This document shows positions 1 to 64,000 of a DNA stretch of 64,000 nucleotides, one piece after another. This DNA comes from Comamonadaceae bacterium OS-1. GTDB lineage: Bacteria; Pseudomonadota; Gammaproteobacteria; Burkholderiales; Burkholderiaceae_C. A program made the position numbers and the translations under genes. The stretch is taken from assembly GCA_027923965.1 (NCBI GenBank), contig AP026969.1, positions 2,480,001 through 2,544,000 of the forward strand, written 5' to 3'. The notes under the pieces were generated by a model. It did not search any database. It was not told where the DNA came from and worked only from the letters and a program-made list of their open reading frames with translations. The stretch's first letter is position 1, and each line of letters begins with the position of its first letter.

Positions 1-1
1 A

Positions 2-1501
<1,500 letters not shown>

Positions 1502-1522
1502 ACCAGCCTGCGCCACCCACCC

Positions 1523-1546
1523 AGCCCGGCTCCGCCGGGCTTTTTT
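1523..1546 (+). terminator. Rho-independent terminator of hppA
   Basis: An 8-bp GC stem (AGCCCGGC / GCCGGGCT) with a 3-base loop is followed directly by a run of six T residues, 22 bases after the hppA stop codon. Confidence 0.9.
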
Positions 1547-1780
1547 GTGAGGGGATGTAAGCCAGGCAAAAATCCATTTGAGTCGCTATAGACTTAATTT
1601 TTATGTTGCATACCTGCATACATAATTAGCCTTATCCAGTCCGCCAGCGGCCTCAGATATCCACCACTCAGGTTAATTCTCCCGTGCACACAAGCCTTGA
1701 CACACGCGGTGGAAACGCTCCGAGGGCTGCGGCAAAACATCCGACCCACACAACCTTGGCATTGGCAGAAAGATCCCTCT

Positions 1781-2872
1781 ATGGCCACCGTCCCCATTGC
1801 CGCATCCGACGACAACATCGTTGACGCTCTGCGCCAGCTGCAAGACTTGGGAGAAAACGGCATTGGCCAAATGCGCCAAACCATGAGCGTGCTGATTTAC
1901 CGCCTTAGCAAAGTACTCTGCAACCCTGCCCAACTAGGCGGATCGTCGTGGGTAGACAGGGTGCGCGGGGCCATTTCCCCCGCTGGCAGCAGCCCCGTGG
2001 GCCTACTGCGTGCAGACATCGCCGCGCACGGCATTTCAACCGCCAACTTTCCCAAGCTGGAAACCTGCCTGACCATTTTGGAAACCTGCATCCGCTGTGG
2101 CGTTCTCTACCAAAAGGACCGCGTCATGGCAGGCGTGGGCATACGGCCCCCCGCAGAGGATTTGGACGACATGTACCAGCGCCAAGACCGAACCGACCCG
2201 CAGTACCGCAAAGAGTACACCTCATGGTCCCGGCCGCTGCCGTTTCGCCCGCTGTACTGCATGCTCAGCGCCTTTGCCACCGCGTTTCCGGTACTGCAAA
2301 ACGCCAAGACCTACGACGACGTGCCCGCAGAAGACAGCATCCTCTACCAAGGCGGCGACGACAAACCCAAAGTGCGCGAAGACACCCAGCGCAGCTTTGC
2401 CACCTTGCTCGATGCGATTGACTACGCCATTGGGTTTTGGAAAGGGTTTGTCAAATGCGAGCCGAGTTTTGATGAATTCACTGCCACGCCCCTGATGATG
2501 CCGCCCAACCAGCGTCCATTGCGCAAAGGCCACTGCTATTGGCGCAAGTCCAAGGGAAGCATCTCGCCCGATCTGGTCATCGTCTCGCGACACGACCAGC
2601 TGCCTACCCGCGACAACATCACCCATGTGGTGGATATGAAGTTTGGCGAGGACAGTCTGAGGGAAGAGCAAGGTAATAGATACATAAAAGCATTAGGCCC
2701 CAAGCTCCTGGTGCTCTACTTTCCCAAAGACTGCACCGTCAGCGAAGACCCGAAGGGGCAAATCCATTCGGAATGGATCAAGGTGCTTTTAACGGTTCTG
2801 GCTTTACTGCTCGCCCGCGGGCGTGGCGGCGCAGGGAGCGGAGGCTTGCGCCCCGTGCATGTTCCTGTCTAA
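1781..2872 (+). CDS. Putative T6SS nuclease effector, VRR-NUC / PD-(D/E)XK-like
   Basis: A 363-residue protein with no signal peptide. Near the C-terminus it shows a PD-(D/E)XK-type layout: Pro263-Asp264 in SPDLVIV, then Asp285-Met-Lys287 in HVVDMKFG, followed by ED..L..EQ (290-297). This resembles the VRR-NUC motif of D/E-x-K, then a D..L...Q helix, with Asp replacing the usual Glu. The genes directly after it, a DUF3396-type immunity protein and VgrG, make a DNA-degrading T6SS toxin the most likely role (inference from context). The ATG at 1781 is preferred over an in-frame TTG at 1697 because the intervening residues look non-coding. The extreme C-terminus has a short hydrophobic stretch (VLLTVLALLLA) of unclear meaning. 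No recognisable N-terminal delivery marker was seen. Confidence 0.7.
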   Translation: MATVPIAASDDNIVDALRQLQDLGENGIGQMRQTMSVLIYRLSKVLCNPAQLGGSSWVDRVRGAISPAGSSPVGLLRADIAAHGISTANFPKLETCLTILETCIRCGVLYQKDRVMAGVGIRPPAEDLDDMYQRQDRTDPQYRKEYTSWSRPLPFRPLYCMLSAFATAFPVLQNAKTYDDVPAEDSILYQGGDDKPKVREDTQRSFATLLDAIDYAIGFWKGFVKCEPSFDEFTATPLMMPPNQRPLRKGHCYWRKSKGSISPDLVIVSRHDQLPTRDNITHVVDMKFGEDSLREEQGNRYIKALGPKLLVLYFPKDCTVSEDPKGQIHSEWIKVLLTVLALLLARGRGGAGSGGLRPVHVPV

Positions 2873-2911
2873 ATAAATAAATTAAGGCCATTGAGCCCCA
2901 AGGACTTCCAC

Positions 2912-4174
2912 ATGTTTCTAACCCCACCCCGCCTACAAGCCTGGATTGCCGCCCTCAAAGCCGACCCGCAAACCCGCATCACCCCGGAAGACAACGACCC
3001 CTGGGACCCCATGCCCCCGGAGACAAGCTGGGGACTCACGGTCTACGCCACCGCCTACTTTGGCATTGACAGCGATGCCAAGGAAGCACGCCTGCGCAAG
3101 GCCATTCCGGCTTCGTTTCGGGCCTTTGACGCGCTCACCCAAGAGCGGATGACGCATTACCACGATGAACGCGTGCGCCACCGCGACAAGCCGTACAGCA
3201 GCAAACAGGGCAGCTCTGCCTGGATTGGGATGGAGGAGCGGTATGCCGCTACAGATAACCAAGCCACTATTAATTCTTTTTCTGGTGCACTCAAAGGAGC
3301 TTCACCTGACTTCAAGTTTAGGAGCATCGCAAGTTTCCACCCTAAGCTTCGCGTAGGCACCCCTCTCTACATGCTGGACTACCTCTCCGTCTCCGTGCCC
3401 CTCGGGTTTTTCAAAACCCAACACAACGCCTTCATGCAATGGTGGCAAAGCACCGTGACCGACCTGGAGCCCGCTCAAGCCTACATGGGCCTGTGCATCG
3501 GCATGCCCTCTGAACTGGAGAGCATGGGTGCCATCGAGCCCGCAGACTGCGCCCTGGCCCGGGCGTTTTATGGCTACGACATCGACAAGCCGTTTTTTAT
3601 GCGTAGCAACGAGCACGACGGCCTGTACCTGGACGATGGCATGCGCACCCCCAGCTTTGGCGTGCTGGTGCGCGGGGAATATCTACAGAAGCTGGGGGGT
3701 GCCGATACCTTGCGCAGCCGGTTGCTGCACCCCGACATCCGGGTCAGCGATCTGGCCGGTGGGCTGTGGATCGAGGCGGGCCAAGAGCCGCAGTTGTACC
3801 CGGTAGAAGAGGGCATCCCAGGCGCAATGGCCCAGGTGGCCCAGGCCCTTAAACCCGTGCGCTTGGAGCGCATGAAGTTGACCGGCATGCTCGAAGTTAC
3901 GCCCCGCACCGACATCTTCACGGTCGAAACCGCCAAGACCTGGCTGGCCCGCTTCGATGGCTGGACCCCTACCGCCCATGGCGGCAGTCCCGCATCCACG
4001 CCTCCCGCCCTCAGCGCCCTGCCCGGCACGCCCTGCCCCCTAGAAGGCTGGTGGTTCGCCCCCAACGACGGCATGCGCGAGTTGTTCATGCGCGCAGGCG
4101 AGCCTATGCCGGGCCAAGGCGGCCGGGGTGCCGTGGGCTCGGTTATTTGGTACTACAAACAGGTGCAGAAATGA
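2912..4174 (+). CDS. DUF3396-type T6SS immunity protein
   Basis: A 420-residue soluble protein with features of the DUF3396/type VI immunity family: an aromatic-rich central region (DYLSVSVPLGFF), an acidic middle part, and a LGGADTLRSRL segment near residue 270. Family members sit beside T6SS effectors and are taken to neutralise them; here it begins 39 bases after the putative nuclease. The ATG at 2912 is preceded by AAGGA with 7-base spacing, better than the in-frame TTG at 2891. A patch at about 3245-3365 is distinctly AT-richer than its surroundings, consistent with local recombination. The pairing with the upstream toxin is inferred from adjacency; binding cannot be seen in the sequence. 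Confidence 0.7.
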   Translation: MFLTPPRLQAWIAALKADPQTRITPEDNDPWDPMPPETSWGLTVYATAYFGIDSDAKEARLRKAIPASFRAFDALTQERMTHYHDERVRHRDKPYSSKQGSSAWIGMEERYAATDNQATINSFSGALKGASPDFKFRSIASFHPKLRVGTPLYMLDYLSVSVPLGFFKTQHNAFMQWWQSTVTDLEPAQAYMGLCIGMPSELESMGAIEPADCALARAFYGYDIDKPFFMRSNEHDGLYLDDGMRTPSFGVLVRGEYLQKLGGADTLRSRLLHPDIRVSDLAGGLWIEAGQEPQLYPVEEGIPGAMAQVAQALKPVRLERMKLTGMLEVTPRTDIFTVETAKTWLARFDGWTPTAHGGSPASTPPALSALPGTPCPLEGWWFAPNDGMRELFMRAGEPMPGQGGRGAVGSVIWYYKQVQK

Positions 4175-4216
4175 GCCCAAAGTCCACACTCTGGGTTGGC
4201 GGCAAGTTGGCATATC

Positions 4217-4273
4217 AAATCGGCCTCTAGCGCTACATAGGTCTGCACGAGCAGCTACAAAAAATATAGTTGA
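4217..4273 (+). repeat. Dispersed two-hairpin repeat (divergent copy)
   Basis: This copy contains GCCTCTAGCGCT, a degenerate middle and AGCAGCTAC followed by an A/T run, matching the repeat seen at 51079 and 61101. It lies between the immunity gene and vgrG. Confidence 0.6.
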
Positions 4274-4333
4274 ATTCAGTGTTCGGGCCCTTCTGCCCCA
4301 GGGCCAAAAATTATCCCAAAAGCAAAGGTAGCC

Positions 4334-7327
4334 ATGCCATACCCTTCTGACCTGCTAGCCCAGCCCCGCCCGCTGCACGTTAAAAGTCGGGCGATCCCCG
4401 AGGTGCTGGGACAGCCTCTGTTGGTGCCCGTCAAGCTCGAAGGTGTGGAGGGCATCAACAGCCTGTTTACGTACACGCTCACGCTGCAAACACCCGAAGC
4501 CTTCATGCACATGGGTGCCGGCGGCAGCAACCTGGATCTGGCGGGCATGGTGGGCCAAGAAATCACCTGCAGCATCGAACTCGACGGCCACGGCAGCTAT
4601 GTCCCAGGCTTGGCAGGCCACGCGGGCAGCGCCAACCGGGGCGCAGGCGTGCGAGAGATCTCCGCCCTGATCACCCAAGCCCGTTATGTGGGAGAGACCC
4701 GCCACCACGCGGTGTACCAGTTCACCCTCAGCCCGTGGCTGCATCTGGCCACCCTCACCACCGACTGCAAGGTCTTCCAGGACATGACGGCGGTCGATGC
4801 CATCCTGGCCGTGCTGCAGGACTACCCCTACCCGGTAGAAAACCGCCTGGTCGAAACCTACGCGCTACGCGACTACAGCGTGCAGTACAACGAGAGCGAC
4901 TACGCCTTCATCACCCGCCTGATGCAAGAGCACGGCATCTGCTACCACTTCGGGCACAGCCAAGGCAGCCACCGCCTGGTGCTCACCGACGGCAATGGCG
5001 GGTTTGAACGCTTCCAACCCGACGACCCCGACAGTGCCTACTGGCAGATTCCGTGCTACCCACTGGGCCACAAGATCGACCGCGAGTACATCCACACCCT
5101 GGCCTCGGTGCATGCCCTCACCAGCGGCAGCTACGCCACCCGCAACTACGACTACACCCGCCCCCGCGCCCTGCTGGACGCCCAAGCCAGTGCCCCCCGT
5201 GCGGGTGCCCACACCGACCAAGAGGTCTACCTCTGGAAGTCCCACCTCACCAGCGGTGTGGGCTCCACCACCGGCGGTGGTTTAGGCTCCACCGGCAGTG
5301 GTTTAGGCTCCCCCAGTGGCGGCATCGCCAGCACCCACCACGCCCAGCCCAATGCCGGTGCCGACCCGCATGCCAGCCAAGGCGGCGAAGACCAGGGCCA
5401 GCAGTTTGCCCGTCTGCGCTTGCAGGCCTTGCAGCAACACGGCTGGCGCCTCAGCGGCAGCGGCCACATCCGCGGTGTGGTGGCGGGCACCACCTGCGCG
5501 GTGGTCCACCACGCACGCGATGGCGCCAATGCCGAATTCATCGTTTTGGAGGCCCACCTGCTGTTGCAGAACACCGCGCTCAACGGTACGGATAGCTACA
5601 GCACCGGCAGCACCTCCAGCAGTTACAGCAGTTACAGCAGTTACAGCACATCCTTGCGCCCGCCCGGCCCCGACGCGCTGCAGACCGTCTCCGACACTGC
5701 CATCCACACCGCCCGGTGGCAGGTTGCCACCGACTTCATCCTGCACCCCAGCACCGAGCCCTTGCGGCCCGAAGCCACCCAGGCCAAGCCCACCATCCCC
5801 GGCCCCCACACCGCGCTGGTGGTCGGCCCCCGCACCGATACCGCCGCCAACAACCTCTACACCGACACCCTGGGCCGCATCAAGGTGCAGTTCCCCTGGG
5901 ACCGCTACGGCCCCACCAACCAGAACGCCTCGTGCTGGATCCGTGTGGCCAGCGGCTGGGCCGGGAACCAGCTCGGGCTGCAGCATGTGCCCCGTATCGG
6001 CCAGGAGGTGGTGGTCAGCTTTGAGGGCGGCGACCCCGATCTGCCGGTGTGCACCGCCCAGGTCTTCAACGGCCTGAACCTCCACCCCTGGCAGTTGCCA
6101 CAGCAGCAGGCCCTGACCGGCGTGCGTAGCCGCGAGCTCCACCCCGGTGCGGGCAACAGCGCTGGCGGGCGCAGCAACCATCTGGTGCTGGACGATACCG
6201 CGGAGCAAATCCAGGCCCAGCTCAAGAGCGACCACCAGCACAGCCAGCTCAGCCTGGGCCATATCACCCGCATTGAAGACCACCAGGGGCGTAAAGACTT
6301 CCGTGGCGAAGGCTTTGAGCTGCGCACCGACGGGCACGGTGCCGTGCGGGCCCAGGATGGCTTGCTCATCACCACCGAGGCCCGGCCCCAGGCACACGGG
6401 CATACCACCGCACTGGCAGAAACCCGGCAGCGCCTGGCCCAAGGCCACGACCAGCATGCCCTGCAGGCCGATCTGGCGGCCCAACACAAGGCACAGGATG
6501 GCGACGACCAGGCCCAGGTGGCACAGGCGCTGCAGGCACAGAACCAGGATATGGGGGACGCTGCCAACACCAACGCAGCCAGCACCACCACCACCACCAC
6601 CAGCAGCGACACCAACACCAACACCGCCAGCCCCAGCGCGCTGCGCGCGCCCCACCTGGTGCTGGCCAGCCCGGCAGGTATCCACAGCACCACCACCGCC
6701 AGTACCCACGCGCACAGCGGCGGGCACCATGCCATCACCAGCGGGGGACACACCAGCATCAGCGCGGGCAAGAGCCTATTGGCCAGCGTAGAAGGTGCGG
6801 CGCGCCTGTTTGCGTACAAGCTCGGGATCCAGCTGGTGAGTGCGGCGGCCGATATCGAGCTGCAGGCGCTGAGCACCAGCATCCGTGTGCTGGCCAAGAT
6901 GGATATCACCCAGACGGCCAACACCATCACCCTGACGGCCAAGGAGCAGATCACCGTCAACGGCGGGGGCAGCTTCACCACCTGGGCCGATGGCAGTGTG
7001 GGCTCGGGTACCCAGGGCGGGTATACGGTGCATTCGGCCGGGGCGGGGTTTACCGGGCCGGATAGCAGGCCGGTGGACTTGCCCACGATGGACTACGGAC
7101 AAAAGACGGGCCTGCAGTTCCATGCACACGATGGCGTGACCGGCAAACTCTTGGCACAACACCATTACCAGATCGAAACCGAGTCTGTGCAATCCCTCAA
7201 AGGCATGACCGATGCGGAAGGCCTGGCACCCAAGTTCCACACGCCAGATGCGCAAATCGCAAAGATCTGGATTGCAGAGTTCCCCCAGCATATGGCAAAC
7301 ATCCAAAGTGAACCACTGCATATCTAA
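4334..7327 (+). CDS. vgrG: Type VI secretion spike protein VgrG with long C-terminal extension
   Basis: A 997-residue VgrG. Residues 1 to about 500 form the gp27-like part (YNESDYAFITRLMQEHGICY is characteristic), followed by the gp5-like OB-fold (LGRIKVQFPWDRYGP, SGWAGNQLG, PRIGQEVVV). A DUF2345-like beta-helix region follows, ending near residue 880. VgrG trimers tip the Hcp tube and carry effectors. Two low-complexity insertions are visible: a Gly/Ser/Thr-rich stretch around residues 310-335 and SSYSSYSSYS around 425. A Thr/Ser/Asn run lies near 750. The last ~75 residues (after TMDYGQKTG) look like a small beta-rich, transthyretin-like domain that could dock an effector (inference). The ATG at 4334 has AAAGG upstream. 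No other T6SS structural genes are in the window, so this is an orphan vgrG island with its own effector/immunity pair placed upstream. Confidence 0.93.
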   Translation: MPYPSDLLAQPRPLHVKSRAIPEVLGQPLLVPVKLEGVEGINSLFTYTLTLQTPEAFMHMGAGGSNLDLAGMVGQEITCSIELDGHGSYVPGLAGHAGSANRGAGVREISALITQARYVGETRHHAVYQFTLSPWLHLATLTTDCKVFQDMTAVDAILAVLQDYPYPVENRLVETYALRDYSVQYNESDYAFITRLMQEHGICYHFGHSQGSHRLVLTDGNGGFERFQPDDPDSAYWQIPCYPLGHKIDREYIHTLASVHALTSGSYATRNYDYTRPRALLDAQASAPRAGAHTDQEVYLWKSHLTSGVGSTTGGGLGSTGSGLGSPSGGIASTHHAQPNAGADPHASQGGEDQGQQFARLRLQALQQHGWRLSGSGHIRGVVAGTTCAVVHHARDGANAEFIVLEAHLLLQNTALNGTDSYSTGSTSSSYSSYSSYSTSLRPPGPDALQTVSDTAIHTARWQVATDFILHPSTEPLRPEATQAKPTIPGPHTALVVGPRTDTAANNLYTDTLGRIKVQFPWDRYGPTNQNASCWIRVASGWAGNQLGLQHVPRIGQEVVVSFEGGDPDLPVCTAQVFNGLNLHPWQLPQQQALTGVRSRELHPGAGNSAGGRSNHLVLDDTAEQIQAQLKSDHQHSQLSLGHITRIEDHQGRKDFRGEGFELRTDGHGAVRAQDGLLITTEARPQAHGHTTALAETRQRLAQGHDQHALQADLAAQHKAQDGDDQAQVAQALQAQNQDMGDAANTNAASTTTTTTSSDTNTNTASPSALRAPHLVLASPAGIHSTTTASTHAHSGGHHAITSGGHTSISAGKSLLASVEGAARLFAYKLGIQLVSAAADIELQALSTSIRVLAKMDITQTANTITLTAKEQITVNGGGSFTTWADGSVGSGTQGGYTVHSAGAGFTGPDSRPVDLPTMDYGQKTGLQFHAHDGVTGKLLAQHHYQIETESVQSLKGMTDAEGLAPKFHTPDAQIAKIWIAEFPQHMANIQSEPLHI

Positions 7328-7340
7328 GACTCGCAATGAC

Positions 7341-7387
7341 GCGGCCCGCACGCCGAGGCGCGCCGGGCTGAAGTCACCGTGCAGTAG
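7341..7387 (+). pseudogene. Remnant of hppA 3' end
   Basis: These bases still read as AEARRAEVTVQ-stop, nearly the last residues of the intact hppA product ([11 protein letters not shown]). They are followed by the same terminator. No start codon or upstream coding sequence belongs to it; it begins 14 bases after the vgrG stop. Confidence 0.75.
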
Positions 7388-7409
7388 CTTCGCCTGGTCC
7401 CACCCACCC

Positions 7410-7433
7410 AGCCCGGCTCCGCCGGGCTTTTTT
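7410..7433 (+). terminator. Rho-independent terminator (duplicate of the hppA terminator)
   Basis: The same AGCCCGGC / GCCGGGCT stem and T run as at 1523-1546. It now serves vgrG. Confidence 0.88.
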
Positions 7434-7466
7434 GTGAGGGGATGTAAGGCCGACCTAAATCTGCCT

Positions 7467-7530
7467 GAATAGCTATAAACTTAATAGCTACCTGCGCTTA
7501 TCCAATAAGCACAGGCAGTTGTTTTTATAG
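7467..7530 (+). repeat. Dispersed two-hairpin repeat
   Basis: Contains AATAGCTATAAACTTAATAG, then TGCGCTTATCCAATAAGCAC and GGCAGTTGTTTTTATAG. It has an extra AGCTAT half on its left. It sits just upstream of the first lipoprotein gene. Confidence 0.75.
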
Positions 7531-7541
7531 GCCATTCAAAC

Positions 7542-8078
7542 ATGCGAACCACACCCTTTCACCTGCTGTCCACCGCACTGCTCTGCGCCGCCACCATGGG
7601 CCTGGCCGGTTGTGGCTCTTTTCTGCGCGAAGGCACCGGGGTCACCGCCGGTATGGGCGGCGCGGCACTGGCCAGCACCGTGACGCACAACGCTGCCGCG
7701 GCCACCGGTATCGGCATCGGTGTACAGGCCGTGGCCCAGGCCGGGCTGCAAATGGCCGAGCGCAACGCCCACCAGGACGAGCAAAACCACATCGCCCAGA
7801 TTGCCGGGGCGCTGAAGGTGGGCGAAGTGGCGCGCTGGAAGATGGCGCACAAGATCCCGCTGGAGCCCGATGAACAGGGTGAGGTCACCGTCAGCCGAAC
7901 CATCGGTAACGTAGGCAGCAAGGGCCTGGACTGCCGCGAGATCGTCTTTTCGGTGGAAATGACCGACATCTCCGAATTTCCCCGCGCCTTCTACGTGGCC
8001 ACCATCTGCCGCAACGGCCAGACCTGGCAATGGGCCTCGGCCGAACCGGCCACCGGGCGCTGGGGAGCCTTGCAATGA
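7542..8078 (+). CDS. Lipoprotein, first of a tandem paralogous pair
   Basis: A 178-residue protein with a type II signal peptide: hydrophobic core and lipobox LAGC with Cys24. The mature part starts with a Gly/Ala-rich region (GTGVTAGMGGAALAS), has a polar middle, and ends in WQWASAEPATGRWGALQ. No catalytic motif or named family was recognised. It overlaps the next gene by four bases (ATGA), so the two are probably translationally coupled. The next protein has the same layout and nearly the same C-terminal signature, so they arose by duplication. It is presumably outer-membrane anchored. Confidence 0.8.
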   Translation: MRTTPFHLLSTALLCAATMGLAGCGSFLREGTGVTAGMGGAALASTVTHNAAAATGIGIGVQAVAQAGLQMAERNAHQDEQNHIAQIAGALKVGEVARWKMAHKIPLEPDEQGEVTVSRTIGNVGSKGLDCREIVFSVEMTDISEFPRAFYVATICRNGQTWQWASAEPATGRWGALQ

Positions 8079-8581
8079 TGGCTGTGCGCTGTGTGCGCCA
8101 CCTAGGCCTGGCGGCTTCGCTGGCCCTGGCCGGGTGTAGTTCGGTGGGCGGGCTGGCGGGCGCGGTGGCGGGCATCACCACCGGGGCGGCCACGTCCAAC
8201 CCGGCGGTGGGCATTGCCGTGAGCATCAGCGTCAAGGCCGCGACCGACGCGGGCATCAAGCACGCCACCCGCACGCTACAAAAGGAAGAGCAAGACCTGA
8301 TTGCCGCCATCGCAGGCAATCTGCCCCTGGGCGCGCGGCGCGACTGGCGCATGCAGCGCAGCATTCCCTACGGCAACGAACACGGCGAGCTGCTGGTGAC
8401 CCGCAAGCTCGACACGCCCCTGGCCCAGTGCCGCGAAATTGCGTTCTCGGTCGCAGTGGACGGTGCCCCGCCCGACCAGCCCGCCGCCAGCTGGTACACC
8501 ACCAGCATCTGCCTGCAGCTCAACGGCTGGAAGTGGGCCGCTGCCGAGCCCGCCGTGCCGCGCTGGGGCGCCTTGCAGTAA
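8075..8581 (+). CDS. Lipoprotein, second of a tandem paralogous pair
   Basis: A 168-residue lipoprotein with lipobox LAGC (Cys21), a Gly/Ala/Thr-rich segment (GGLAGAVAGITTGAATS), a polar middle with a conserved CREIAFSV stretch, and the C-terminus WKWAAAEPAVPRWGALQ. The upstream protein carries matching CREIVFSV and WGALQ motifs, showing paralogy. The start is set at 8075, where ATG overlaps the stop of the preceding gene; a second ATG follows at once at 8078. The function is unknown. The shared endings suggest both recognise the same partner or fold alike. Confidence 0.8.
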   Translation: MMAVRCVRHLGLAASLALAGCSSVGGLAGAVAGITTGAATSNPAVGIAVSISVKAATDAGIKHATRTLQKEEQDLIAAIAGNLPLGARRDWRMQRSIPYGNEHGELLVTRKLDTPLAQCREIAFSVAVDGAPPDQPAASWYTTSICLQLNGWKWAAAEPAVPRWGALQ

Positions 8582-8593
8582 AGCATTTGCCCA

Positions 8594-8630
8594 TAAAAAA
8601 ACCGCAGCGCCTTCGCAGGCGATGCGGTTT
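8594..8630 (-). terminator. Hairpin with T run on the minus strand
   Basis: ACCGCAGCGCC and GGCGATGCGGT pair around a short loop, and the plus-strand A run (8594-8601) gives a T tract when read on the minus strand. It lies between the convergent lipoprotein and OmpA-like genes, so it could act in either direction but fits best as the end of minus-strand transcription. Confidence 0.7.
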
Positions 8631-8771
8631 ACTTGGCTAACACATTCCGTTCAAGGTGGCCGGGATCACCTTCCAGAAACACCGCAGAACTGGCTCTGCC
8701 AGGCTGCTGCTGTTGCCCCCTGCAAGGGGGTTGGCGAAAACACGTAGTGTGTAGCCTGGGGGTGTTCCAAA

Positions 8772-9269
8772 TTACTGCACGATCACCACTTCGACGCGGC
8801 GGGCTTCGGCGTTGCTGCCGGTGCCGGTCATGGCTTCGGGTTTGACCAGTTCGATCTTGTCGGCGGCCACACCCAGGGCGGTCAGGGTGTCGCGCACGGT
8901 GAGAGCGCGTTGCTTGGCCAGTTCCTGGTTTTTGGCCAGGTCGCCAGTGGAGTCGTGGAAACCGCTGACGCGCACCGACTTGCCATCGGCGGCCAGCTTG
9001 ACCACTTCGGCCAGGGCTTCGTTGGCACCGGCGGCAATGTCGGCCTTGGCGGTGGCAAAGTAGAACTTGACGATGCCGTCCACCACCTTGACGCTGGCGC
9101 CGTCTACTTCCACCGCTTCGACCACTTCCACCGCCGCGGGGGCCGCCGCCTTGGGCATGCGGGTCTTGTAGATGCCCAGCCCTATCACCAGGCCGAGGAT
9201 GGCCGCCAACACGCCAAACAAAATAGCCAGCACTACGCCGTGGTCGGTGTCGTCGTCAGAAGAAAACAT
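8772..9269 (-). CDS. OmpA-family protein with N-terminal membrane anchor
   Basis: A 165-residue protein. Residues 10-33 (GVVLAILFGVLAAILGLVIGLGIY) form one transmembrane helix, with a short linker and then an OmpA-C-like domain (about residues 62-165). The domain contains IVKFYFATAKADI, GFHDSTGD and [16 protein letters not shown], the last matching the peptidoglycan-binding helix. It closely resembles the C-terminal domain fused to the pyrophosphatase at the start of the window, down to the ending EARRVEV. A role tethering an inner-membrane protein to the cell wall is likely but inferred. It is a single gene convergent with the lipoprotein pair. Confidence 0.85.
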   Translation of the reverse strand: MFSSDDDTDHGVVLAILFGVLAAILGLVIGLGIYKTRMPKAAAPAAVEVVEAVEVDGASVKVVDGIVKFYFATAKADIAAGANEALAEVVKLAADGKSVRVSGFHDSTGDLAKNQELAKQRALTVRDTLTALGVAADKIELVKPEAMTGTGSNAEARRVEVVIVQ

Positions 9270-9408
9270 TTGGGGGGTACTCCAGAAAATAGAAGGGGGA
9301 CAGGGCGCAGGGCCCAGACAGGCGCGCTGCGGACAAGGTGTCGGGGCCGATTGTAGAGGGCTGGCCCGCCGGGTTTACCAAGGGTAAGCACAGTGGCGGC
9401 GGTCAAAA

Positions 9409-9472
9409 AATAGTAACAAAAAGTGCACTTCGTGCTTATTGGGTAAGCACAGGCAGCTATTATTTTTGAAAA
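9409..9472 (+). repeat. Dispersed two-hairpin repeat
   Basis: Contains GTGCTTATTGGGTAAGCAC and AGGCAGCTATTATT. Its right edge touches the stop codon of the minus-strand hybrid kinase (plus-strand CTA at 9474-9476). Confidence 0.8.
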
Positions 9473-9473
9473 T

Positions 9474-12434
9474 CTACTTGACCGCCGGTTGCCGCACGCG
9501 GGCCAGCACTGCACGGGCTTCTTCAAAAGAAAACCCGGCCACTGCAGCCTCCAGCGCGCTGAAGTCGGCCCCCAGCACCCCGCGCAAGGCCGGTCCGTGC
9601 TGGGCCAGCACCGCCAGCGCATCGGCATCGTCGGCCTGCAGATAGCCCTCCAACTGGCCCAGCAAGGTGTGCACCTCCGCGCGGTCCCCGGGCGGGGCGG
9701 GCGGCTCCATGCGCCGCTCTGGCAGGGCCTGGTCCAGCACCCCCACCAAGTGCAGCAGTTGCTCCTGGGTCTGCCGCAGCAGCGGCTGTAGCGCAGCAGT
9801 GGCTGTGCGGCCACGCAAAGCGGCTTCCAGGACCCCGCTGGACTCCTGCAGAGGCGTGGCTCCGATATTGCCCGCCAGCCCTTTGAGGGTGTGGGCCTGG
9901 CGCTCGGCGCTGGCCAGGTCGCCTTGGGCCACGGACTGGCACAGGACCTCCCAGGCTGGGAGCTGGGTGGCCTGGAATTTGCGCAGCATGCTGAGGTACA
10001 GCGGGGCTTTGCCACCCATGCGGCGCAGCCCGGCTACTGTGTCCACACCCTCGATGTGGGCGGGCAGCACCTCCATCGGCTCCGGCGGGGCATCGGCCGA
10101 CGCAAACACGGTGCGCGGGGCCCGCGGGGCCGCGTCGCCCAGGCCCGCACGCGGCGCAATCCACTGGGTCAGCGCCTGCCACAGCGCGTTCGGCTCTATG
10201 GGTTTGGTGACAAATCCGTTCATGCCAGCGGCCAGGCAGTGGTCACGATCGGCCTGCATGGCGTTGGCGGTCATGGCGACGATGGGCAGGTCGCGGTAGG
10301 CAGCATTGCTGCGGATGAGGCGGGTGGCGGTCACGCCGTCCATCACCGGCATCTGCATATCCATCAGCACAATGTCATAGCGCTGGGACTGCACCCGGTC
10401 TACCGCCTGCTGGCCGTCCCCGGCCACGTCCACCACAAAGCCGGCGTCTTCCAGCAACTCGGTGGCGACTTGCTGGTTCAGCGCGTTGTCTTCCACCAGC
10501 AGCACGCGGGCCCCGCGCACGGCCTGCAGGCGCTGGTAGACCGCGTCGGGCAGCTCGGCGACCACCGGCATGCTCAAAGTTTGCCCGGCCCCGGTGTTGG
10601 CCCCCACCACGCGCATCATGGTGTCGAACAGCAGCGACGGGTTGACCGGCTTGAGCAAGACGTCGTGCAGACCGGCAGTTTCGGCCCCGCGCACCATTTC
10701 CTCCCGGCCATAAGCGGTCACCATGACCTGCTGCGGTGGCCGCTCCAGGCCGAGTGCGCGGATCTGCCGGGCGGCCTCCAGCCCGTCCATGCCCGGCATT
10801 TGCCAGTCCATCATCACCACGTCAAAGTCTTGCCGGGCCGTGGCCGCGTCCCGCACGGCCTGGATGGCCTGGGCCCCCGACTCCACCGCCAGCACCTTGA
10901 AGCCGATGCTGTCGAGCATGTCGGCCAGCACGGTGCAGGCGTGGGGGTTGTCGTCCACCACCAGCACCCGCATGCCGCGCACGTCGATGCTGGGCACCAG
11001 GGTGCGCCGCTGCTGCAGGCCGCAGCCCAGCCGGGCGGTGAACCAGAACACCGAGCCCTGGCCGGGCACACTGTCCACCCCCACCTCGCCGCCCATCAGC
11101 TCGGCCAGGCTTTTGCTGATGGCCAGGCCCAGACCGGTGCCGCCGAATTTGCGGGTGGTGGAGTTGTCGGCCTGGCTGAAGCTTTGGAACAGCCGGCCGA
11201 TCTGCTCGGGGGTAAGGCCGATGCCGGTGTCGCGCACTTCAAAGCGCAGCACCAGCTCGGCATCGCTGTCGGTGGCCAGGCGGTCCACCCGGCGCACGGC
11301 GATGTGGATCTCGCCGTGCTCGGTGAACTTGATGGCGTTGTTGGCGTAGTTGATCAAGATCTGCCCCAGCCGTAGCGGGTCGCCCAGCAGGTGCGGCGGC
11401 ACGTTGGCGCCCACCTCGCAAATCAGCTCCAGCCCCTTGGCGCCGGCTTTTTCGGCGATCAGGTTGACCACGTTTTGCAGGGCCGAATCCAGCTCGAACG
11501 GCGCACGCTCGATCTCCAGCTTGCCCGCCTCAGCTTTGGAGAAATCCAGGATGTCGTTCAGGATGCCCAGCAGGTGCTGGCCTGAGCGCTCGATCTTGGT
11601 GATGTAGTCGCGCTGGCGCACCGACAGCTCGGTGCGGCTGGCCAAGTGCGACAGGCCGATGATGGCGTTCATCGGGGTGCGGATTTCGTGGCTCATATTG
11701 GCCAGAAACATGCTCTTGGCAGCAGCCGCGTCTTCGGCCAGCGCACGGGCGTGCTGCAGCTCGCTCACCATGCGCACCAGGCGTTTTTGCATGGTGTCGA
11801 TGGCGGTGAGCATGGTGGAATTACGCACCTCGGCCGGGTCCAGCAGGGTGTCGAGCTGGCCGTCGGCAATGCGCAGCACGGCATCCGATACCTTGTACGA
11901 GTCCAGCAGCATGGCCTTCAGGCGCATGGCCACAAAGGCCACCACGGCGGTTTCGGCGCAGACGATCAGGGCGTGGCCCCACACCGAGCGCCCGCCCAGC
12001 AGCGTGCGCCCGTCGTTGAACACCACAATCCCCCAGCCCAGCGGCTGGAGCAGCAAAAACAGGCTGTGGTGCACCAGGATGGCCCCGGTGGCCAGCACCA
12101 GGGGCCGCCAGTCGCAGTACACCACCAGCGCCGCCAGCATCACAAAAAAGCTGAAATGCGCCTCCAGGTCGCCGCCCGACTGCTGGATCACCAAGCCGGT
12201 CAGGGCCATGAAGCCCAGGGCCATGGCCATGCGCGACACCAGCTCGGTCGGGAAGTAGTGGCTGATCCACCAGGGCACCAGCACCGCGGGCACACCCACC
12301 CACAGCAGCAGGCCCCAGGTATCGGTGGCGGCGGCCATGCCCATGCAGACCAGAAAATGCAGCCCGGCCACGCCCAGCATCAGCCGGTGCGCGTAGCGGT
12401 AGTAGCCCAGCTCGCGCTCGGATACCGCAGCCAT
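9474..12434 (-). CDS. Hybrid sensor histidine kinase with two receiver domains and HPt
   Basis: A 986-residue phosphorelay protein. The first ~195 residues contain about six hydrophobic helices that form the membrane sensor. A HisKA domain follows with the phosphoacceptor in [14 protein letters not shown]. Next come HATPase_c (N box [15 protein letters not shown]1 DTGIGL, G2 GGTGLGLAI), receiver 1 (Asp in [13 protein letters not shown]), receiver 2 (Asp in [13 protein letters not shown]) and a C-terminal HPt domain ([12 protein letters not shown]). This allows a full His-Asp-His relay inside one protein; an output regulator is not adjacent. It is strikingly similar from the kinase core onward to the kinase at 45437, differing in the sensor part. 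A small candidate gene ends one base upstream of its ATG. Confidence 0.93.
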
Positions 12435-12435
12435 G

Positions 12436-12627
12436 CTAGCGGGCCACCAGATTGGTAGCAGGAGAAACGGAGGGACTGCTGCACACCGACAGCCTGGCGG
12501 GGCTGACCGGGTTCAGCCACCACATCGCCGCCAGGGTGGTGCCGCACCACACCGCCAAGACCCCCCACAGTACGGCGCGGGAGGGACGCAGTGGGGGTAG
12601 CCACGCTGGTTTTTTCAGTAAGTACAT
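12436..12627 (-). CDS. Possible small membrane protein upstream of the hybrid kinase
   Basis: A 63-codon frame that begins MYLLKKPAW and contains one hydrophobic segment ([19 protein letters not shown]). Its TAG stop is one base before the kinase ATG, the spacing expected of coupled genes. No family was recognised and no strong ribosome-binding site is visible at this ATG; an in-frame ATG lies 30 bases upstream. It may be a genuine small sensor accessory or a chance frame in GC-rich DNA. Confidence 0.35.
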
Positions 12628-12745
12628 AGGCGATGTACCACGCACGCGTGGCTCCATGCAATATGTGTCTGATGTTACAGTTTTGGGGGCCAGTGCTGGC
12701 TAAAAATTAGCACGCCCCCCAGCCCGGGGCAGGCAAATTCAGAGC

Positions 12746-13798
12746 CTACGGCAACCCAGCCACTGCCTTGGCCAAGGCATCCACCCCGGCCTGCGTCAAA
12801 TCATCGGTCTCCAGTGTCTGGCGGCTGGCCCAGGCGCTGAAATTGTTGCTTTGCGAGCGCGTGTAATGCGGGTCGTAGTGCAGGGTCATCAGCTCGGCAA
12901 ACAGCGCATGCAGGTCACCATCCATCGCCCAACCCTGCCAGCGCTCTATCACCTGCCTGCCGTGCAGGTCCTTGAGCATGCCCAGCTTATCGGCCAGGGC
13001 CTGCGGGGCATCGCCCAGGTAGGCATAGTCGCGCAACAGGTAGTCCAGCCGCGCCCGGGGCGTGGCGCGGATCTCGATGCAGGGGCTGGCGCGCAGGCGC
13101 AGCACCAGAGGGGTGGGCAGGGTCAGGCGGCCGATCTTGCGGCTTTCGCCTTCCACGTACAGCGGGCGCTTGGTGTCGAGCTGGTCCAGCTTTTCCAGCA
13201 CATGGGCCAGACCGGTTTCAAACGCGGTTTGCGAGGGCTGGGCCTGGCCCGGCACCGCGCCCAGGATGGAGCCTTTGTGCACCGCCAAGCCTTCCAGGTC
13301 CAGCACCTGGTGGCCCTGGGCGGCCAGGGCGTGCAGCACGCTGGTTTTGGCGCTGCCGGTGGCCCCCACCAGCACGCGCAAAGGCAGCGTGGGGCACTGG
13401 GCCTCCAGCGCGTCGATCACAAAGCGCCGCCAGGACTTGTAGCCGCCCTGCAGCTGCTGTGCGTCCCAGCCCACCATGCGCATCCAGGTCACCATCGACC
13501 CGCTGCGCATGCCGCCGCGCCAGCAGTAGACCAACGGGGTCCATTTGGCGGGTTTATCGGCAAATTTTTCGCGCAGATGCTTGGCCAGGTTTTCCGCCAC
13601 CATGGCCCCGCCCACGCGGCGGGCCTCGAAAGCGCCCTGCTGCTTGTACAGCGTGCCGACGATCACACGCTGCGCGTCGTCCAGCACCGGGCAGTTGATG
13701 GCACCGGGGATGTGGTCGATGGCGTACTCGGCGGGCGAACGCGCGTCGATCAGGGTGTGGAAGGCGTGCCGGTCCTTGACCGTAGTAGGGGCTCTCAC
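12746..13798 (-). CDS. selU: tRNA 2-selenouridine synthase (SelU/MnmH)
   Basis: A 350-residue enzyme replacing sulfur by selenium in the wobble 2-thiouridine of tRNAs, using selenophosphate. The N-terminal half is a rhodanese-like domain with IDARSPAEY and the catalytic Cys in LVYCWRGGMRSG. The C-terminal half carries a P-loop (VLVGATGSAKTSVL) and the family's LEGLA.HKGS segment. The start is a GTG at 13798; no ATG occurs before the rhodanese domain is under way. It is divergent from selD, which makes its selenium donor, with only 33 bases between the two starts, so the promoters must overlap. Selenocysteine genes (selA, selB) are not seen here. Confidence 0.95.
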   Translation of the reverse strand: MRAPTTVKDRHAFHTLIDARSPAEYAIDHIPGAINCPVLDDAQRVIVGTLYKQQGAFEARRVGGAMVAENLAKHLREKFADKPAKWTPLVYCWRGGMRSGSMVTWMRMVGWDAQQLQGGYKSWRRFVIDALEAQCPTLPLRVLVGATGSAKTSVLHALAAQGHQVLDLEGLAVHKGSILGAVPGQAQPSQTAFETGLAHVLEKLDQLDTKRPLYVEGESRKIGRLTLPTPLVLRLRASPCIEIRATPRARLDYLLRDYAYLGDAPQALADKLGMLKDLHGRQVIERWQGWAMDGDLHALFAELMTLHYDPHYTRSQSNNFSAWASRQTLETDDLTQAGVDALAKAVAGLP

Positions 13799-13831
13799 GG
13801 AAAAACCCCGGCTGGCACAATCGAACCACTT

Positions 13832-14887
13832 ATGACCCAGACATCAGAACCCATTGCATTGACCCAGTTTTCGCACGGTGGCGGCTGCGGGTGCAAGATT
13901 GCCCCCGGCTTGTTGGCCGAGATTTTGGCACGCGCACCCCAAGGCCTGGTGCCGCCCGAGCTGCTGGTGGGTACCGAGACCAGCGACGATGCCGCCGTGT
14001 ACCGCCTCAACGCCACCCAGGCGCTGGTGGCCACCACCGACTTCTTCACCCCCATCGTGGACGATGCCTATGACTTTGGCCGCATCGCCGCCACCAATGC
14101 ACTCAGCGACATCTACGCCATGGGCGGCACGCCCATCCTGGCGCTGGCCCTGGTGGGCATGCCGATTGCCAAACTGCCACCCGAGGTGATCGGCCAGGTG
14201 CTGGCCGGTGGCGCTGCCGTCTGCCGCGAGGCGGGCATACCCATCGCAGGCGGCCATTCCATCGACGTGCTGGAGCCCATTTACGGCCTGGTCGGCCTGG
14301 GCCTGGTGCACCCCGACAAGGTGCGCCGCAATGCCGATGCGCGGCCAGGCGACGTGCTGGTGCTGGGCAAGCCGCTGGGCGTGGGCATTTTGTCGGCGGC
14401 CCTGAAAAAAGGCCTGCTCGGTGCCGACGGCTACGCCGAGATGCTGCACCACACCACCCAGCTCAACAAGGTGGGCATTGCGCTGGCGCAGATCGATGGC
14501 CTGCACGCCATGACCGACGTGACCGGCTTCGGCTTGGCCGGGCACCTGCTGGAGATGTGCCGGGGCTCCGGCCTGTCGGCCCAGGTGGATGCCAGCGCCC
14601 TGCCCCTGATCGCCAGCGCCGTGGCCTTCGCCCAGCAAGGCATTGCCACCGGTGCCTCGGCCCGCAACTGGGATGGCTACGGCGGCCAGGTGCAGTGGCG
14701 TGGCGCTGATTGGCTTAAGGCCCTGGTCACCGACCCGCAAACCAGCGGCGGCCTGCTGGTGAGTTGCAGCGTGGACGCAGCCCCCGCCGTGCTGGCCGCC
14801 TTTCATGAAGCCGGGTTTGCGCAGGCCGCGCAGATCGGCAGCATGCACACCCCGGCCTCCGGCCAGCCCGTGGCACTGTCGTTCTAA
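13832..14887 (+). CDS. selD: Selenide, water dikinase (selenophosphate synthetase)
   Basis: A 351-residue SelD making selenophosphate from selenide and ATP. The active-site loop HGGGCGCKI has Cys19 (position of the catalytic Cys/Sec) and Lys22. [10 protein letters not shown] and the later [14 protein letters not shown] and [10 protein letters not shown] segments are characteristic AIRS-superfamily features. The start at 13832 (TTATGACCCAG) excludes an upstream extension that would run antisense through selU. It is paired divergently with selU, its likely consumer. It uses Cys rather than selenocysteine. Confidence 0.96.
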
Positions 14888-14891
14888 AGCC

Positions 14892-15992
14892 ATGGTCCAC
14901 CGCGTCATTCCCCTGCTGGACCAGCGCACGCAGGCTTTGCGCTCTGCCACGCCAGTGGATGGCCCGCTGCTGGACCAGCTCCACCGCCCGCTGCACGACC
15001 TGCGCATCAGCGTCACCGACCGCTGCAACTTCCGCTGCAGCTACTGCATGCCCAAGGCAGTGTTCGACAAAGACTACCCCTACCTGCCCCACAGCGCGCT
15101 GCTCAGCTTCGAGGAAATCACCCGCGTCGCCCGCGTCGCCGTGGCCCAGGGCGTGCGCAAGATCCGCCTCACCGGGGGCGAGCCGCTGCTGCGCAAAAAC
15201 ATCGAAATCTTGATTGCCCAACTCGCCGCCCTGCGCACCCCCGACGGCCAGCCACTGGACCTTACGCTCACCACCAACGGCGCACTGCTGGCCCGCAAGG
15301 CCCAGGCGCTGAAAGACGCAGGTCTGCAGCGCCTGACCGTCAGCCTGGACGGGCTGGACGACACCGTTTTTCGCAAGATGAACGACGTGGACTTTCCGGT
15401 GCGCGACGTTTTGGACGGGCTGGAAGCCGCACACAAGGTCGGGTTGTCCGACATCAAGGTCAACATGGTGGTGCAGCGCGGCACCAACGACCACGAAATC
15501 CTGCCCATGGCCCGGCACTTCAAAGGCAGCGGCAGCACCCTGCGCTTCATCGAATACATGGATGTGGGGGCCACCAACGGCTGGCGCATGGACCAGGTCG
15601 TCCCTTCGCGTGAAGTGCTGCAGACCCTGCAAACCCAGTGGGCGTTGCGCCCGCTGGCCCCCGCCGCGCCGGGCGAGACCGCCCAGCGCTGGGCCTATGC
15701 CGACGGCAGCGGCGAGGTGGGCGTGATCAGCAGCGTGACCCAGGCCTTCTGCGCCGACTGCAGCCGCGCCCGCCTGTCCACCGACGGCAAACTCTACCTG
15801 TGCCTGTTCGCCACCCAGGGCCACGACCTGCGCAGTCTGCTGCGTGGTGATGCCACCGACGACCACTTGGCCGCCGCCATCCAAGGCATCTGGCAAGGCC
15901 GCAGCGACCAGTATTCCGCCCTGCGCGCCGCCCTGCCTGCCGACACTGGCACGGGTGCCAAACGGGTGGAGATGAGTTACATCGGTGGTTGA
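14892..15992 (+). CDS. moaA: GTP 3',8-cyclase (molybdenum cofactor step 1)
   Basis: A 366-residue radical SAM enzyme converting GTP to 3',8-cyclo-GTP. The N-terminal CNFRCSYC binds the SAM [4Fe-4S] cluster. LTGGEPLLR follows, and a second cluster near the C-terminus is bound by [18 protein letters not shown]. The C-terminus is the conserved Gly-Gly tail (MSYIGG). It begins 4 bases after selD and overlaps the next gene, so selD-moaA-GNAT-mobA reads as one transcription unit. Confidence 0.96.
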
Positions 15993-16590
15993 CGCGGTGC
16001 CGCTACCCTCTTCTTGCATTCCCGCGCTGGTGGACGCATTGCGCAACGATCCGTTTTACGCCGCCATCACGGCCGACTTTGCCCATGACGCAGCACAGCG
16101 CCACGCCACCCTGGCCCGCTACCTGGCGTATGCCCAGGACGAGGCAGCCCGCAGTGGGCGCTGCGTGCTGGCACCCGACGCTACGCAGGGCGCAGCCCTG
16201 TGGCTGCTGCCCGGCACGGCGGCACAGCAAGCGGCAGACAGCGCCGCCAAAGCCCACTTTCTCGCCACCGCTCTGGGCCCCCAGGGCCTGGAAAACTACC
16301 ACCGCATCGTCGGCTTCATGGGCCCGCGCGCCGAGGCCCTGGTGGATGCCAGCGACTGGTATTTGTCCATTCTGGGCATAGCCCCCGCCGCCCAAAACAC
16401 CGGCCTGGGCGCACGCCTGCTGCGCGCCACGCTGGCCGAGGCCGACGCTGCCGGAGTCGGCAGCTACATTGAAACCTTCGAGCCGCGCAACATCCGCTTC
16501 TACGCCCGGCTGGGCTATGCCACCCTGGGCGTCTTTGCCGAACCCGTGACGGGCTGCGACTACACCCTGATGCGGCGGCCTGCCGCATGA
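15985..16590 (+). CDS. GNAT-family N-acetyltransferase
   Basis: A 201-residue protein with the GNAT acetyl-CoA-binding pattern at [20 protein letters not shown] (Q..G.G/A) and the later EAD..G...Y.ET...RN..FY...G segment. The substrate is not predictable. It starts with GTG at 15985, overlapping moaA by 8 bases, and overlaps mobA by 4 (ATGA). Its position inside a molybdenum cofactor operon may be incidental. Confidence 0.88.
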
Positions 16591-17189
16591 AGCACGCCAT
16601 CACGGGGCTCATTACAGGTCTTGTCTTGGCCGGAGGCCGGGGCACGCGCATGGGCGGCGTGGACAAGGGCTTGCAAGACTTTAACGGTCAGCCGCTGGCG
16701 CTCCACGCGCTGGAGCGGCTGCGGCCTCAGGTGGAGGGGGTGATGTTGAGTGCCAACCGCCACCTGGATGCCTATGCCACGTTTGGCGTGCCGGTCTGGC
16801 CAGATGCCGATGCCGAATTCGCCGGACCGCTGGCTGGCATGCTGGCCGGACTCACCCACTGCACCACGCCGTATCTGGCCACCGTACCCTGCGACGCACC
16901 GCTGTTTCCTCTGGACCTGGTCGCACGCCTCGCAGCCGTGGATGCCGAGATCGTGGTGGCTACTGCGCCCGACGACAAAGGGGTGCAACGCCTGCAGCCC
17001 GTGTTCTGCCTGCTGCGCGCCGAGCTGCGGGGCAGCCTGGAACAGTTCCTGGCCACCGGTGGCCGCAAGGTCGGGCAGTGGATGGCGCAGCACCATTGCG
17101 AGCGGGTGGCGTTTGGCGAGGCGGCTGCGTTTGCCAATGCGAATACGCAGGCTGAGCTGGATAAAATTCAGCATCAAATAAGCCTCTAG
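16587..17189 (+). CDS. mobA: Molybdenum cofactor guanylyltransferase
   Basis: A 200-residue enzyme joining GMP to molybdopterin to give the bis-MGD precursor. The nucleotide-binding motif [16 protein letters not shown] is at residues 14-29, followed by [15 protein letters not shown] and the VPCDAPLFP metal/substrate loop. It overlaps the upstream acetyltransferase by ATGA. The last codons and the TAG stop (17187-17189) fall within a dispersed repeat, so the terminal residues (about HQISL) are repeat-derived. Confidence 0.94.
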
Positions 17190-17230
17190 CGCTTATTCTG
17201 TGAGCGTAAGCAGCTATAAAAATATAGCGA
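17173..17230 (+). repeat. Dispersed two-hairpin repeat supplying the mobA stop
   Basis: Contains AAGCCTCTAGCGCTTATTCT, GAGCGTAAGCAGCTATAAAA and ATATAGC. The TAG inside CCTCTAGCGC is the mobA stop codon. Confidence 0.85.
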
Positions 17231-17947
17231 ATGCATCCAGGACGTGTCCCCGCGCCTTTCGCTAAGTTTTGTATAAATTTTGGCCCATTTTTTGGGTATC
17301 GAATACGCCACTTCTGCTCACCAGACCAGCACAGACAGCTCCTATTTTTTACTATCAAAAGAGAAGCAATCTATCTCTGCTGCACGGGCGGTAGCCAATG
17401 GGGGTCGGATCCCAATTGCGCGCAGGTTGCTGGCGGTGCGAGAGAGCTTCATCCCGCATTTGGGCTCCGCCCCCTATTGGCGGGTTTGCGTTGACGTTTT
17501 CCGGGTGCTTGCCGGCATCCCCGGCCGGGTAGTGCGCCCGGCGGCGCAGTCACTTGTTCTTTTGCGCAATGGCGTGCTTCGCACGCGGGGTTCACTCACT
17601 TTGCAAAGCAAAGTTACGTGAACACCAAAAGTAACCCAAAGAAAGGCGCCCCAACTGTCTGCGCCCTTCGCTGGCGCTACGGGAACCTGCGGTGCGCGCT
17701 TTGGGCGGGGTCTGGCTAAACTCGCTGGCGCTCAAACAACGCCAGCCCTGATCCGCCCAAAGCTGTGCTCCTCGGCGCAGACAGATGGGCCCCCCGGGAA
17801 GCGGGATCGGCCCGGCTGCGCCGGGCATCGCGCCGGTCGCGAACTGGGGGGCGTTGGCGCTAACTCCATCGGCCAAAATTCAGCACCAAAAAGGCAGCTA
17901 CCGCCGATCGGATAAGTATTTATTGCTATAAAAAATAGAGTGAATTT
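17190..17947 (+). other. 758-base gene-free region with repetitive GC-rich sequence
   Basis: No convincing gene is present. After the dispersed repeat, the stretch at about 17580-17850 (AACACCAAAAGTAACCCAAA, then GGCGC-rich inverted segments around TTTGGGCGG...CCGCCCAAAG) has the look of the long intergenic repeats common in Comamonadaceae, which yield spurious short frames on both strands. The motif CGCTGGCGCT occurs twice in opposite settings. A second dispersed repeat closes the region at 17884-17940. Confidence 0.6.
17884..17940 (+). repeat. Dispersed two-hairpin repeat (divergent copy)
   Basis: Contains GGCAGCTACCGCCGATCGGA, TAAG and TTGCTATAAAAAATAGAG. It ends eight bases from the stop of the minus-strand GGDEF-EAL gene. 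Confidence 0.6.
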
Positions 17948-20227
17948 TTACGGCGTGACCACCCGCCCCTCCAGCCACTCCAACACCTGCCCCAACGGCA
18001 TAGGCCGCGCATGCCAATAGCCCTGCATGAAGTGGCACCCCAGATCGCGCAAACGGCTGTGCTCCAGCTCGGTCTCTATCCCTTCCGCAATCACATCCAT
18101 CCCCAGCTCTGCCCCCAGCGCCAGGATCACCTTGGCGATGCGGGCGTCGCCCTGGCCTAGCTGGATGACAAACGAGCGGTCGAGTTTGAGGGTGGAGAAC
18201 GGCAGGGTCTGCAGCCGGTGCAGGGACGAGTAGCCGGTGCCAAAGTCATCCAGGTGCAGGTGGAACCCGGCGTGGGCCAGGGCCGCCATGTGTTCGCTGG
18301 CCAGTTCCACGTCTTTGGCCACGGCCGATTCGGTCAGTTCGAAGTGCACGCAGGACCGGGGCACGCCGTGGCTGTCGACCAGGGCGCACATTTCTTCCAC
18401 CAGGGTGGTGCTCACCAGTTGCTTGGCCGACAGGTTGATGTTGACGATCTGCTGCGGGTTCCGGGCCAGCAGCGCGGGCATGGCGGCCACCACTTTGCGG
18501 GCGATGGCCATGCCCAGGGCGATGATGAGGCCGGATTCTTCGGCTACCGGGATGAACTTGGCCGGTGGGCAAAAGCTGCCGTCGCCCAAAGGCCAGCGGG
18601 CCAGGGCTTCCAGCATGGGGGCGCTGCCGGTACGCACATCAACGATGGGTTGGAACCACACCTCCAGCTGGTCCTGCCGCAGGCACTCGCGCAGTTGCTG
18701 CTCCAGCAGCATGCGCTCCTGCACATTGCCCAGCATGGACTCGGCGTAGAAGCTGCAACGGCCTTTGCCGGCCTGTTTGGCGTCGTACATGGCCAGGTCG
18801 GCATTGCGCATCAGGCTGTCTTTGTCGGCCTGGCCGGTGGCGTAGCTGACGCCGATGGAGCAGCTCACGGTGAGGTTGGAGCCCTGGTAGACGCGGGTCT
18901 GGGCAATGGTTTCCTGCACCCGCTCGGTAAAACGGCGCACGCCCAGCGCGTCCGCCTGGGCCACGTATACCATCGCAAATTCATCGCCGCCCAGTCTCAC
19001 CACCACGTCGCTGGCGCGCACCAGTTGCTGCAGCGAACGGGCCACTTCCACCAGCAGAAAGTCGCCCGCTTCGTGCCCCAGCGAGTCGTTGATGAGCTTG
19101 AAGTCGTCCAGGTCGATGAGCAGCACGGCCAGGGTCAGGTCGGGCTGGCGGCGCTGCAGGGCCAGCAGATGGTCGAGCTGCTCGTACAGCAGGCGGCGGT
19201 TGCCCAGGTCGGTGAGCGCGTCGGTGCGCACGTCGCGCTCCAGCCCTTTGTGGGCGGCATCCAGGGCCGACACCATGCTGTTGAGCGACAAGGCGAGGTC
19301 GTCGAGTTCGTCGTTGCCGCGCACCGGCCAGGGCTGCAGCAGCGCGGCGTGGGTGCTGCGCTGGGTGCGCGCCAGCTGTGAGAACTGGCCCAGCCGCTTG
19401 AGCACCAGCCGGTCCAGCAGCACCACCACGGCCAGCACGCCCAAAACCACCAGAACCAGGGCATTGGCCAGCAGAAGGCGTTTACCGGTGGACTTTTGGG
19501 CCGCCAGGGCCTGCGGCCCATCGACCTCCAGGCGCAACGCACTGGTGCCCCGGGAGTCGGCCAGGATGCCGGGGCTGCCGACGCTTGCGCCGGGAGCTGC
19601 CGCCTGCAGACTGAAGCGGCTACCGGTGAGCTGCATCAGCCGTGACAGCCGGGCGGCGTTCCATTCGCGTCCCATCACCACCCAGCCCACCGTAGGCGCA
19701 CCCACTTCGCGCAAGCGCACCGGGCTGAACCCCAGCACCACCGGTCCGCCGTTTAGCCACATCTTGAGATGGCCGCCTTGTTCGCGCACCACCTGGGGCA
19801 CGCTCAGCACCGAGCCCATGGCCTCGACCACCATCGGGTCGCTGTCCAGCAGCGACTCCACCAGGCCCCGGCGCACATCCACGCTGGAGTGCAGGTGGCC
19901 GTCCAGCGTCAGGAAGGCCACGTAGTCCACGTCCAGGTTGCGCAGCGCGTCGGTGGTGAAGATTTCCCACAGAAATTTCGGATTGGCATGCTCCAGATGG
20001 CGGGCGCTTTCGTCCCACACGCCGTAGTCGAGCACGGTGCGCATCAGCGCACCGACCTCCTGGCGCAGGCCCAGATCCACCCGCAAAACCTGGTCCATCC
20101 CAGCCCGCTCCTCGTAGGCCGCCAGGCTGCGGTCCATCAGGGAGGAGCTGGCCACAAAACTGGCCGCGCCCACTACGCACAACAGCAGGGCGAGTACCCC
20201 CAGGATGCGCCGGCGCAGGCTGTTCAT
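17948..20227 (-). CDS. Membrane GGDEF-EAL protein with periplasmic CHASE4-like sensor
   Basis: A 759-residue c-di-GMP enzyme. After an N-terminal helix (RILGVLALLLCVVGAASF), the ~240-residue periplasmic part has LDYGVWDESARHL and a hydrophobic strand pattern typical of CHASE4. A second helix and HAMP follow. The GGDEF domain has the intact signature RLGGDEFAMVY. The EAL domain also looks intact: LEALARW, ELTESAVAKD, HLDDFGTGYSSLHRL. It could both make and degrade c-di-GMP; which activity dominates is not deducible. The start at 20227 overlaps the upstream O-antigen ligase-like gene by 4 bases (ATGA), so the two are co-translated. Confidence 0.93.
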   Translation of the reverse strand: MNSLRRRILGVLALLLCVVGAASFVASSSLMDRSLAAYEERAGMDQVLRVDLGLRQEVGALMRTVLDYGVWDESARHLEHANPKFLWEIFTTDALRNLDVDYVAFLTLDGHLHSSVDVRRGLVESLLDSDPMVVEAMGSVLSVPQVVREQGGHLKMWLNGGPVVLGFSPVRLREVGAPTVGWVVMGREWNAARLSRLMQLTGSRFSLQAAAPGASVGSPGILADSRGTSALRLEVDGPQALAAQKSTGKRLLLANALVLVVLGVLAVVVLLDRLVLKRLGQFSQLARTQRSTHAALLQPWPVRGNDELDDLALSLNSMVSALDAAHKGLERDVRTDALTDLGNRRLLYEQLDHLLALQRRQPDLTLAVLLIDLDDFKLINDSLGHEAGDFLLVEVARSLQQLVRASDVVVRLGGDEFAMVYVAQADALGVRRFTERVQETIAQTRVYQGSNLTVSCSIGVSYATGQADKDSLMRNADLAMYDAKQAGKGRCSFYAESMLGNVQERMLLEQQLRECLRQDQLEVWFQPIVDVRTGSAPMLEALARWPLGDGSFCPPAKFIPVAEESGLIIALGMAIARKVVAAMPALLARNPQQIVNINLSAKQLVSTTLVEEMCALVDSHGVPRSCVHFELTESAVAKDVELASEHMAALAHAGFHLHLDDFGTGYSSLHRLQTLPFSTLKLDRSFVIQLGQGDARIAKVILALGAELGMDVIAEGIETELEHSRLRDLGCHFMQGYWHARPMPLGQVLEWLEGRVVTP

Positions 20228-22782
20228 ACCGGCATGGAACGGCGGGATGCGGGAGATCGGGGGCCGGTGGCCAGGCGCAGCGTCAGCCCCAGCAACAGCA
20301 CCACATAAAACACAAACGCCAGCCGTGGCACGTCCACCAGGCTGTCGAACAGGCCCACCAGCACAAAGCCCACCAGGCCGCCGCCGATGCCCGGAGCCAG
20401 CGGGTGGTCCTTGGCGGTGCCCACCGACACCCGCCACAGGGCGGCCAGCAGCATGGCCGAGAACAGCAGCAGGCCCACGCTACCCTGGTCAAACAGCACG
20501 TTCATGAAGACGTTCTTGATGTGCCAGGGCAAGTGGTTGCGGTCGCTGGAGAAGAACCAGCGGCGCAGGTCGTCGGAGAAGTCGCCGTTGTCCAGCAGCT
20601 GGCGGCCATCCGGGCCGAGCAGCTGGATATCGTCCACGTCGAACAGCGCCAGGGGGGTGTCGGTGGCAATCGAAAAGGCCACCATGCGGGGCGCATACCA
20701 GTCGCCACCGGCCAGCTGGTTGCCCGCCAGAGGGATGCGCAGGTCTTGCCACACCCCCGGCAGGGGCTTGACCCCGGTGCCCGCCAGAAAGCAATCGCCG
20801 TTGTAGAGCAGCTGCTTCTCGCAGACCTCCAGGTGCAGGCCCAGTTCCTTGGCGGTGCGCACCCGCAGCGCTACCGTTACCGGGCCCTGCGGGGCGCGGA
20901 TGCGCTGCGACACGCGCAGCATTTCACCCCAGCCCATGTAGGCCTGCTTGCCGCCGCCCAGCACCAGGTAGGTGTTGCCGTCCTGGCTCTTGAGGCGGTA
21001 GTCGCCGGGATGCTCGGTGGAGGTGCCGGTGAGGTAGTAGCTGGCAGGGTAGCGCCCCATGCCTTTGCCCAGCACCGGGTCGAGCGGAGCCGTCAGCATG
21101 TTCCAGCCCTGCGTCCAATGCGCCACGCGGGTGTCCATGTCGCTGCTGGTGGTGGAAAAGCGCTCGCTCATGTAGGCACCACCGCCAAAAATGCTGACGA
21201 TGCCGCCCACCATCGCCATGCCAGCCCAGGTGGTGGCATGCCAGCGCAGGCCGGTGGGCCACACGGCGCGGGGCGCGGCACCGGCCACCAGGGTCAGCAG
21301 CAAAAACCCCAACAGCACTGGCAGCATGGCATCACCGCCGCGCGCATAGCCCCAGTGCTCGGCTACCAGGCCCGCACCCACCAGCACGGCCATAAAGCCC
21401 GCCAGGGCCAGTTGCGCCGCCAGACCCACGCGGATCCGCTTGCCCGACACGGCCACAGCGGTCGTGCGGCTGGCCCACAGCAGGCCCAGCGTCAAAAGCA
21501 AACAGGCACCATAGCCCAGATAAGAGCCCTTGGAGCCCTGCATGGCCCCGGCCCACAGTGCCAGACAGAGCAGTACCCCGGCCACCAGCCCCACCATCCA
21601 GTCCACCACCTGGAAGCGCCGCAATACGCCTGCCAGCGGCAGAACCACCGCGGCGGCCCCCAACAAAGCCAGCAGTCCTCGGTAGCCACTGGACGGAAAC
21701 GTCCACAAAATCGCCGCACCAAACAGCAGCACCAGCACCGCGCCCGGCCCCAGATGGAGCTTGGGCGCAGCCACCGTAGCGGCCGCATTCCCTGCGCCCG
21801 CCCCGCCCCGGCGCAGTTGGCGGCGCGCGCTGAGCAGACACAGCGCCACCGTCACCGCCAGCCCCACCGGCACCGCCAGGTACACCCCGCGCGAAAACGT
21901 GGTCAAACAGGCATAACCCGCCAGGCCCAGGCAGGCCACCACCGCAGCCCAGCGCCGGTGCGAGTGGGCCACGAACAGCTCACGCAGCACAAATGGCATC
22001 AGCAGGGCCAGGAACCCGTCCAGCGCCGCGCCGCCTACATGCATTTCCCAAAACAGCGCGGTAGTGCGGTAGTCGGTCGAAAAATTGAACAGGCCGACGA
22101 ATGCCATGCGCTCCCACACCGTGGCCAGGGACGCGCCCGCCAGCCCCAGCATCAAGCCCATGGCCAGCCAGGTGGGTGCCTGCGCGCCACGGCGCTCCAC
22201 CGCCGCCCGCCACAAAGGCATCACCAGCAGCGCCAGAAAGAAACTTTTGGCCAGGCGCACGCTATTCATGGGCTCGTGGTAGCCCTGGAACCAGCCAAAG
22301 CTGAAGCCGCCGGCGTCGGCAAAACCGCGTGCCATGGCCACCAGGGTCGAGGCCGCAAACAGCAGCAGCATCAGCCACGCGCCCGCCGAGCTGCGGGGCT
22401 GGCGCGCCACCGGAACGGCATTGGGCGAGGGCCAGGCCAGCCGTGCATATCCGCCTGCTGCGGCGGCCAGCACCAGCAGGTCCAGTTCTTCAAAGGTGAT
22501 CCAGCCGGTCCAGGGGGCAAAGCCGGTCAACGGCAACAGCAGCGGCACGGCGACCAGCCAGCTATCGGGCCAGACAAAAAAGGCCACGCAGCAGGCCACG
22601 AACACCAAACTGGCCACCCAGGGGGCCACCGGGTAGTGCAGCACCAGAAACAGCCCCAGGGCGGACAGCACCAGTGCCCACAGCCCCACCGACCAGCGCG
22701 GGCCGGGCGCACGGGATCGGCTTTTGGGCGGGCGAGATTGCGAGGCGCTGTCGGTGGATTTCACGGTGTGCTTGCTGTCCAT
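20224..22782 (-). CDS. O-antigen ligase/polymerase-like membrane protein with large periplasmic beta-rich insert
   Basis: An 852-residue polytopic protein of the Wzy_C/O-antigen ligase type, with about a dozen hydrophobic helices. A big periplasmic loop follows TRVAHWTQGWNMLTAPLDPV, the segment that contributes to the active site in this superfamily. Between residues of about 620 and 760 the loop contains a region resembling a carbohydrate-binding jelly roll (VTVALRVRTAKELGLHLEVC, WQDLRIPLAG, DVDDIQLLGPDG, LLDNGDFSDDL). The return to the canonical HIKNVFMNVLFDQGSVGLLL then precedes the last helices. The start is ATG at 22782. It overlaps the following GGDEF-EAL gene, linking surface polysaccharide assembly with c-di-GMP. 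The glycan substrate is unknown. Confidence 0.82.
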   Translation of the reverse strand: MDSKHTVKSTDSASQSRPPKSRSRAPGPRWSVGLWALVLSALGLFLVLHYPVAPWVASLVFVACCVAFFVWPDSWLVAVPLLLPLTGFAPWTGWITFEELDLLVLAAAAGGYARLAWPSPNAVPVARQPRSSAGAWLMLLLFAASTLVAMARGFADAGGFSFGWFQGYHEPMNSVRLAKSFFLALLVMPLWRAAVERRGAQAPTWLAMGLMLGLAGASLATVWERMAFVGLFNFSTDYRTTALFWEMHVGGAALDGFLALLMPFVLRELFVAHSHRRWAAVVACLGLAGYACLTTFSRGVYLAVPVGLAVTVALCLLSARRQLRRGGAGAGNAAATVAAPKLHLGPGAVLVLLFGAAILWTFPSSGYRGLLALLGAAAVVLPLAGVLRRFQVVDWMVGLVAGVLLCLALWAGAMQGSKGSYLGYGACLLLTLGLLWASRTTAVAVSGKRIRVGLAAQLALAGFMAVLVGAGLVAEHWGYARGGDAMLPVLLGFLLLTLVAGAAPRAVWPTGLRWHATTWAGMAMVGGIVSIFGGGAYMSERFSTTSSDMDTRVAHWTQGWNMLTAPLDPVLGKGMGRYPASYYLTGTSTEHPGDYRLKSQDGNTYLVLGGGKQAYMGWGEMLRVSQRIRAPQGPVTVALRVRTAKELGLHLEVCEKQLLYNGDCFLAGTGVKPLPGVWQDLRIPLAGNQLAGGDWYAPRMVAFSIATDTPLALFDVDDIQLLGPDGRQLLDNGDFSDDLRRWFFSSDRNHLPWHIKNVFMNVLFDQGSVGLLLFSAMLLAALWRVSVGTAKDHPLAPGIGGGLVGFVLVGLFDSLVDVPRLAFVFYVVLLLGLTLRLATGPRSPASRRSMPV

Positions 22783-22903
22783 CCTGGGGTGCCGCCTGGT
22801 TGATTGGGTCCCAGGATGGTAGCGCAGGCCCCTGCATTCTTTGCGCTGCTGTGGCCCGGTACAGCCCGTTTGGCACCCGACAGGCCTCGCTAGAATCGCG
22901 CCG

Positions 22904-23578
22904 ATGCACGCCCCGCCCCGTTTTTTCCTGTTCCGCCACATCCATACCCGGCCCCGCCTGTTTGCCTCGGGGCTGGTGGGCCTGGGGGCCGCGCTGCTGC
23001 TGGCATGCGTGCCCGGGCTGCACACCGTAACCCGGCTGGTCATCAGCTGGAATGTGTTTGCCTGCCTGTACCTGGCTCTGGCAGCACACATGATGGTGGG
23101 GGCCGACCACGACCAGATGCGCATGCGCGCTCCGCAACAGGACGAGGGGCGGCGCACCGTGTTGGGCATGGTGGTGCTGGCCGCGCTGGCCACATTGGGC
23201 GCCATTCTGGCCGAGCTGGCGGTGGTAAAGGACATGCAGGGCACCCTGCGCTACGCCCACATCGCGTTGGCCGTGCTGACCATTGCCACCTCCTGGGCCT
23301 TCACCCATGTGATGTTTGCGCTGCACTATGCGCACGATTTTTATTCCAACCGGGCAAAAAAGCAGCCCGACGGGCTGGAGTTCCCCGGCACCGAGCAGCC
23401 AGACTACGGCGACTTCGTGTACTTCGCCTTCATCATTGGCACCTCGGGCCAGACGGCGGATGTGAGCCTCACCACCTCGGCCATGCGCCGCACTGGGGTG
23501 CTGCACTGTGTGCTGGCCTTCTTTTTCAACACCACCCTGGTGGCACTGACCATCAATATCGCTTCCGGACTGTTGTGA
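22904..23578 (+). CDS. DUF1345 integral membrane protein
   Basis: A 224-residue protein with five or so hydrophobic helices and the DUF1345 hallmarks: a basic N-terminus, HDF(Y)SN segment, and FVYFAFIIGTSGQTADVSLT. The molecular function of the family is unknown. ATG at 22904. Its TGA stop overlaps the GTG start of the next gene (GTGA), so it is coupled to the glycosyltransferase. Confidence 0.88.
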   Translation: MHAPPRFFLFRHIHTRPRLFASGLVGLGAALLLACVPGLHTVTRLVISWNVFACLYLALAAHMMVGADHDQMRMRAPQQDEGRRTVLGMVVLAALATLGAILAELAVVKDMQGTLRYAHIALAVLTIATSWAFTHVMFALHYAHDFYSNRAKKQPDGLEFPGTEQPDYGDFVYFAFIIGTSGQTADVSLTTSAMRRTGVLHCVLAFFFNTTLVALTINIASGLL

Positions 23579-25071
23579 CACTCTCTACTTTTCTGACTTC
23601 GCCCCGCCGGGTGCTGGCGCTGCTGGCCGTCTGGCTGCTGGCTACTCTGGGCGTGCGCCCGCTGCTGCTGCCCGACGAGGGGCGCTACGGCAACGTCGCC
23701 CGTGAAATGCTGCAAGGCAACAACTTTGGCTTTGGCCTGGTGCCCACGCTCAACGGCCTGCCTTTCTTCCACAAGCCGCCGCTGATGTACTGGCTGGACA
23801 TGGCCGCCATGCAGTTGCTGGGGGTCAACGCTTTTGCCGCCCGGTTTGGCGCCTTCGTGGGGGCCTGGCTGATGGGTGCGGCGCTGTTTCTGGCCCTGCG
23901 CCGCTGGGTCGGGCCGCGGGCCGCCACCATCACGCTGGGGGTTTTGGCCACCTGCCCGTTCTTTTTTGTGGGCAGCCAGTACGCCAATCTGGACATGCTG
24001 GTGGCCGGGGTACTGACCGCCACCGTGTTGTGCTTTGTGCGCGCTGTCGAGTCCTCCAGCAAAGCAGACCTGCGCTGGCTGCTGGCCGCCTGGCTGGCCT
24101 GCGCGCTGGCAGTACTGGCCAAGGGGCTGATCGGCATCGTGCTGCCCATGCTGATCCTGGGCCCCTGGCTGCTGGCGCAGGGGCGCTGGCGGCAAATTTT
24201 GCAGATGCTGCACCCGCTGGGGCTGCTGCTGTTTGTGGCGGTGGCCGGGCCGTGGTTTGTGCTGATGCAGCGCGAGTTTGCCGAGTTCAACGACTACTTT
24301 TTCATCGAGCAGCATTTCCGCCGTTTTGCCCAGACCGGCTTCAACAATGTGCACCCCTTCTGGTTCTACCTGGCGGTACTGCCCGCGCTGACCCTGCCCT
24401 GGGCCCTGTGGCTGCGCCGCCCGGTGGCCAGCCTGCCCGCGCCGGATGCCACCGCCTTGCCCGGCCTGACGGGCCTGTGGGTCTGGTGGGGCATTGCGGT
24501 GCTGGGCTTTTTCAGCCTGCCCAGCAGCAAGCTGGTGGGCTACATCCTGCCCGCGCTGGCACCGTGGTGCGCCTTGCTGGGCATGGCGGTGGCCCGGGGC
24601 CGGGCCTGGCGCTGGGTGCTGCCCGCCAGCGCACTGCTATGCCTGGGTATCGTGGCGGGCCTGGCCTGGAAAGCGCCCGGCTCGCACCGCGACGTCGCCG
24701 AGCGCCTGGCCGCGCTGCAGCGGCCCGGCGACCGGGTGGTGTTCATCGACAGCGCCTACTACGACGTGCCCTTTTACGCCCAGTTGAAAACGCCAGCCAT
24801 CGTGCTGAGCGACTGGAACGACCCCACCATCCCCCAGCGCGACAACTGGCGCAAGGAATTCGCCGATGCGGCCCGCTTCGACCCTGCCGCCGCAGCAAAA
24901 ATACTGTGGACACCCGACCGCGCCAAAGACCTGCGCTGCGGCCCCGGCAGCACCTGGCTGGTGGCCGACACCGACTACCAGCCCCCCGCCGCCATGGGCC
25001 TGGTCAAGCCGGTGTTCATGGGTGCACATGCGCAACTGCTGCAGGTAGCGCACGGAACCGACTGCCCGTAA
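23575..25071 (+). CDS. ArnT-like GT-C glycosyltransferase (family 39)
   Basis: A 498-residue membrane glycosyltransferase. Near residue 30 it carries DEGRYGNVAREML, the acidic loop motif of ArnT/PMT-type enzymes, followed by FFHKPPLMYWL and about ten helices, with a soluble C-terminal part. Enzymes of this kind move a sugar from an undecaprenyl-phosphate carrier onto lipid A, glycans or protein. The start is taken as GTG at 23575, overlapping the DUF1345 stop. The convergent ChbG-type deacetylase and GT2 genes just downstream could supply the polyprenyl-linked sugar, as ArnC/ArnD do for ArnT (inference). Confidence 0.87.
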   Translation: MTLSTFLTSPRRVLALLAVWLLATLGVRPLLLPDEGRYGNVAREMLQGNNFGFGLVPTLNGLPFFHKPPLMYWLDMAAMQLLGVNAFAARFGAFVGAWLMGAALFLALRRWVGPRAATITLGVLATCPFFFVGSQYANLDMLVAGVLTATVLCFVRAVESSSKADLRWLLAAWLACALAVLAKGLIGIVLPMLILGPWLLAQGRWRQILQMLHPLGLLLFVAVAGPWFVLMQREFAEFNDYFFIEQHFRRFAQTGFNNVHPFWFYLAVLPALTLPWALWLRRPVASLPAPDATALPGLTGLWVWWGIAVLGFFSLPSSKLVGYILPALAPWCALLGMAVARGRAWRWVLPASALLCLGIVAGLAWKAPGSHRDVAERLAALQRPGDRVVFIDSAYYDVPFYAQLKTPAIVLSDWNDPTIPQRDNWRKEFADAARFDPAAAAKILWTPDRAKDLRCGPGSTWLVADTDYQPPAAMGLVKPVFMGAHAQLLQVAHGTDCP

Positions 25072-25075
25072 ATTT

Positions 25076-25136
25076 ATAAAAAATCAGGCTCCTGTGCTGA
25101 TGGGATAAGCGTGAGCAGCTATTTAAAAAATAGCAA
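25076..25136 (+). repeat. Dispersed two-hairpin repeat
   Basis: Contains GGCTCCTGTGCTGATGGGAT, AAGCGTGAGCAGCTATTT and AAAAAATAGCAATC. The terminal ATCA gives the TGA stop of the minus-strand deacetylase (plus 25137-25139). It lies between convergent genes. Confidence 0.85.
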
Positions 25137-25952
25137 TCACCATACGCTGCCCAACACCACGTTGGTGGCCTGCAGATCCTGCAAAAAAATGTCGCTGGCC
25201 AGGTAGGCCCGCTCCCGTACCCGCGCCTCGGCAATCGGGTCGGCCACGGTGGGCACCTGTTCACGGTAACCAGGGTGGCAAAACAGCAAACCGCCCGCCG
25301 CAGGCAGGGCCGCCAGCCAGCCCCGCATCTGGCCGCCGTAGTCGGGATCGATGAAGTCGTAGGCCCCGGTCAGGCTGGGGTTGTGGCGGATACCGCGCTG
25401 CACCAGCGCCCGCTGCAGGGCCCGCCCGCCCGTGCCTTCGATGAGCCAGCGCTTCAGGCCAAAGCCAGGCCCGGTAAGGTGCCCGGTATTGCGCACCGCC
25501 GGTACGGTGGGCAAGGCGCCAATGGCCTGCAGCACCACGTCCCGCACGCCGGGCAGGTGGTGCACATGCTGGTGGCCGTCGACAAACTGCGGTGCCGCCC
25601 CGCTGGCGTCGGCAAACGCCTGCCACTGCGCGGCCCACTCGGCGGCCAGGGCGGCCAGGGGCAGCTGGTGCAGGTGCGCGGCCAGGATCAGGCGCGGCAG
25701 GGGCAAAAACTGCGGCCAAATGCGGCGCAGCTCGGCGCTCAGCGGTGTGCCCTCGGTCAGGTTGAAATGCAGGCCGCGCTGTACCTGGGCGGGCAGATCG
25801 GCCAGCAGCGGCAGCGAGGCGCGCCAGGCCGGGGCCTGGGGCATGCACGACACGGCGGTGATGCGCCCGGCGTGGGCCAGTTCGCCAATGGCCTGGGAGA
25901 TGCCCAGGGTGAGCCCGAAGTCATCGGTGCAGACGGCCAGAGTCCGCGTCAC
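25137..25952 (-). CDS. ChbG/HpnK-type carbohydrate deacetylase
   Basis: A 271-residue YdjC/ChbG-family hydrolase. The metal site is visible: Asp10-Asp11 in TDDFG, GLHFNLTEGTPLS, and the His pair in DGHQHVHHLP. FCHPG near the C-terminus is also conserved. Family members remove N-acetyl groups from oligosaccharides or lipid-linked sugars. It overlaps the upstream GT2 gene by 4 bases (ATGA), suggesting joint action on a polyprenyl-linked amino sugar. Its stop codon comes from a dispersed repeat. Confidence 0.9.
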   Translation of the reverse strand: MTRTLAVCTDDFGLTLGISQAIGELAHAGRITAVSCMPQAPAWRASLPLLADLPAQVQRGLHFNLTEGTPLSAELRRIWPQFLPLPRLILAAHLHQLPLAALAAEWAAQWQAFADASGAAPQFVDGHQHVHHLPGVRDVVLQAIGALPTVPAVRNTGHLTGPGFGLKRWLIEGTGGRALQRALVQRGIRHNPSLTGAYDFIDPDYGGQMRGWLAALPAAGGLLFCHPGYREQVPTVADPIAEARVRERAYLASDIFLQDLQATNVVLGSVW

Positions 25953-26944
25953 TCGGCCTCCGTGGCCGCGAACGCGCTGCGCCCCCGCTCCGAGGCCACG
26001 ATGTAGATCGGCCGCTGTTTGACCTCGTCAAAAATGCGCCCCACGTACTCGCCCAGGATGCCGATGGACAGCAACTGCACGCCGCTGAAAAACAGCATGC
26101 TGGTGGCCAGCGTGGCCCAGCCGGGCACGGGCTGGGCTTCAAAGAAGTGCTCGAACACGATCCACAGCCCGAACAGCATGGCTCCAAAGGCGATCAGAAT
26201 GCCCAGCGCGCTCCACAACCGCAGCGGAAAGTTGGTGAACGAGGTGACACCGGTAAAGGCCAGCCGTGCCAGCCCGCGGATGGAAAAGCTGCTTTTGCCC
26301 GAGGCCCGTTCGTGCGGTGTGTAGGGCAGGATTTCGGTGCGAAAGCCAACCCAGGCAAACAGGCCTTTCATAAAGCGGTTGCGCTCGGGCAGGGACTTCA
26401 GCGCGTCCACCACGCAGCGGTCCATCATCCGGAAATCGCCCGCGTCCACCGGGATCTGCACCATGCGGTTGGTGTTGACCAACCGGTAGAACAGCCAGGT
26501 GCCCACACGTTTGGCCAGGGTTTCGTCCACCCTGGTGGCGCGGGTGGCGCAAACCATGTCCACCCCGTCGCGCCAGCGCGCCAGCATGGGCTCCAGCATC
26601 TTGACCGGGTGCTGCAGGTCGGCATCCATGCACACCACCACGTCGCCGTGGGCGTGTTCGATGCCCGCCGTGAGTGCGCATTCCTTGCCGAAATTGCGGC
26701 TCAGCCGCAGGTAGCGCACACCTGGCTCCACCAGCCAGGACAGCATGGCCACCGGGGTGGCATCGCGGCTGCCGTCGTCCACCACCAGCACCTCCCATTG
26801 GTCGGTCAGGTCCCGCAAGGCCGGTGTCAGCACCGCCATCAGGGCGGGCAAATTGGAGGCTTCGTTGTACGCCGGGACCACCACGCTGATGCGGGGATGC
26901 AAGGCGCGTGGCAGCGCGGTGGCGGGGGCCGAAGGGTTATTCAT
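25949..26944 (-). CDS. GT2 family glycosyltransferase with two C-terminal membrane helices (polyprenyl-phosphate type)
   Basis: A 331-residue enzyme of the DPM1/ArnC/GtrB kind. It has a GT-A domain with VVPAYNEASNL, VVDDGSRD and the DXD-like DADLQHP, then two hydrophobic helices (LWSALGILIAFGAMLFGLW and LATSMLFFSGVQLLSIGILG). The ending EYVGRIFDEVKQRPIYIV is typical of the family. It transfers a sugar from a nucleotide donor to a polyprenyl phosphate at the inner membrane face. The ATG at 26944 is chosen; upstream residues look non-coding. It is followed by the deacetylase with ATGA overlap. Confidence 0.92.
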   Translation of the reverse strand: MNNPSAPATALPRALHPRISVVVPAYNEASNLPALMAVLTPALRDLTDQWEVLVVDDGSRDATPVAMLSWLVEPGVRYLRLSRNFGKECALTAGIEHAHGDVVVCMDADLQHPVKMLEPMLARWRDGVDMVCATRATRVDETLAKRVGTWLFYRLVNTNRMVQIPVDAGDFRMMDRCVVDALKSLPERNRFMKGLFAWVGFRTEILPYTPHERASGKSSFSIRGLARLAFTGVTSFTNFPLRLWSALGILIAFGAMLFGLWIVFEHFFEAQPVPGWATLATSMLFFSGVQLLSIGILGEYVGRIFDEVKQRPIYIVASERGRSAFAATEAE

Positions 26945-27024
26945 ACACACTATTATCCAAAGAATATGTTCTACCACCCCAAGTGTAGAGGCTGCACAAG
27001 CGCTCTTGCGCCGGTTTTATTGGT

Positions 27025-27089
27025 ATAAATTAAATGCCTCCAGCGCTCGCCCTCGTTGCGCAAGCAGCTATTAAATAAGTAGTAACCCT
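27025..27089 (+). repeat. Dispersed two-hairpin repeat abutting a start codon
   Basis: Contains ATGCCTCCAGCGCTCGCCCT, GCGCAAGCAGCTATTAAATA and AGTAGTAACCCTT. The next base begins the TTG start of the downstream gene. Confidence 0.8.
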
Positions 27090-28217
27090 TTGAACGCATC
27101 CATCCCCGCCCCGGTCGTGCTTTTCGACACTTTGTCCACCCCCAGCGGCCTGCGCTGGGGCATCGCCACCCTGAACGTACCGGCAGCGCTGAATGCCCTT
27201 TCCCCGGCCATGGTGGAGGCACTGGCCTCGCAATTGGCGCACTGGGCAACCGACCCGACGGTGGCGGGTGTCTGGCTGCAGGCCAGTGGCGACAAAGCCT
27301 TTTGCGCGGGCGGCGACCTGCGGCAGATCTACCGAGAAATTGCTGGCGACAACCACCGCCAGCCCAATGCCGCAGTGCAGGGCTTTTTCAGCCGCCAGTA
27401 CGCACTGGACCACAGCATCCACACCTACCCCAAGCCCCTGCTGTGCTGGGGCCACGGCATCGTGATGGGCGGCGGCCTGGGCCTGATGGCGGGCGCGTCG
27501 CACCGGGTGGTCACGCCCGGCAGCCGCCTGGCCATGCCCGAGATCGGCATCGGCCTGTACCCCGACGTGGGCGGCAGCTGGTTTTTGCGCCGCATGCCGG
27601 GGCGGGTGGGCCTGTTTCTGGCACTCACCGGCGCACCGCTGAACGCCGCCGACGCGCTGTTTTGCGGGTTGGCCGACCACGCCCTGCCGCACACCGACAA
27701 AGCGGCGGTGCTGCAAGCCCTGGCCCAGGCCCCGTGGACGCAGGATGTGCAGGCCAACCGCGCCGGCCTGTCCCGGCTGTTGGCCCAACACACGGCAGCC
27801 GCGTTGCCCGCCTCCCCGGTACGCGCGCATTTCGACCAGATCCAGCAGCTGGTGGCGGGCGAGGATCTGCACGACATCGATACCCGGCTGCGCAGCCTGC
27901 ACACCGACGACCCCTGGCTGGCTGGCGCAGTCGCTGCCTACACCCAGGGCTGCCCAACCAGCGCCGCACTGGCGTGGACACTGTGGCAACGCTGCCTGCA
28001 CCTGTCGCTGGCGGACGTGTTCCGGCTGGAGCACACGGTGTCGCTGGGCTGTTGCGCCCACCCCAATTTTGCCGAGGGCGTGCGCGCCCTGTTGGTGGAC
28101 AAAGACCGCCAGCCGCGCTGGGTGCCCGAGCGGCTGGCGGACGTGACACCGGCCTGGATAGACGCCCATTTCCAGGCTTTGCACCCGGGCGTGCATCCGC
28201 TTGCCAGTTTGGTGTAA
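27090..28217 (+). CDS. Enoyl-CoA hydratase/isomerase family protein, 3-hydroxyisobutyryl-CoA hydrolase-like
   Basis: A 375-residue crotonase-fold protein. The oxyanion-hole segments are KAFCAGGDLRQIY and GHGIVMGGGLGLMAGASHRV, and MPEIGIGLYPDVGGSWFLRR is typical of the hydrolase branch that removes CoA from 3-hydroxyisobutyryl-CoA in valine breakdown. The long C-terminal extension also fits that branch. No ATG precedes the domain; TTG at 27090 is the most plausible start, though its upstream region is a dispersed repeat with no clear Shine-Dalgarno. Valine-derived C3 units would feed the propionyl-CoA pathway at 32-41 kb. Confidence 0.85.
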   Translation: MNASIPAPVVLFDTLSTPSGLRWGIATLNVPAALNALSPAMVEALASQLAHWATDPTVAGVWLQASGDKAFCAGGDLRQIYREIAGDNHRQPNAAVQGFFSRQYALDHSIHTYPKPLLCWGHGIVMGGGLGLMAGASHRVVTPGSRLAMPEIGIGLYPDVGGSWFLRRMPGRVGLFLALTGAPLNAADALFCGLADHALPHTDKAAVLQALAQAPWTQDVQANRAGLSRLLAQHTAAALPASPVRAHFDQIQQLVAGEDLHDIDTRLRSLHTDDPWLAGAVAAYTQGCPTSAALAWTLWQRCLHLSLADVFRLEHTVSLGCCAHPNFAEGVRALLVDKDRQPRWVPERLADVTPAWIDAHFQALHPGVHPLASLV

Positions 28218-28365
28218 GCAATCGGGGCCACTGTGCAAACAGTTTCGGCCCTTACAAAGGGTTCACAAAACGCCTGTTTCCGTGCAATTTCATCCCCATA
28301 ACGGGCATTTGTGCGCTCCATATTGGTGTTACTACTCCAATTTATTTAGCCAATCCACTGCTATA

Positions 28366-28376
28366 TTGCACTGCAA
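28366..28376. promoter_or_regulatory. Palindrome upstream of phaZ, possible PhaR-type operator
   Basis: TTGCA-C-TGCAA is a perfect inverted repeat 37 bases before the phaZ ATG, within an AT-rich stretch. TGC-rich palindromes are bound by PhaR regulators of PHA granule genes; assignment here is by analogy only. Confidence 0.4.
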
Positions 28377-28412
28377 CAATTCTTCTTACGTTCTTCCCAC
28401 GTTTAGGTCGCC

Positions 28413-29810
28413 ATGCTCTACCAAATCTACGAAACCCAACGCTCTTTAATGGAGCCGTTTGCTGATTTTGCGCAAGCCGCCTCCAAGCTCTACAGCAACC
28501 CGCTCTCGCCACTGGGCAAAAACGCCATGTCGCAGCGCGTATCCGCCGGTTACGACCTGCTGTACCGCCTGGGCAAAGACTACGAAAAGCCCACCTTCGG
28601 CCTGCAAACCATCGAGGTGGACGGCACCCAGGTAGCCATCCACGAGCGCGTCGAGATCGACAAGCCGTTTTGCGAGCTGCGCCGCTTCAAGCGCTTCACC
28701 GACGACATCGACACGCTCACCCAGCTCAAGGGCCAGCCCGCCGTGCTGATCGTGGCCCCGCTGTCCGGCCACTACGCCACGCTGCTGCGCGACACCGTCA
28801 AGACCATGCTAAAAGACCACAAGGTCTACATCACCGACTGGAAAAACGCCCGCCTGGTGCCGCTCTCCGAAGGTGAATTCCACCTGGACGACTACGTCAA
28901 CTACGTGCAGGAGTTCATCCGCCACCTGCAGGGCATCTACGGCAACTGCCACGTGATGAGCGTCTGCCAGCCCACGGTGCCGGTGCTGGCTGCCGTGTCG
29001 CTGATGGCCTCGCGCGGCGACCTGACCCCGCTGACCATGACCATGATGGGCGGCCCCATCGACGCACGCAAGTCGCCCACCGCCGTCAACAACCTGGCCA
29101 TGAACAAGGGCTACGAGTGGTTTGAGAACAATGTGATCTACAAGGTGCCCGCCAGCTTCCCCGGCGCGGGCCGCAAGGTCTACCCCGGCTTCCTGCAGCA
29201 CACCGGTTTTGTGGCCATGAACCCGCAGCACCATGCCAAAAGCCACTTCGACTACTTCAAAGATCTGGTCAAGGGCGACGACGTGAGCGTGGAAGTGCAC
29301 CGCAAGTTCTACGACGAATACAACGCCGTGCTCGATATGGATGCGCACTACTACCTGGAAACCATCGCCACCGTGTTCCAGGACTTCAAGCTGGTCAACG
29401 GCACCTGGAACGTGCGCGGCGTGGACGGCACGGTCGAACTGGTCAAGCCCGAGGACATCACCAACACTGCCCTGCTGACGGTCGAGGGCGAGTTGGACGA
29501 CATCTCCGGCTCGGGCCAGACCAAAGCCGCGCACGACCTGTGCAGCGGCATCCCCAGCCACCAGCAACGGCACATGGAAGCCGAGGGCGCAGGCCACTAC
29601 GGCATCTTCAGCGGCCGCCGCTGGCGCGATGTGGTGTACCCCGAGGTGAAGGCCTTCATCAAGGCGCACAACACCGGCACGGTCACAGTGGCCGCCCCCG
29701 CAGCCCCTGCAGCCCCCGTACCCGCCATGGCGATGGCCGAAGCGGTGGCGAGCACACCGCACGCCTCGGCCAAATTGCCGATGAAAAAATCTGCAAAGCG
29801 CAAGGCCTGA
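28413..29810 (+). CDS. phaZ: Intracellular polyhydroxyalkanoate depolymerase
   Basis: A 465-residue PhaZ of the Ralstonia PhaZ1 kind, which mobilises stored PHB granules in the cytoplasm. The catalytic cysteine is Cys185 in [10 protein letters not shown] (in place of the lipase-box serine), and the sequence around [19 protein letters not shown] holds the C-terminal His. No signal peptide is present. The tail is Ala/Pro-rich and ends in a Lys-rich stretch ([12 protein letters not shown]). The ATG at 28413 follows an AT-rich region with a TTGCA palindrome. The next gene, RnfB, starts right after its stop. Confidence 0.95.
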
Positions 29811-29815
29811 TCCTG

Positions 29816-30457
29816 TTGCAGGAAGCCACCGCATCCGGGCTGGCGGCGCAGATCAACGCCGCCCTGCCACAGACCCAGTGCACCCGCTGCGGCTACCCGG
29901 ATTGCGCGGCCTACGCCCAGGCGATTGCGGAAGGGTCGGCCCCCATCAACCAGTGTCCGCCCGGCGGCGAAGAGGGCATCGCCCGGCTGGCGGCCCTGAC
30001 CGGCCAGCCCGCCCTGCCCCTGAACCCCGACTTTGGCGTGGAAGCCGTACGGTCCGTGGCGGTGATCGACGAGGCCTGGTGCATAGGCTGCACCTTATGC
30101 ATCGCCGCCTGCCCCACCGACGCGATCTTTGGCAGCAACAAGCGCATGCACAGCGTGATCCCCGTGCACTGCACCGGTTGCGAGCTGTGCCTGCCGGTGT
30201 GCCCCGTAGACTGCATCCAGATGGCCAACGCCAGCGGCAGCCTGACCGGTTGGAACGCCTGGTCCCCGCCGCAGGCCGAGCACGCCCGCCTGCGCTACAC
30301 CCAGCACCGCAAGCGCCTGAGCCCGGATGCGCGCCCGCCTGCTGAAAGTTTGCCAGCCAGCCCGCTGCCTGCTGCGGCCCCCATCGACCCCAAAAAAGCC
30401 ACTATCGCCGCCGCTTTGGCACGCGCCAGAGCCCAGCGCGCACCACCGTCAGCCTGA
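29816..30457 (+). CDS. rnfB: RnfB-type ferredoxin protein (orphan)
   Basis: A roughly 213-residue iron-sulfur protein. The N-terminal cluster motif is [19 protein letters not shown] with a further Cys in NQCPPGG. Two ferredoxin [4Fe-4S] motifs follow, [18 protein letters not shown] and [18 protein letters not shown]. The C-terminus is a basic Ala/Pro-rich tail. No in-frame ATG exists before the first cluster; TTG at 29816, with AAGG 10 bases upstream, is the preferred start. The N-terminal membrane helix of classical RnfB is missing, as in stand-alone betaproteobacterial versions, and no other rnf genes are near. It may be an electron carrier rather than part of a Rnf pump (inference). Confidence 0.85.
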
Positions 30458-30593
30458 GCCCACTGCGGGGGTGCAGGAAATCTGCGGGTAATCGACATTG
30501 GAGCGATACGAGAGTGACACTAGAGGACCATCCCTTGCTATAGTTCACCGTAACAAAATGCGACGCTTCGTCGTGCCACACGGGGGAACTACC

Positions 30594-31100
30594 ATGCCGA
30601 TTTCATTGCGCACCGCACGCATAGGGCTGATGGCTGTCGCACTCTGCAGCGCCGCAGCGTTTGCGCTGGACAAGCCTGCGGGCAAAGTCGTGCTAACCAT
30701 CAGCGGCTCGGTGGCCCAGGCCAACAGCGGTGCCACCGCCGTTTTTGACATGGCGATGCTGGAAAAATTGCCGCAAAAAACTTTTACCACCCAGACCCCG
30801 TGGTACCCCAAGCCGGTCACTTTTACCGGCCCGCTGCTGCGCGACGTGCTGGCCGCTGCCGGGGCCAAGGGCGGCAAGATTGTGGCGGTGGCGTTGAACG
30901 ACTACAAAACCGACATCCCTTTCGACGATGCCACCAAGTTCGACCCCATCGTGGCCCACCTGCTGGACAACAAGCCCATGTCGATCCGCGAAAAGGGGCC
31001 GCTGTTCATCGTCTACCCCTTTGACACGGCGGCCGAACTGCGTACCGAGATGTACTACAACCGATCGGCCTGGCAGCTCAGCACCTTGAAAGTGCAGTAG
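30594..31100 (+). CDS. Periplasmic protein of the molybdopterin-binding oxidoreductase type, lacking a cofactor cysteine
   Basis: A 168-residue protein with a Sec signal peptide (MPISLRTARIGLMAVALCSAAAFA). The mature part resembles the Oxidored_molyb fold: GKVVLTISGSV at the start, FTGPLLRDVLAAAG, VVAVALNDYKTDIP and GPLFIVYPFD. The only Cys lies in the signal peptide, so the Cys ligand used for molybdenum in SUOX/YedY enzymes is absent; binding of the cofactor is doubtful. The ATG at 30594 has GGGGGA upstream. It precedes an HD-GYP regulator gene by 62 bases and may be a periplasmic sensor partner (inference). Confidence 0.75.
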   Translation: MPISLRTARIGLMAVALCSAAAFALDKPAGKVVLTISGSVAQANSGATAVFDMAMLEKLPQKTFTTQTPWYPKPVTFTGPLLRDVLAAAGAKGGKIVAVALNDYKTDIPFDDATKFDPIVAHLLDNKPMSIREKGPLFIVYPFDTAAELRTEMYYNRSAWQLSTLKVQ

Positions 31101-31162
31101 TCCGGCGTCCGCCGGATCTGCCCCCACGGCCTACCACGGCCCCAGACGCAGGACTCCACACC

Positions 31163-32341
31163 ATGAGCAACCCATTGGACCCGGGCGAAAAGCGCACGGT
31201 GTTGGTGGTAGATGACACGCCGGACAACCTGTCGCTGATGAGCAGCCTGCTGCGCACCGAGTACCGTGTCAAGCTGGCGCCCAGCGGCGAGCGGGCCCTG
31301 AAAATCGCCAGCGCCGACGGCAAACCCGACCTGATCCTGCTCGACATCATGATGCCCGACATGGACGGCTACGAGGTGCTGCGCCGCCTGCGCGCCGACC
31401 CCGGCACGGCCGACATCCCGGTGATTTTTCTCACCGCCATGAGCGCCACCGAGGACGAGAAAATCGGCCTCGACATGGGCGCGGTGGACTACATCACCAA
31501 GCCCATCAGTCCGGCCACGGTGATGGCCCGGGTGCGCAACCACATCGAGCTCAAGCTGGCGCGCGACTTTCTGCAAAACCAGAGCCGCTACCTGGAGCAA
31601 GAGGTGCAAAAGCGCACCCGCGAGATCGTCGCCATCCAGGACATTACGGTGCGCGCCATCGCCCTGCTGGCCGAAACCCGCGACAACGAAACCGGCAACC
31701 ACCTGCGCCGCACGCAAAAGTACGTCAAGGCCCTGGCCATCCAGCTGAAATACCACCCGCGGTTTGCGTCGGAGCTGACCAACGAGGCCATCGAATCGCT
31801 CTACAAATCGGCCCCGCTGCACGACATCGGCAAGGTGGGCATTCCCGACCGCATTTTGCTCAAGCCCGGCAAGCTCGACGATGACGAGTACGAGATCATG
31901 AAGACCCACACCACCCTGGGCCATGCCGCGCTGGTGCACGCGGAAGAGGAGGAAGGCCACGAGATGCCCTTCCTGCGCTATGCCAAGGAAATCACCCTGT
32001 GCCACCAGGAAAAGTGGGACGGCACGGGCTACCCCATGGGCCTGCACGGCGACGCGATCCCGATCTCGGCCCGGCTGATGGCCCTGGCCGACGTGTACGA
32101 CGCGCTGATCAGCAAGCGCGTGTACAAGCGCGCCTTCACCCACGAAGAGGCCAGCGCCATCATCCTCAAAGGCCGCGGTTCGCACTTCGACCCCGACATC
32201 GTGGACGCGTTCAAAATCATCGAAGCGCAGTTCCGAACCATCGCCATCGACTTTGCCGACGACGACGGCGAGGCGGCTTCCGAGGTGTTCCGCATGGCCA
32301 TTGATCTGACCAACCGGCACCCGGTAGGCACCGTCAGCTAA
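31163..32341 (+). CDS. Response regulator with HD-GYP phosphodiesterase output
   Basis: A 392-residue two-domain protein. Residues 10-130 form a receiver domain (VLVVDDTPDN, phosphoacceptor Asp in LILLDIMMPDMDG, conserved Lys in YITKPIS). A helical linker leads to an HD-GYP domain with ETGNHLRRTQ, the HD pair in APLHDIGKVGIPD, and the GYP motif in HQEKWDGTGYP. It probably degrades c-di-GMP when phosphorylated. No cognate kinase is adjacent; the two hybrid kinases in the window are candidates. A dispersed repeat follows. Confidence 0.94.
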   Translation: MSNPLDPGEKRTVLVVDDTPDNLSLMSSLLRTEYRVKLAPSGERALKIASADGKPDLILLDIMMPDMDGYEVLRRLRADPGTADIPVIFLTAMSATEDEKIGLDMGAVDYITKPISPATVMARVRNHIELKLARDFLQNQSRYLEQEVQKRTREIVAIQDITVRAIALLAETRDNETGNHLRRTQKYVKALAIQLKYHPRFASELTNEAIESLYKSAPLHDIGKVGIPDRILLKPGKLDDDEYEIMKTHTTLGHAALVHAEEEEGHEMPFLRYAKEITLCHQEKWDGTGYPMGLHGDAIPISARLMALADVYDALISKRVYKRAFTHEEASAIILKGRGSHFDPDIVDAFKIIEAQFRTIAIDFADDDGEAASEVFRMAIDLTNRHPVGTVS

Positions 32342-32349
32342 GTTGATGG

Positions 32350-32410
32350 TCTTTCAGGTCGCTCGTGCTGATGGGACGGGCGTTAGCAGCTACTGAATCA
32401 ATAGCAAATC
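32350..32410 (+). repeat. Dispersed two-hairpin repeat
   Basis: Contains TCGTGCTGATGGGACGGGCG, TTAGCAGCTACTGAATCAAT and AGCAAATC. Its end forms the TGA stop of the minus-strand VOC gene (plus 32409-32411). Confidence 0.8.
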
Positions 32411-32882
32411 AAGCCGCCAGCCGGGCGAAGGCCGCCACCACCTCGGGCGGGGCCTGCACCATTTCCACCAGCACACCCTCCCCGGCAATCGGGAATTCTG
32501 CGCTGGCCTTGGGGTGCAAAAAGCAGATATCAAATCCCGCCGCGCCCTTGCGGATGCCGCCGGGGGCGAAGCGCACGCCTTGCGCCGTGAGCCACGCCAC
32601 CGCCACGGGAAGGTCGTCGATCCACAGGCCGACGTGGTTCAGCGGCGTGGTGTGGACGGCGGGCTTTTTATCCGGGTCCAGCGGCTGCATCAGATCGACC
32701 TCGACCTTGAACGGGCCGCTGCCGATGGCGCAGATGTCTTCATCCACGTTCTCGCGCTCGCTGACGAAGTTGCCGGTAACCTCCAGGCCCAGCATGTCCA
32801 CCCACAGGGTGCGCAGGCGCTGTTTGTCCGGCCCGCCGATGGCGATTTGCTGGATGCCCAGCACCTTGAACGGGCGGGTCAT
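32409..32882 (-). CDS. VOC-superfamily protein, candidate methylmalonyl-CoA epimerase
   Basis: A 157-residue vicinal-oxygen-chelate protein with two beta-alpha-beta-beta-beta units: [20 protein letters not shown]...LMQPLD and [18 protein letters not shown]...GVLVEMVQ. Three of the four expected metal ligands are present (Gln/Glu in LMQP, His in LNHVG, Glu in VLVEMV). The first is Gln (IQQI) where epimerases and glyoxalases usually have His. It is the last gene of the mcm-meaB-pccB-pccA-bioB operon and overlaps bioB by 4 bases. Epimerisation of (S)- to (R)-methylmalonyl-CoA is the one step of that pathway otherwise missing. The role is inferred from context. Confidence 0.7.
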
Positions 32883-33913
32883 TGCGGTGTGCAGCCCTGG
32901 GCCAGCATGCCGCTGGTGGGCAGGCCCAGCTTGGCGAGCAAGCTGCGGTCGGCTTCCACGTCGGGGTTGCCGGTAACCAGCAGCTTGTCGCCGTAGAAGA
33001 TGGAATTGGCACCGGCCATGAAGCACATGGCCTGCACGGCTTCGCCCATTTGCTGGCGGCCGGCGGACAGGCGCACGCGGGCCGTGGGCATGGTGATGCG
33101 GGCCACGGCGATCACGCGCACAAACTCCAGCGGGTCCAGCGGCGGGGTGTCGGCCAGCGGCGTGCCCTCCACGCGCACCAGGTTGTTCACCGGCACGGAT
33201 TCGGGGTAGCTGGGCTGCAGATTGGCCAGCTGGGCGATCAGCCCGGCGCGCTGGGCCCGGGTTTCGCCCAGGCCGACGATGCCGCCGCTGCACACCTTCA
33301 CGCCCGCGCCGCGCACGCGGTCCAGGGTGTCGAGCCGGTCCTGGTAGACGCGGGTGTCGATGATGTCGCCGTAGAAGTCGGGGGCGGTGTCGAGGTTGTG
33401 GTTGTAGTAATCCAGACCCGCGTCGCGCAGCTGGGCGGCGTGGCCGTCTTCCAGCATGCCCAGCGTGGCGCAGGTTTCCATGCCCAGTGCTTTCACGGCC
33501 TTGACCAGCTCGGCCACGTTGTCCACGTCACGGTCCTTGGGGCTGCGCCAGGCGGCACCCATGCAGAAGCGGGTGGCACCGGCTTCTTGGGCGGCCTTGG
33601 CCGCCGCCACCACCACGTCCACACCCAGCATCTTGGTGGCCTTGACCCCCGTGTCGTAGTGCACCGACTGCGGGCAGTAGCCGCAGTCTTCGGGGCAGCC
33701 ACCGGTTTTGATGGACAGCAGGGTGGACAGTTGCACGTCGCCTGCGGGGAAGTTCTCGCGGTGCACGGTTTGCGCGCGGTGCATCAGGTCCAGAAACGGC
33801 AGCTCAAACAGCGCCTCCACATCGGCCAGCGGCCAGCGCTCGTCAGGGTTGGCAACCAACTTGGGGGCGGGGCGGTGCAGGGTGACGGGCTTTTCAAGGG
33901 TCAGGGTATTCAT
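32879..33913 (-). CDS. bioB: Biotin synthase
   Basis: A 344-residue radical SAM enzyme inserting sulfur into dethiobiotin. CPEDCGYC binds the SAM cluster, and the [2Fe-2S] ligands lie in later conserved Cys positions ([24 protein letters not shown]) with Arg in ARVRLSAGR. It is 9 bases after pccA, the biotin-dependent carboxylase subunit, a sensible coupling of cofactor supply and use. ATGA overlap with the downstream VOC gene. Confidence 0.97.
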
Positions 33914-33922
33914 ACGGTCTTC

Positions 33923-35992
33923 TTATACAAATCGAATAATGGGCTGGTCTACAGAGAGCGATTCTCCCTTGGTGGCCAACACGGCATCTACGACGCCATC
34001 GTTGATGGCGAACAGCACATTTTCCATCTTCATGGCCTCGATCACCGCCACGCGCTCACCGGCCTGCACTTTTTGGCCCGTCACCACCGCCACATCGACC
34101 AGCAAACCGGGCATGGGCGACAGCACGAAGCGGCTCATGTCGGGTGCCGCCTTGAACGGCATCAGGGTGTAGAGCTCGGCGGCGCGGGGGGTCAGCACCA
34201 GGGCATCGAGCTGGCGGCCATTGTGGGCAATGCGCAGCGCCAGCGGGTTCTTGCTGGCCCCGCCCATACCTCCGATGCCGCCGCGCTCCACCTGGGCGGT
34301 GAACGCCGTGCCGTTGCAGGTGCCATGGATGCGCACCACACCCAAACGCGCATTACTACAAAATTGATAGCTCCTTATGCCGATGGATACAGCGCTGGAG
34401 CCTGTTTTTTCTTGAAAATCCACCACCGTGACCGGGGTTTGCACGGTCTTGCCGCCCGCGCCCAAAGACACCACGGTAAAGGCCTCGCCCACTTCAAACT
34501 CGTGCCCTGCCACCTGCCCGCTGATGCCGCTGGCCCGCTGCAGGTAGCGGCGGTGCACAAAGGCGGCCAGCGCCACCAGGAAGTCGGGGTCGTCGTGCGG
34601 CACGTCTTCGGCGTGGAAGCCGGAGGCATAGTTTTCGGCGATGAAGCCGGTGTTGAAGTCGCCCGCCACAAACTTGGGGTGCGCCAGCAGTGCCGACTGG
34701 AACGGAATATTGCTGCTCACGCCGCGGATCACAAAGCCGTTCAGCGCCTCGCGCATCTTGGCAATCGCGTCCAGCCGGTCGGTGCCGTGCACGATCAGCT
34801 TGGCAATCATGGAGTCGTAGAACATGGGGATTTCGCCGCCGTCCTGCACACCGGTGTCGACGCGCACGCCCTGCCAGTGCTCGGTGTCCGAGGCAAACAT
34901 GGTTTCCTTGGGCGGCTGGAAGCGCACCAGGCGGCCGGTGGAGGGCAGAAAGTTGCGGAACGGGTCTTCGGCGTTGATGCGGCACTCGATGGCCCAGCCT
35001 TCGCGCTTCACTTCGGCCTGCGTCAGCGGCAGCTTTTCGCCTGCCGCCACGCGGATCATCAGCTCCACCAGGTCCAGCCCGGTAATGCATTCGGTCACCG
35101 GGTGCTCCACCTGCAGGCGGGTGTTCATTTCCAGAAAGTAAAAGCTCTGGTCCTTGCCGACCACAAACTCCACTGTGCCCGCGCTCTGGTACTTGACGGC
35201 CTTGGCCAGTTGCACCGCCTGCTCGCCCATGGCTTTGCGGGTGGCGTCGGTGATGAAGGGCGACGGCGCTTCTTCGATCACCTTCTGGTGGCGGCGCTGG
35301 ATGGAGCATTCGCGCTCGTTGAGGTAAATCACATTGCCATGGCTGTCGCCCAGCAGCTGGATTTCGATGTGGCGCGGCTCTTCCACAAACTTTTCGATGA
35401 AGACCCGGTCGTCGCCAAAGCTGTTGCGCGCCTCATTGCGGCAGCTGGTAAAGCCTTCAAAGGCCTCTTTGTCGTTGAACGCCACCCGCAGCCCCTTGCC
35501 GCCGCCGCCCGCGCTGGCCTTGATCATCACCGGGTAGCCAATGCCCTTGGCAATCTCCACCGCCTTTTCGGGGGTTTCAATCGCGTCGTTCACGCCCGGA
35601 ATGCAGTTCACGCCTGCGGCACCGGCCAGCTTCTTGGACTCGATCTTGTCGCCCATGGCGGCGATGGAATAGTGCTTGGGGCCGATGAAAATGATGCCCT
35701 CTTCTTCCACCCGCTTGGCAAACCCGGCGTTTTCGCTCAGGAAGCCGTAGCCGGGGTGTACCGCCTGCGCACCGGTGGCCTTGCAGGCGGCAATGATCTT
35801 GTCGGCCTGCAGGTAGCTGTCGCGGCTGGGTGCCGGACCGATGTGCACGGCCTCGTCGGCCAGCGCCACGTGGCGGGCTTCCTTGTCGGCATCCGAGTAG
35901 ACGGCCACGGTTTTGATGCCCATTTTGCGGGCGGTGAGGATGACGCGGCAGGCGATTTCACCGCGGTTGGCGATCAGAATTTTGGTAAACAT
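33923..35992 (-). CDS. pccA: Propionyl-CoA carboxylase alpha subunit (biotin carboxylase + BCCP) with an in-frame repeat
   Basis: A 689-residue subunit that carboxylates its own biotin. The N-terminal biotin carboxylase part (MFTKILIANRGEIACRV, the ATP-grasp glycine loop GGGGKGLRV, EMNTRLQVEHPVTE) is followed by the BT linker region. The C-terminal biotinyl domain has the lysine in EAMKMEN. Bases 34354-34417, encoding about residues 526-546 of the BT region (QEKTGSSAVSIGIRSYQFCS), match the dispersed intergenic repeat of this genome, read in frame without a stop. This is a coding copy of a normally intergenic element. It is separated from the upstream pccB by about 310 bases containing a complex inverted repeat. 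Confidence 0.95.
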   Translation of the reverse strand: MFTKILIANRGEIACRVILTARKMGIKTVAVYSDADKEARHVALADEAVHIGPAPSRDSYLQADKIIAACKATGAQAVHPGYGFLSENAGFAKRVEEEGIIFIGPKHYSIAAMGDKIESKKLAGAAGVNCIPGVNDAIETPEKAVEIAKGIGYPVMIKASAGGGGKGLRVAFNDKEAFEGFTSCRNEARNSFGDDRVFIEKFVEEPRHIEIQLLGDSHGNVIYLNERECSIQRRHQKVIEEAPSPFITDATRKAMGEQAVQLAKAVKYQSAGTVEFVVGKDQSFYFLEMNTRLQVEHPVTECITGLDLVELMIRVAAGEKLPLTQAEVKREGWAIECRINAEDPFRNFLPSTGRLVRFQPPKETMFASDTEHWQGVRVDTGVQDGGEIPMFYDSMIAKLIVHGTDRLDAIAKMREALNGFVIRGVSSNIPFQSALLAHPKFVAGDFNTGFIAENYASGFHAEDVPHDDPDFLVALAAFVHRRYLQRASGISGQVAGHEFEVGEAFTVVSLGAGGKTVQTPVTVVDFQEKTGSSAVSIGIRSYQFCSNARLGVVRIHGTCNGTAFTAQVERGGIGGMGGASKNPLALRIAHNGRQLDALVLTPRAAELYTLMPFKAAPDMSRFVLSPMPGLLVDVAVVTGQKVQAGERVAVIEAMKMENVLFAINDGVVDAVLATKGESLSVDQPIIRFV
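34354..34417 (-). repeat. Dispersed two-hairpin repeat inside pccA
   Basis: Read on the minus strand: CAGGCTCCAGCGCTGTATCC, ATCGGCATAAGGAGCTATCA, ATTTTGTAGTAA. It matches the intergenic copies (compare GGCCTCCAGCGCTTATTCCA at 51086). It stays in frame within the carboxylase gene. Confidence 0.85.
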
Positions 35993-36075
35993 GGTCTCGT
36001 CCTATCTTTTCAATTTATTTGGGCGGAATCCGTGGGCGGAACCCGCAACGGACGCGGTGTATCCGCCTCCGCTCA

Positions 36076-36276
36076 TGTCCCCCGCCCTGCGGGCTCCTCC
36101 TTTACTTCGCTGCGGCAGACACACCACGCCCGTTGCTACGAAGGAGCTTGCCTTCACCCCCGCCAAACACACCCCGCACGCCCGTTTCGGAGTGGGCTGT
36201 CTGTACGTTTTGCGAAGGTAAAGGAGGAGGCCGCAGGCCGGGGGACACGCAGCAAAGCGTTCAGACAGCCCACTCC
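36076..36276. repeat. Interleaved long inverted repeats between pccB and pccA
   Basis: Two inverted-repeat pairs cross each other. Arm A (36076-36110, containing CTCCTCCTTTACTTCGC) pairs with A' (36212-36247, containing GCGAAGGTAAAGGAGGAG). Arm B (36189-36203, GGAGTGGGCTGTCTG) pairs with B' (36262-36276, CAGACAGCCCACTCC). The order is A-B-A'-B'. The region (36001-36303) holds no gene. It is transcribed as part of the mcm operon if that operon is continuous. Confidence 0.8.
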
Positions 36277-36303
36277 GCCCCCCCACACAACGCACTGCAT
36301 AGA

Positions 36304-37836
36304 TCACAGCGGAATATTCCCGTGCTTGCGCCAAGGGTTCTCCACCTTCTTGCTAGCCAGCATCACCAGCGACCGGCAAATCCGCTTGCGTGTCTCATGC
36401 GGCAGGATCACATCGTCGATGAATCCGCGTGCACCGGCAACGAAGGGGTTGGCAAAGCGTGCTTTGTACTCAGCCTCTTTGGCCGCCAGTTTGGCCGGAT
36501 CGCCCTTGTCTTCGCGGAAGATGATTTCCACCGCGCCCTTGGCACCCATCACCGCAATCTCGGCATTCGGCCAGGCAAAGTTGACATCGCCGCGCAGGTG
36601 CTTGGAGGCCATCACGTCATACGCGCCGCCGTAGGCCTTGCGGGTGATGACGGTGACCTTGGGCACCGTGCACTCGGCGTAGGCGTAGAGCAGCTTGGCA
36701 CCGTGCTTGATGATTCCGCCGTACTCCTGGCTGGTGCCGGGCATGAAGCCGGGCACGTCGACGAAGGTGATGACGGGGATGTTGAAAGCATCGCAGAAGC
36801 GGATGAAGCGGGCTGCCTTGATCGAGCTCTTGATGTCCAGACAACCGGCCAGCACCAGCGGCTGGTTGGCCACGATGCCCACGGTCTGGCCTTCCATGCG
36901 GGCGAAGCCGATGAGGATATTTTTGGCGTACTCGGGCTGGATCTCGAAGAAGTCGCCGTCGTCCACGGTCTTGGCGATCAGCTCCTTCATGTCGTAGGGC
37001 TTGTTGGGGTTGTCGGGCACCAGGGTGTCCAGGCTGAAGTCCATGCGGTCGGCGCGGTCGCCGCTCTTGCGCACCGGGGCTTTTTCGCGGTTGTTCAGGG
37101 GCAGGTAGTTGTACAGGCGGCGCAGCATCAGCAGCGCTTCCACGTCGTTTTCAAACGCCAGATCGGCCACACCGCTCTGGGTGGTGTGGGTGATGGCACC
37201 GCCCAGCTGCTCGGCCGTCACTTCCTCGTGGGTCACGGTTTTGACCACCTCAGGGCCGGTGACGAACATGTAGCTGCTGTCCTTGACCATGAAGATGAAG
37301 TCGGTCATGGCCGGGCTGTACACCGCGCCACCCGCGCAAGGGCCCATCACCATGCTGATCTGCGGGATCACGCCGCTGGCCATCACGTTCTTCTGGAACA
37401 CGTCGGCATAGCCGCCCAGGCTGGCCACGCCCTCCTGGATGCGCGCGCCGCCCGAGTCGTTCAGGCCGATGACGGGTGCCCCCACCTTCATCGCCTGGTC
37501 CATGATTTTGCAGATTTTCTCGGCATGGGCTTCGCTGAGCGCGCCGCCAAATACGGTGAAATCCTGGCTGAAGACGAACACCAGGCGGCCATTGATCATG
37601 CCGTAGCCGGTGACCACGCCGTCACCGGGGATCTTGTTGTCGGCCATGCCGAAGTCGGTGCAGCGGTGCTCGACAAACATGTCCCACTCTTCAAACGTGC
37701 CCTCGTCCAGCAGCAGCTCGATGCGTTCGCGGGCGGTGAGTTTGCCCTTGCTGTGCTGCGCGTCAATGCGCTTTTGGCCACCGCCCATGCGGGCTTGCTG
37801 GCGTTTGGCTTCTAGCTGTTCGAGGATATCTTGCAT
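36304..37836 (-). CDS. pccB: Propionyl-CoA carboxylase beta subunit (carboxyltransferase)
   Basis: A 510-residue carboxyltransferase that moves the carboxyl group from biotin to propionyl-CoA. The oxyanion-hole segments are GGARIQEGV and [13 protein letters not shown] in the N-terminal half, and the C-terminal half has [28 protein letters not shown] and [11 protein letters not shown], all typical of acyl-CoA carboxylase beta chains. It is 35 bases after meaB, with a dispersed repeat between the two, and upstream of pccA on the same strand. Confidence 0.96.
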
Positions 37837-37843
37837 GGGGTAA

Positions 37844-37893
37844 TTACTCCGTTATTGATAGCTACTTATGCTTATGGATACTGCGCAAGCAGC
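37844..37893 (-). repeat. Dispersed two-hairpin repeat at the meaB stop
   Basis: On the minus strand: CTGCTTGCGCAGTATCCATA, AGCATAAGTAGCTATCAATA. The meaB TAA stop (37874-37872) is within the CCATAAGC part, so the last residues of MeaB (LLAQYP) are repeat-encoded. Confidence 0.85.
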
Positions 37894-38860
37894 AGATTTC
37901 GTGCTGCAGTCGATGCGGCAAGCCGCCCTGCCGCCACCTCTTGCAACATCTGCGGCAACAGGGCCTGCACCTGCGGGTGCTGGCGAAAGGCGAGCTTCAG
38001 GCCCGCGTCCACGCGTTCCCACATCCAGGCCAGCGACTGCTGCTGGCGGCGGGTGCTCCACAGGCCGTTGGTGGTCTGCAGGTGTTGGAATTGCAGGGCG
38101 GCGGCCCAGAAGCTGTTGATGCCCTGCCCCGCCAACGCGCTGAGCTGCAGGGCCTGGGGCCGCCAGTGCGCATCGTCATGGGCGGTGAACAGGCCCAGCA
38201 ACTGCATGGCCGCTGTAATTTGGAGCTGGGCGCGCTGGGCGGCCAGGGGGTCGATGTCGGCCTTGTTGATGACCACCAGGTCGGCCAGCTCCATCACGCC
38301 TTTTTTGATGGCCTGCAAGTCGTCGCCCGCATTGGGCAACTGCATCAGCACAAACATGTCCGTCATGCCCGCCACCGCGGTTTCAGACTGGCCCACACCC
38401 ACGGTTTCCACGATCACCACGCCATAGCCCGCTGCCTCGCAGACCAGCATGGCTTCGCGGGTCTTCTCTGCCACCCCGCCCAGCGTACCGCTGCTGGGGC
38501 TGGGGCGGATGTAGGCCTGCGGGTGCACCGACAGCATTTCCATGCGCGTCTTATCGCCCAGAATAGAGCCGCCCGACACTGTGCTGGACGGGTCGATGGT
38601 CAACACCGCCACGCGGTGGCCCAGGCCGATCAAATACAGGCCCAGCACCTCGATAAACGTGGATTTGCCCACGCCCGGCACACCGCTGATCCCTAAGCGA
38701 AACGATTGCCCCGTGTGCGGCAGCAAGGCGGTGAGCAACTCATCGGCCTGCGCGCGGTGGTCGGCGCGGGTGGATTCGAGCAGGGTGATGGACTTGGCGA
38801 TGGCGCGGCGCTGCACGGCAGCATCGCCGGTCCGCACTGCCTGCACCAGCTGGGCTGGGT

Positions 38861-38864
<4 letters not shown>
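37872..38864 (-). CDS. meaB: Methylmalonyl-CoA mutase-associated GTPase MeaB
   Basis: A 330-residue G3E-family GTPase that protects and reloads the B12 mutase. It has a P-loop in [16 protein letters not shown] and TVGVGQSE switch segments, NKAD specificity motif, and the C-terminal dimerisation helix region. The start is GTG at 38864, overlapping the mcm stop (GTGA), indicating coupled translation with its partner enzyme. The C-terminus is formed by a dispersed repeat. Confidence 0.95.
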
Positions 38865-41017
<2,153 letters not shown>

Positions 41018-41076
41018 ATCGGGTGCTGTCACGTGGGAGTTAGGCGGGGCTTTGCTGCGATGCAACAGAGTTTAAT

Positions 41077-41100
41077 GCATCCATAATTATAAATTCAGAA
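41077..41100. promoter_or_regulatory. Candidate GntR-regulator operator between mcm and gntR
   Basis: GCATCCATAATTATAAATTC followed by AGAA. It differs at only three of 24 positions from 56999-57022 between prpE and bktB. The core ATAATTAT is palindromic. It sits in the 110-base divergent region, suiting control of both genes. Confidence 0.7.
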
Positions 41101-41127
41101 TTATTTAGGTCGCGTAGAATTTAGAAT

Positions 41128-41763
41128 ATGGCCGTGACAACACTAACCCCCCGCGCACTCTACGAAGAAGTAGCCGAGCTGCTGCGCCAGCGCATTTTTG
41201 ACCGCACGCTGGAGCCCGGCAGCTGGATCGACGAGCTCAAGCTGGCCGAGGAATACGGCATCAGCCGCACGCCCCTGCGCGAAGCCCTGAAGGTGCTGTC
41301 CACCGAGGGCCTGGTCACCATGAAGGTGCGGCGCGGTGCCTATGTGACCGAGGTGTCCGAGACCGACCTGGCCGACGTGTACCACCTGCTGGGTCTGCTC
41401 GAATCCGATGCCGCTGGGGTGGTGGCCCAGCGCGCCACGCCCGAGCAACTGGCCGATTTGCAGGCCATCCACACCGAGCTGGAAGCCGCCGTGGGCGACC
41501 GCGAGCTGTTTTTTGCCATCAACGAGCGTTTCCACATGCGCCTGCTGGCCATTGCCAACAACCGCTGGCGCGACCAGATGGTGGCGGACCTGCGCAAGGT
41601 GATGAAGCTCAACCGCCACAACTCGCTGCTCAAGTCGGGCCGCATCCAGGAGTCGCTGCGCGAGCACCGTGCGCTGATGGAGGCGCTGGAGGCCCAGGAC
41701 GCGCCAGTGGCCACCCAGCGTATGCTGGAACACTTTAAAAACGGCCTGGCGGCGGCCGCCTGA
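41128..41763 (+). CDS. GntR-family transcriptional regulator, FCD subfamily
   Basis: A 211-residue regulator. The N-terminal winged helix-turn-helix has LAEEYGISRTPLREALKVLSTEGLV. The C-terminal all-helical FCD ligand domain includes ESDAAGVVAQRAT, FFAINERFHMRLL and LREHRALMEALEAQD, where the metal/ligand-binding His residues are expected. It is divergent from mcm. It probably senses an acyl-CoA or organic acid of propionate metabolism and controls mcm, itself, and, by the shared operator, prpE and bktB (inference). Confidence 0.92.
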   Translation: MAVTTLTPRALYEEVAELLRQRIFDRTLEPGSWIDELKLAEEYGISRTPLREALKVLSTEGLVTMKVRRGAYVTEVSETDLADVYHLLGLLESDAAGVVAQRATPEQLADLQAIHTELEAAVGDRELFFAINERFHMRLLAIANNRWRDQMVADLRKVMKLNRHNSLLKSGRIQESLREHRALMEALEAQDAPVATQRMLEHFKNGLAAAA

Positions 41764-41767
41764 TTCT

Positions 41768-42106
41768 TTAATGCCTTAGCAGGCTGGGCGCGGCGGGCAG
41801 CACCGTTGGCATCAATGCCGGATGCTCGGACACCGCAAACTCCCGCCCCGGCTGCGACAGGTAGCGCAGGCAGCACACGCGCAGGAACGAGGTGAAATTG
41901 CCGTTGTCCTCGCGCAGGGCGGTCAGTTCCTCGTGCAGGGTGGTGATCATCTGGTTGGTGGTTTTGCCCTCGCGCCCGGCAATCTCGGCCAGCACATCCC
42001 AGAACAGGTTTTCCAGCCGGATGGTGGTCAGCACATTGTGGATGCGCAGCGAGCGGGTGCGGGCCTCGTACTGGATGGGGTCGGCACTGACGTAGACGGA
42101 ACACAT
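41768..42106 (-). CDS. Ribbon-helix-helix domain protein
   Basis: A 112-residue protein with an N-terminal strand TRSLRIHNVLTTIRLEN followed by two helices (FWDVLAEIAGREG, TTNQMITTLHEEL), the RHH_4 layout seen in small proteobacterial proteins near oxidoreductases. It is 59 bases downstream of the GMC oxidoreductase on the same strand and convergent with gntR, ending 4 bases from its stop. Regulator or accessory role unknown. Confidence 0.8.
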   Translation of the reverse strand: MCSVYVSADPIQYEARTRSLRIHNVLTTIRLENLFWDVLAEIAGREGKTTNQMITTLHEELTALREDNGNFTSFLRVCCLRYLSQPGREFAVSEHPALMPTVLPAAPSLLRH

Positions 42107-42165
42107 GGGCAGTCTCCTTTTATTTTTGGCAGGGCCGGTTTTTCAACCAGCCCCAGAGCATGGCA

Positions 42166-43734
42166 CTAAATGGCTTTCTGTGCCATTTGCTGGGTGATGT
42201 ACCCCGCCTGCCGGATGGCCAGCGACACGATAGTCAGCGTGGGGTTCTCCGCCCCGCCGGTGGTGAACTGGCTGCCGTCCGAGATGAACAGGTTGGGGAT
42301 GTCGTGCGTCTGGCCCCATTTGTTGCACACGCCGTCGCGGGCATTGGCGCTCATGCGGCAGGTGCCCAGATTGTGGGTGGACGGGTACGGCGGCGTGCGG
42401 AAGGTGCGGATGGCCCCGGCCGCCTGGTAGACCCGCTCGCCCTGGGTGAAGGCGTGGCTGCGCATGGCGAGGTCATTGTCGTGGTCGTCAAAGTGCACGT
42501 TGGGCACCGGGTTGCCCCACTGGTCCTTGACATCCATGTTCAGCGTCACGCGGTTGGTTTCGCGCGGCATGTCTTCGCCCACGATCCACATGCCCGCCAT
42601 GTGGGTGTAGCGGTCCATCCACCAGCTGAAGTCGGCTCCCCAGCCGCCCGGGTTCAAGAACGCCGCCATGAAGGGCACGCCCAGCGACAGGGTTTCCATC
42701 TCGTAGCCGCCGACAAAGCCGCGCTTGGTGTTGTGCACCGCCTCGTCGCGCACGATGCCCGCCATGGTGGTGCCACGGTACATGTGCACCGGGTTCTTGA
42801 AAGCCCCGTAGACCGTGCCGGTCAGGTGGCGCATGTAGTTGCGGCCCACCTGGCCGGAGGAATTGGCCAGGCCGTTGGGGAACAGGGTAGAGGCCGACAA
42901 CAGCAGCAAACGCGGCGTTTCGATCGAATTGCCCGCCACGCAGACGATGCGGGCCTTTTGCCGCTGCTCTTTGCCGTCCTTGTCAAAGTAGACCACCCCG
43001 CTGGCCTTGCCCTCGGCGTTGTGCTCGATGCGCGACACGTGCGACTGGGGCCGCAGGTCCAGGTTGCCGGTGGCCTCGGCCTTGGGGATTTCTACATACA
43101 AGGTAGACCACTTGGCCCCCGATTTGCAGCCCTGGAAGCAAAAGCCCAGCTGCATGCAGCGCCCCCGCCCGTCGCGCGGCTGGCTGTTGATGGCCATATT
43201 GCCGGTGTGCACCTCTTTGTAGCCCAGCTTGGTGGCCCCGGCGTGGAGCACCTTGAAGTTGTTGTTGCCCGGCAGGCCGGGGATGCCGTTGGTGCGGGTC
43301 ACGCCCATCTTGTCCTCGGCCCGGGCGTAAAAGGGCTCCAGCTCCTGCAAGGTGATGGGCCAGTCCAGCAAGTTCGCGCCTGCCAGCTCGCCGTAGTGGG
43401 TTTTGGCGCGGAACTCGTGGTCTTGCAGGCGCAGCGAGGCTCCGGCCCAGTGGGTGGTGGTGCCGCCCACGGTTTTGCAGATCCAGCTGGGCAGGCCCGC
43501 AAAGTCCTTGGCGATGCGCCAACTGCCCGAGGTGGTGCGTTTGTCCAGCCAGGCGAGCTGGCCAAACGACTTCCACTCGTCATTGATGTAGCTGGACTGC
43601 GACTGCATCGCACCCGCCTCCAGCACCACCACTTTCACGCCCTGGATGCACAGTTCATGGGCCAGCGTGCCGCCGCCCGCGCCCGATCCGATGATGACGA
43701 CGGCACTGTCGTCATTGAAGTCAATTTTTGCCAT
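42166..43734 (-). CDS. GMC-family FAD oxidoreductase (membrane alcohol/sugar dehydrogenase large subunit)
   Basis: A 522-residue flavoprotein. The FAD-binding loop is VVIIGSGAGGGTLAHELC near residue 13, GGTTTHWAGAS follows, and the C-terminal GMC motif region contains HNLGTCRM and GGAENPTLTIVSLAIRQA. It is of the gluconate/sorbitol/fructose dehydrogenase type that passes electrons to a cytochrome. The small Tat-exported partner is encoded just upstream, with about 49 bases between. The usual multi-heme cytochrome c subunit is not in this neighbourhood. The substrate cannot be told. Confidence 0.9.
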   Translation of the reverse strand: MAKIDFNDDSAVVIIGSGAGGGTLAHELCIQGVKVVVLEAGAMQSQSSYINDEWKSFGQLAWLDKRTTSGSWRIAKDFAGLPSWICKTVGGTTTHWAGASLRLQDHEFRAKTHYGELAGANLLDWPITLQELEPFYARAEDKMGVTRTNGIPGLPGNNNFKVLHAGATKLGYKEVHTGNMAINSQPRDGRGRCMQLGFCFQGCKSGAKWSTLYVEIPKAEATGNLDLRPQSHVSRIEHNAEGKASGVVYFDKDGKEQRQKARIVCVAGNSIETPRLLLLSASTLFPNGLANSSGQVGRNYMRHLTGTVYGAFKNPVHMYRGTTMAGIVRDEAVHNTKRGFVGGYEMETLSLGVPFMAAFLNPGGWGADFSWWMDRYTHMAGMWIVGEDMPRETNRVTLNMDVKDQWGNPVPNVHFDDHDNDLAMRSHAFTQGERVYQAAGAIRTFRTPPYPSTHNLGTCRMSANARDGVCNKWGQTHDIPNLFISDGSQFTTGGAENPTLTIVSLAIRQAGYITQQMAQKAI

Positions 43735-43783
43735 TTTGTTTTCCTGGATATTCCGAAGAGGTAGGGGTTGAACGCGTGGGAAA

Positions 43784-44404
43784 TCAGCCGAACCACGGGG
43801 GTGGGCTGGCCTCCTTGCTGGGCGCTGGCAACCATTTCAAATCCTGGAACCCGCGGGTGATGTAGCCGCCCTTCTCCCACGACGAGCCGGGGTAGCCCAG
43901 CACGGCAAAGGCCATGTCGTTGTCGTACAGCGAGGTCACGCACTGGCCGCGCACGGTGGCAAAAAACGGCGTGCCCTCCAGCCCTTTCACAATCTCCAGC
44001 TGCTTGGCGGCGCTCGCCTTGGCAAAGTGGCCGCCTGCCGCCGTGTCCAGGCTGGCAATGCCGCTGCGCAGCAACTCCAGCCGGGCCGGGTCTTTGGCGG
44101 CACCGGCATCCAGGTCTTTGGACAGCAGCGCGTACACCGCGTCGGGCAGCTTGGCATGCGGGTACAGCACGCGGCCCATCTTCATCAGGGTGCTGCCTTC
44201 GGCACTGGTCAGGGTGCTGAGCTCGACCGCCCAGGCACGGGACGGCGCCAGCAGCGACAGCGTGCTGCCCGCCACCAGCGTGCCCAGCAGCAGGCCGCTG
44301 CCGCGCAACAGGCTGCGCCGGGTCAGGGGGATGTTTTGGCGCGGCACTTCACCGCTGTCTTCGCCGCAGTGCTCTGCCACGGGCGTGATGGGGATCACTT
44401 TCAT
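43784..44404 (-). CDS. Gluconate 2-dehydrogenase subunit 3 family protein (Tat substrate)
   Basis: A 206-residue small subunit with a twin-arginine signal (TRRSLLRGSGLLLGTLVAGS, cleavage near SRAWA). The mature part includes LYPHAKLPDAVYALL, FFATVRGQCVTSLYDN and GYPGSSWEKGGYITRGF, characteristic of the family. It likely carries the folded GMC subunit across the membrane by Tat hitch-hiking. It is the first gene of the pair. Confidence 0.92.
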   Translation of the reverse strand: MKVIPITPVAEHCGEDSGEVPRQNIPLTRRSLLRGSGLLLGTLVAGSTLSLLAPSRAWAVELSTLTSAEGSTLMKMGRVLYPHAKLPDAVYALLSKDLDAGAAKDPARLELLRSGIASLDTAAGGHFAKASAAKQLEIVKGLEGTPFFATVRGQCVTSLYDNDMAFAVLGYPGSSWEKGGYITRGFQDLKWLPAPSKEASPPPWFG

Positions 44405-44478
44405 GCTTGTCTCCTTGTGGGGTATTTTTTTGGCTGACTCACTAACTCTCTGTCGGGAAATCGGTTGCGCGCTACTGG

Positions 44479-44889
44479 TTACTGGTAATGGCCATGGCGT
44501 TCAAGCACCTCCACCTTGTAGCCATCCGGGTCCTGGATGAAGAAGTAACGGGCGATCAAGGTACCGTCGTCGGCCTTGAATTCCTTGATGTCCAGCGGGC
44601 TGTAGCCCAGCGCCTGCAGCCGCGCCCGGTCGGCTGCCGCATCGGCCACGCACACACCGACATGGCCGTAGCCGTCGCCGTGGGTGTAGGGCTCGGTGCG
44701 GTCGCGGTTCCAGGTGAGTTCGATCTCGGCATCGTTCTCGGCACCGCTCTCGACATTGCGCAGGTAGACAAGGGAAAAGCTGGGGAAGTCCAGCCGGTGC
44801 GCGGGCTGCAGGCCGAAGCAGTCGGCATAGAACTTCAGGGATGCGTCCAGGTGCAGTACGCGCACCATGCTGTGGATGATTTTTGCCAT
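44479..44889 (-). CDS. gloA: Lactoylglutathione lyase (glyoxalase I)
   Basis: A 136-residue VOC enzyme converting the methylglyoxal-glutathione adduct to S-lactoylglutathione. It has IHSMVRVLHLDASLKFYADC (His5), the acidic ligand in EIELTWN, GYGHVGVCV and the C-terminal Glu in DPDGYKVEVLER, with the four metal-ligand positions intact, unlike the VOC protein at 32409. It stands alone, upstream of the GMC pair on the same strand order. Confidence 0.9.
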   Translation of the reverse strand: MAKIIHSMVRVLHLDASLKFYADCFGLQPAHRLDFPSFSLVYLRNVESGAENDAEIELTWNRDRTEPYTHGDGYGHVGVCVADAAADRARLQALGYSPLDIKEFKADDGTLIARYFFIQDPDGYKVEVLERHGHYQ

Positions 44890-45436
44890 GCGGGCCTCGT
44901 GGATAGGTCGGAGATGTAACAGGCTTTGACTCTAGGCCTGTGGCCGCGCGGTCGGGTAATAAACGGTTAAATCCCCCGCGCTCCAGGCCCAGAAAATGCC
45001 CCTCGGAAACCCTAGTAGGCCGGGCTACCGAGATAAGCCTGATCGGCCACTTGCTGAGCCCACACATGGTGCCTTGGGCGGGTCAATTGCTATTATTTTT
45101 ATAACTGCTTGTGCTTACCAGATAAGCACGGGAGTCCAATTTCTTATAAATTTCCGAAACACCGGCAAGCAGCGCTGACCCGGCGTGTGCGCGCATTGAA
45201 TTGGTTACTGAATGTCTTTTCAGCTAAGCTCTGGAGCACCCGGTCCATTCTTGACCATGCCTTGCCCACAGGAGTGCCATGCCCGCAAACCAGTTCTCGG
45301 CTACCCGGTGGGCACCCTGCCCGGGTGTTTAAATGCAATGGCCACTTTTCGCCCACCGTACAGGCATAACCAGCTATAGAATAAATAGCATACTGCCCTT
45401 GGCCATGTCCCACCCCACCCGCACCCGCCCAACACC
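44890..45436 (+). other. 546-base gene-free region
   Basis: No gene is supported. It contains one dispersed repeat (45083-45150), a lone AGCTATAGAATAAATAGC hairpin at about 45372-45389, and a GC-rich inverted segment around 45300-45330 (GGTGGGCACC, CCCGGGTG). The promoter of the downstream kinase must lie in its right part; no convincing -35/-10 pair was seen. Confidence 0.5.
45083..45150 (-). repeat. Dispersed two-hairpin repeat
   Basis: Plus-strand reading: TTGCTATTATTTTTATAACT, GCTTGTGCTTACCAGATAAG, CACGGGAGTCC; the family pattern in reverse order. Confidence 0.7.
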
Positions 45437-49261
<3,825 letters not shown>

Positions 49262-49269
49262 ATTTAGAT

Positions 49270-49329
49270 AAAAAACAATGCCAGCGCTTATTCCATCAGC
49301 ACAAGCAGCTATATAAAAAATAGCAAATC
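49270..49329 (+). repeat. Dispersed two-hairpin repeat
   Basis: Contains GCGCTTATTCCATCAGCAC, AAGCAGCTATATAAAAAATA and GCAAATCA. The terminal TCA (49328-49330) is the stop of the minus-strand cytochrome gene. Confidence 0.88.
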
Positions 49330-49876
49330 AATCCCGCTTGGGCAGCATGCGCAGCAAGGTGTTGTCGCGCACCACATAGTGGTGGAACAAGGCCGCAGCC
49401 GCATGGCCGCCGATCAGAAAGTAGCCCATGGTGGCCAGGGTGACGTGGATCCCCTTGATCCATCCGGCGGTCTCCTTGCTCTGGCCGATCAGCGCGGGCA
49501 GGTGCAGGCCATAAAAGGGAATCACGCTGCCCCGGGCGCTCAAAATCAGCCAGCCCAGCACCGGCATGGCCAGCATGAAGGCATACAGCGCCAGCTTCAT
49601 CAGCGTGGCCAACAGGCTTTGGGCTTTGGGCAGCGGCGGCACGATCCGGGGGATGGCGCCGGTGGCCACCACCAGCAGCCGCACCCACACCAATGCCCCC
49701 ACCGACAGCCCCAGCATGTAATGTGCACTCTGCATCGCCGCCCGGCCGGCACTGCCGCGGGGGAAGATGCCCTTGAGCTCCATACAGGCGTACACCGCCG
49801 CCAACAGCAACAGCATCAGCCAGTGCAGCCCGATGGTCAGGGCCCCGTAACGGTGGGTGTCATTGCGCCATTGCAT
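49328..49876 (-). CDS. Cytochrome b561
   Basis: A 182-residue four-helix membrane cytochrome (CybB type). Heme-ligand His residues appear in IGLHWLMLLLLA, QSAHYMLG, WIKGIHVTLATMGY and LIGGHAAAALFHHYV. It passes electrons between quinone and periplasmic partners or superoxide. It is a single gene with its stop inside a dispersed repeat. Confidence 0.93.
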   Translation of the reverse strand: MQWRNDTHRYGALTIGLHWLMLLLLAAVYACMELKGIFPRGSAGRAAMQSAHYMLGLSVGALVWVRLLVVATGAIPRIVPPLPKAQSLLATLMKLALYAFMLAMPVLGWLILSARGSVIPFYGLHLPALIGQSKETAGWIKGIHVTLATMGYFLIGGHAAAALFHHYVVRDNTLLRMLPKRD

Positions 49877-49949
49877 ACATGGGTCCCTGTGAAGAGTTGC
49901 AGCGGGTCAGAGGCAGCATATTACGCGGGCCATCGGCGGGCATACCGGT

Positions 49950-51053
49950 TTAAAACAAACTCTCCTGCCCCGACAGCAGACCGGGTCGGAACTGCCCCAC
50001 GTCCAAGTCCACCCGTTCCCGGTTCAGGCCCAGCTTGGCGCAGGACTTGTGGAAGCGCTGACGCAGCAGGTCGGCCCACAGGCCGCTGCCTTTCATGCGG
50101 GTGGCGAAGTCGGCGTTGTAGTCTTTGCCGCCGCGCATGTCGTGGATGCGCGCCATCACCCGGTCGGCGCGCTGCGGGTAGTGCAGCTCCAGCCACTGGC
50201 GAAACAGCGGGGCCACCTCCCAGGGCAGGCGCAGCACGGTGTAGAAGGCAGTGCGGGCACCGGCCTCATAGGCGGCGGCCAGCACCTGCTCCATGTCGTC
50301 GTTGATGAACGGAATCTGCGGCCCTACGCTCACGCCCACCGGCACACCCGCATCGGCCAGGGCGCGGATGCTGCGCAGGCGGCGGTGCGGTGCAGCGGCG
50401 CGCGGCTCCAGCGTGCGGGCCAATGCAGCATCCAGCGTGGTGAGGGTCACGTACACCGCTGCCAGATTACGCGCCGCCATGGGCGCCAGCAGGTCCAGGT
50501 CGCGCTCCACCCCGCTGCCCTTGGTCACCAGCGCCAGCGGGTGGTGGCAGCGGTGCGCCACGGCGATGGCGCTGCGGGTCAGGCGCAGCTCACGCTCGAT
50601 GGGCTGGTAGCCGTCGGTCACCGTGCCCAGGGCCAGCATCTGCGGCACATAACGGGGGGCGGCGAGTTCGCGCGCCAGCACCTCGGCCAGGTTGCGCTTG
50701 GCGATGATCTTGGTTTCAAAGTCCAACCCGGGCGACAGGTTCAGGTAGCTGTGCGTGGGCCGGGCGTAGCAGTAGATGCATCCGTGTTCGCAACCCCGGT
50801 AGGGGTTCAGGCCGTAGTCGAAGTAGATATCGGGCGAGTCGTTGCGGGTGATGGCGCTGTGCGCGTCTTCAAAAATAACCTGCGTGGCCAGGGGCGCGCG
50901 CGGCTCGGTGCCTTCCAGCGTGCCCCAGCCGTCGTCGAACGCGGCCCGGTCTTCGCTGCTGAAGCGGTGCGCCAGGTGCGTGGCTGTGCCCCGGCCTTTG
51001 ATGGCGGTGATGGGGATGACCGTCTCGGGGATGGGGATGACCTTATCGGTCAT
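49950..51053 (-). CDS. PA0069-family radical SAM protein
   Basis: A 367-residue radical SAM protein with the cluster motif GCEHGCIYCYAR and the preceding FDYGLNPYRG. HDMRGGKDYNADFATRMKGSG near the C-terminus is typical of the PA0069/spore photoproduct lyase-like family. The function is not established in the family. The N-terminus has an odd near-duplication (VIPIPETVIPITAIKG). The gene has normal chromosomal composition and marks the outer edge of the AT-rich island. Confidence 0.88.
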   Translation of the reverse strand: MTDKVIPIPETVIPITAIKGRGTATHLAHRFSSEDRAAFDDGWGTLEGTEPRAPLATQVIFEDAHSAITRNDSPDIYFDYGLNPYRGCEHGCIYCYARPTHSYLNLSPGLDFETKIIAKRNLAEVLARELAAPRYVPQMLALGTVTDGYQPIERELRLTRSAIAVAHRCHHPLALVTKGSGVERDLDLLAPMAARNLAAVYVTLTTLDAALARTLEPRAAAPHRRLRSIRALADAGVPVGVSVGPQIPFINDDMEQVLAAAYEAGARTAFYTVLRLPWEVAPLFRQWLELHYPQRADRVMARIHDMRGGKDYNADFATRMKGSGLWADLLRQRFHKSCAKLGLNRERVDLDVGQFRPGLLSGQESLF

Positions 51054-51078
51054 GCCCGCCCCTGCAGGTGTTTTATGA

Positions 51079-51138
51079 ACAAAATAGGCCTCCAGCGCTT
51101 ATTCCATCAGCGCAACAAGCTATTTATTCAATAGCAAT
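51079..51138 (+). repeat. Dispersed two-hairpin repeat (reference copy)
   Basis: Contains AGGCCTCCAGCGCTTATTCC, ATCAGCGCAACAAGCTATTT and ATTCAATAGCAA. It has two hairpins: GCGCT/AGCGC and GCTATT/AATAGC. It lies beside the truncated prpE copy, as 54983-55042 lies beside the intact gene. Confidence 0.88.
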
Positions 51139-51162
51139 ATACTGGTTAAGTATCCAGTATAT
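51137..51162. terminator. Hairpin downstream of the prpE fragment
   Basis: ATATACTGG and CCAGTATAT form a 9-bp stem around an 8-base loop. It lacks a clear T run, so termination is uncertain. Confidence 0.35.
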
Positions 51163-51170
51163 TGCAAGCC

Positions 51171-51457
51171 CTACCGTTTGCCAACCAGCTCCTTGATCTG
51201 CTGCAGGGCCGACGGGTCGTCCATGGTGGTCAGGTCGCCGGGGTCGCGGCCTTCGCACACGGCTTGCACGGCGCGGCGCAGCAGTTTGCCGCTGCGGGTT
51301 TTGGGCAACACGCTAACGAAGGTGACGCGGGCCGGGCGGGCCACGGCCCCGAGGTCCTTGTCGACGATGCGCATCACCTCGGCCTCCACCTGGGCGCGGG
51401 CGGCATCGTCGTTCAGCAGGCTGGCATCCTTGACCACGGCAAACGCCATGGCCACCT
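51171..51457 (-). pseudogene. Truncated duplicate of the prpE 3' end
   Basis: It encodes about the last 95 residues of PrpE (from GQVAMAF-like AMAFAVVKDASLLNDD to ALQQIKELVGKR) and then breaks abruptly at GCCACCT, beyond which similarity to prpE is lost. It matches the intact gene at 55075-55361 with scattered differences: AQVEAEV versus AQLEAEV, VGKR versus VAAR at the end, and several silent changes. It has no promoter or adenylation core. Together with intact prpE it brackets the AT-rich island. Confidence 0.92.
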
Positions 51458-51596
51458 ACCACATGATTGAGCGAAACACCACCTGCGTGGCAAATGCGTC
51501 GAACGCTCTAAGGATTTATTTTCGTAACCACTAACAGCTAAGGACAAACTGGCCGTCTTCATTCGGATATGCGTAAAAAAATCCACATTACGCAAA

Positions 51597-52496
51597 TCAA
51601 CGAATAGCAGGCGAGTTTCCGGTAGCGGCAAACACTTCACGAGCAAAAACTGGGGTCAATTCATCAATTTCATCATTGCCGAGTTCAACAAAATTCCATA
51701 GATAAACGATATTATCAAGAGTTAGTGGAAGCTTTGGTGCCAATTTAGCCAAATTTCTAAACAAACTCGACCTATTTATTCTAAAAAGACCTTTAGCCAA
51801 AATTTTATTACTATCAAGTATATTACACAACGATTCTGAAAGACGGGAGTTCACTCGCATTCTCAAAGCACTATGAAGCATTGCTTCCCAATGGCCATTT
51901 TTATAATGATGATATGCAAGATCATCAAATATTTTCCGCATACTCCACTCGGCCGTCTCCAATGTCGCAACAACACCGTTGAGATTTCTGCTCAAAGAAT
52001 CATTATCCATCCAATCATCAGGACGCTTATATCGCAAATCGTGTTCAACCTCGTGCCACCCTTCAGAAAGAATTGTTCTTAATTGAACTTCAAATGTTGC
52101 ATCTACTGGTGCCGCCATTGTTGGAGTCGGCATTTCTCGCATCCAAGGAATAGGAACTTTGAAAATTAAATTATGCCGTGTAACTGAAAAAACCGATGCA
52201 TCAGGAATATCAATCGTGCAGGCATCTTCGTCACATTGATAAATCTTCCTCAAAAGCTCCTCAACAATATAAATATCCTCTGGAAAATACACAATAACTC
52301 GAACGCCAACCGCATCCTGAATCATCTTCCCAGAAGGAGAATATTTTCCATTGCTTTTATCAATTTTATTTTTAAAAGATAATGGATCCTTCCCTCTTGC
52401 AAAAACTCTACACAATATTCCAACGCTCCCCAATAATTCTTGAATAGAACGCCTTAATTCCTCAGCAACCCTAATGTATGGTGCAGTATTTATCAT
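51597..52496 (-). CDS. RelA/SpoT-domain nucleotidyltransferase (alarmone synthetase-like), second gene of the island operon
   Basis: A 299-residue protein with a single RelA/SpoT synthetase domain (about residues 28-160) and no HD hydrolase. Key positions are recognisable: ARGKDPLSFKNKI (Arg34, Lys36, Lys42-type basic loop), MIQDAVGVRVIVYF with Asp61, and FEVQLRTILSEGWHEVEHDLRYK-like segment with Glu136 and His152. The catalytic site therefore appears complete. The C-terminal half (160-299) is helical and unassigned. Such enzymes transfer pyrophosphate to GDP/GTP, to other nucleotides, or to tRNA in toxic relatives. The ATG overlaps the upstream NTPase stop (ATGA). As part of this pair it is probably the effector that halts growth (inference). 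Confidence 0.85.
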   Translation of the reverse strand: MINTAPYIRVAEELRRSIQELLGSVGILCRVFARGKDPLSFKNKIDKSNGKYSPSGKMIQDAVGVRVIVYFPEDIYIVEELLRKIYQCDEDACTIDIPDASVFSVTRHNLIFKVPIPWMREMPTPTMAAPVDATFEVQLRTILSEGWHEVEHDLRYKRPDDWMDNDSLSRNLNGVVATLETAEWSMRKIFDDLAYHHYKNGHWEAMLHSALRMRVNSRLSESLCNILDSNKILAKGLFRINRSSLFRNLAKLAPKLPLTLDNIVYLWNFVELGNDEIDELTPVFAREVFAATGNSPAIR

Positions 52497-54619
52497 AGCG
52501 CATCTGATAATATTTCTTGCGCGCTAGAAATAAACTCGCTTCGGAGCGAGATCATTCCGGACTTATTTGTTTCAAATAGTATGCCTTGCTTGATTAATCG
52601 TTCAACACACTGATACAACTCCATCGAAGTAAAATCTGCATTTGAATGGCAAAGTGAGTCCATGGGTTTGTACATTGGTCTTGATGGTTTTTGATTAAAG
52701 TTTTCACCAATTGGCCAAAATCTTTTAAGAATTGCCTGATTCACTAAACGCAAAGGATCAGGCAAAGATTGACTGCTTTTCTGCTCTCCAATCGGAGCAA
52801 GAAAATTACTTATATCCGGAAAACTTGTCCCGCCGAGAATATAAACAGCACCACCACCCACCTCCGGAGAGACTTCGCAATCATATATTTTACAATTTAA
52901 AAATGTTACATCATCCAAATTCACAGGATGGAAAATACATCTTCGAAATGTACATTCATTAAATAAAAAACTTTTAATTAACTCATGCCCAATTTCAAGA
53001 TCAACTAAATTTAAACCTTCCGCTTCCGCCTCATTCAAACCGGAAGGGAGACAATGAATCAACTCAGAAGTTATTTCAATCTGCTCAGTGGCATCAAGAA
53101 ATGGCAGAGATTCTTTTAGACTGTTAAACAGTTGCCTTCTAGATGTTTCCGATCTAGGAGAGTAAGAGCGAACTGCGGGATCAATAAATCTTGGATCATC
53201 TCCCATCCAATCTTTTGCAACAAGAATATTAGCAGCCACATAATTTCCAAGAGCAAATTCATTGATGAATCCAATTTTATTTGGATCTTGTGCACTTCTA
53301 TCAAGAAGTGCATGACTAGCCAACTTATTTGCAATCTCTTCTCGACTTGGACGATCAGTAGCAGCATACTGAACTCTTGTAAAATCTATCGCCTTAGCCT
53401 GGTCGGTTAATAAGTATTTAACAATATAATCTCGATGTTCAGCGGTATATCCAATTGCCATCATATTTTTCGCAATCGCGCTTAAAATTTCCGCCTGTTC
53501 GTTCACACTCATCCTCAAATCTTGACGCTCCCTTTCTCGCTCCAACATATATTCAAAATAACTTTCAACAATTGCCTCTGGATGCAAAATCGCACTATCA
53601 AAGGTTAGCTCATCAATGCAACGCAAATATGACAATAGAACTGGGTTTGCCATCGCATCCATTCGCAGACCAGCTGAAGTCAATCGTGTTAATCGATCAG
53701 TTTTTAGCCAATCACTTACTTTTGGCTCTTGTATGCGAATGCGAACCACAGCAAATGACTCAGCATGCCTTTCGAGCCACTGATGGAATTCATCCCCATC
53801 AAATAGCACGGTTCGCCTCGTTGTAATAATAACTTTTGCACGTCCAGTTAGAAGCTCGCTGACCGTTTCAAGCATAGGTTCTTTGTTTTCAAATGCTCCT
53901 GTCTCATCATTTTTCCTCAAAAGTTCATCAAACCCATCTAGAATTGTTGCAACACGCCCATTTTTTATTTCTGTCTGAACCAAACTCGAACTAAGCAAAG
54001 GAAAACTTCTATCAATTTCGTCAAGCAAAATATAACGAAAAATGCGAGCCTGTCTATTTTTCGATAACTCCGCATATAAAGGCAAGTGCGCTTGATCATT
54101 TGCCAAAAGATTAACAATTTCAAGGGCCGTGCAAGTTTTTCCGAATCCAGCAGCAGCCTCAATTAGAAAAAGTATTGGCCCCAATTCGTCCATGCGACTT
54201 AGAACCTCTTCGGGAACGGTTAATACCCCATCTTTTCCATTAATTTGATATGGTGCATTTATATATGTATAACTTGCAGTCGGGCCATAAGGCGCAACGA
54301 GACTGCCCGAGAATTTTTTATAATCCTCTTGGAGTCGCTGCCTTGTGGAATCGACAGAGAAAAATCCCCTAAATAACTCTGCTTCAGTAACTTCTGGGGA
54401 GGTTACCAATCGTACTGTGCATGCGTATCCTAAGCTCGTAAATTCGTTAAAAACATTATCGGTATCAGAATTATCCCAAAGCTTAACTATTTCCGCATTA
54501 TCAAAATATCCGGTTTTTATCGTAAACACCAAAAAACCATCACTCGCATTATCTTTAACAAGATGAAATCCGTATCTACGATAAACATCGACTAGTTTTG
54601 GTTTAAGTGCGATATCCAA
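52493..54619 (-). CDS. NACHT-like STAND NTPase with pentapeptide-like C-terminal region, first gene of the island operon
   Basis: A 708-residue NTPase. Residues 1-125 form an unassigned N-terminal domain. The NTPase core has Walker A EAAAGFGKT (about 155-162), Walker B TILDGFDEL (225-233, with the DGxDE form typical of NACHT) and an ITTRRT sensor (265-270). A helical region follows, and residues 551-582 (FLFNECTFRRCIFHPVNLDD onward) show a five-residue periodicity like pentapeptide repeats. The start is TTG at 54619, supported by GGGAGAG just upstream; no ATG lies nearby. STAND NTPases in bacteria often sense phage proteins and activate an effector; here the effector candidate is the coupled RelA/SpoT protein. 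AT-rich composition unlike its neighbours. Confidence 0.85.
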   Translation of the reverse strand: MDIALKPKLVDVYRRYGFHLVKDNASDGFLVFTIKTGYFDNAEIVKLWDNSDTDNVFNEFTSLGYACTVRLVTSPEVTEAELFRGFFSVDSTRQRLQEDYKKFSGSLVAPYGPTASYTYINAPYQINGKDGVLTVPEEVLSRMDELGPILFLIEAAAGFGKTCTALEIVNLLANDQAHLPLYAELSKNRQARIFRYILLDEIDRSFPLLSSSLVQTEIKNGRVATILDGFDELLRKNDETGAFENKEPMLETVSELLTGRAKVIITTRRTVLFDGDEFHQWLERHAESFAVVRIRIQEPKVSDWLKTDRLTRLTSAGLRMDAMANPVLLSYLRCIDELTFDSAILHPEAIVESYFEYMLERERERQDLRMSVNEQAEILSAIAKNMMAIGYTAEHRDYIVKYLLTDQAKAIDFTRVQYAATDRPSREEIANKLASHALLDRSAQDPNKIGFINEFALGNYVAANILVAKDWMGDDPRFIDPAVRSYSPRSETSRRQLFNSLKESLPFLDATEQIEITSELIHCLPSGLNEAEAEGLNLVDLEIGHELIKSFLFNECTFRRCIFHPVNLDDVTFLNCKIYDCEVSPEVGGGAVYILGGTSFPDISNFLAPIGEQKSSQSLPDPLRLVNQAILKRFWPIGENFNQKPSRPMYKPMDSLCHSNADFTSMELYQCVERLIKQGILFETNKSGMISLRSEFISSAQEILSDAL

Positions 54620-55074
54620 TTTCTCTCCCGTGGGTTTGAAGCAAATGCCTTATGTGGCGGGCGACAGGTGCATTAGTGCAAACACACATGTTTGGGCACG
54701 CGTGACCCAGATGTATGTCAATACCCGGCACCTAATGTTACAGATAGTATCAAGCACAAACCATTGTTTGACACACAACATTTAGTGGCGTGAATTTGAT
54801 CCCAAGAAATTCTAGGCATGACGGCACTGTCCCTTCACGTACTTCTGCCATCGTCAAGCAAAGCATGCTCAGGACCTCAACATTGAGGTGATGTGCTGGA
54901 GGCATAACGGCACTCCGGCCGTTGATGCTGTTACAGAGATATCGGTGGCCCGTAACGCCAACCACCGAGGGGTCGAGATCTATGAAAAATAGGTTTTAGC
55001 GCTTATTTATCAAGCGTTCATAGCTATATTTTTAGTAGCTAAATGTACATAAGCATCCAACAATTTGCATAGCC
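54620..55074. other. 455-base leader/boundary region of the island
   Basis: No gene is convincing. Short direct repeats GGCATGACGGCACT / GGCATAACGGCACT occur at about 54815 and 54900. A plus-strand frame ending ...GVEIYEK-stop (about 54815-54989) and a minus-strand frame both look too short and featureless to call. The NACHT promoter should lie near 54640-54780. A dispersed repeat closes the region. Confidence 0.5.
54983..55042 (+). repeat. Dispersed two-hairpin repeat beside intact prpE
   Basis: Contains ATAGGTTTTAGCGCTTATTT, ATCAAGCGTTCATAGCTATA and TTTTTAGTAGC. It occupies the same position relative to prpE as 51079-51138 relative to the prpE fragment. Confidence 0.8.
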
Positions 55075-56973
55075 CTACCTAGCGGCAACCAGCTCCTTGA
55101 TCTGCTGCAGGGCCGACGGGTCGTCCATGGTGGTGAGGTCGCCGGGGTCGCGGCCTTCGCACACGGCTTGCACGGCGCGGCGCAGCAGTTTGCCGCTGCG
55201 GGTTTTGGGCAGCACGCTGACGAAGGTGACGCGGGCCGGGCGGGCCACGGCCCCCAGGTCTTTGTCAACGATGCGCATTACCTCGGCCTCTAACTGTGCG
55301 CGGGCGGCATCGTCGTTGAGCAGGCTGGCATCTTTGACCACGGCAAACGCCATGGCCACCTGGCCCTTGAGCGCGTCGGCCACGCCCACCACCGCCACCT
55401 CGGAGATATTCGGGTGGGCGGCAATGCTTTCTTCGATCTCGCGGGTGCCCAGGCGGTGCCCGGCCACGTTGATCACGTCGTCGGTACGGCCCAGGATGAA
55501 GAAATAGCCGTCGGCATCGCGCACACCCCAGTCAAAGGTGCTGTAGACCATTTTGCCGGGCACGCTGGACCAGTAGGTTTGCACAAAGCGGGCATCGTCG
55601 CGCCACACGGTTTGCAGGCAGCCGGGGGGCAGCGGGCCTTCGATGGCGACCACGCCCTTCTGGTTGGGGCCGGTGAGTTCTTCGCCAGTGGCGTCGTCCA
55701 GCAGCTTGACGTTGTAGCCGTACACCGCCTTGCCCGGCGAGCCAAACTTGGTGGGGGCCGACTCCACGCCGTTGCACAGGGCCAGGATGGGCCAGCCGGT
55801 TTCGGTCTGCCAGTAGTTGTCGATGATGGGTTTGCCCAGGGCCTGGCTGATCCAGGTGGCGGTGGGCTCGTCCAGCGGCTCCCCGGCCAAAAACAGCGCG
55901 CGCAGGCTGGACAGGTCGTACTTCGCCATCAGCGCCGGGTCTTGCTTCTTGAGCACCCGCACGGCGGTGGGCGCGCTGAACATCACCGTGGCCTGGTACT
56001 TCTCGACCAGGCTCCACCAGATGCCGCCGTCGGGCCGGGTGGGCAGGCCCTCGTACAAAATAGTGGCCATGCCGCCGATCAGCGGGCCGTAGATGATGTA
56101 GCTGTGGCCCACCACCCAGCCGATGTCGCTGGTGCAAAAAAAGGTTTCGCCCGGCTTGCCGCCGTAGATGTGCTGGAGGCTGGCGGCCAGCGCCACCGCG
56201 TAGCCGCCGGTGTCGCGCTGCACGCCTTTGGGCTTGCCGGTGGTGCCGCTGGTGTACAGGGTGTAGCTGGTGTGCGTGGCATCGACCCAGGCGCAGGGGA
56301 CTACCGTTTCCAGGTGTTTTTGCCGCTCTGCGCCCCACAGATGGTCACGACCAGCTACCAGATCCATAGCAACCAGACCCCGATCCACCAGCAGCACAGC
56401 GCCAGGTTTGTGCTTGGACAGGCGAATGGCTTCGTCCAGCAGCGGCTTGTAGGCCACGGCCTTGCCGCCGCGCGAACCGGCATCGGCGCTGACGATCACC
56501 ACCGGCTCGGCGTCTTCGATGCGCGAGGCCAGCGCGCCCGAGGCAAAGCCGCCAAACACCACCGAGTGGATGGCCCCGATGCGGGCGCAGGCCAGCATGG
56601 CAAACGCGGCCTCGGCCACCATCGGCATGTAGACCAGCACACGGTCGCCCTTGGTTACGCCCAGGCCCAGCAGCACGGCGGCCATGCGCTGGACTTCGGC
56701 GTGTAACTGGCGAAAGCTATAAACGGTTTCTTCGCCGGTCTCGGTGGACACAAAAATCAGCGCCCGTTGGTCGGCCCGGTCTGCAAGGTGCCGGTCGACC
56801 GCGTTGTGGCACAGGTTGGTGGTGCCGCCCACGAACCATTTGGCAAACGGCGGATTGCTGTAATCGCACACCTGCTGAGGCGGGGTTTGCCAGTCGATCA
56901 GCTTGGCCTGCTCGCCCCAGAATGCATCGCGCTCGCTGAGGGAGCGTTGGTAAAAGTCTGCATACGCCTGCAT
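55075..56973 (-). CDS. prpE: Propionate-CoA ligase
   Basis: A 632-residue acyl-adenylate synthetase activating propionate to propionyl-CoA. Early residues YADFYQRSLSERDAFWGEQA and SNPPFAKWFVGGTTNLCHNA are PrpE-like. The adenylate motifs are YTSGTTGKPKGVQRDTGG, NYWQTETGWPI, DWGVRDADGYFFILGRTDDV and the acetylatable lysine in PKTRSGKLLRR. ATG at 56973 is chosen since GGAG lies 7 bases upstream; an earlier in-frame ATG at 57006 falls inside a palindromic operator. It is divergent from bktB and shares a control region with it. Its product feeds the propionyl-CoA carboxylase operon at 32-41 kb. Confidence 0.95.
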   Translation of the reverse strand: MQAYADFYQRSLSERDAFWGEQAKLIDWQTPPQQVCDYSNPPFAKWFVGGTTNLCHNAVDRHLADRADQRALIFVSTETGEETVYSFRQLHAEVQRMAAVLLGLGVTKGDRVLVYMPMVAEAAFAMLACARIGAIHSVVFGGFASGALASRIEDAEPVVIVSADAGSRGGKAVAYKPLLDEAIRLSKHKPGAVLLVDRGLVAMDLVAGRDHLWGAERQKHLETVVPCAWVDATHTSYTLYTSGTTGKPKGVQRDTGGYAVALAASLQHIYGGKPGETFFCTSDIGWVVGHSYIIYGPLIGGMATILYEGLPTRPDGGIWWSLVEKYQATVMFSAPTAVRVLKKQDPALMAKYDLSSLRALFLAGEPLDEPTATWISQALGKPIIDNYWQTETGWPILALCNGVESAPTKFGSPGKAVYGYNVKLLDDATGEELTGPNQKGVVAIEGPLPPGCLQTVWRDDARFVQTYWSSVPGKMVYSTFDWGVRDADGYFFILGRTDDVINVAGHRLGTREIEESIAAHPNISEVAVVGVADALKGQVAMAFAVVKDASLLNDDAARAQLEAEVMRIVDKDLGAVARPARVTFVSVLPKTRSGKLLRRAVQAVCEGRDPGDLTTMDDPSALQQIKELVAAR

Positions 56974-56998
56974 ATTTGTCTCCGGTTTGTGTGAATTT

Positions 56999-57022
56999 GC
57001 ATTCATAATTATGAATGCAGAA
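56999..57022. promoter_or_regulatory. Palindromic operator between prpE and bktB
   Basis: GCATTCATAATTATGAATGC is a perfect 20-base palindrome followed by AGAA. It matches 21 of 24 positions at 41077-41100 upstream of mcm/gntR. It lies 26 bases before the prpE ATG and 78 before bktB. Confidence 0.8.
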
Positions 57023-57099
57023 CTGGCTGGAAACTGACTTTGACAGCCTTCCCTGGCATCCCTCCCCTCCCATCTGTCTTACTTTTACAAGGAATTTCC

Positions 57100-58284
57100 A
57101 TGGCCCGCGAAGTTGTTGTTGTTAGCGCCGTACGTACCGCGATCGGAACCTTTGGCGGCAGCCTGAAGGACATTCCGCCCATCGACCTGGCCGCCCAGGT
57201 GGTGCGCGAGTCGCTGCTGCGCGCCCAGACCGAGGGGGCCGACGTGGGCCATGTGGTGTTTGGCCATGTGGTGAACACCGAGCCGCGCGACATGTATTTA
57301 TCGCGCGCGGCCGCCGTGCTGGGCGGTTGCGGCGAGGGCACGCCCGCCTACAACGTGAACCGCCTGTGCGGCTCGGGCCTGCAGGCCATCGTCAACGCGG
57401 CGCAAAGCATTTTGCTGGGCGATGCCGAGATCGCCATTGGCGGCGGGGCTGAAAACATGACCCGTGCGCCCTACGCCGCCCTCAGCGCCCGCTGGGGCAT
57501 GCGCATGGGCGACGCCAAGCTGACCGACATGATGATCGGTGCGCTGCACGACCCCTTCCACAACATCCACATGGGGGTGACCGCCGAGAACATCGCCAAA
57601 AAATGGGGCATCAGCCGCGAAGACCAGGACGCGCTGGCGGTAGAAAGCCACCACCGCGCCGAACGCGCCACCGCCGCCGGGTACTTCACCAGCCAGATCA
57701 CCCCCGTGGTGCTGAAAAGCAAAAAAGGCGACACCCAGTTTGCCAGCGACGAGCACTTCCGCACCGGTGTGACCCTGGCCGACATGGCCAAACTCAAGCC
57801 CGCCTTCGCCAAGGAAAACGGCACCGTCACCGCCGGTAACGCCTCGGGCATCAACGATGCCGCCGCCGCCGTGGTGCTGATGGACGCGGCCACCGCCAAA
57901 GCCCGGGGCCTGCAGCCGCTGGCGCGCCTGGTGGCCTACGCCCACGCCGGGGTGGACCCGCAGTACATGGGCATCGGCCCGGTGCCCGCCACCCGCCTGG
58001 CGCTGCAAAAAGCCGGGCTCACAGTGCAAGACCTGGACGTGATCGAGGCCAATGAAGCCTTTGCCGCGCAGGCCTGCGCCGTGAGCCGCGACCTGGGCCT
58101 GGACCCGGCCAAGGTGAACCCCAATGGCTCGGGCATCTCGCTGGGCCACCCCATCGGCGCCACCGGCGCGCTGATCACCGTCAAAGCCCTGTACGAGCTG
58201 CAACGCATCCAGGGCCGCTACGCGCTGGTGACCATGTGCATCGGCGGCGGCCAGGGCATTGCGGCAATTTTCGAGCGCTGCTGA
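57100..58284 (+). CDS. bktB: Beta-ketothiolase BktB
   Basis: A 394-residue thiolase. The nucleophile is Cys90 in NRLCGSGLQAI; the second catalytic pair is in GHPIGATGA (His) and CIGGGQGIA (Cys). Its phrases (REVVVVSAVRTAIGTFGGSL, EPRDMYL, MGIGPVPATRLAL) closely resemble Ralstonia BktB, which condenses acetyl-CoA with propionyl-CoA for 3-hydroxyvalerate units. The start is ATG at 57100 with AAGGA 6 bases upstream. Divergence from prpE and the shared operator suggest co-regulation by propionate. Confidence 0.95.
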   Translation: MAREVVVVSAVRTAIGTFGGSLKDIPPIDLAAQVVRESLLRAQTEGADVGHVVFGHVVNTEPRDMYLSRAAAVLGGCGEGTPAYNVNRLCGSGLQAIVNAAQSILLGDAEIAIGGGAENMTRAPYAALSARWGMRMGDAKLTDMMIGALHDPFHNIHMGVTAENIAKKWGISREDQDALAVESHHRAERATAAGYFTSQITPVVLKSKKGDTQFASDEHFRTGVTLADMAKLKPAFAKENGTVTAGNASGINDAAAAVVLMDAATAKARGLQPLARLVAYAHAGVDPQYMGIGPVPATRLALQKAGLTVQDLDVIEANEAFAAQACAVSRDLGLDPAKVNPNGSGISLGHPIGATGALITVKALYELQRIQGRYALVTMCIGGGQGIAAIFERC

Positions 58285-58287
58285 TCG

Positions 58288-58839
58288 GTGCAAGTTGCCT
58301 GCGTCAACATCGGCACCGCGCGTCCGCTGATGGCCGGTGGGCGGCGCGTGCTGTCGGGCATTGGCAAGCACGCGGTGACTGGACCGGTAGCTGTGGGCCC
58401 GTTGGGGCTGGCGGGCGATGAGCAGGCCGATCTCAGCGTGCACGGCGGGCTGGACAAGGCGGTGTACGCCTACCCTGGCGCGCACTACGCCTTCTGGCAA
58501 GCCCAGCGGCAGGCCCAGGGTGTCAGCCTGTTTGACGAAGATTTGCCACCCGGCTTTATGGGCGAGAACCTGACGCTGCACGGCCTGCTGGAGGCCGAGG
58601 TGTGGGTGGGCGACACCCTGCATTTCCCCGACTGCAGCCTGCGCGTCACCGAGCCGCGCCAGCCCTGCTTCAAGTTCAACGCGGTGATGGGCTACGGCGG
58701 GGCTGCGCGCGACATGCTACGCAGTGGTGCCTGCGGGTTTTATCTGGCGGTGGTGGGGCCCGGCAGCATCGCCGCGGGACAGACCTTTACGCTGGAGCCG
58801 GGGGGTAGACACCTGCCGATAGCTGGCCTGCAACGCTGA
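58288..58839 (+). CDS. MOSC domain protein (YiiM type)
   Basis: A 183-residue protein starting with GTG three bases after bktB. LGLAGDEQADLSVHGGLDKAVYAYPGAHY is the MOSC hallmark, and the Cys in EPRQPCFKFN corresponds to the conserved sulfur- or cofactor-binding Cys. YiiM-type proteins act with molybdenum cofactor in reducing N-hydroxylated compounds. Tight spacing suggests co-transcription with bktB, with no obvious functional link. Confidence 0.9.
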   Translation: MQVACVNIGTARPLMAGGRRVLSGIGKHAVTGPVAVGPLGLAGDEQADLSVHGGLDKAVYAYPGAHYAFWQAQRQAQGVSLFDEDLPPGFMGENLTLHGLLEAEVWVGDTLHFPDCSLRVTEPRQPCFKFNAVMGYGGAARDMLRSGACGFYLAVVGPGSIAAGQTFTLEPGGRHLPIAGLQR

Positions 58840-58992
58840 GCTGGCGCGGGTGGGCAACGGGCCGGGTTTTATTTCAAAAAATAGCGGGCTCACCCCTCCC
58901 GTCCCAAAGGCTCATGGAGTAGCATCGCTCAGGCCCACAGGCATCCCGCGGGTGCTGTGGCGGCGTCCATTGCTCATACCACTCTTAGGCCT

Positions 58993-59958
58993 ATGCGACT
59001 AGCCGAACCCATGCAGGGCACCGACCAGGCCCTCCAGATCCTTTGCCACGGCATGGATTTCACGCCGGTCCCTTTGCTCGTCTCCAAGGTCACGAGCCCA
59101 GCCAACAAGGCGGCTGGGGGCCACCGCAGGCAGTTCTTTCTGAACAAGGCATTTACCGACCAGCTGGGTTACACCCTGGCCGACATCCCCGACACCGATA
59201 GCTGGTTCAACAAAGCCTACCCCGACCCCGACTACCGGGCCAGCGTGATCGCCGGGTGGCAAAAAAAAATCGAAGAGAGCCTGGAAAAAGGCCTTCCTAC
59301 CGCCGAATTGCAGGCGCTGGTGCAGTGTAAAAACGGCGACAAGCGCTGGTTCATCGTCACCGTGGAACTCGCCTCGCCGCTCTGGCCCGACTACTACATG
59401 GTGGCGTTTCGCGACGTGCATGAGCTCTGCCACGCCCTGGAAGAAAACAACCGCCTGTCGCGCACCGACACCCTGACCGGCCTGCCCAACCGGCGCGAAG
59501 CCCAGGAGCGGCTGGAGCACGAGTGGCGACGCTACCAGCGGGTGGAGTCGGAGTTTTCGGTCCTGCTGTGCGACATCGACCACTTCAAAAGCGTGAACGA
59601 CCAGCTCGGCCACCCTGCGGGCGACATGGCCTTGCGCGCCGTGGCCCAGCAACTCGCCCAAACCTGCCGCACGGTGGACTGCGTGAGCCGCTGGGGCGGG
59701 GAAGAGTTCCTCATCATCCTGCCCGCCACCCCGATCCACCATGCCGCCGACCTGGCCGAACGCCTGCGCTGCAACATCGCCGCACGCACCATCGACGCAG
59801 GCCGCAGCCAGCTCTCGCTGCGCCTGAGCATCGGCTGTGCCAGCATGCTGCCGCGCCAAAGCATCGACCTGCTGATCGACCGCGCCGACACCGCCCTCTA
59901 CCGTGCCAAGGCCACGGGCCGCAACCGGGTCTGTACCGCACTGATCCACGCCGTATGA
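58993..59958 (+). CDS. PAS-GGDEF diguanylate cyclase
   Basis: A 321-residue soluble protein with a PAS-like N-terminal half (FFLNKAFTDQLGYTLADIPD, ELQALVQCKNGDKRWF) and a GGDEF domain with the active variant SRWGGEEFLIILP, DIDHFKSVNDQLGH and DTALYRAKATGRNR. It makes c-di-GMP. ATG at 58993 is preferred; a GTG at 58957 is in frame. Its stop overlaps the ATG of the BLUF gene (ATGA), so light sensing and c-di-GMP synthesis are translationally coupled. No I-site (RxxD) is evident five residues before GGEEF. Confidence 0.9.
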   Translation: MRLAEPMQGTDQALQILCHGMDFTPVPLLVSKVTSPANKAAGGHRRQFFLNKAFTDQLGYTLADIPDTDSWFNKAYPDPDYRASVIAGWQKKIEESLEKGLPTAELQALVQCKNGDKRWFIVTVELASPLWPDYYMVAFRDVHELCHALEENNRLSRTDTLTGLPNRREAQERLEHEWRRYQRVESEFSVLLCDIDHFKSVNDQLGHPAGDMALRAVAQQLAQTCRTVDCVSRWGGEEFLIILPATPIHHAADLAERLRCNIAARTIDAGRSQLSLRLSIGCASMLPRQSIDLLIDRADTALYRAKATGRNRVCTALIHAV

Positions 59959-60380
59959 ACCCACTTCTCAGCCTGGTGTATGTCAGCTCTGCCCACCAGC
60001 CCTTGGGCGAGCCCGAACTGGAGCAGTTGCTGCACAAAGCCCGCGACCGCAACCAGCAAAACGCGCTGACCGGCGTGCTGCTCTACAACGGTGGCAACTT
60101 CATGCAGTACCTCGAAGGACCGTCCCAGGCCCTGCAAGAGACCTACCGGCGTATCGCTTGCGACCCCCTGCACCACAATGTGATTGAACTGCTTCTGGAG
60201 CCGATTGCCGAGCGCAGCTACTCGCGCTGGGACATGGGTCTCGCACGGCCCACAGCGTCTGAAATGCTGGCCTTGTCTACCGCCGGCTGGAAGCAGACCG
60301 CTGGCGGCGTGGTCCCCGCGCAGGACACCCCGGTAGGCATCTTGTTGCTGCACAGCTTCTGGCAAACGGCCCAGCGCTAA
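59955..60380 (+). CDS. BLUF-domain blue-light photoreceptor
   Basis: A 141-residue single-domain BLUF flavoprotein. All photocycle residues are at the spacing found in AppA: Tyr9, Asn33, Gln51, Trp92 and Met94, each exactly 12 less than AppA Tyr21, Asn45, Gln63, Trp104 and Met106. NFMQYLEGP is the signature around the glutamine. It overlaps the diguanylate cyclase gene by 4 bases, and short BLUF proteins usually act by binding a partner, so the cyclase is the likely one (inference). Confidence 0.94.
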   Translation: MNPLLSLVYVSSAHQPLGEPELEQLLHKARDRNQQNALTGVLLYNGGNFMQYLEGPSQALQETYRRIACDPLHHNVIELLLEPIAERSYSRWDMGLARPTASEMLALSTAGWKQTAGGVVPAQDTPVGILLLHSFWQTAQR

Positions 60381-60395
60381 CCCCTACTTTTTTCC

Positions 60396-61094
60396 ATGAA
60401 AACCATCGGCCTCATCGGCGGCATGAGCTGGGAATCGACCATTCCCTACTACCGCCAGATCAACGAAACCGTCAAACAGCAGCTCGGCGGCCTGCACTCG
60501 GCCAAGATCATTCTGTTCAGCGTCGATTTCTTCGAGATCGAACGCCTGCAGCACGCAGGCGACTGGGATGCTGCCGGGGCCGTATTGGCCGATGCCGCCC
60601 GCGCCCTGGCGCGCGCCGGGGCCGACGGCCTGGTGCTGTGCACCAACACCATGCACAAGGTGGCGGCCGCCATCGAGGCCGCCGTGGCCATCCCGCTGCT
60701 GCACATCGCCGACCCCACCGCCACGGCCATCCAGGCAGCGGGTTTCACCAGCATCGGCCTGCTCGGCACGCGCTTCACCATGGAGCAGGACTTTTACCGT
60801 GCCCGCCTGGAAACCCGCCACGGCCTGCGCGTGCTGGTGCCCGACGCGCCCAGCCGCGACACCGTGCACCGCATCATTTACCAAGAGTTGTGCCTGGGCC
60901 AGACCCGGCCTGCCTCGCGCGAAGCCTACCGGGCCATCATGGCGCAGCTGGTGGCCCAGGGCGCGCAGGCCATCATTCTGGGCTGCACCGAAATAGGCCT
61001 GCTGGTGGATGCCAGCGACAGCAGCGTGCCGCTGTTTGACACCACCGCCATCCACGCCGTCAGCGCGGCACAGTGGGCATTGCAGGCAGCTTAA
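60396..61094 (+). CDS. Aspartate/glutamate racemase family protein
   Basis: A 232-residue racemase of the YgeA/RacX type. The two catalytic cysteines are in LCTNTMHK and LGCTEIGLL, with IGLIGGMSWEST at the N-terminus. It acts without a cofactor on Asp, Glu or other amino acids; the substrate is not predictable. It is 15 bases after the BLUF gene on the same strand. Confidence 0.92.
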   Translation: MKTIGLIGGMSWESTIPYYRQINETVKQQLGGLHSAKIILFSVDFFEIERLQHAGDWDAAGAVLADAARALARAGADGLVLCTNTMHKVAAAIEAAVAIPLLHIADPTATAIQAAGFTSIGLLGTRFTMEQDFYRARLETRHGLRVLVPDAPSRDTVHRIIYQELCLGQTRPASREAYRAIMAQLVAQGAQAIILGCTEIGLLVDASDSSVPLFDTTAIHAVSAAQWALQAA

Positions 61095-61100
61095 TTTTTA

Positions 61101-61166
61101 AGCCAAAAGTGCCTCTGGCGCTTATTCCATCAGCGTAAGAAGCTACTAAATCAGTAGCAACCCTTT
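61101..61166 (+). repeat. Dispersed two-hairpin repeat
   Basis: Contains GTGCCTCTGGCGCTTATTCC, ATCAGCGTAAGAAGCTACTA and AATCAGTAGCAACCCTTT. The stop of the minus-strand dut gene (plus TTA, 61165-61167) is at its edge. It separates convergent genes. Confidence 0.88.
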
Positions 61167-61611
61167 AAGCCTTGCCCGTAGACCCGTACCCGCCCTCGCC
61201 GCGCTCCGAGGCGGGGAATTCGGTGACCACATGGAACTGCGCCTGCACCACCGGCACGATGACCAGCTGGGCCAGGCGCTCCATGGGTTCGATGGTGAAG
61301 GCCACGGTGCTGCGGTTCCAGGCGCTGACCATCAGCTGGCCCTGGTAGTCGCTGTCGATCAGCCCGACCAGGTTGCCCAGCACGATGCCGTGTTTGTGGC
61401 CCAGGCCGGAGCGCGGCAGGATCATGGCGGCAAAGCCCGGGTCGGCCAGGTGGATGGCGATGCCGGTGGGCACCAGCTGCCAGGCGTTGGGGGCCAGCAC
61501 CAGGGGCTCGTCCAGGCAGGCACGCAGGTCCAGGCCGGCGCTGCCGGGGGTGGCGTAGGCGGGCAGTTGGTCCGCCATGCGCGGGTCGATGATTTTCAGG
61601 TCGATGATCAT
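61165..61611 (-). CDS. dut: dUTP diphosphatase
   Basis: A 148-residue trimeric dUTPase. All five motifs are visible: [37 protein letters not shown] and the C-terminal [10 protein letters not shown]. It hydrolyses dUTP to dUMP. It follows coaBC on the minus strand with a 9-base gap, a common betaproteobacterial order. Confidence 0.96.
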
Positions 61612-61620
61612 GGGGGATAA

Positions 61621-64000
<2,380 letters not shown>

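Follow-up and report, generated by a model that had tools for sequence, protein, structure and literature searches.

In the AVAST (Avs) systems known to us the effector acts in cis, and we know of no synthetase partner for them. CapRel, a member of the toxSAS group, is carried on prophages, as is the gene pair described below. AVAST uses a STAND NTPase as phage sensor (PMC12931631), the role proposed below for the NTPase of our locus, and in the passages cited here the NTP-dependent conflict systems of Kaur et al. 2020 (PMC7159879) include a RelA-type domain proposed as the effector of a regulated system. There, however, the RelA-type domain is a less frequent domain of vWA-MoxR systems, and a two-gene operon of NACHT and RelA was not found described in those passages of PMC7159879. 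Such a pair of NACHT and RelA/SpoT proteins was also not found described in the openly licensed papers of PubMed Central, where the spelling with a slash is unsearchable, and PADLOC offers no fitting model for it.

The window, a 64,000-nucleotide stretch of the Comamonadaceae bacterium OS-1 genome, carries the pair on its minus strand. The upstream gene (52493..54619) starts with TTG and encodes a NACHT-type STAND NTPase of 708 residues, the proposed sensor and switch. The downstream gene (51597..52496) encodes a RelA/SpoT-type small synthetase of 299 residues, the proposed effector, and the stop and start of the two genes overlap by ATGA (52493..52496). The initial annotation had described an AT-rich island holding two genes that overlap in this way, which the open reading frames and the GC content (38.9% in the pair vs 64.9% in the rest of the window) confirm. 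Its start at 51458 stands as well, but its end had been set at 54780; the empty site of a sister species (genome G607), which is continuous across this point, shows that the insert reaches about 54980 (51458..54980). This ~3.5-kb AT-rich insert is flanked by an imperfect direct repeat of 384 bp. The left copy (51074..51457), which matches the one copy of the sister species at 361/384 positions, corresponds to the displaced 3' end of the neighbouring acyl-CoA-synthetase-like gene plus its spacer, and the right copy (54981..55361, 347/382 identical to the sister species' copy) is the present working 3' end of that gene.

Conservation of the NTPase is highest in its P-loop core and lowest in its C-terminal third. 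The Walker A motif GFGKT (residues 158-162, 54134..54148), the Walker B motif DGFDE (residues 228-232, 53924..53938, within the stretch LDGFDELL at 227-234), and TTRR (residues 266-269, 53813..53824), all on the minus strand, were recognised from the outset, Walker B as LDGFDEL, and prove invariant or nearly so in the alignments: among 63 rows, G160, K161, T162, the whole of DGFDE, T266, and R268 are invariant and G158 nearly so. The NACHT model PF05729 matches the protein with 26.4 bits, just under the Pfam cut-off of 26.7, and six relatives score 16.8-21.9 bits. The first domain account was incomplete, as it had overlooked an N-terminal NA-iREase2 domain (PF22723, E=1.2e-35; residues 9-127, 54239..54595, minus strand). 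PF22723 is rare, occurring in 1/200, 1/398, and 1/296 sampled genomes, each time in the genome on which the search was centred. Pfam's curators class the domain as inactive, and in the wide alignment (A4, 63 rows) none of the Asp, Glu, or Lys positions within residues 9-127 is invariant or even nearly so. The domain looks like a dead nuclease, although K35, D40, and E79, nearly invariant in the nearer alignment (A2, 34 rows), caution against taking this as certain. The Pfam search returned no other effector domain in the NTPase, and a pentapeptide-like patch gives a weak match only.

The synthetase matches RelA_SpoT (PF04607, E=5e-14). The initial annotation had judged its catalytic positions intact, and this holds for Asp61 (52314..52316), a putative metal ligand by likeness to FaRel2 D90, and for E136-x-Q138-x-R140 (52077..52091), which, like R34, K36, S40, and K44 of the donor site (52365..52397), are found in 80/80 sequences, the window's included (all minus strand; L053, a fragment, was dropped from the tree and the residue counts). 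It does not hold for the G-loop tyrosine, which is replaced by Phe103 in the altered loop F103-x-x-x-R107-x-N109 (52170..52190, minus strand; F103 and N109 in 80/80, R107 in 79/80), the placing of Phe103 at the tyrosine's position resting on HMMER alignments. Tyrosine is absent from residues 97-103 in all 80 and occurs at 108 in some. The same Tyr to Phe change was used to cripple FaRel2 (PMC11782079, in the part cited), so the activity or substrate of the synthetase may differ. Should the immune reading given below be true, the enzymes would form an RSH subfamily not known before, naturally altered at the residue presumed to bind the base of the acceptor. The enzyme had also been called single-domain, which is not so: in the structure model a long helix (residues 166-199) ending in Y195-x-x-Y198 (51903..51914, minus strand) is followed by a helical region of ~100 residues beyond residue 199. 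The closest folds to the model are RelQ and RelP, with toxSAS entries lower in the structure list, an order that does not decide the substrate.

The same neighbours recur well beyond the window, so the proposal survives the main check set in the initial annotation, which would have rejected it had the pair never recurred. A genome scan with the single synthetase sequence found no relative, and a scan with an alignment found 135, of which 80 were kept as loci. In 57 of these 80 the NTPase lies directly upstream on the same strand, with an overlap or a gap of <=30 bp in 55/57. The pairing is reciprocal in 7/7 virus-like contigs (about 3 distinct, 4 being near copies) and in 6/6 plasmids. The distance matrices of the two proteins correlate with r=0.888 (n=54; best of 500 permutations 0.105), a result that shared descent alone also produces. 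Purifying selection acts on both genes: where dS is unsaturated, in 9 gene comparisons, dN/dS is 0.036-0.16. The NTPase and the synthetase thus form an operon that is conserved in several phyla and on many mobile elements, and the two genes move together.

This operon is carried by distantly related bacteria on prophages, plasmids, and genomic islands, and is AT-richer than its flanks in 49/49 testable loci. A CI-like repressor immediately precedes it in two virus-like contigs, and in one genome, which has an integron integrase on another contig, it stands between two attC-like sites. Rfam gave no match in five loci, and the version from a Klebsiella plasmid has no match in E. coli. Enrichment in classical defence islands, which had been raised at the start, is weak only. 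The flanks were sampled at 39 of the 57 paired loci, the near copies L016, L017, L022, L042, and L049 being omitted, as were later loci for reasons of size. Among the 134 ORFs collected in this way, Pfam counts 3 type I specificity, 4 ResIII, 2 SWI2/SNF2, 4 phage-integrase, and 2 rve proteins; in a control of 124 ORFs, taken at 16 other places in these genomes, no family of this kind reaches two members, families with one member not all being listed. PADLOC gave matches to 313 families for the flanks, led by 3 specificity subunits, vs 86 for the control. These counts are suggestive of defence and mobility genes being slightly more frequent beside the pair than in control regions.

Solo synthetases, whose hosts are gut Bacteroidales and Blautia, occupy 22/80 loci. 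Of the solo genomes searched, 14/14 yielded no full-length relative of the NTPase, and 3 of them show a weak match to the pentapeptide-like stretch only; the synthetase can therefore serve without the NTPase. Y195-x-x-Y198 is kept in 55/58 paired sequences, in 10/10 Blautia solos, and in 0/12 Bacteroidales solos. Since one solo lineage lost the motif and the other, Blautia, retained it while losing two other columns, its link with pairing is not general.

The pair is probably a mobile, STAND/NLR-related immune module of two genes, in which the NTPase would be the sensor and the synthetase an effector acting in trans. A phage product, or a host process disturbed by the phage, would act on the C-terminal part of the NTPase, and ATP binding would then drive its oligomerisation. 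Given an N-terminal domain that resembles an inactivated nuclease, the output would not lie in cis; instead, the assembled NTPase would bind and switch on the separate synthetase, otherwise inactive or harmless, with the YxxY after the long helix as a candidate contact or latch. The synthetase would transfer pyrophosphate from ATP to an acceptor, either a purine nucleotide or the 3' end of tRNA, which would stop growth or translation and thereby block phage production. This division of labour, already proposed in the initial annotation, fits the anatomy; the acceptor is uncertain, because Phe replaces the G-loop Tyr.

An unlikely alternative is that the pair is a mobile stress or maintenance regulator, not a defence system, with the STAND NTPase adjusting an alarmone synthetase in response to a signal from the host or from a plasmid. 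The solo relatives in Blautia and Bacteroidales do adjoin housekeeping genes (rplM-type and tatC-type, recognised by eye), the modelled synthetase fold is closest to the housekeeping RelQ and RelP, and many of the 20 paired loci listed stand singly, by eye, among ordinary-looking genes. Yet an occurrence that is patchy and takes in plasmids, virus-like contigs, an island, and an integron array better suits an immune sensor, as does a C-terminal third that is the least conserved part of the NTPase. It is quite unlikely that the order is reversed, the synthetase standing on the sensor side and making a nucleotide signal for an NTPase that is both receptor and effector. Other defence systems use nucleotide second messengers to activate partners, none of the present results orders the two steps, and three charged residues of the N-terminal domain are nearly invariant in the nearer set. 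Against this order stand the lack of any nearly invariant Asp, Glu, or Lys of that domain in the wide set, the inactive status given by Pfam's curators, and the synthetase being the only clear enzyme with an output, no further effector domain having been found.

That the NTPase merely restrains a constitutively toxic synthetase, as in a toxin-antitoxin pair, is improbable. The NTPase is far larger than any antitoxin known to us, although the overlapping two-gene layout would suit such a pair. According to the cited part of PMC11782079, toxSAS enzymes do occur in pairs of this kind. The pair is present in 66/5426 E. coli genomes, and the 4 carriers read have it in an ssrA island that also holds genes for an integrase and a relaxase. 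In 5 E. coli examined, the NTPase is truncated, interrupted by an insertion sequence, or frameshifted beside a full-length synthetase, which is identical to the intact allele in 4/5 and differs once in 1/5. By annotation names, 60 listed E. coli rows include 16 with a broken NTPase and an intact synthetase, many of them clonal, and 5 with a whole NTPase and a broken synthetase. Some E. coli thus tolerate a damaged NTPase while their synthetase remains whole, which would not be expected of a type II toxin-antitoxin pair and disfavours this reading, though silencing could explain the tolerance. In such loci the synthetase could be silent if its promoter or its translational coupling were lost. 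Finally, a catalytically dead synthetase serving as a binding scaffold is very improbable: the G-loop Tyr is indeed Phe in 80/80, but each donor or catalytic residue checked is invariant in the same 80 and dN/dS is low.

As to the wider claim, we are evenly divided on whether the immune module of sensor and trans-acting synthetase would represent an undescribed, widespread NLR-type branch, in which a NACHT protein without a nuclease output of its own would activate in trans an RSH with the altered F-x-x-x-R-x-N loop and YxxY, as a cassette spread by prophages, plasmids, islands, and integrons. If true, phage sensing would be coupled directly to a shutdown, either of the stringent type or through blocked tRNA, NLR-type sensing would be joined to alarmone-family enzymes, responses hitherto studied apart, and the pair would exemplify an NLR effector acting in trans. 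Its carriage in ~1% of complete E. coli genomes makes the question testable in E. coli.

Compared with the NLR-related anti-phage bNACHT proteins of clade 6 (bNACHT25/32) and clade 14 (bNACHT02/12), as described in the cited part of PMC12169576, the NTPase likewise has a central NACHT-type P-loop core, a presumed C-terminal sensor, and an N-terminal domain with a nuclease-like fold, by Pfam's name. It differs in that its NACHT score falls just short of the Pfam threshold, its nuclease-like domain seems to lack activity, and a second gene probably encodes the effector. With the toxSAS enzymes CapRel (PMC9712102) and FaRel2 (PMC11782079), in the sections cited, the synthetase shares the RSH synthetase domain and the same donor-site residues, R34, K36, S40, and K44 having the spacing of FaRel2 R64, K66, S70, and K74. 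In contrast, it lacks the G-loop Tyr of this group. CapRel carries a fused pseudo-zinc-finger sensor domain, and its structure 7ztb, in a search with the full synthetase model, aligned to residues 1-184 only. The SAS fold is common to the synthetase and to RelQ/SAS1 and RelP/SAS2; however, the YjbM equivalog model scores 30.8 bits against a cut-off of 320, and the synthetase differs from RelQ and RelP in its G-loop, in its C-terminal region, and in its operon with an NTPase.

The insert that carries the pair (about 51458-54980) is AT-rich and is filled by two minus-strand genes overlapping by ATGA, those of the 708-residue NTPase (54619-52493) and of the 299-residue RelA/SpoT-type (RSH) protein (52496-51597). 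In Pfam, the NTPase matches NA-iREase2 (PF22723, E=1.2e-35) and scores 26.4 bits for NACHT (PF05729) against a cut-off of 26.7, while the synthetase matches RelA_SpoT (PF04607, E=5e-14). A weak likeness to pentapeptide repeats is seen at NTPase residues 543-584. The overlapping NTPase and RelA/SpoT genes in an AT-rich island, as described in the initial annotation, are confirmed, and every motif it named was found in the two proteins. PADLOC-DB holds no fitting model for the pair, and an NCBIfam search of it gave no match at or above its cut-off. In the window, PADLOC viperin (pVip) models match one protein (E=5e-16; 41 ORFs scanned), at a guess just the radical-SAM-like protein at 49953-51053, the tally naming no member.

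On either side of the insert lies a copy of an imperfect 384-bp direct repeat, the unit of which comprises the 3' end of a gene at 55075-57006, which we take to be acyl-CoA-synthetase-like, and the spacer downstream of it. The genome of a sister species of the same genus has a single copy, and its sequence continues uninterrupted across the insert site. The left repeat differs less from this copy (361/384 identical) than does the right (347/382), as though the insert had brought in a foreign 3' end by recombination. No integrase gene is seen inside the insert. Each arm of the duplication has one copy of a dispersed intergenic repeat of ~60 bp (51070-51140 and about 54985-55045), with many relatives (about 75-93% identity) here and in further genomes of the genus and family.

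Recurrence of the adjacent pair, on which the initial annotation made its proposal depend, is found in species genomes, IMG/VR contigs and plasmid records. One scan of species genomes with the synthetase alignment yielded 135 relatives, of which the best 80 were kept. An NTPase relative lies immediately upstream in 57 of these best 80 loci (in two pieces in four), on the same strand in 57/57; with start codons chosen by the analyst, the genes overlap in 38/57 and are spaced within 30 bp in 55/57. The other 23 loci are one fragment and 22 solo genes, i.e., without an adjoining NTPase gene, from Bacteroidales and Blautia. Isolates with paired loci belong to Pseudomonadota, Bacteroidota, and Bacillota; paired loci of Myxococcota, Cyanobacteriota, and Campylobacterota come from metagenome bins only. 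In IMG/VR, the synthetase and NTPase scans return the identical seven contigs, of which four are near copies and another seems to represent L010, one of the relatives' loci. In the virus-like contig L115, the NTPase gene is split over two frames. Six plasmid records match the synthetase over 80% or more of its length, and these same six are the ones that carry the NTPase, the match to which is partial in the two Yersinia records. Solo members of this synthetase subfamily occupy apparent housekeeping sites in Bacteroidales and Blautia (L051, L056, L058, L066, L067; L045, L046, L057, L064, L065; others).

All 49 loci whose flanking sequence exceeds 5 kb show a higher AT content in the pair than in the flanks, by a median of 12.7 points. 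A CI-like repressor (E about 1e-50 to PHROG 4) immediately precedes the pair in two virus-like contigs, one of which has an integrase; such a position is where lysogenic morons usually sit. A Zot-like gene of filamentous-phage type lies about 2.7 kb upstream of the pair in L010 and in the virus-like contig L112. In the relative's locus L014, a loose pattern finds 15 attC-like sites, two of which exactly bracket the pair; the pattern gives 0 to 3 sites in seven other loci and an average of 0.17 in shuffles. An integron integrase (410 bits) is present in that genome but on another contig. The 15 sites make up a chromosomal-integron-type array (L014:1-20840). Two Pseudomonas loci with unrelated flanks have in common a 3.6-kb block (93.6% identity), the right end of which also occurs in an Undibacterium bin (95.9%). 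At L015, L016, and L017, an inverted motif of ~25 bp, judged by eye on printed ends, seems to start and finish the shared block and is possibly a mobilisation signal. Carriage in E. coli reaches 66 of 5426 complete genomes (54 of these over at least 80% of length; 67 in distant mode), and in the four carriers read the pair is part of an ssrA island that also carries genes for integrase and relaxase. In these carriers (L150-L153), the stretch from the pair to ssrA contains an integrase, a serine-type recombinase, and two ParB-like genes, and a broken DUF4928 gene lies on the other side of the pair. Enrichment in defence islands, a check proposed in the initial annotation, is weak, and known defence genes near the pair are few.

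The E. coli variants bear on whether the NTPase is an obligate antitoxin to the synthetase. In five examined strains, the NTPase is cut, frameshifted, or split by an insertion sequence, and the 301-residue synthetase is full length, identical to the allele beside a whole NTPase in four and with one difference in the fifth. This speaks against an obligate antitoxin, although the synthetase may be silenced in such strains; the solo synthetases, found in genomes without a full-length NTPase (14/14 searched), point the same way. Two other strains have a broken or shortened synthetase and a whole NTPase; among the further strains, both genes are affected in three, the pair is whole in one, and only the synthetase tail is left in one. 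By annotation names, the 60 rows listed, many of them clonal, include 16 with a broken NTPase and intact synthetase and 5 of the reverse. dN/dS ranges from 0.036 to 0.16 in nine comparisons (dS up to 1.1); dS was saturated in two more, and two were not computable.

Conservation of the NTPase is highest in the P-loop core and lowest in the C-terminal third, as would be expected of a sensor end. Across 63 aligned sequences, no Asp, Glu, or Lys of its N-terminal domain is nearly invariant, in keeping with the Pfam name, inactive restriction endonuclease; K35, D40, and E79 come close to invariance within the 34 nearer sequences. The NTPase shows no evident effector in cis. A conserved mobile operon whose enzyme and NTPase look intact is what the data show, and we infer all further steps: the pair is most likely an NLR-related defence module, the RSH effector of which acts in trans. 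A lead for the contact of the synthetase comes from the 51 alignment columns that 90% or more of the paired enzymes conserve, among which Y195, Y198, and R212 drop to 30% or less in Bacteroidales solo enzymes; K199 and W203 differ too in a thinned set. In the Blautia solo enzymes, Y195, Y198, and R212 are retained and F71 and E151 are lost.

Both kinds of component are known, and their combination is, as far as the literature searched reaches, undescribed. In CapRel and ATfaRel2, a YXXY motif of the inhibitory domain is reported to obstruct the donor site (PMC9712102, PMC11782079), whereas in the window's synthetase subfamily YXXY lies in the enzyme itself, and the likeness may be due to chance. 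Defence by bNACHT25 is reported to depend on its N-terminal nuclease, an effector needed in cis, in contrast to the window's NTPase, which has no evident counterpart (PMC12169576).
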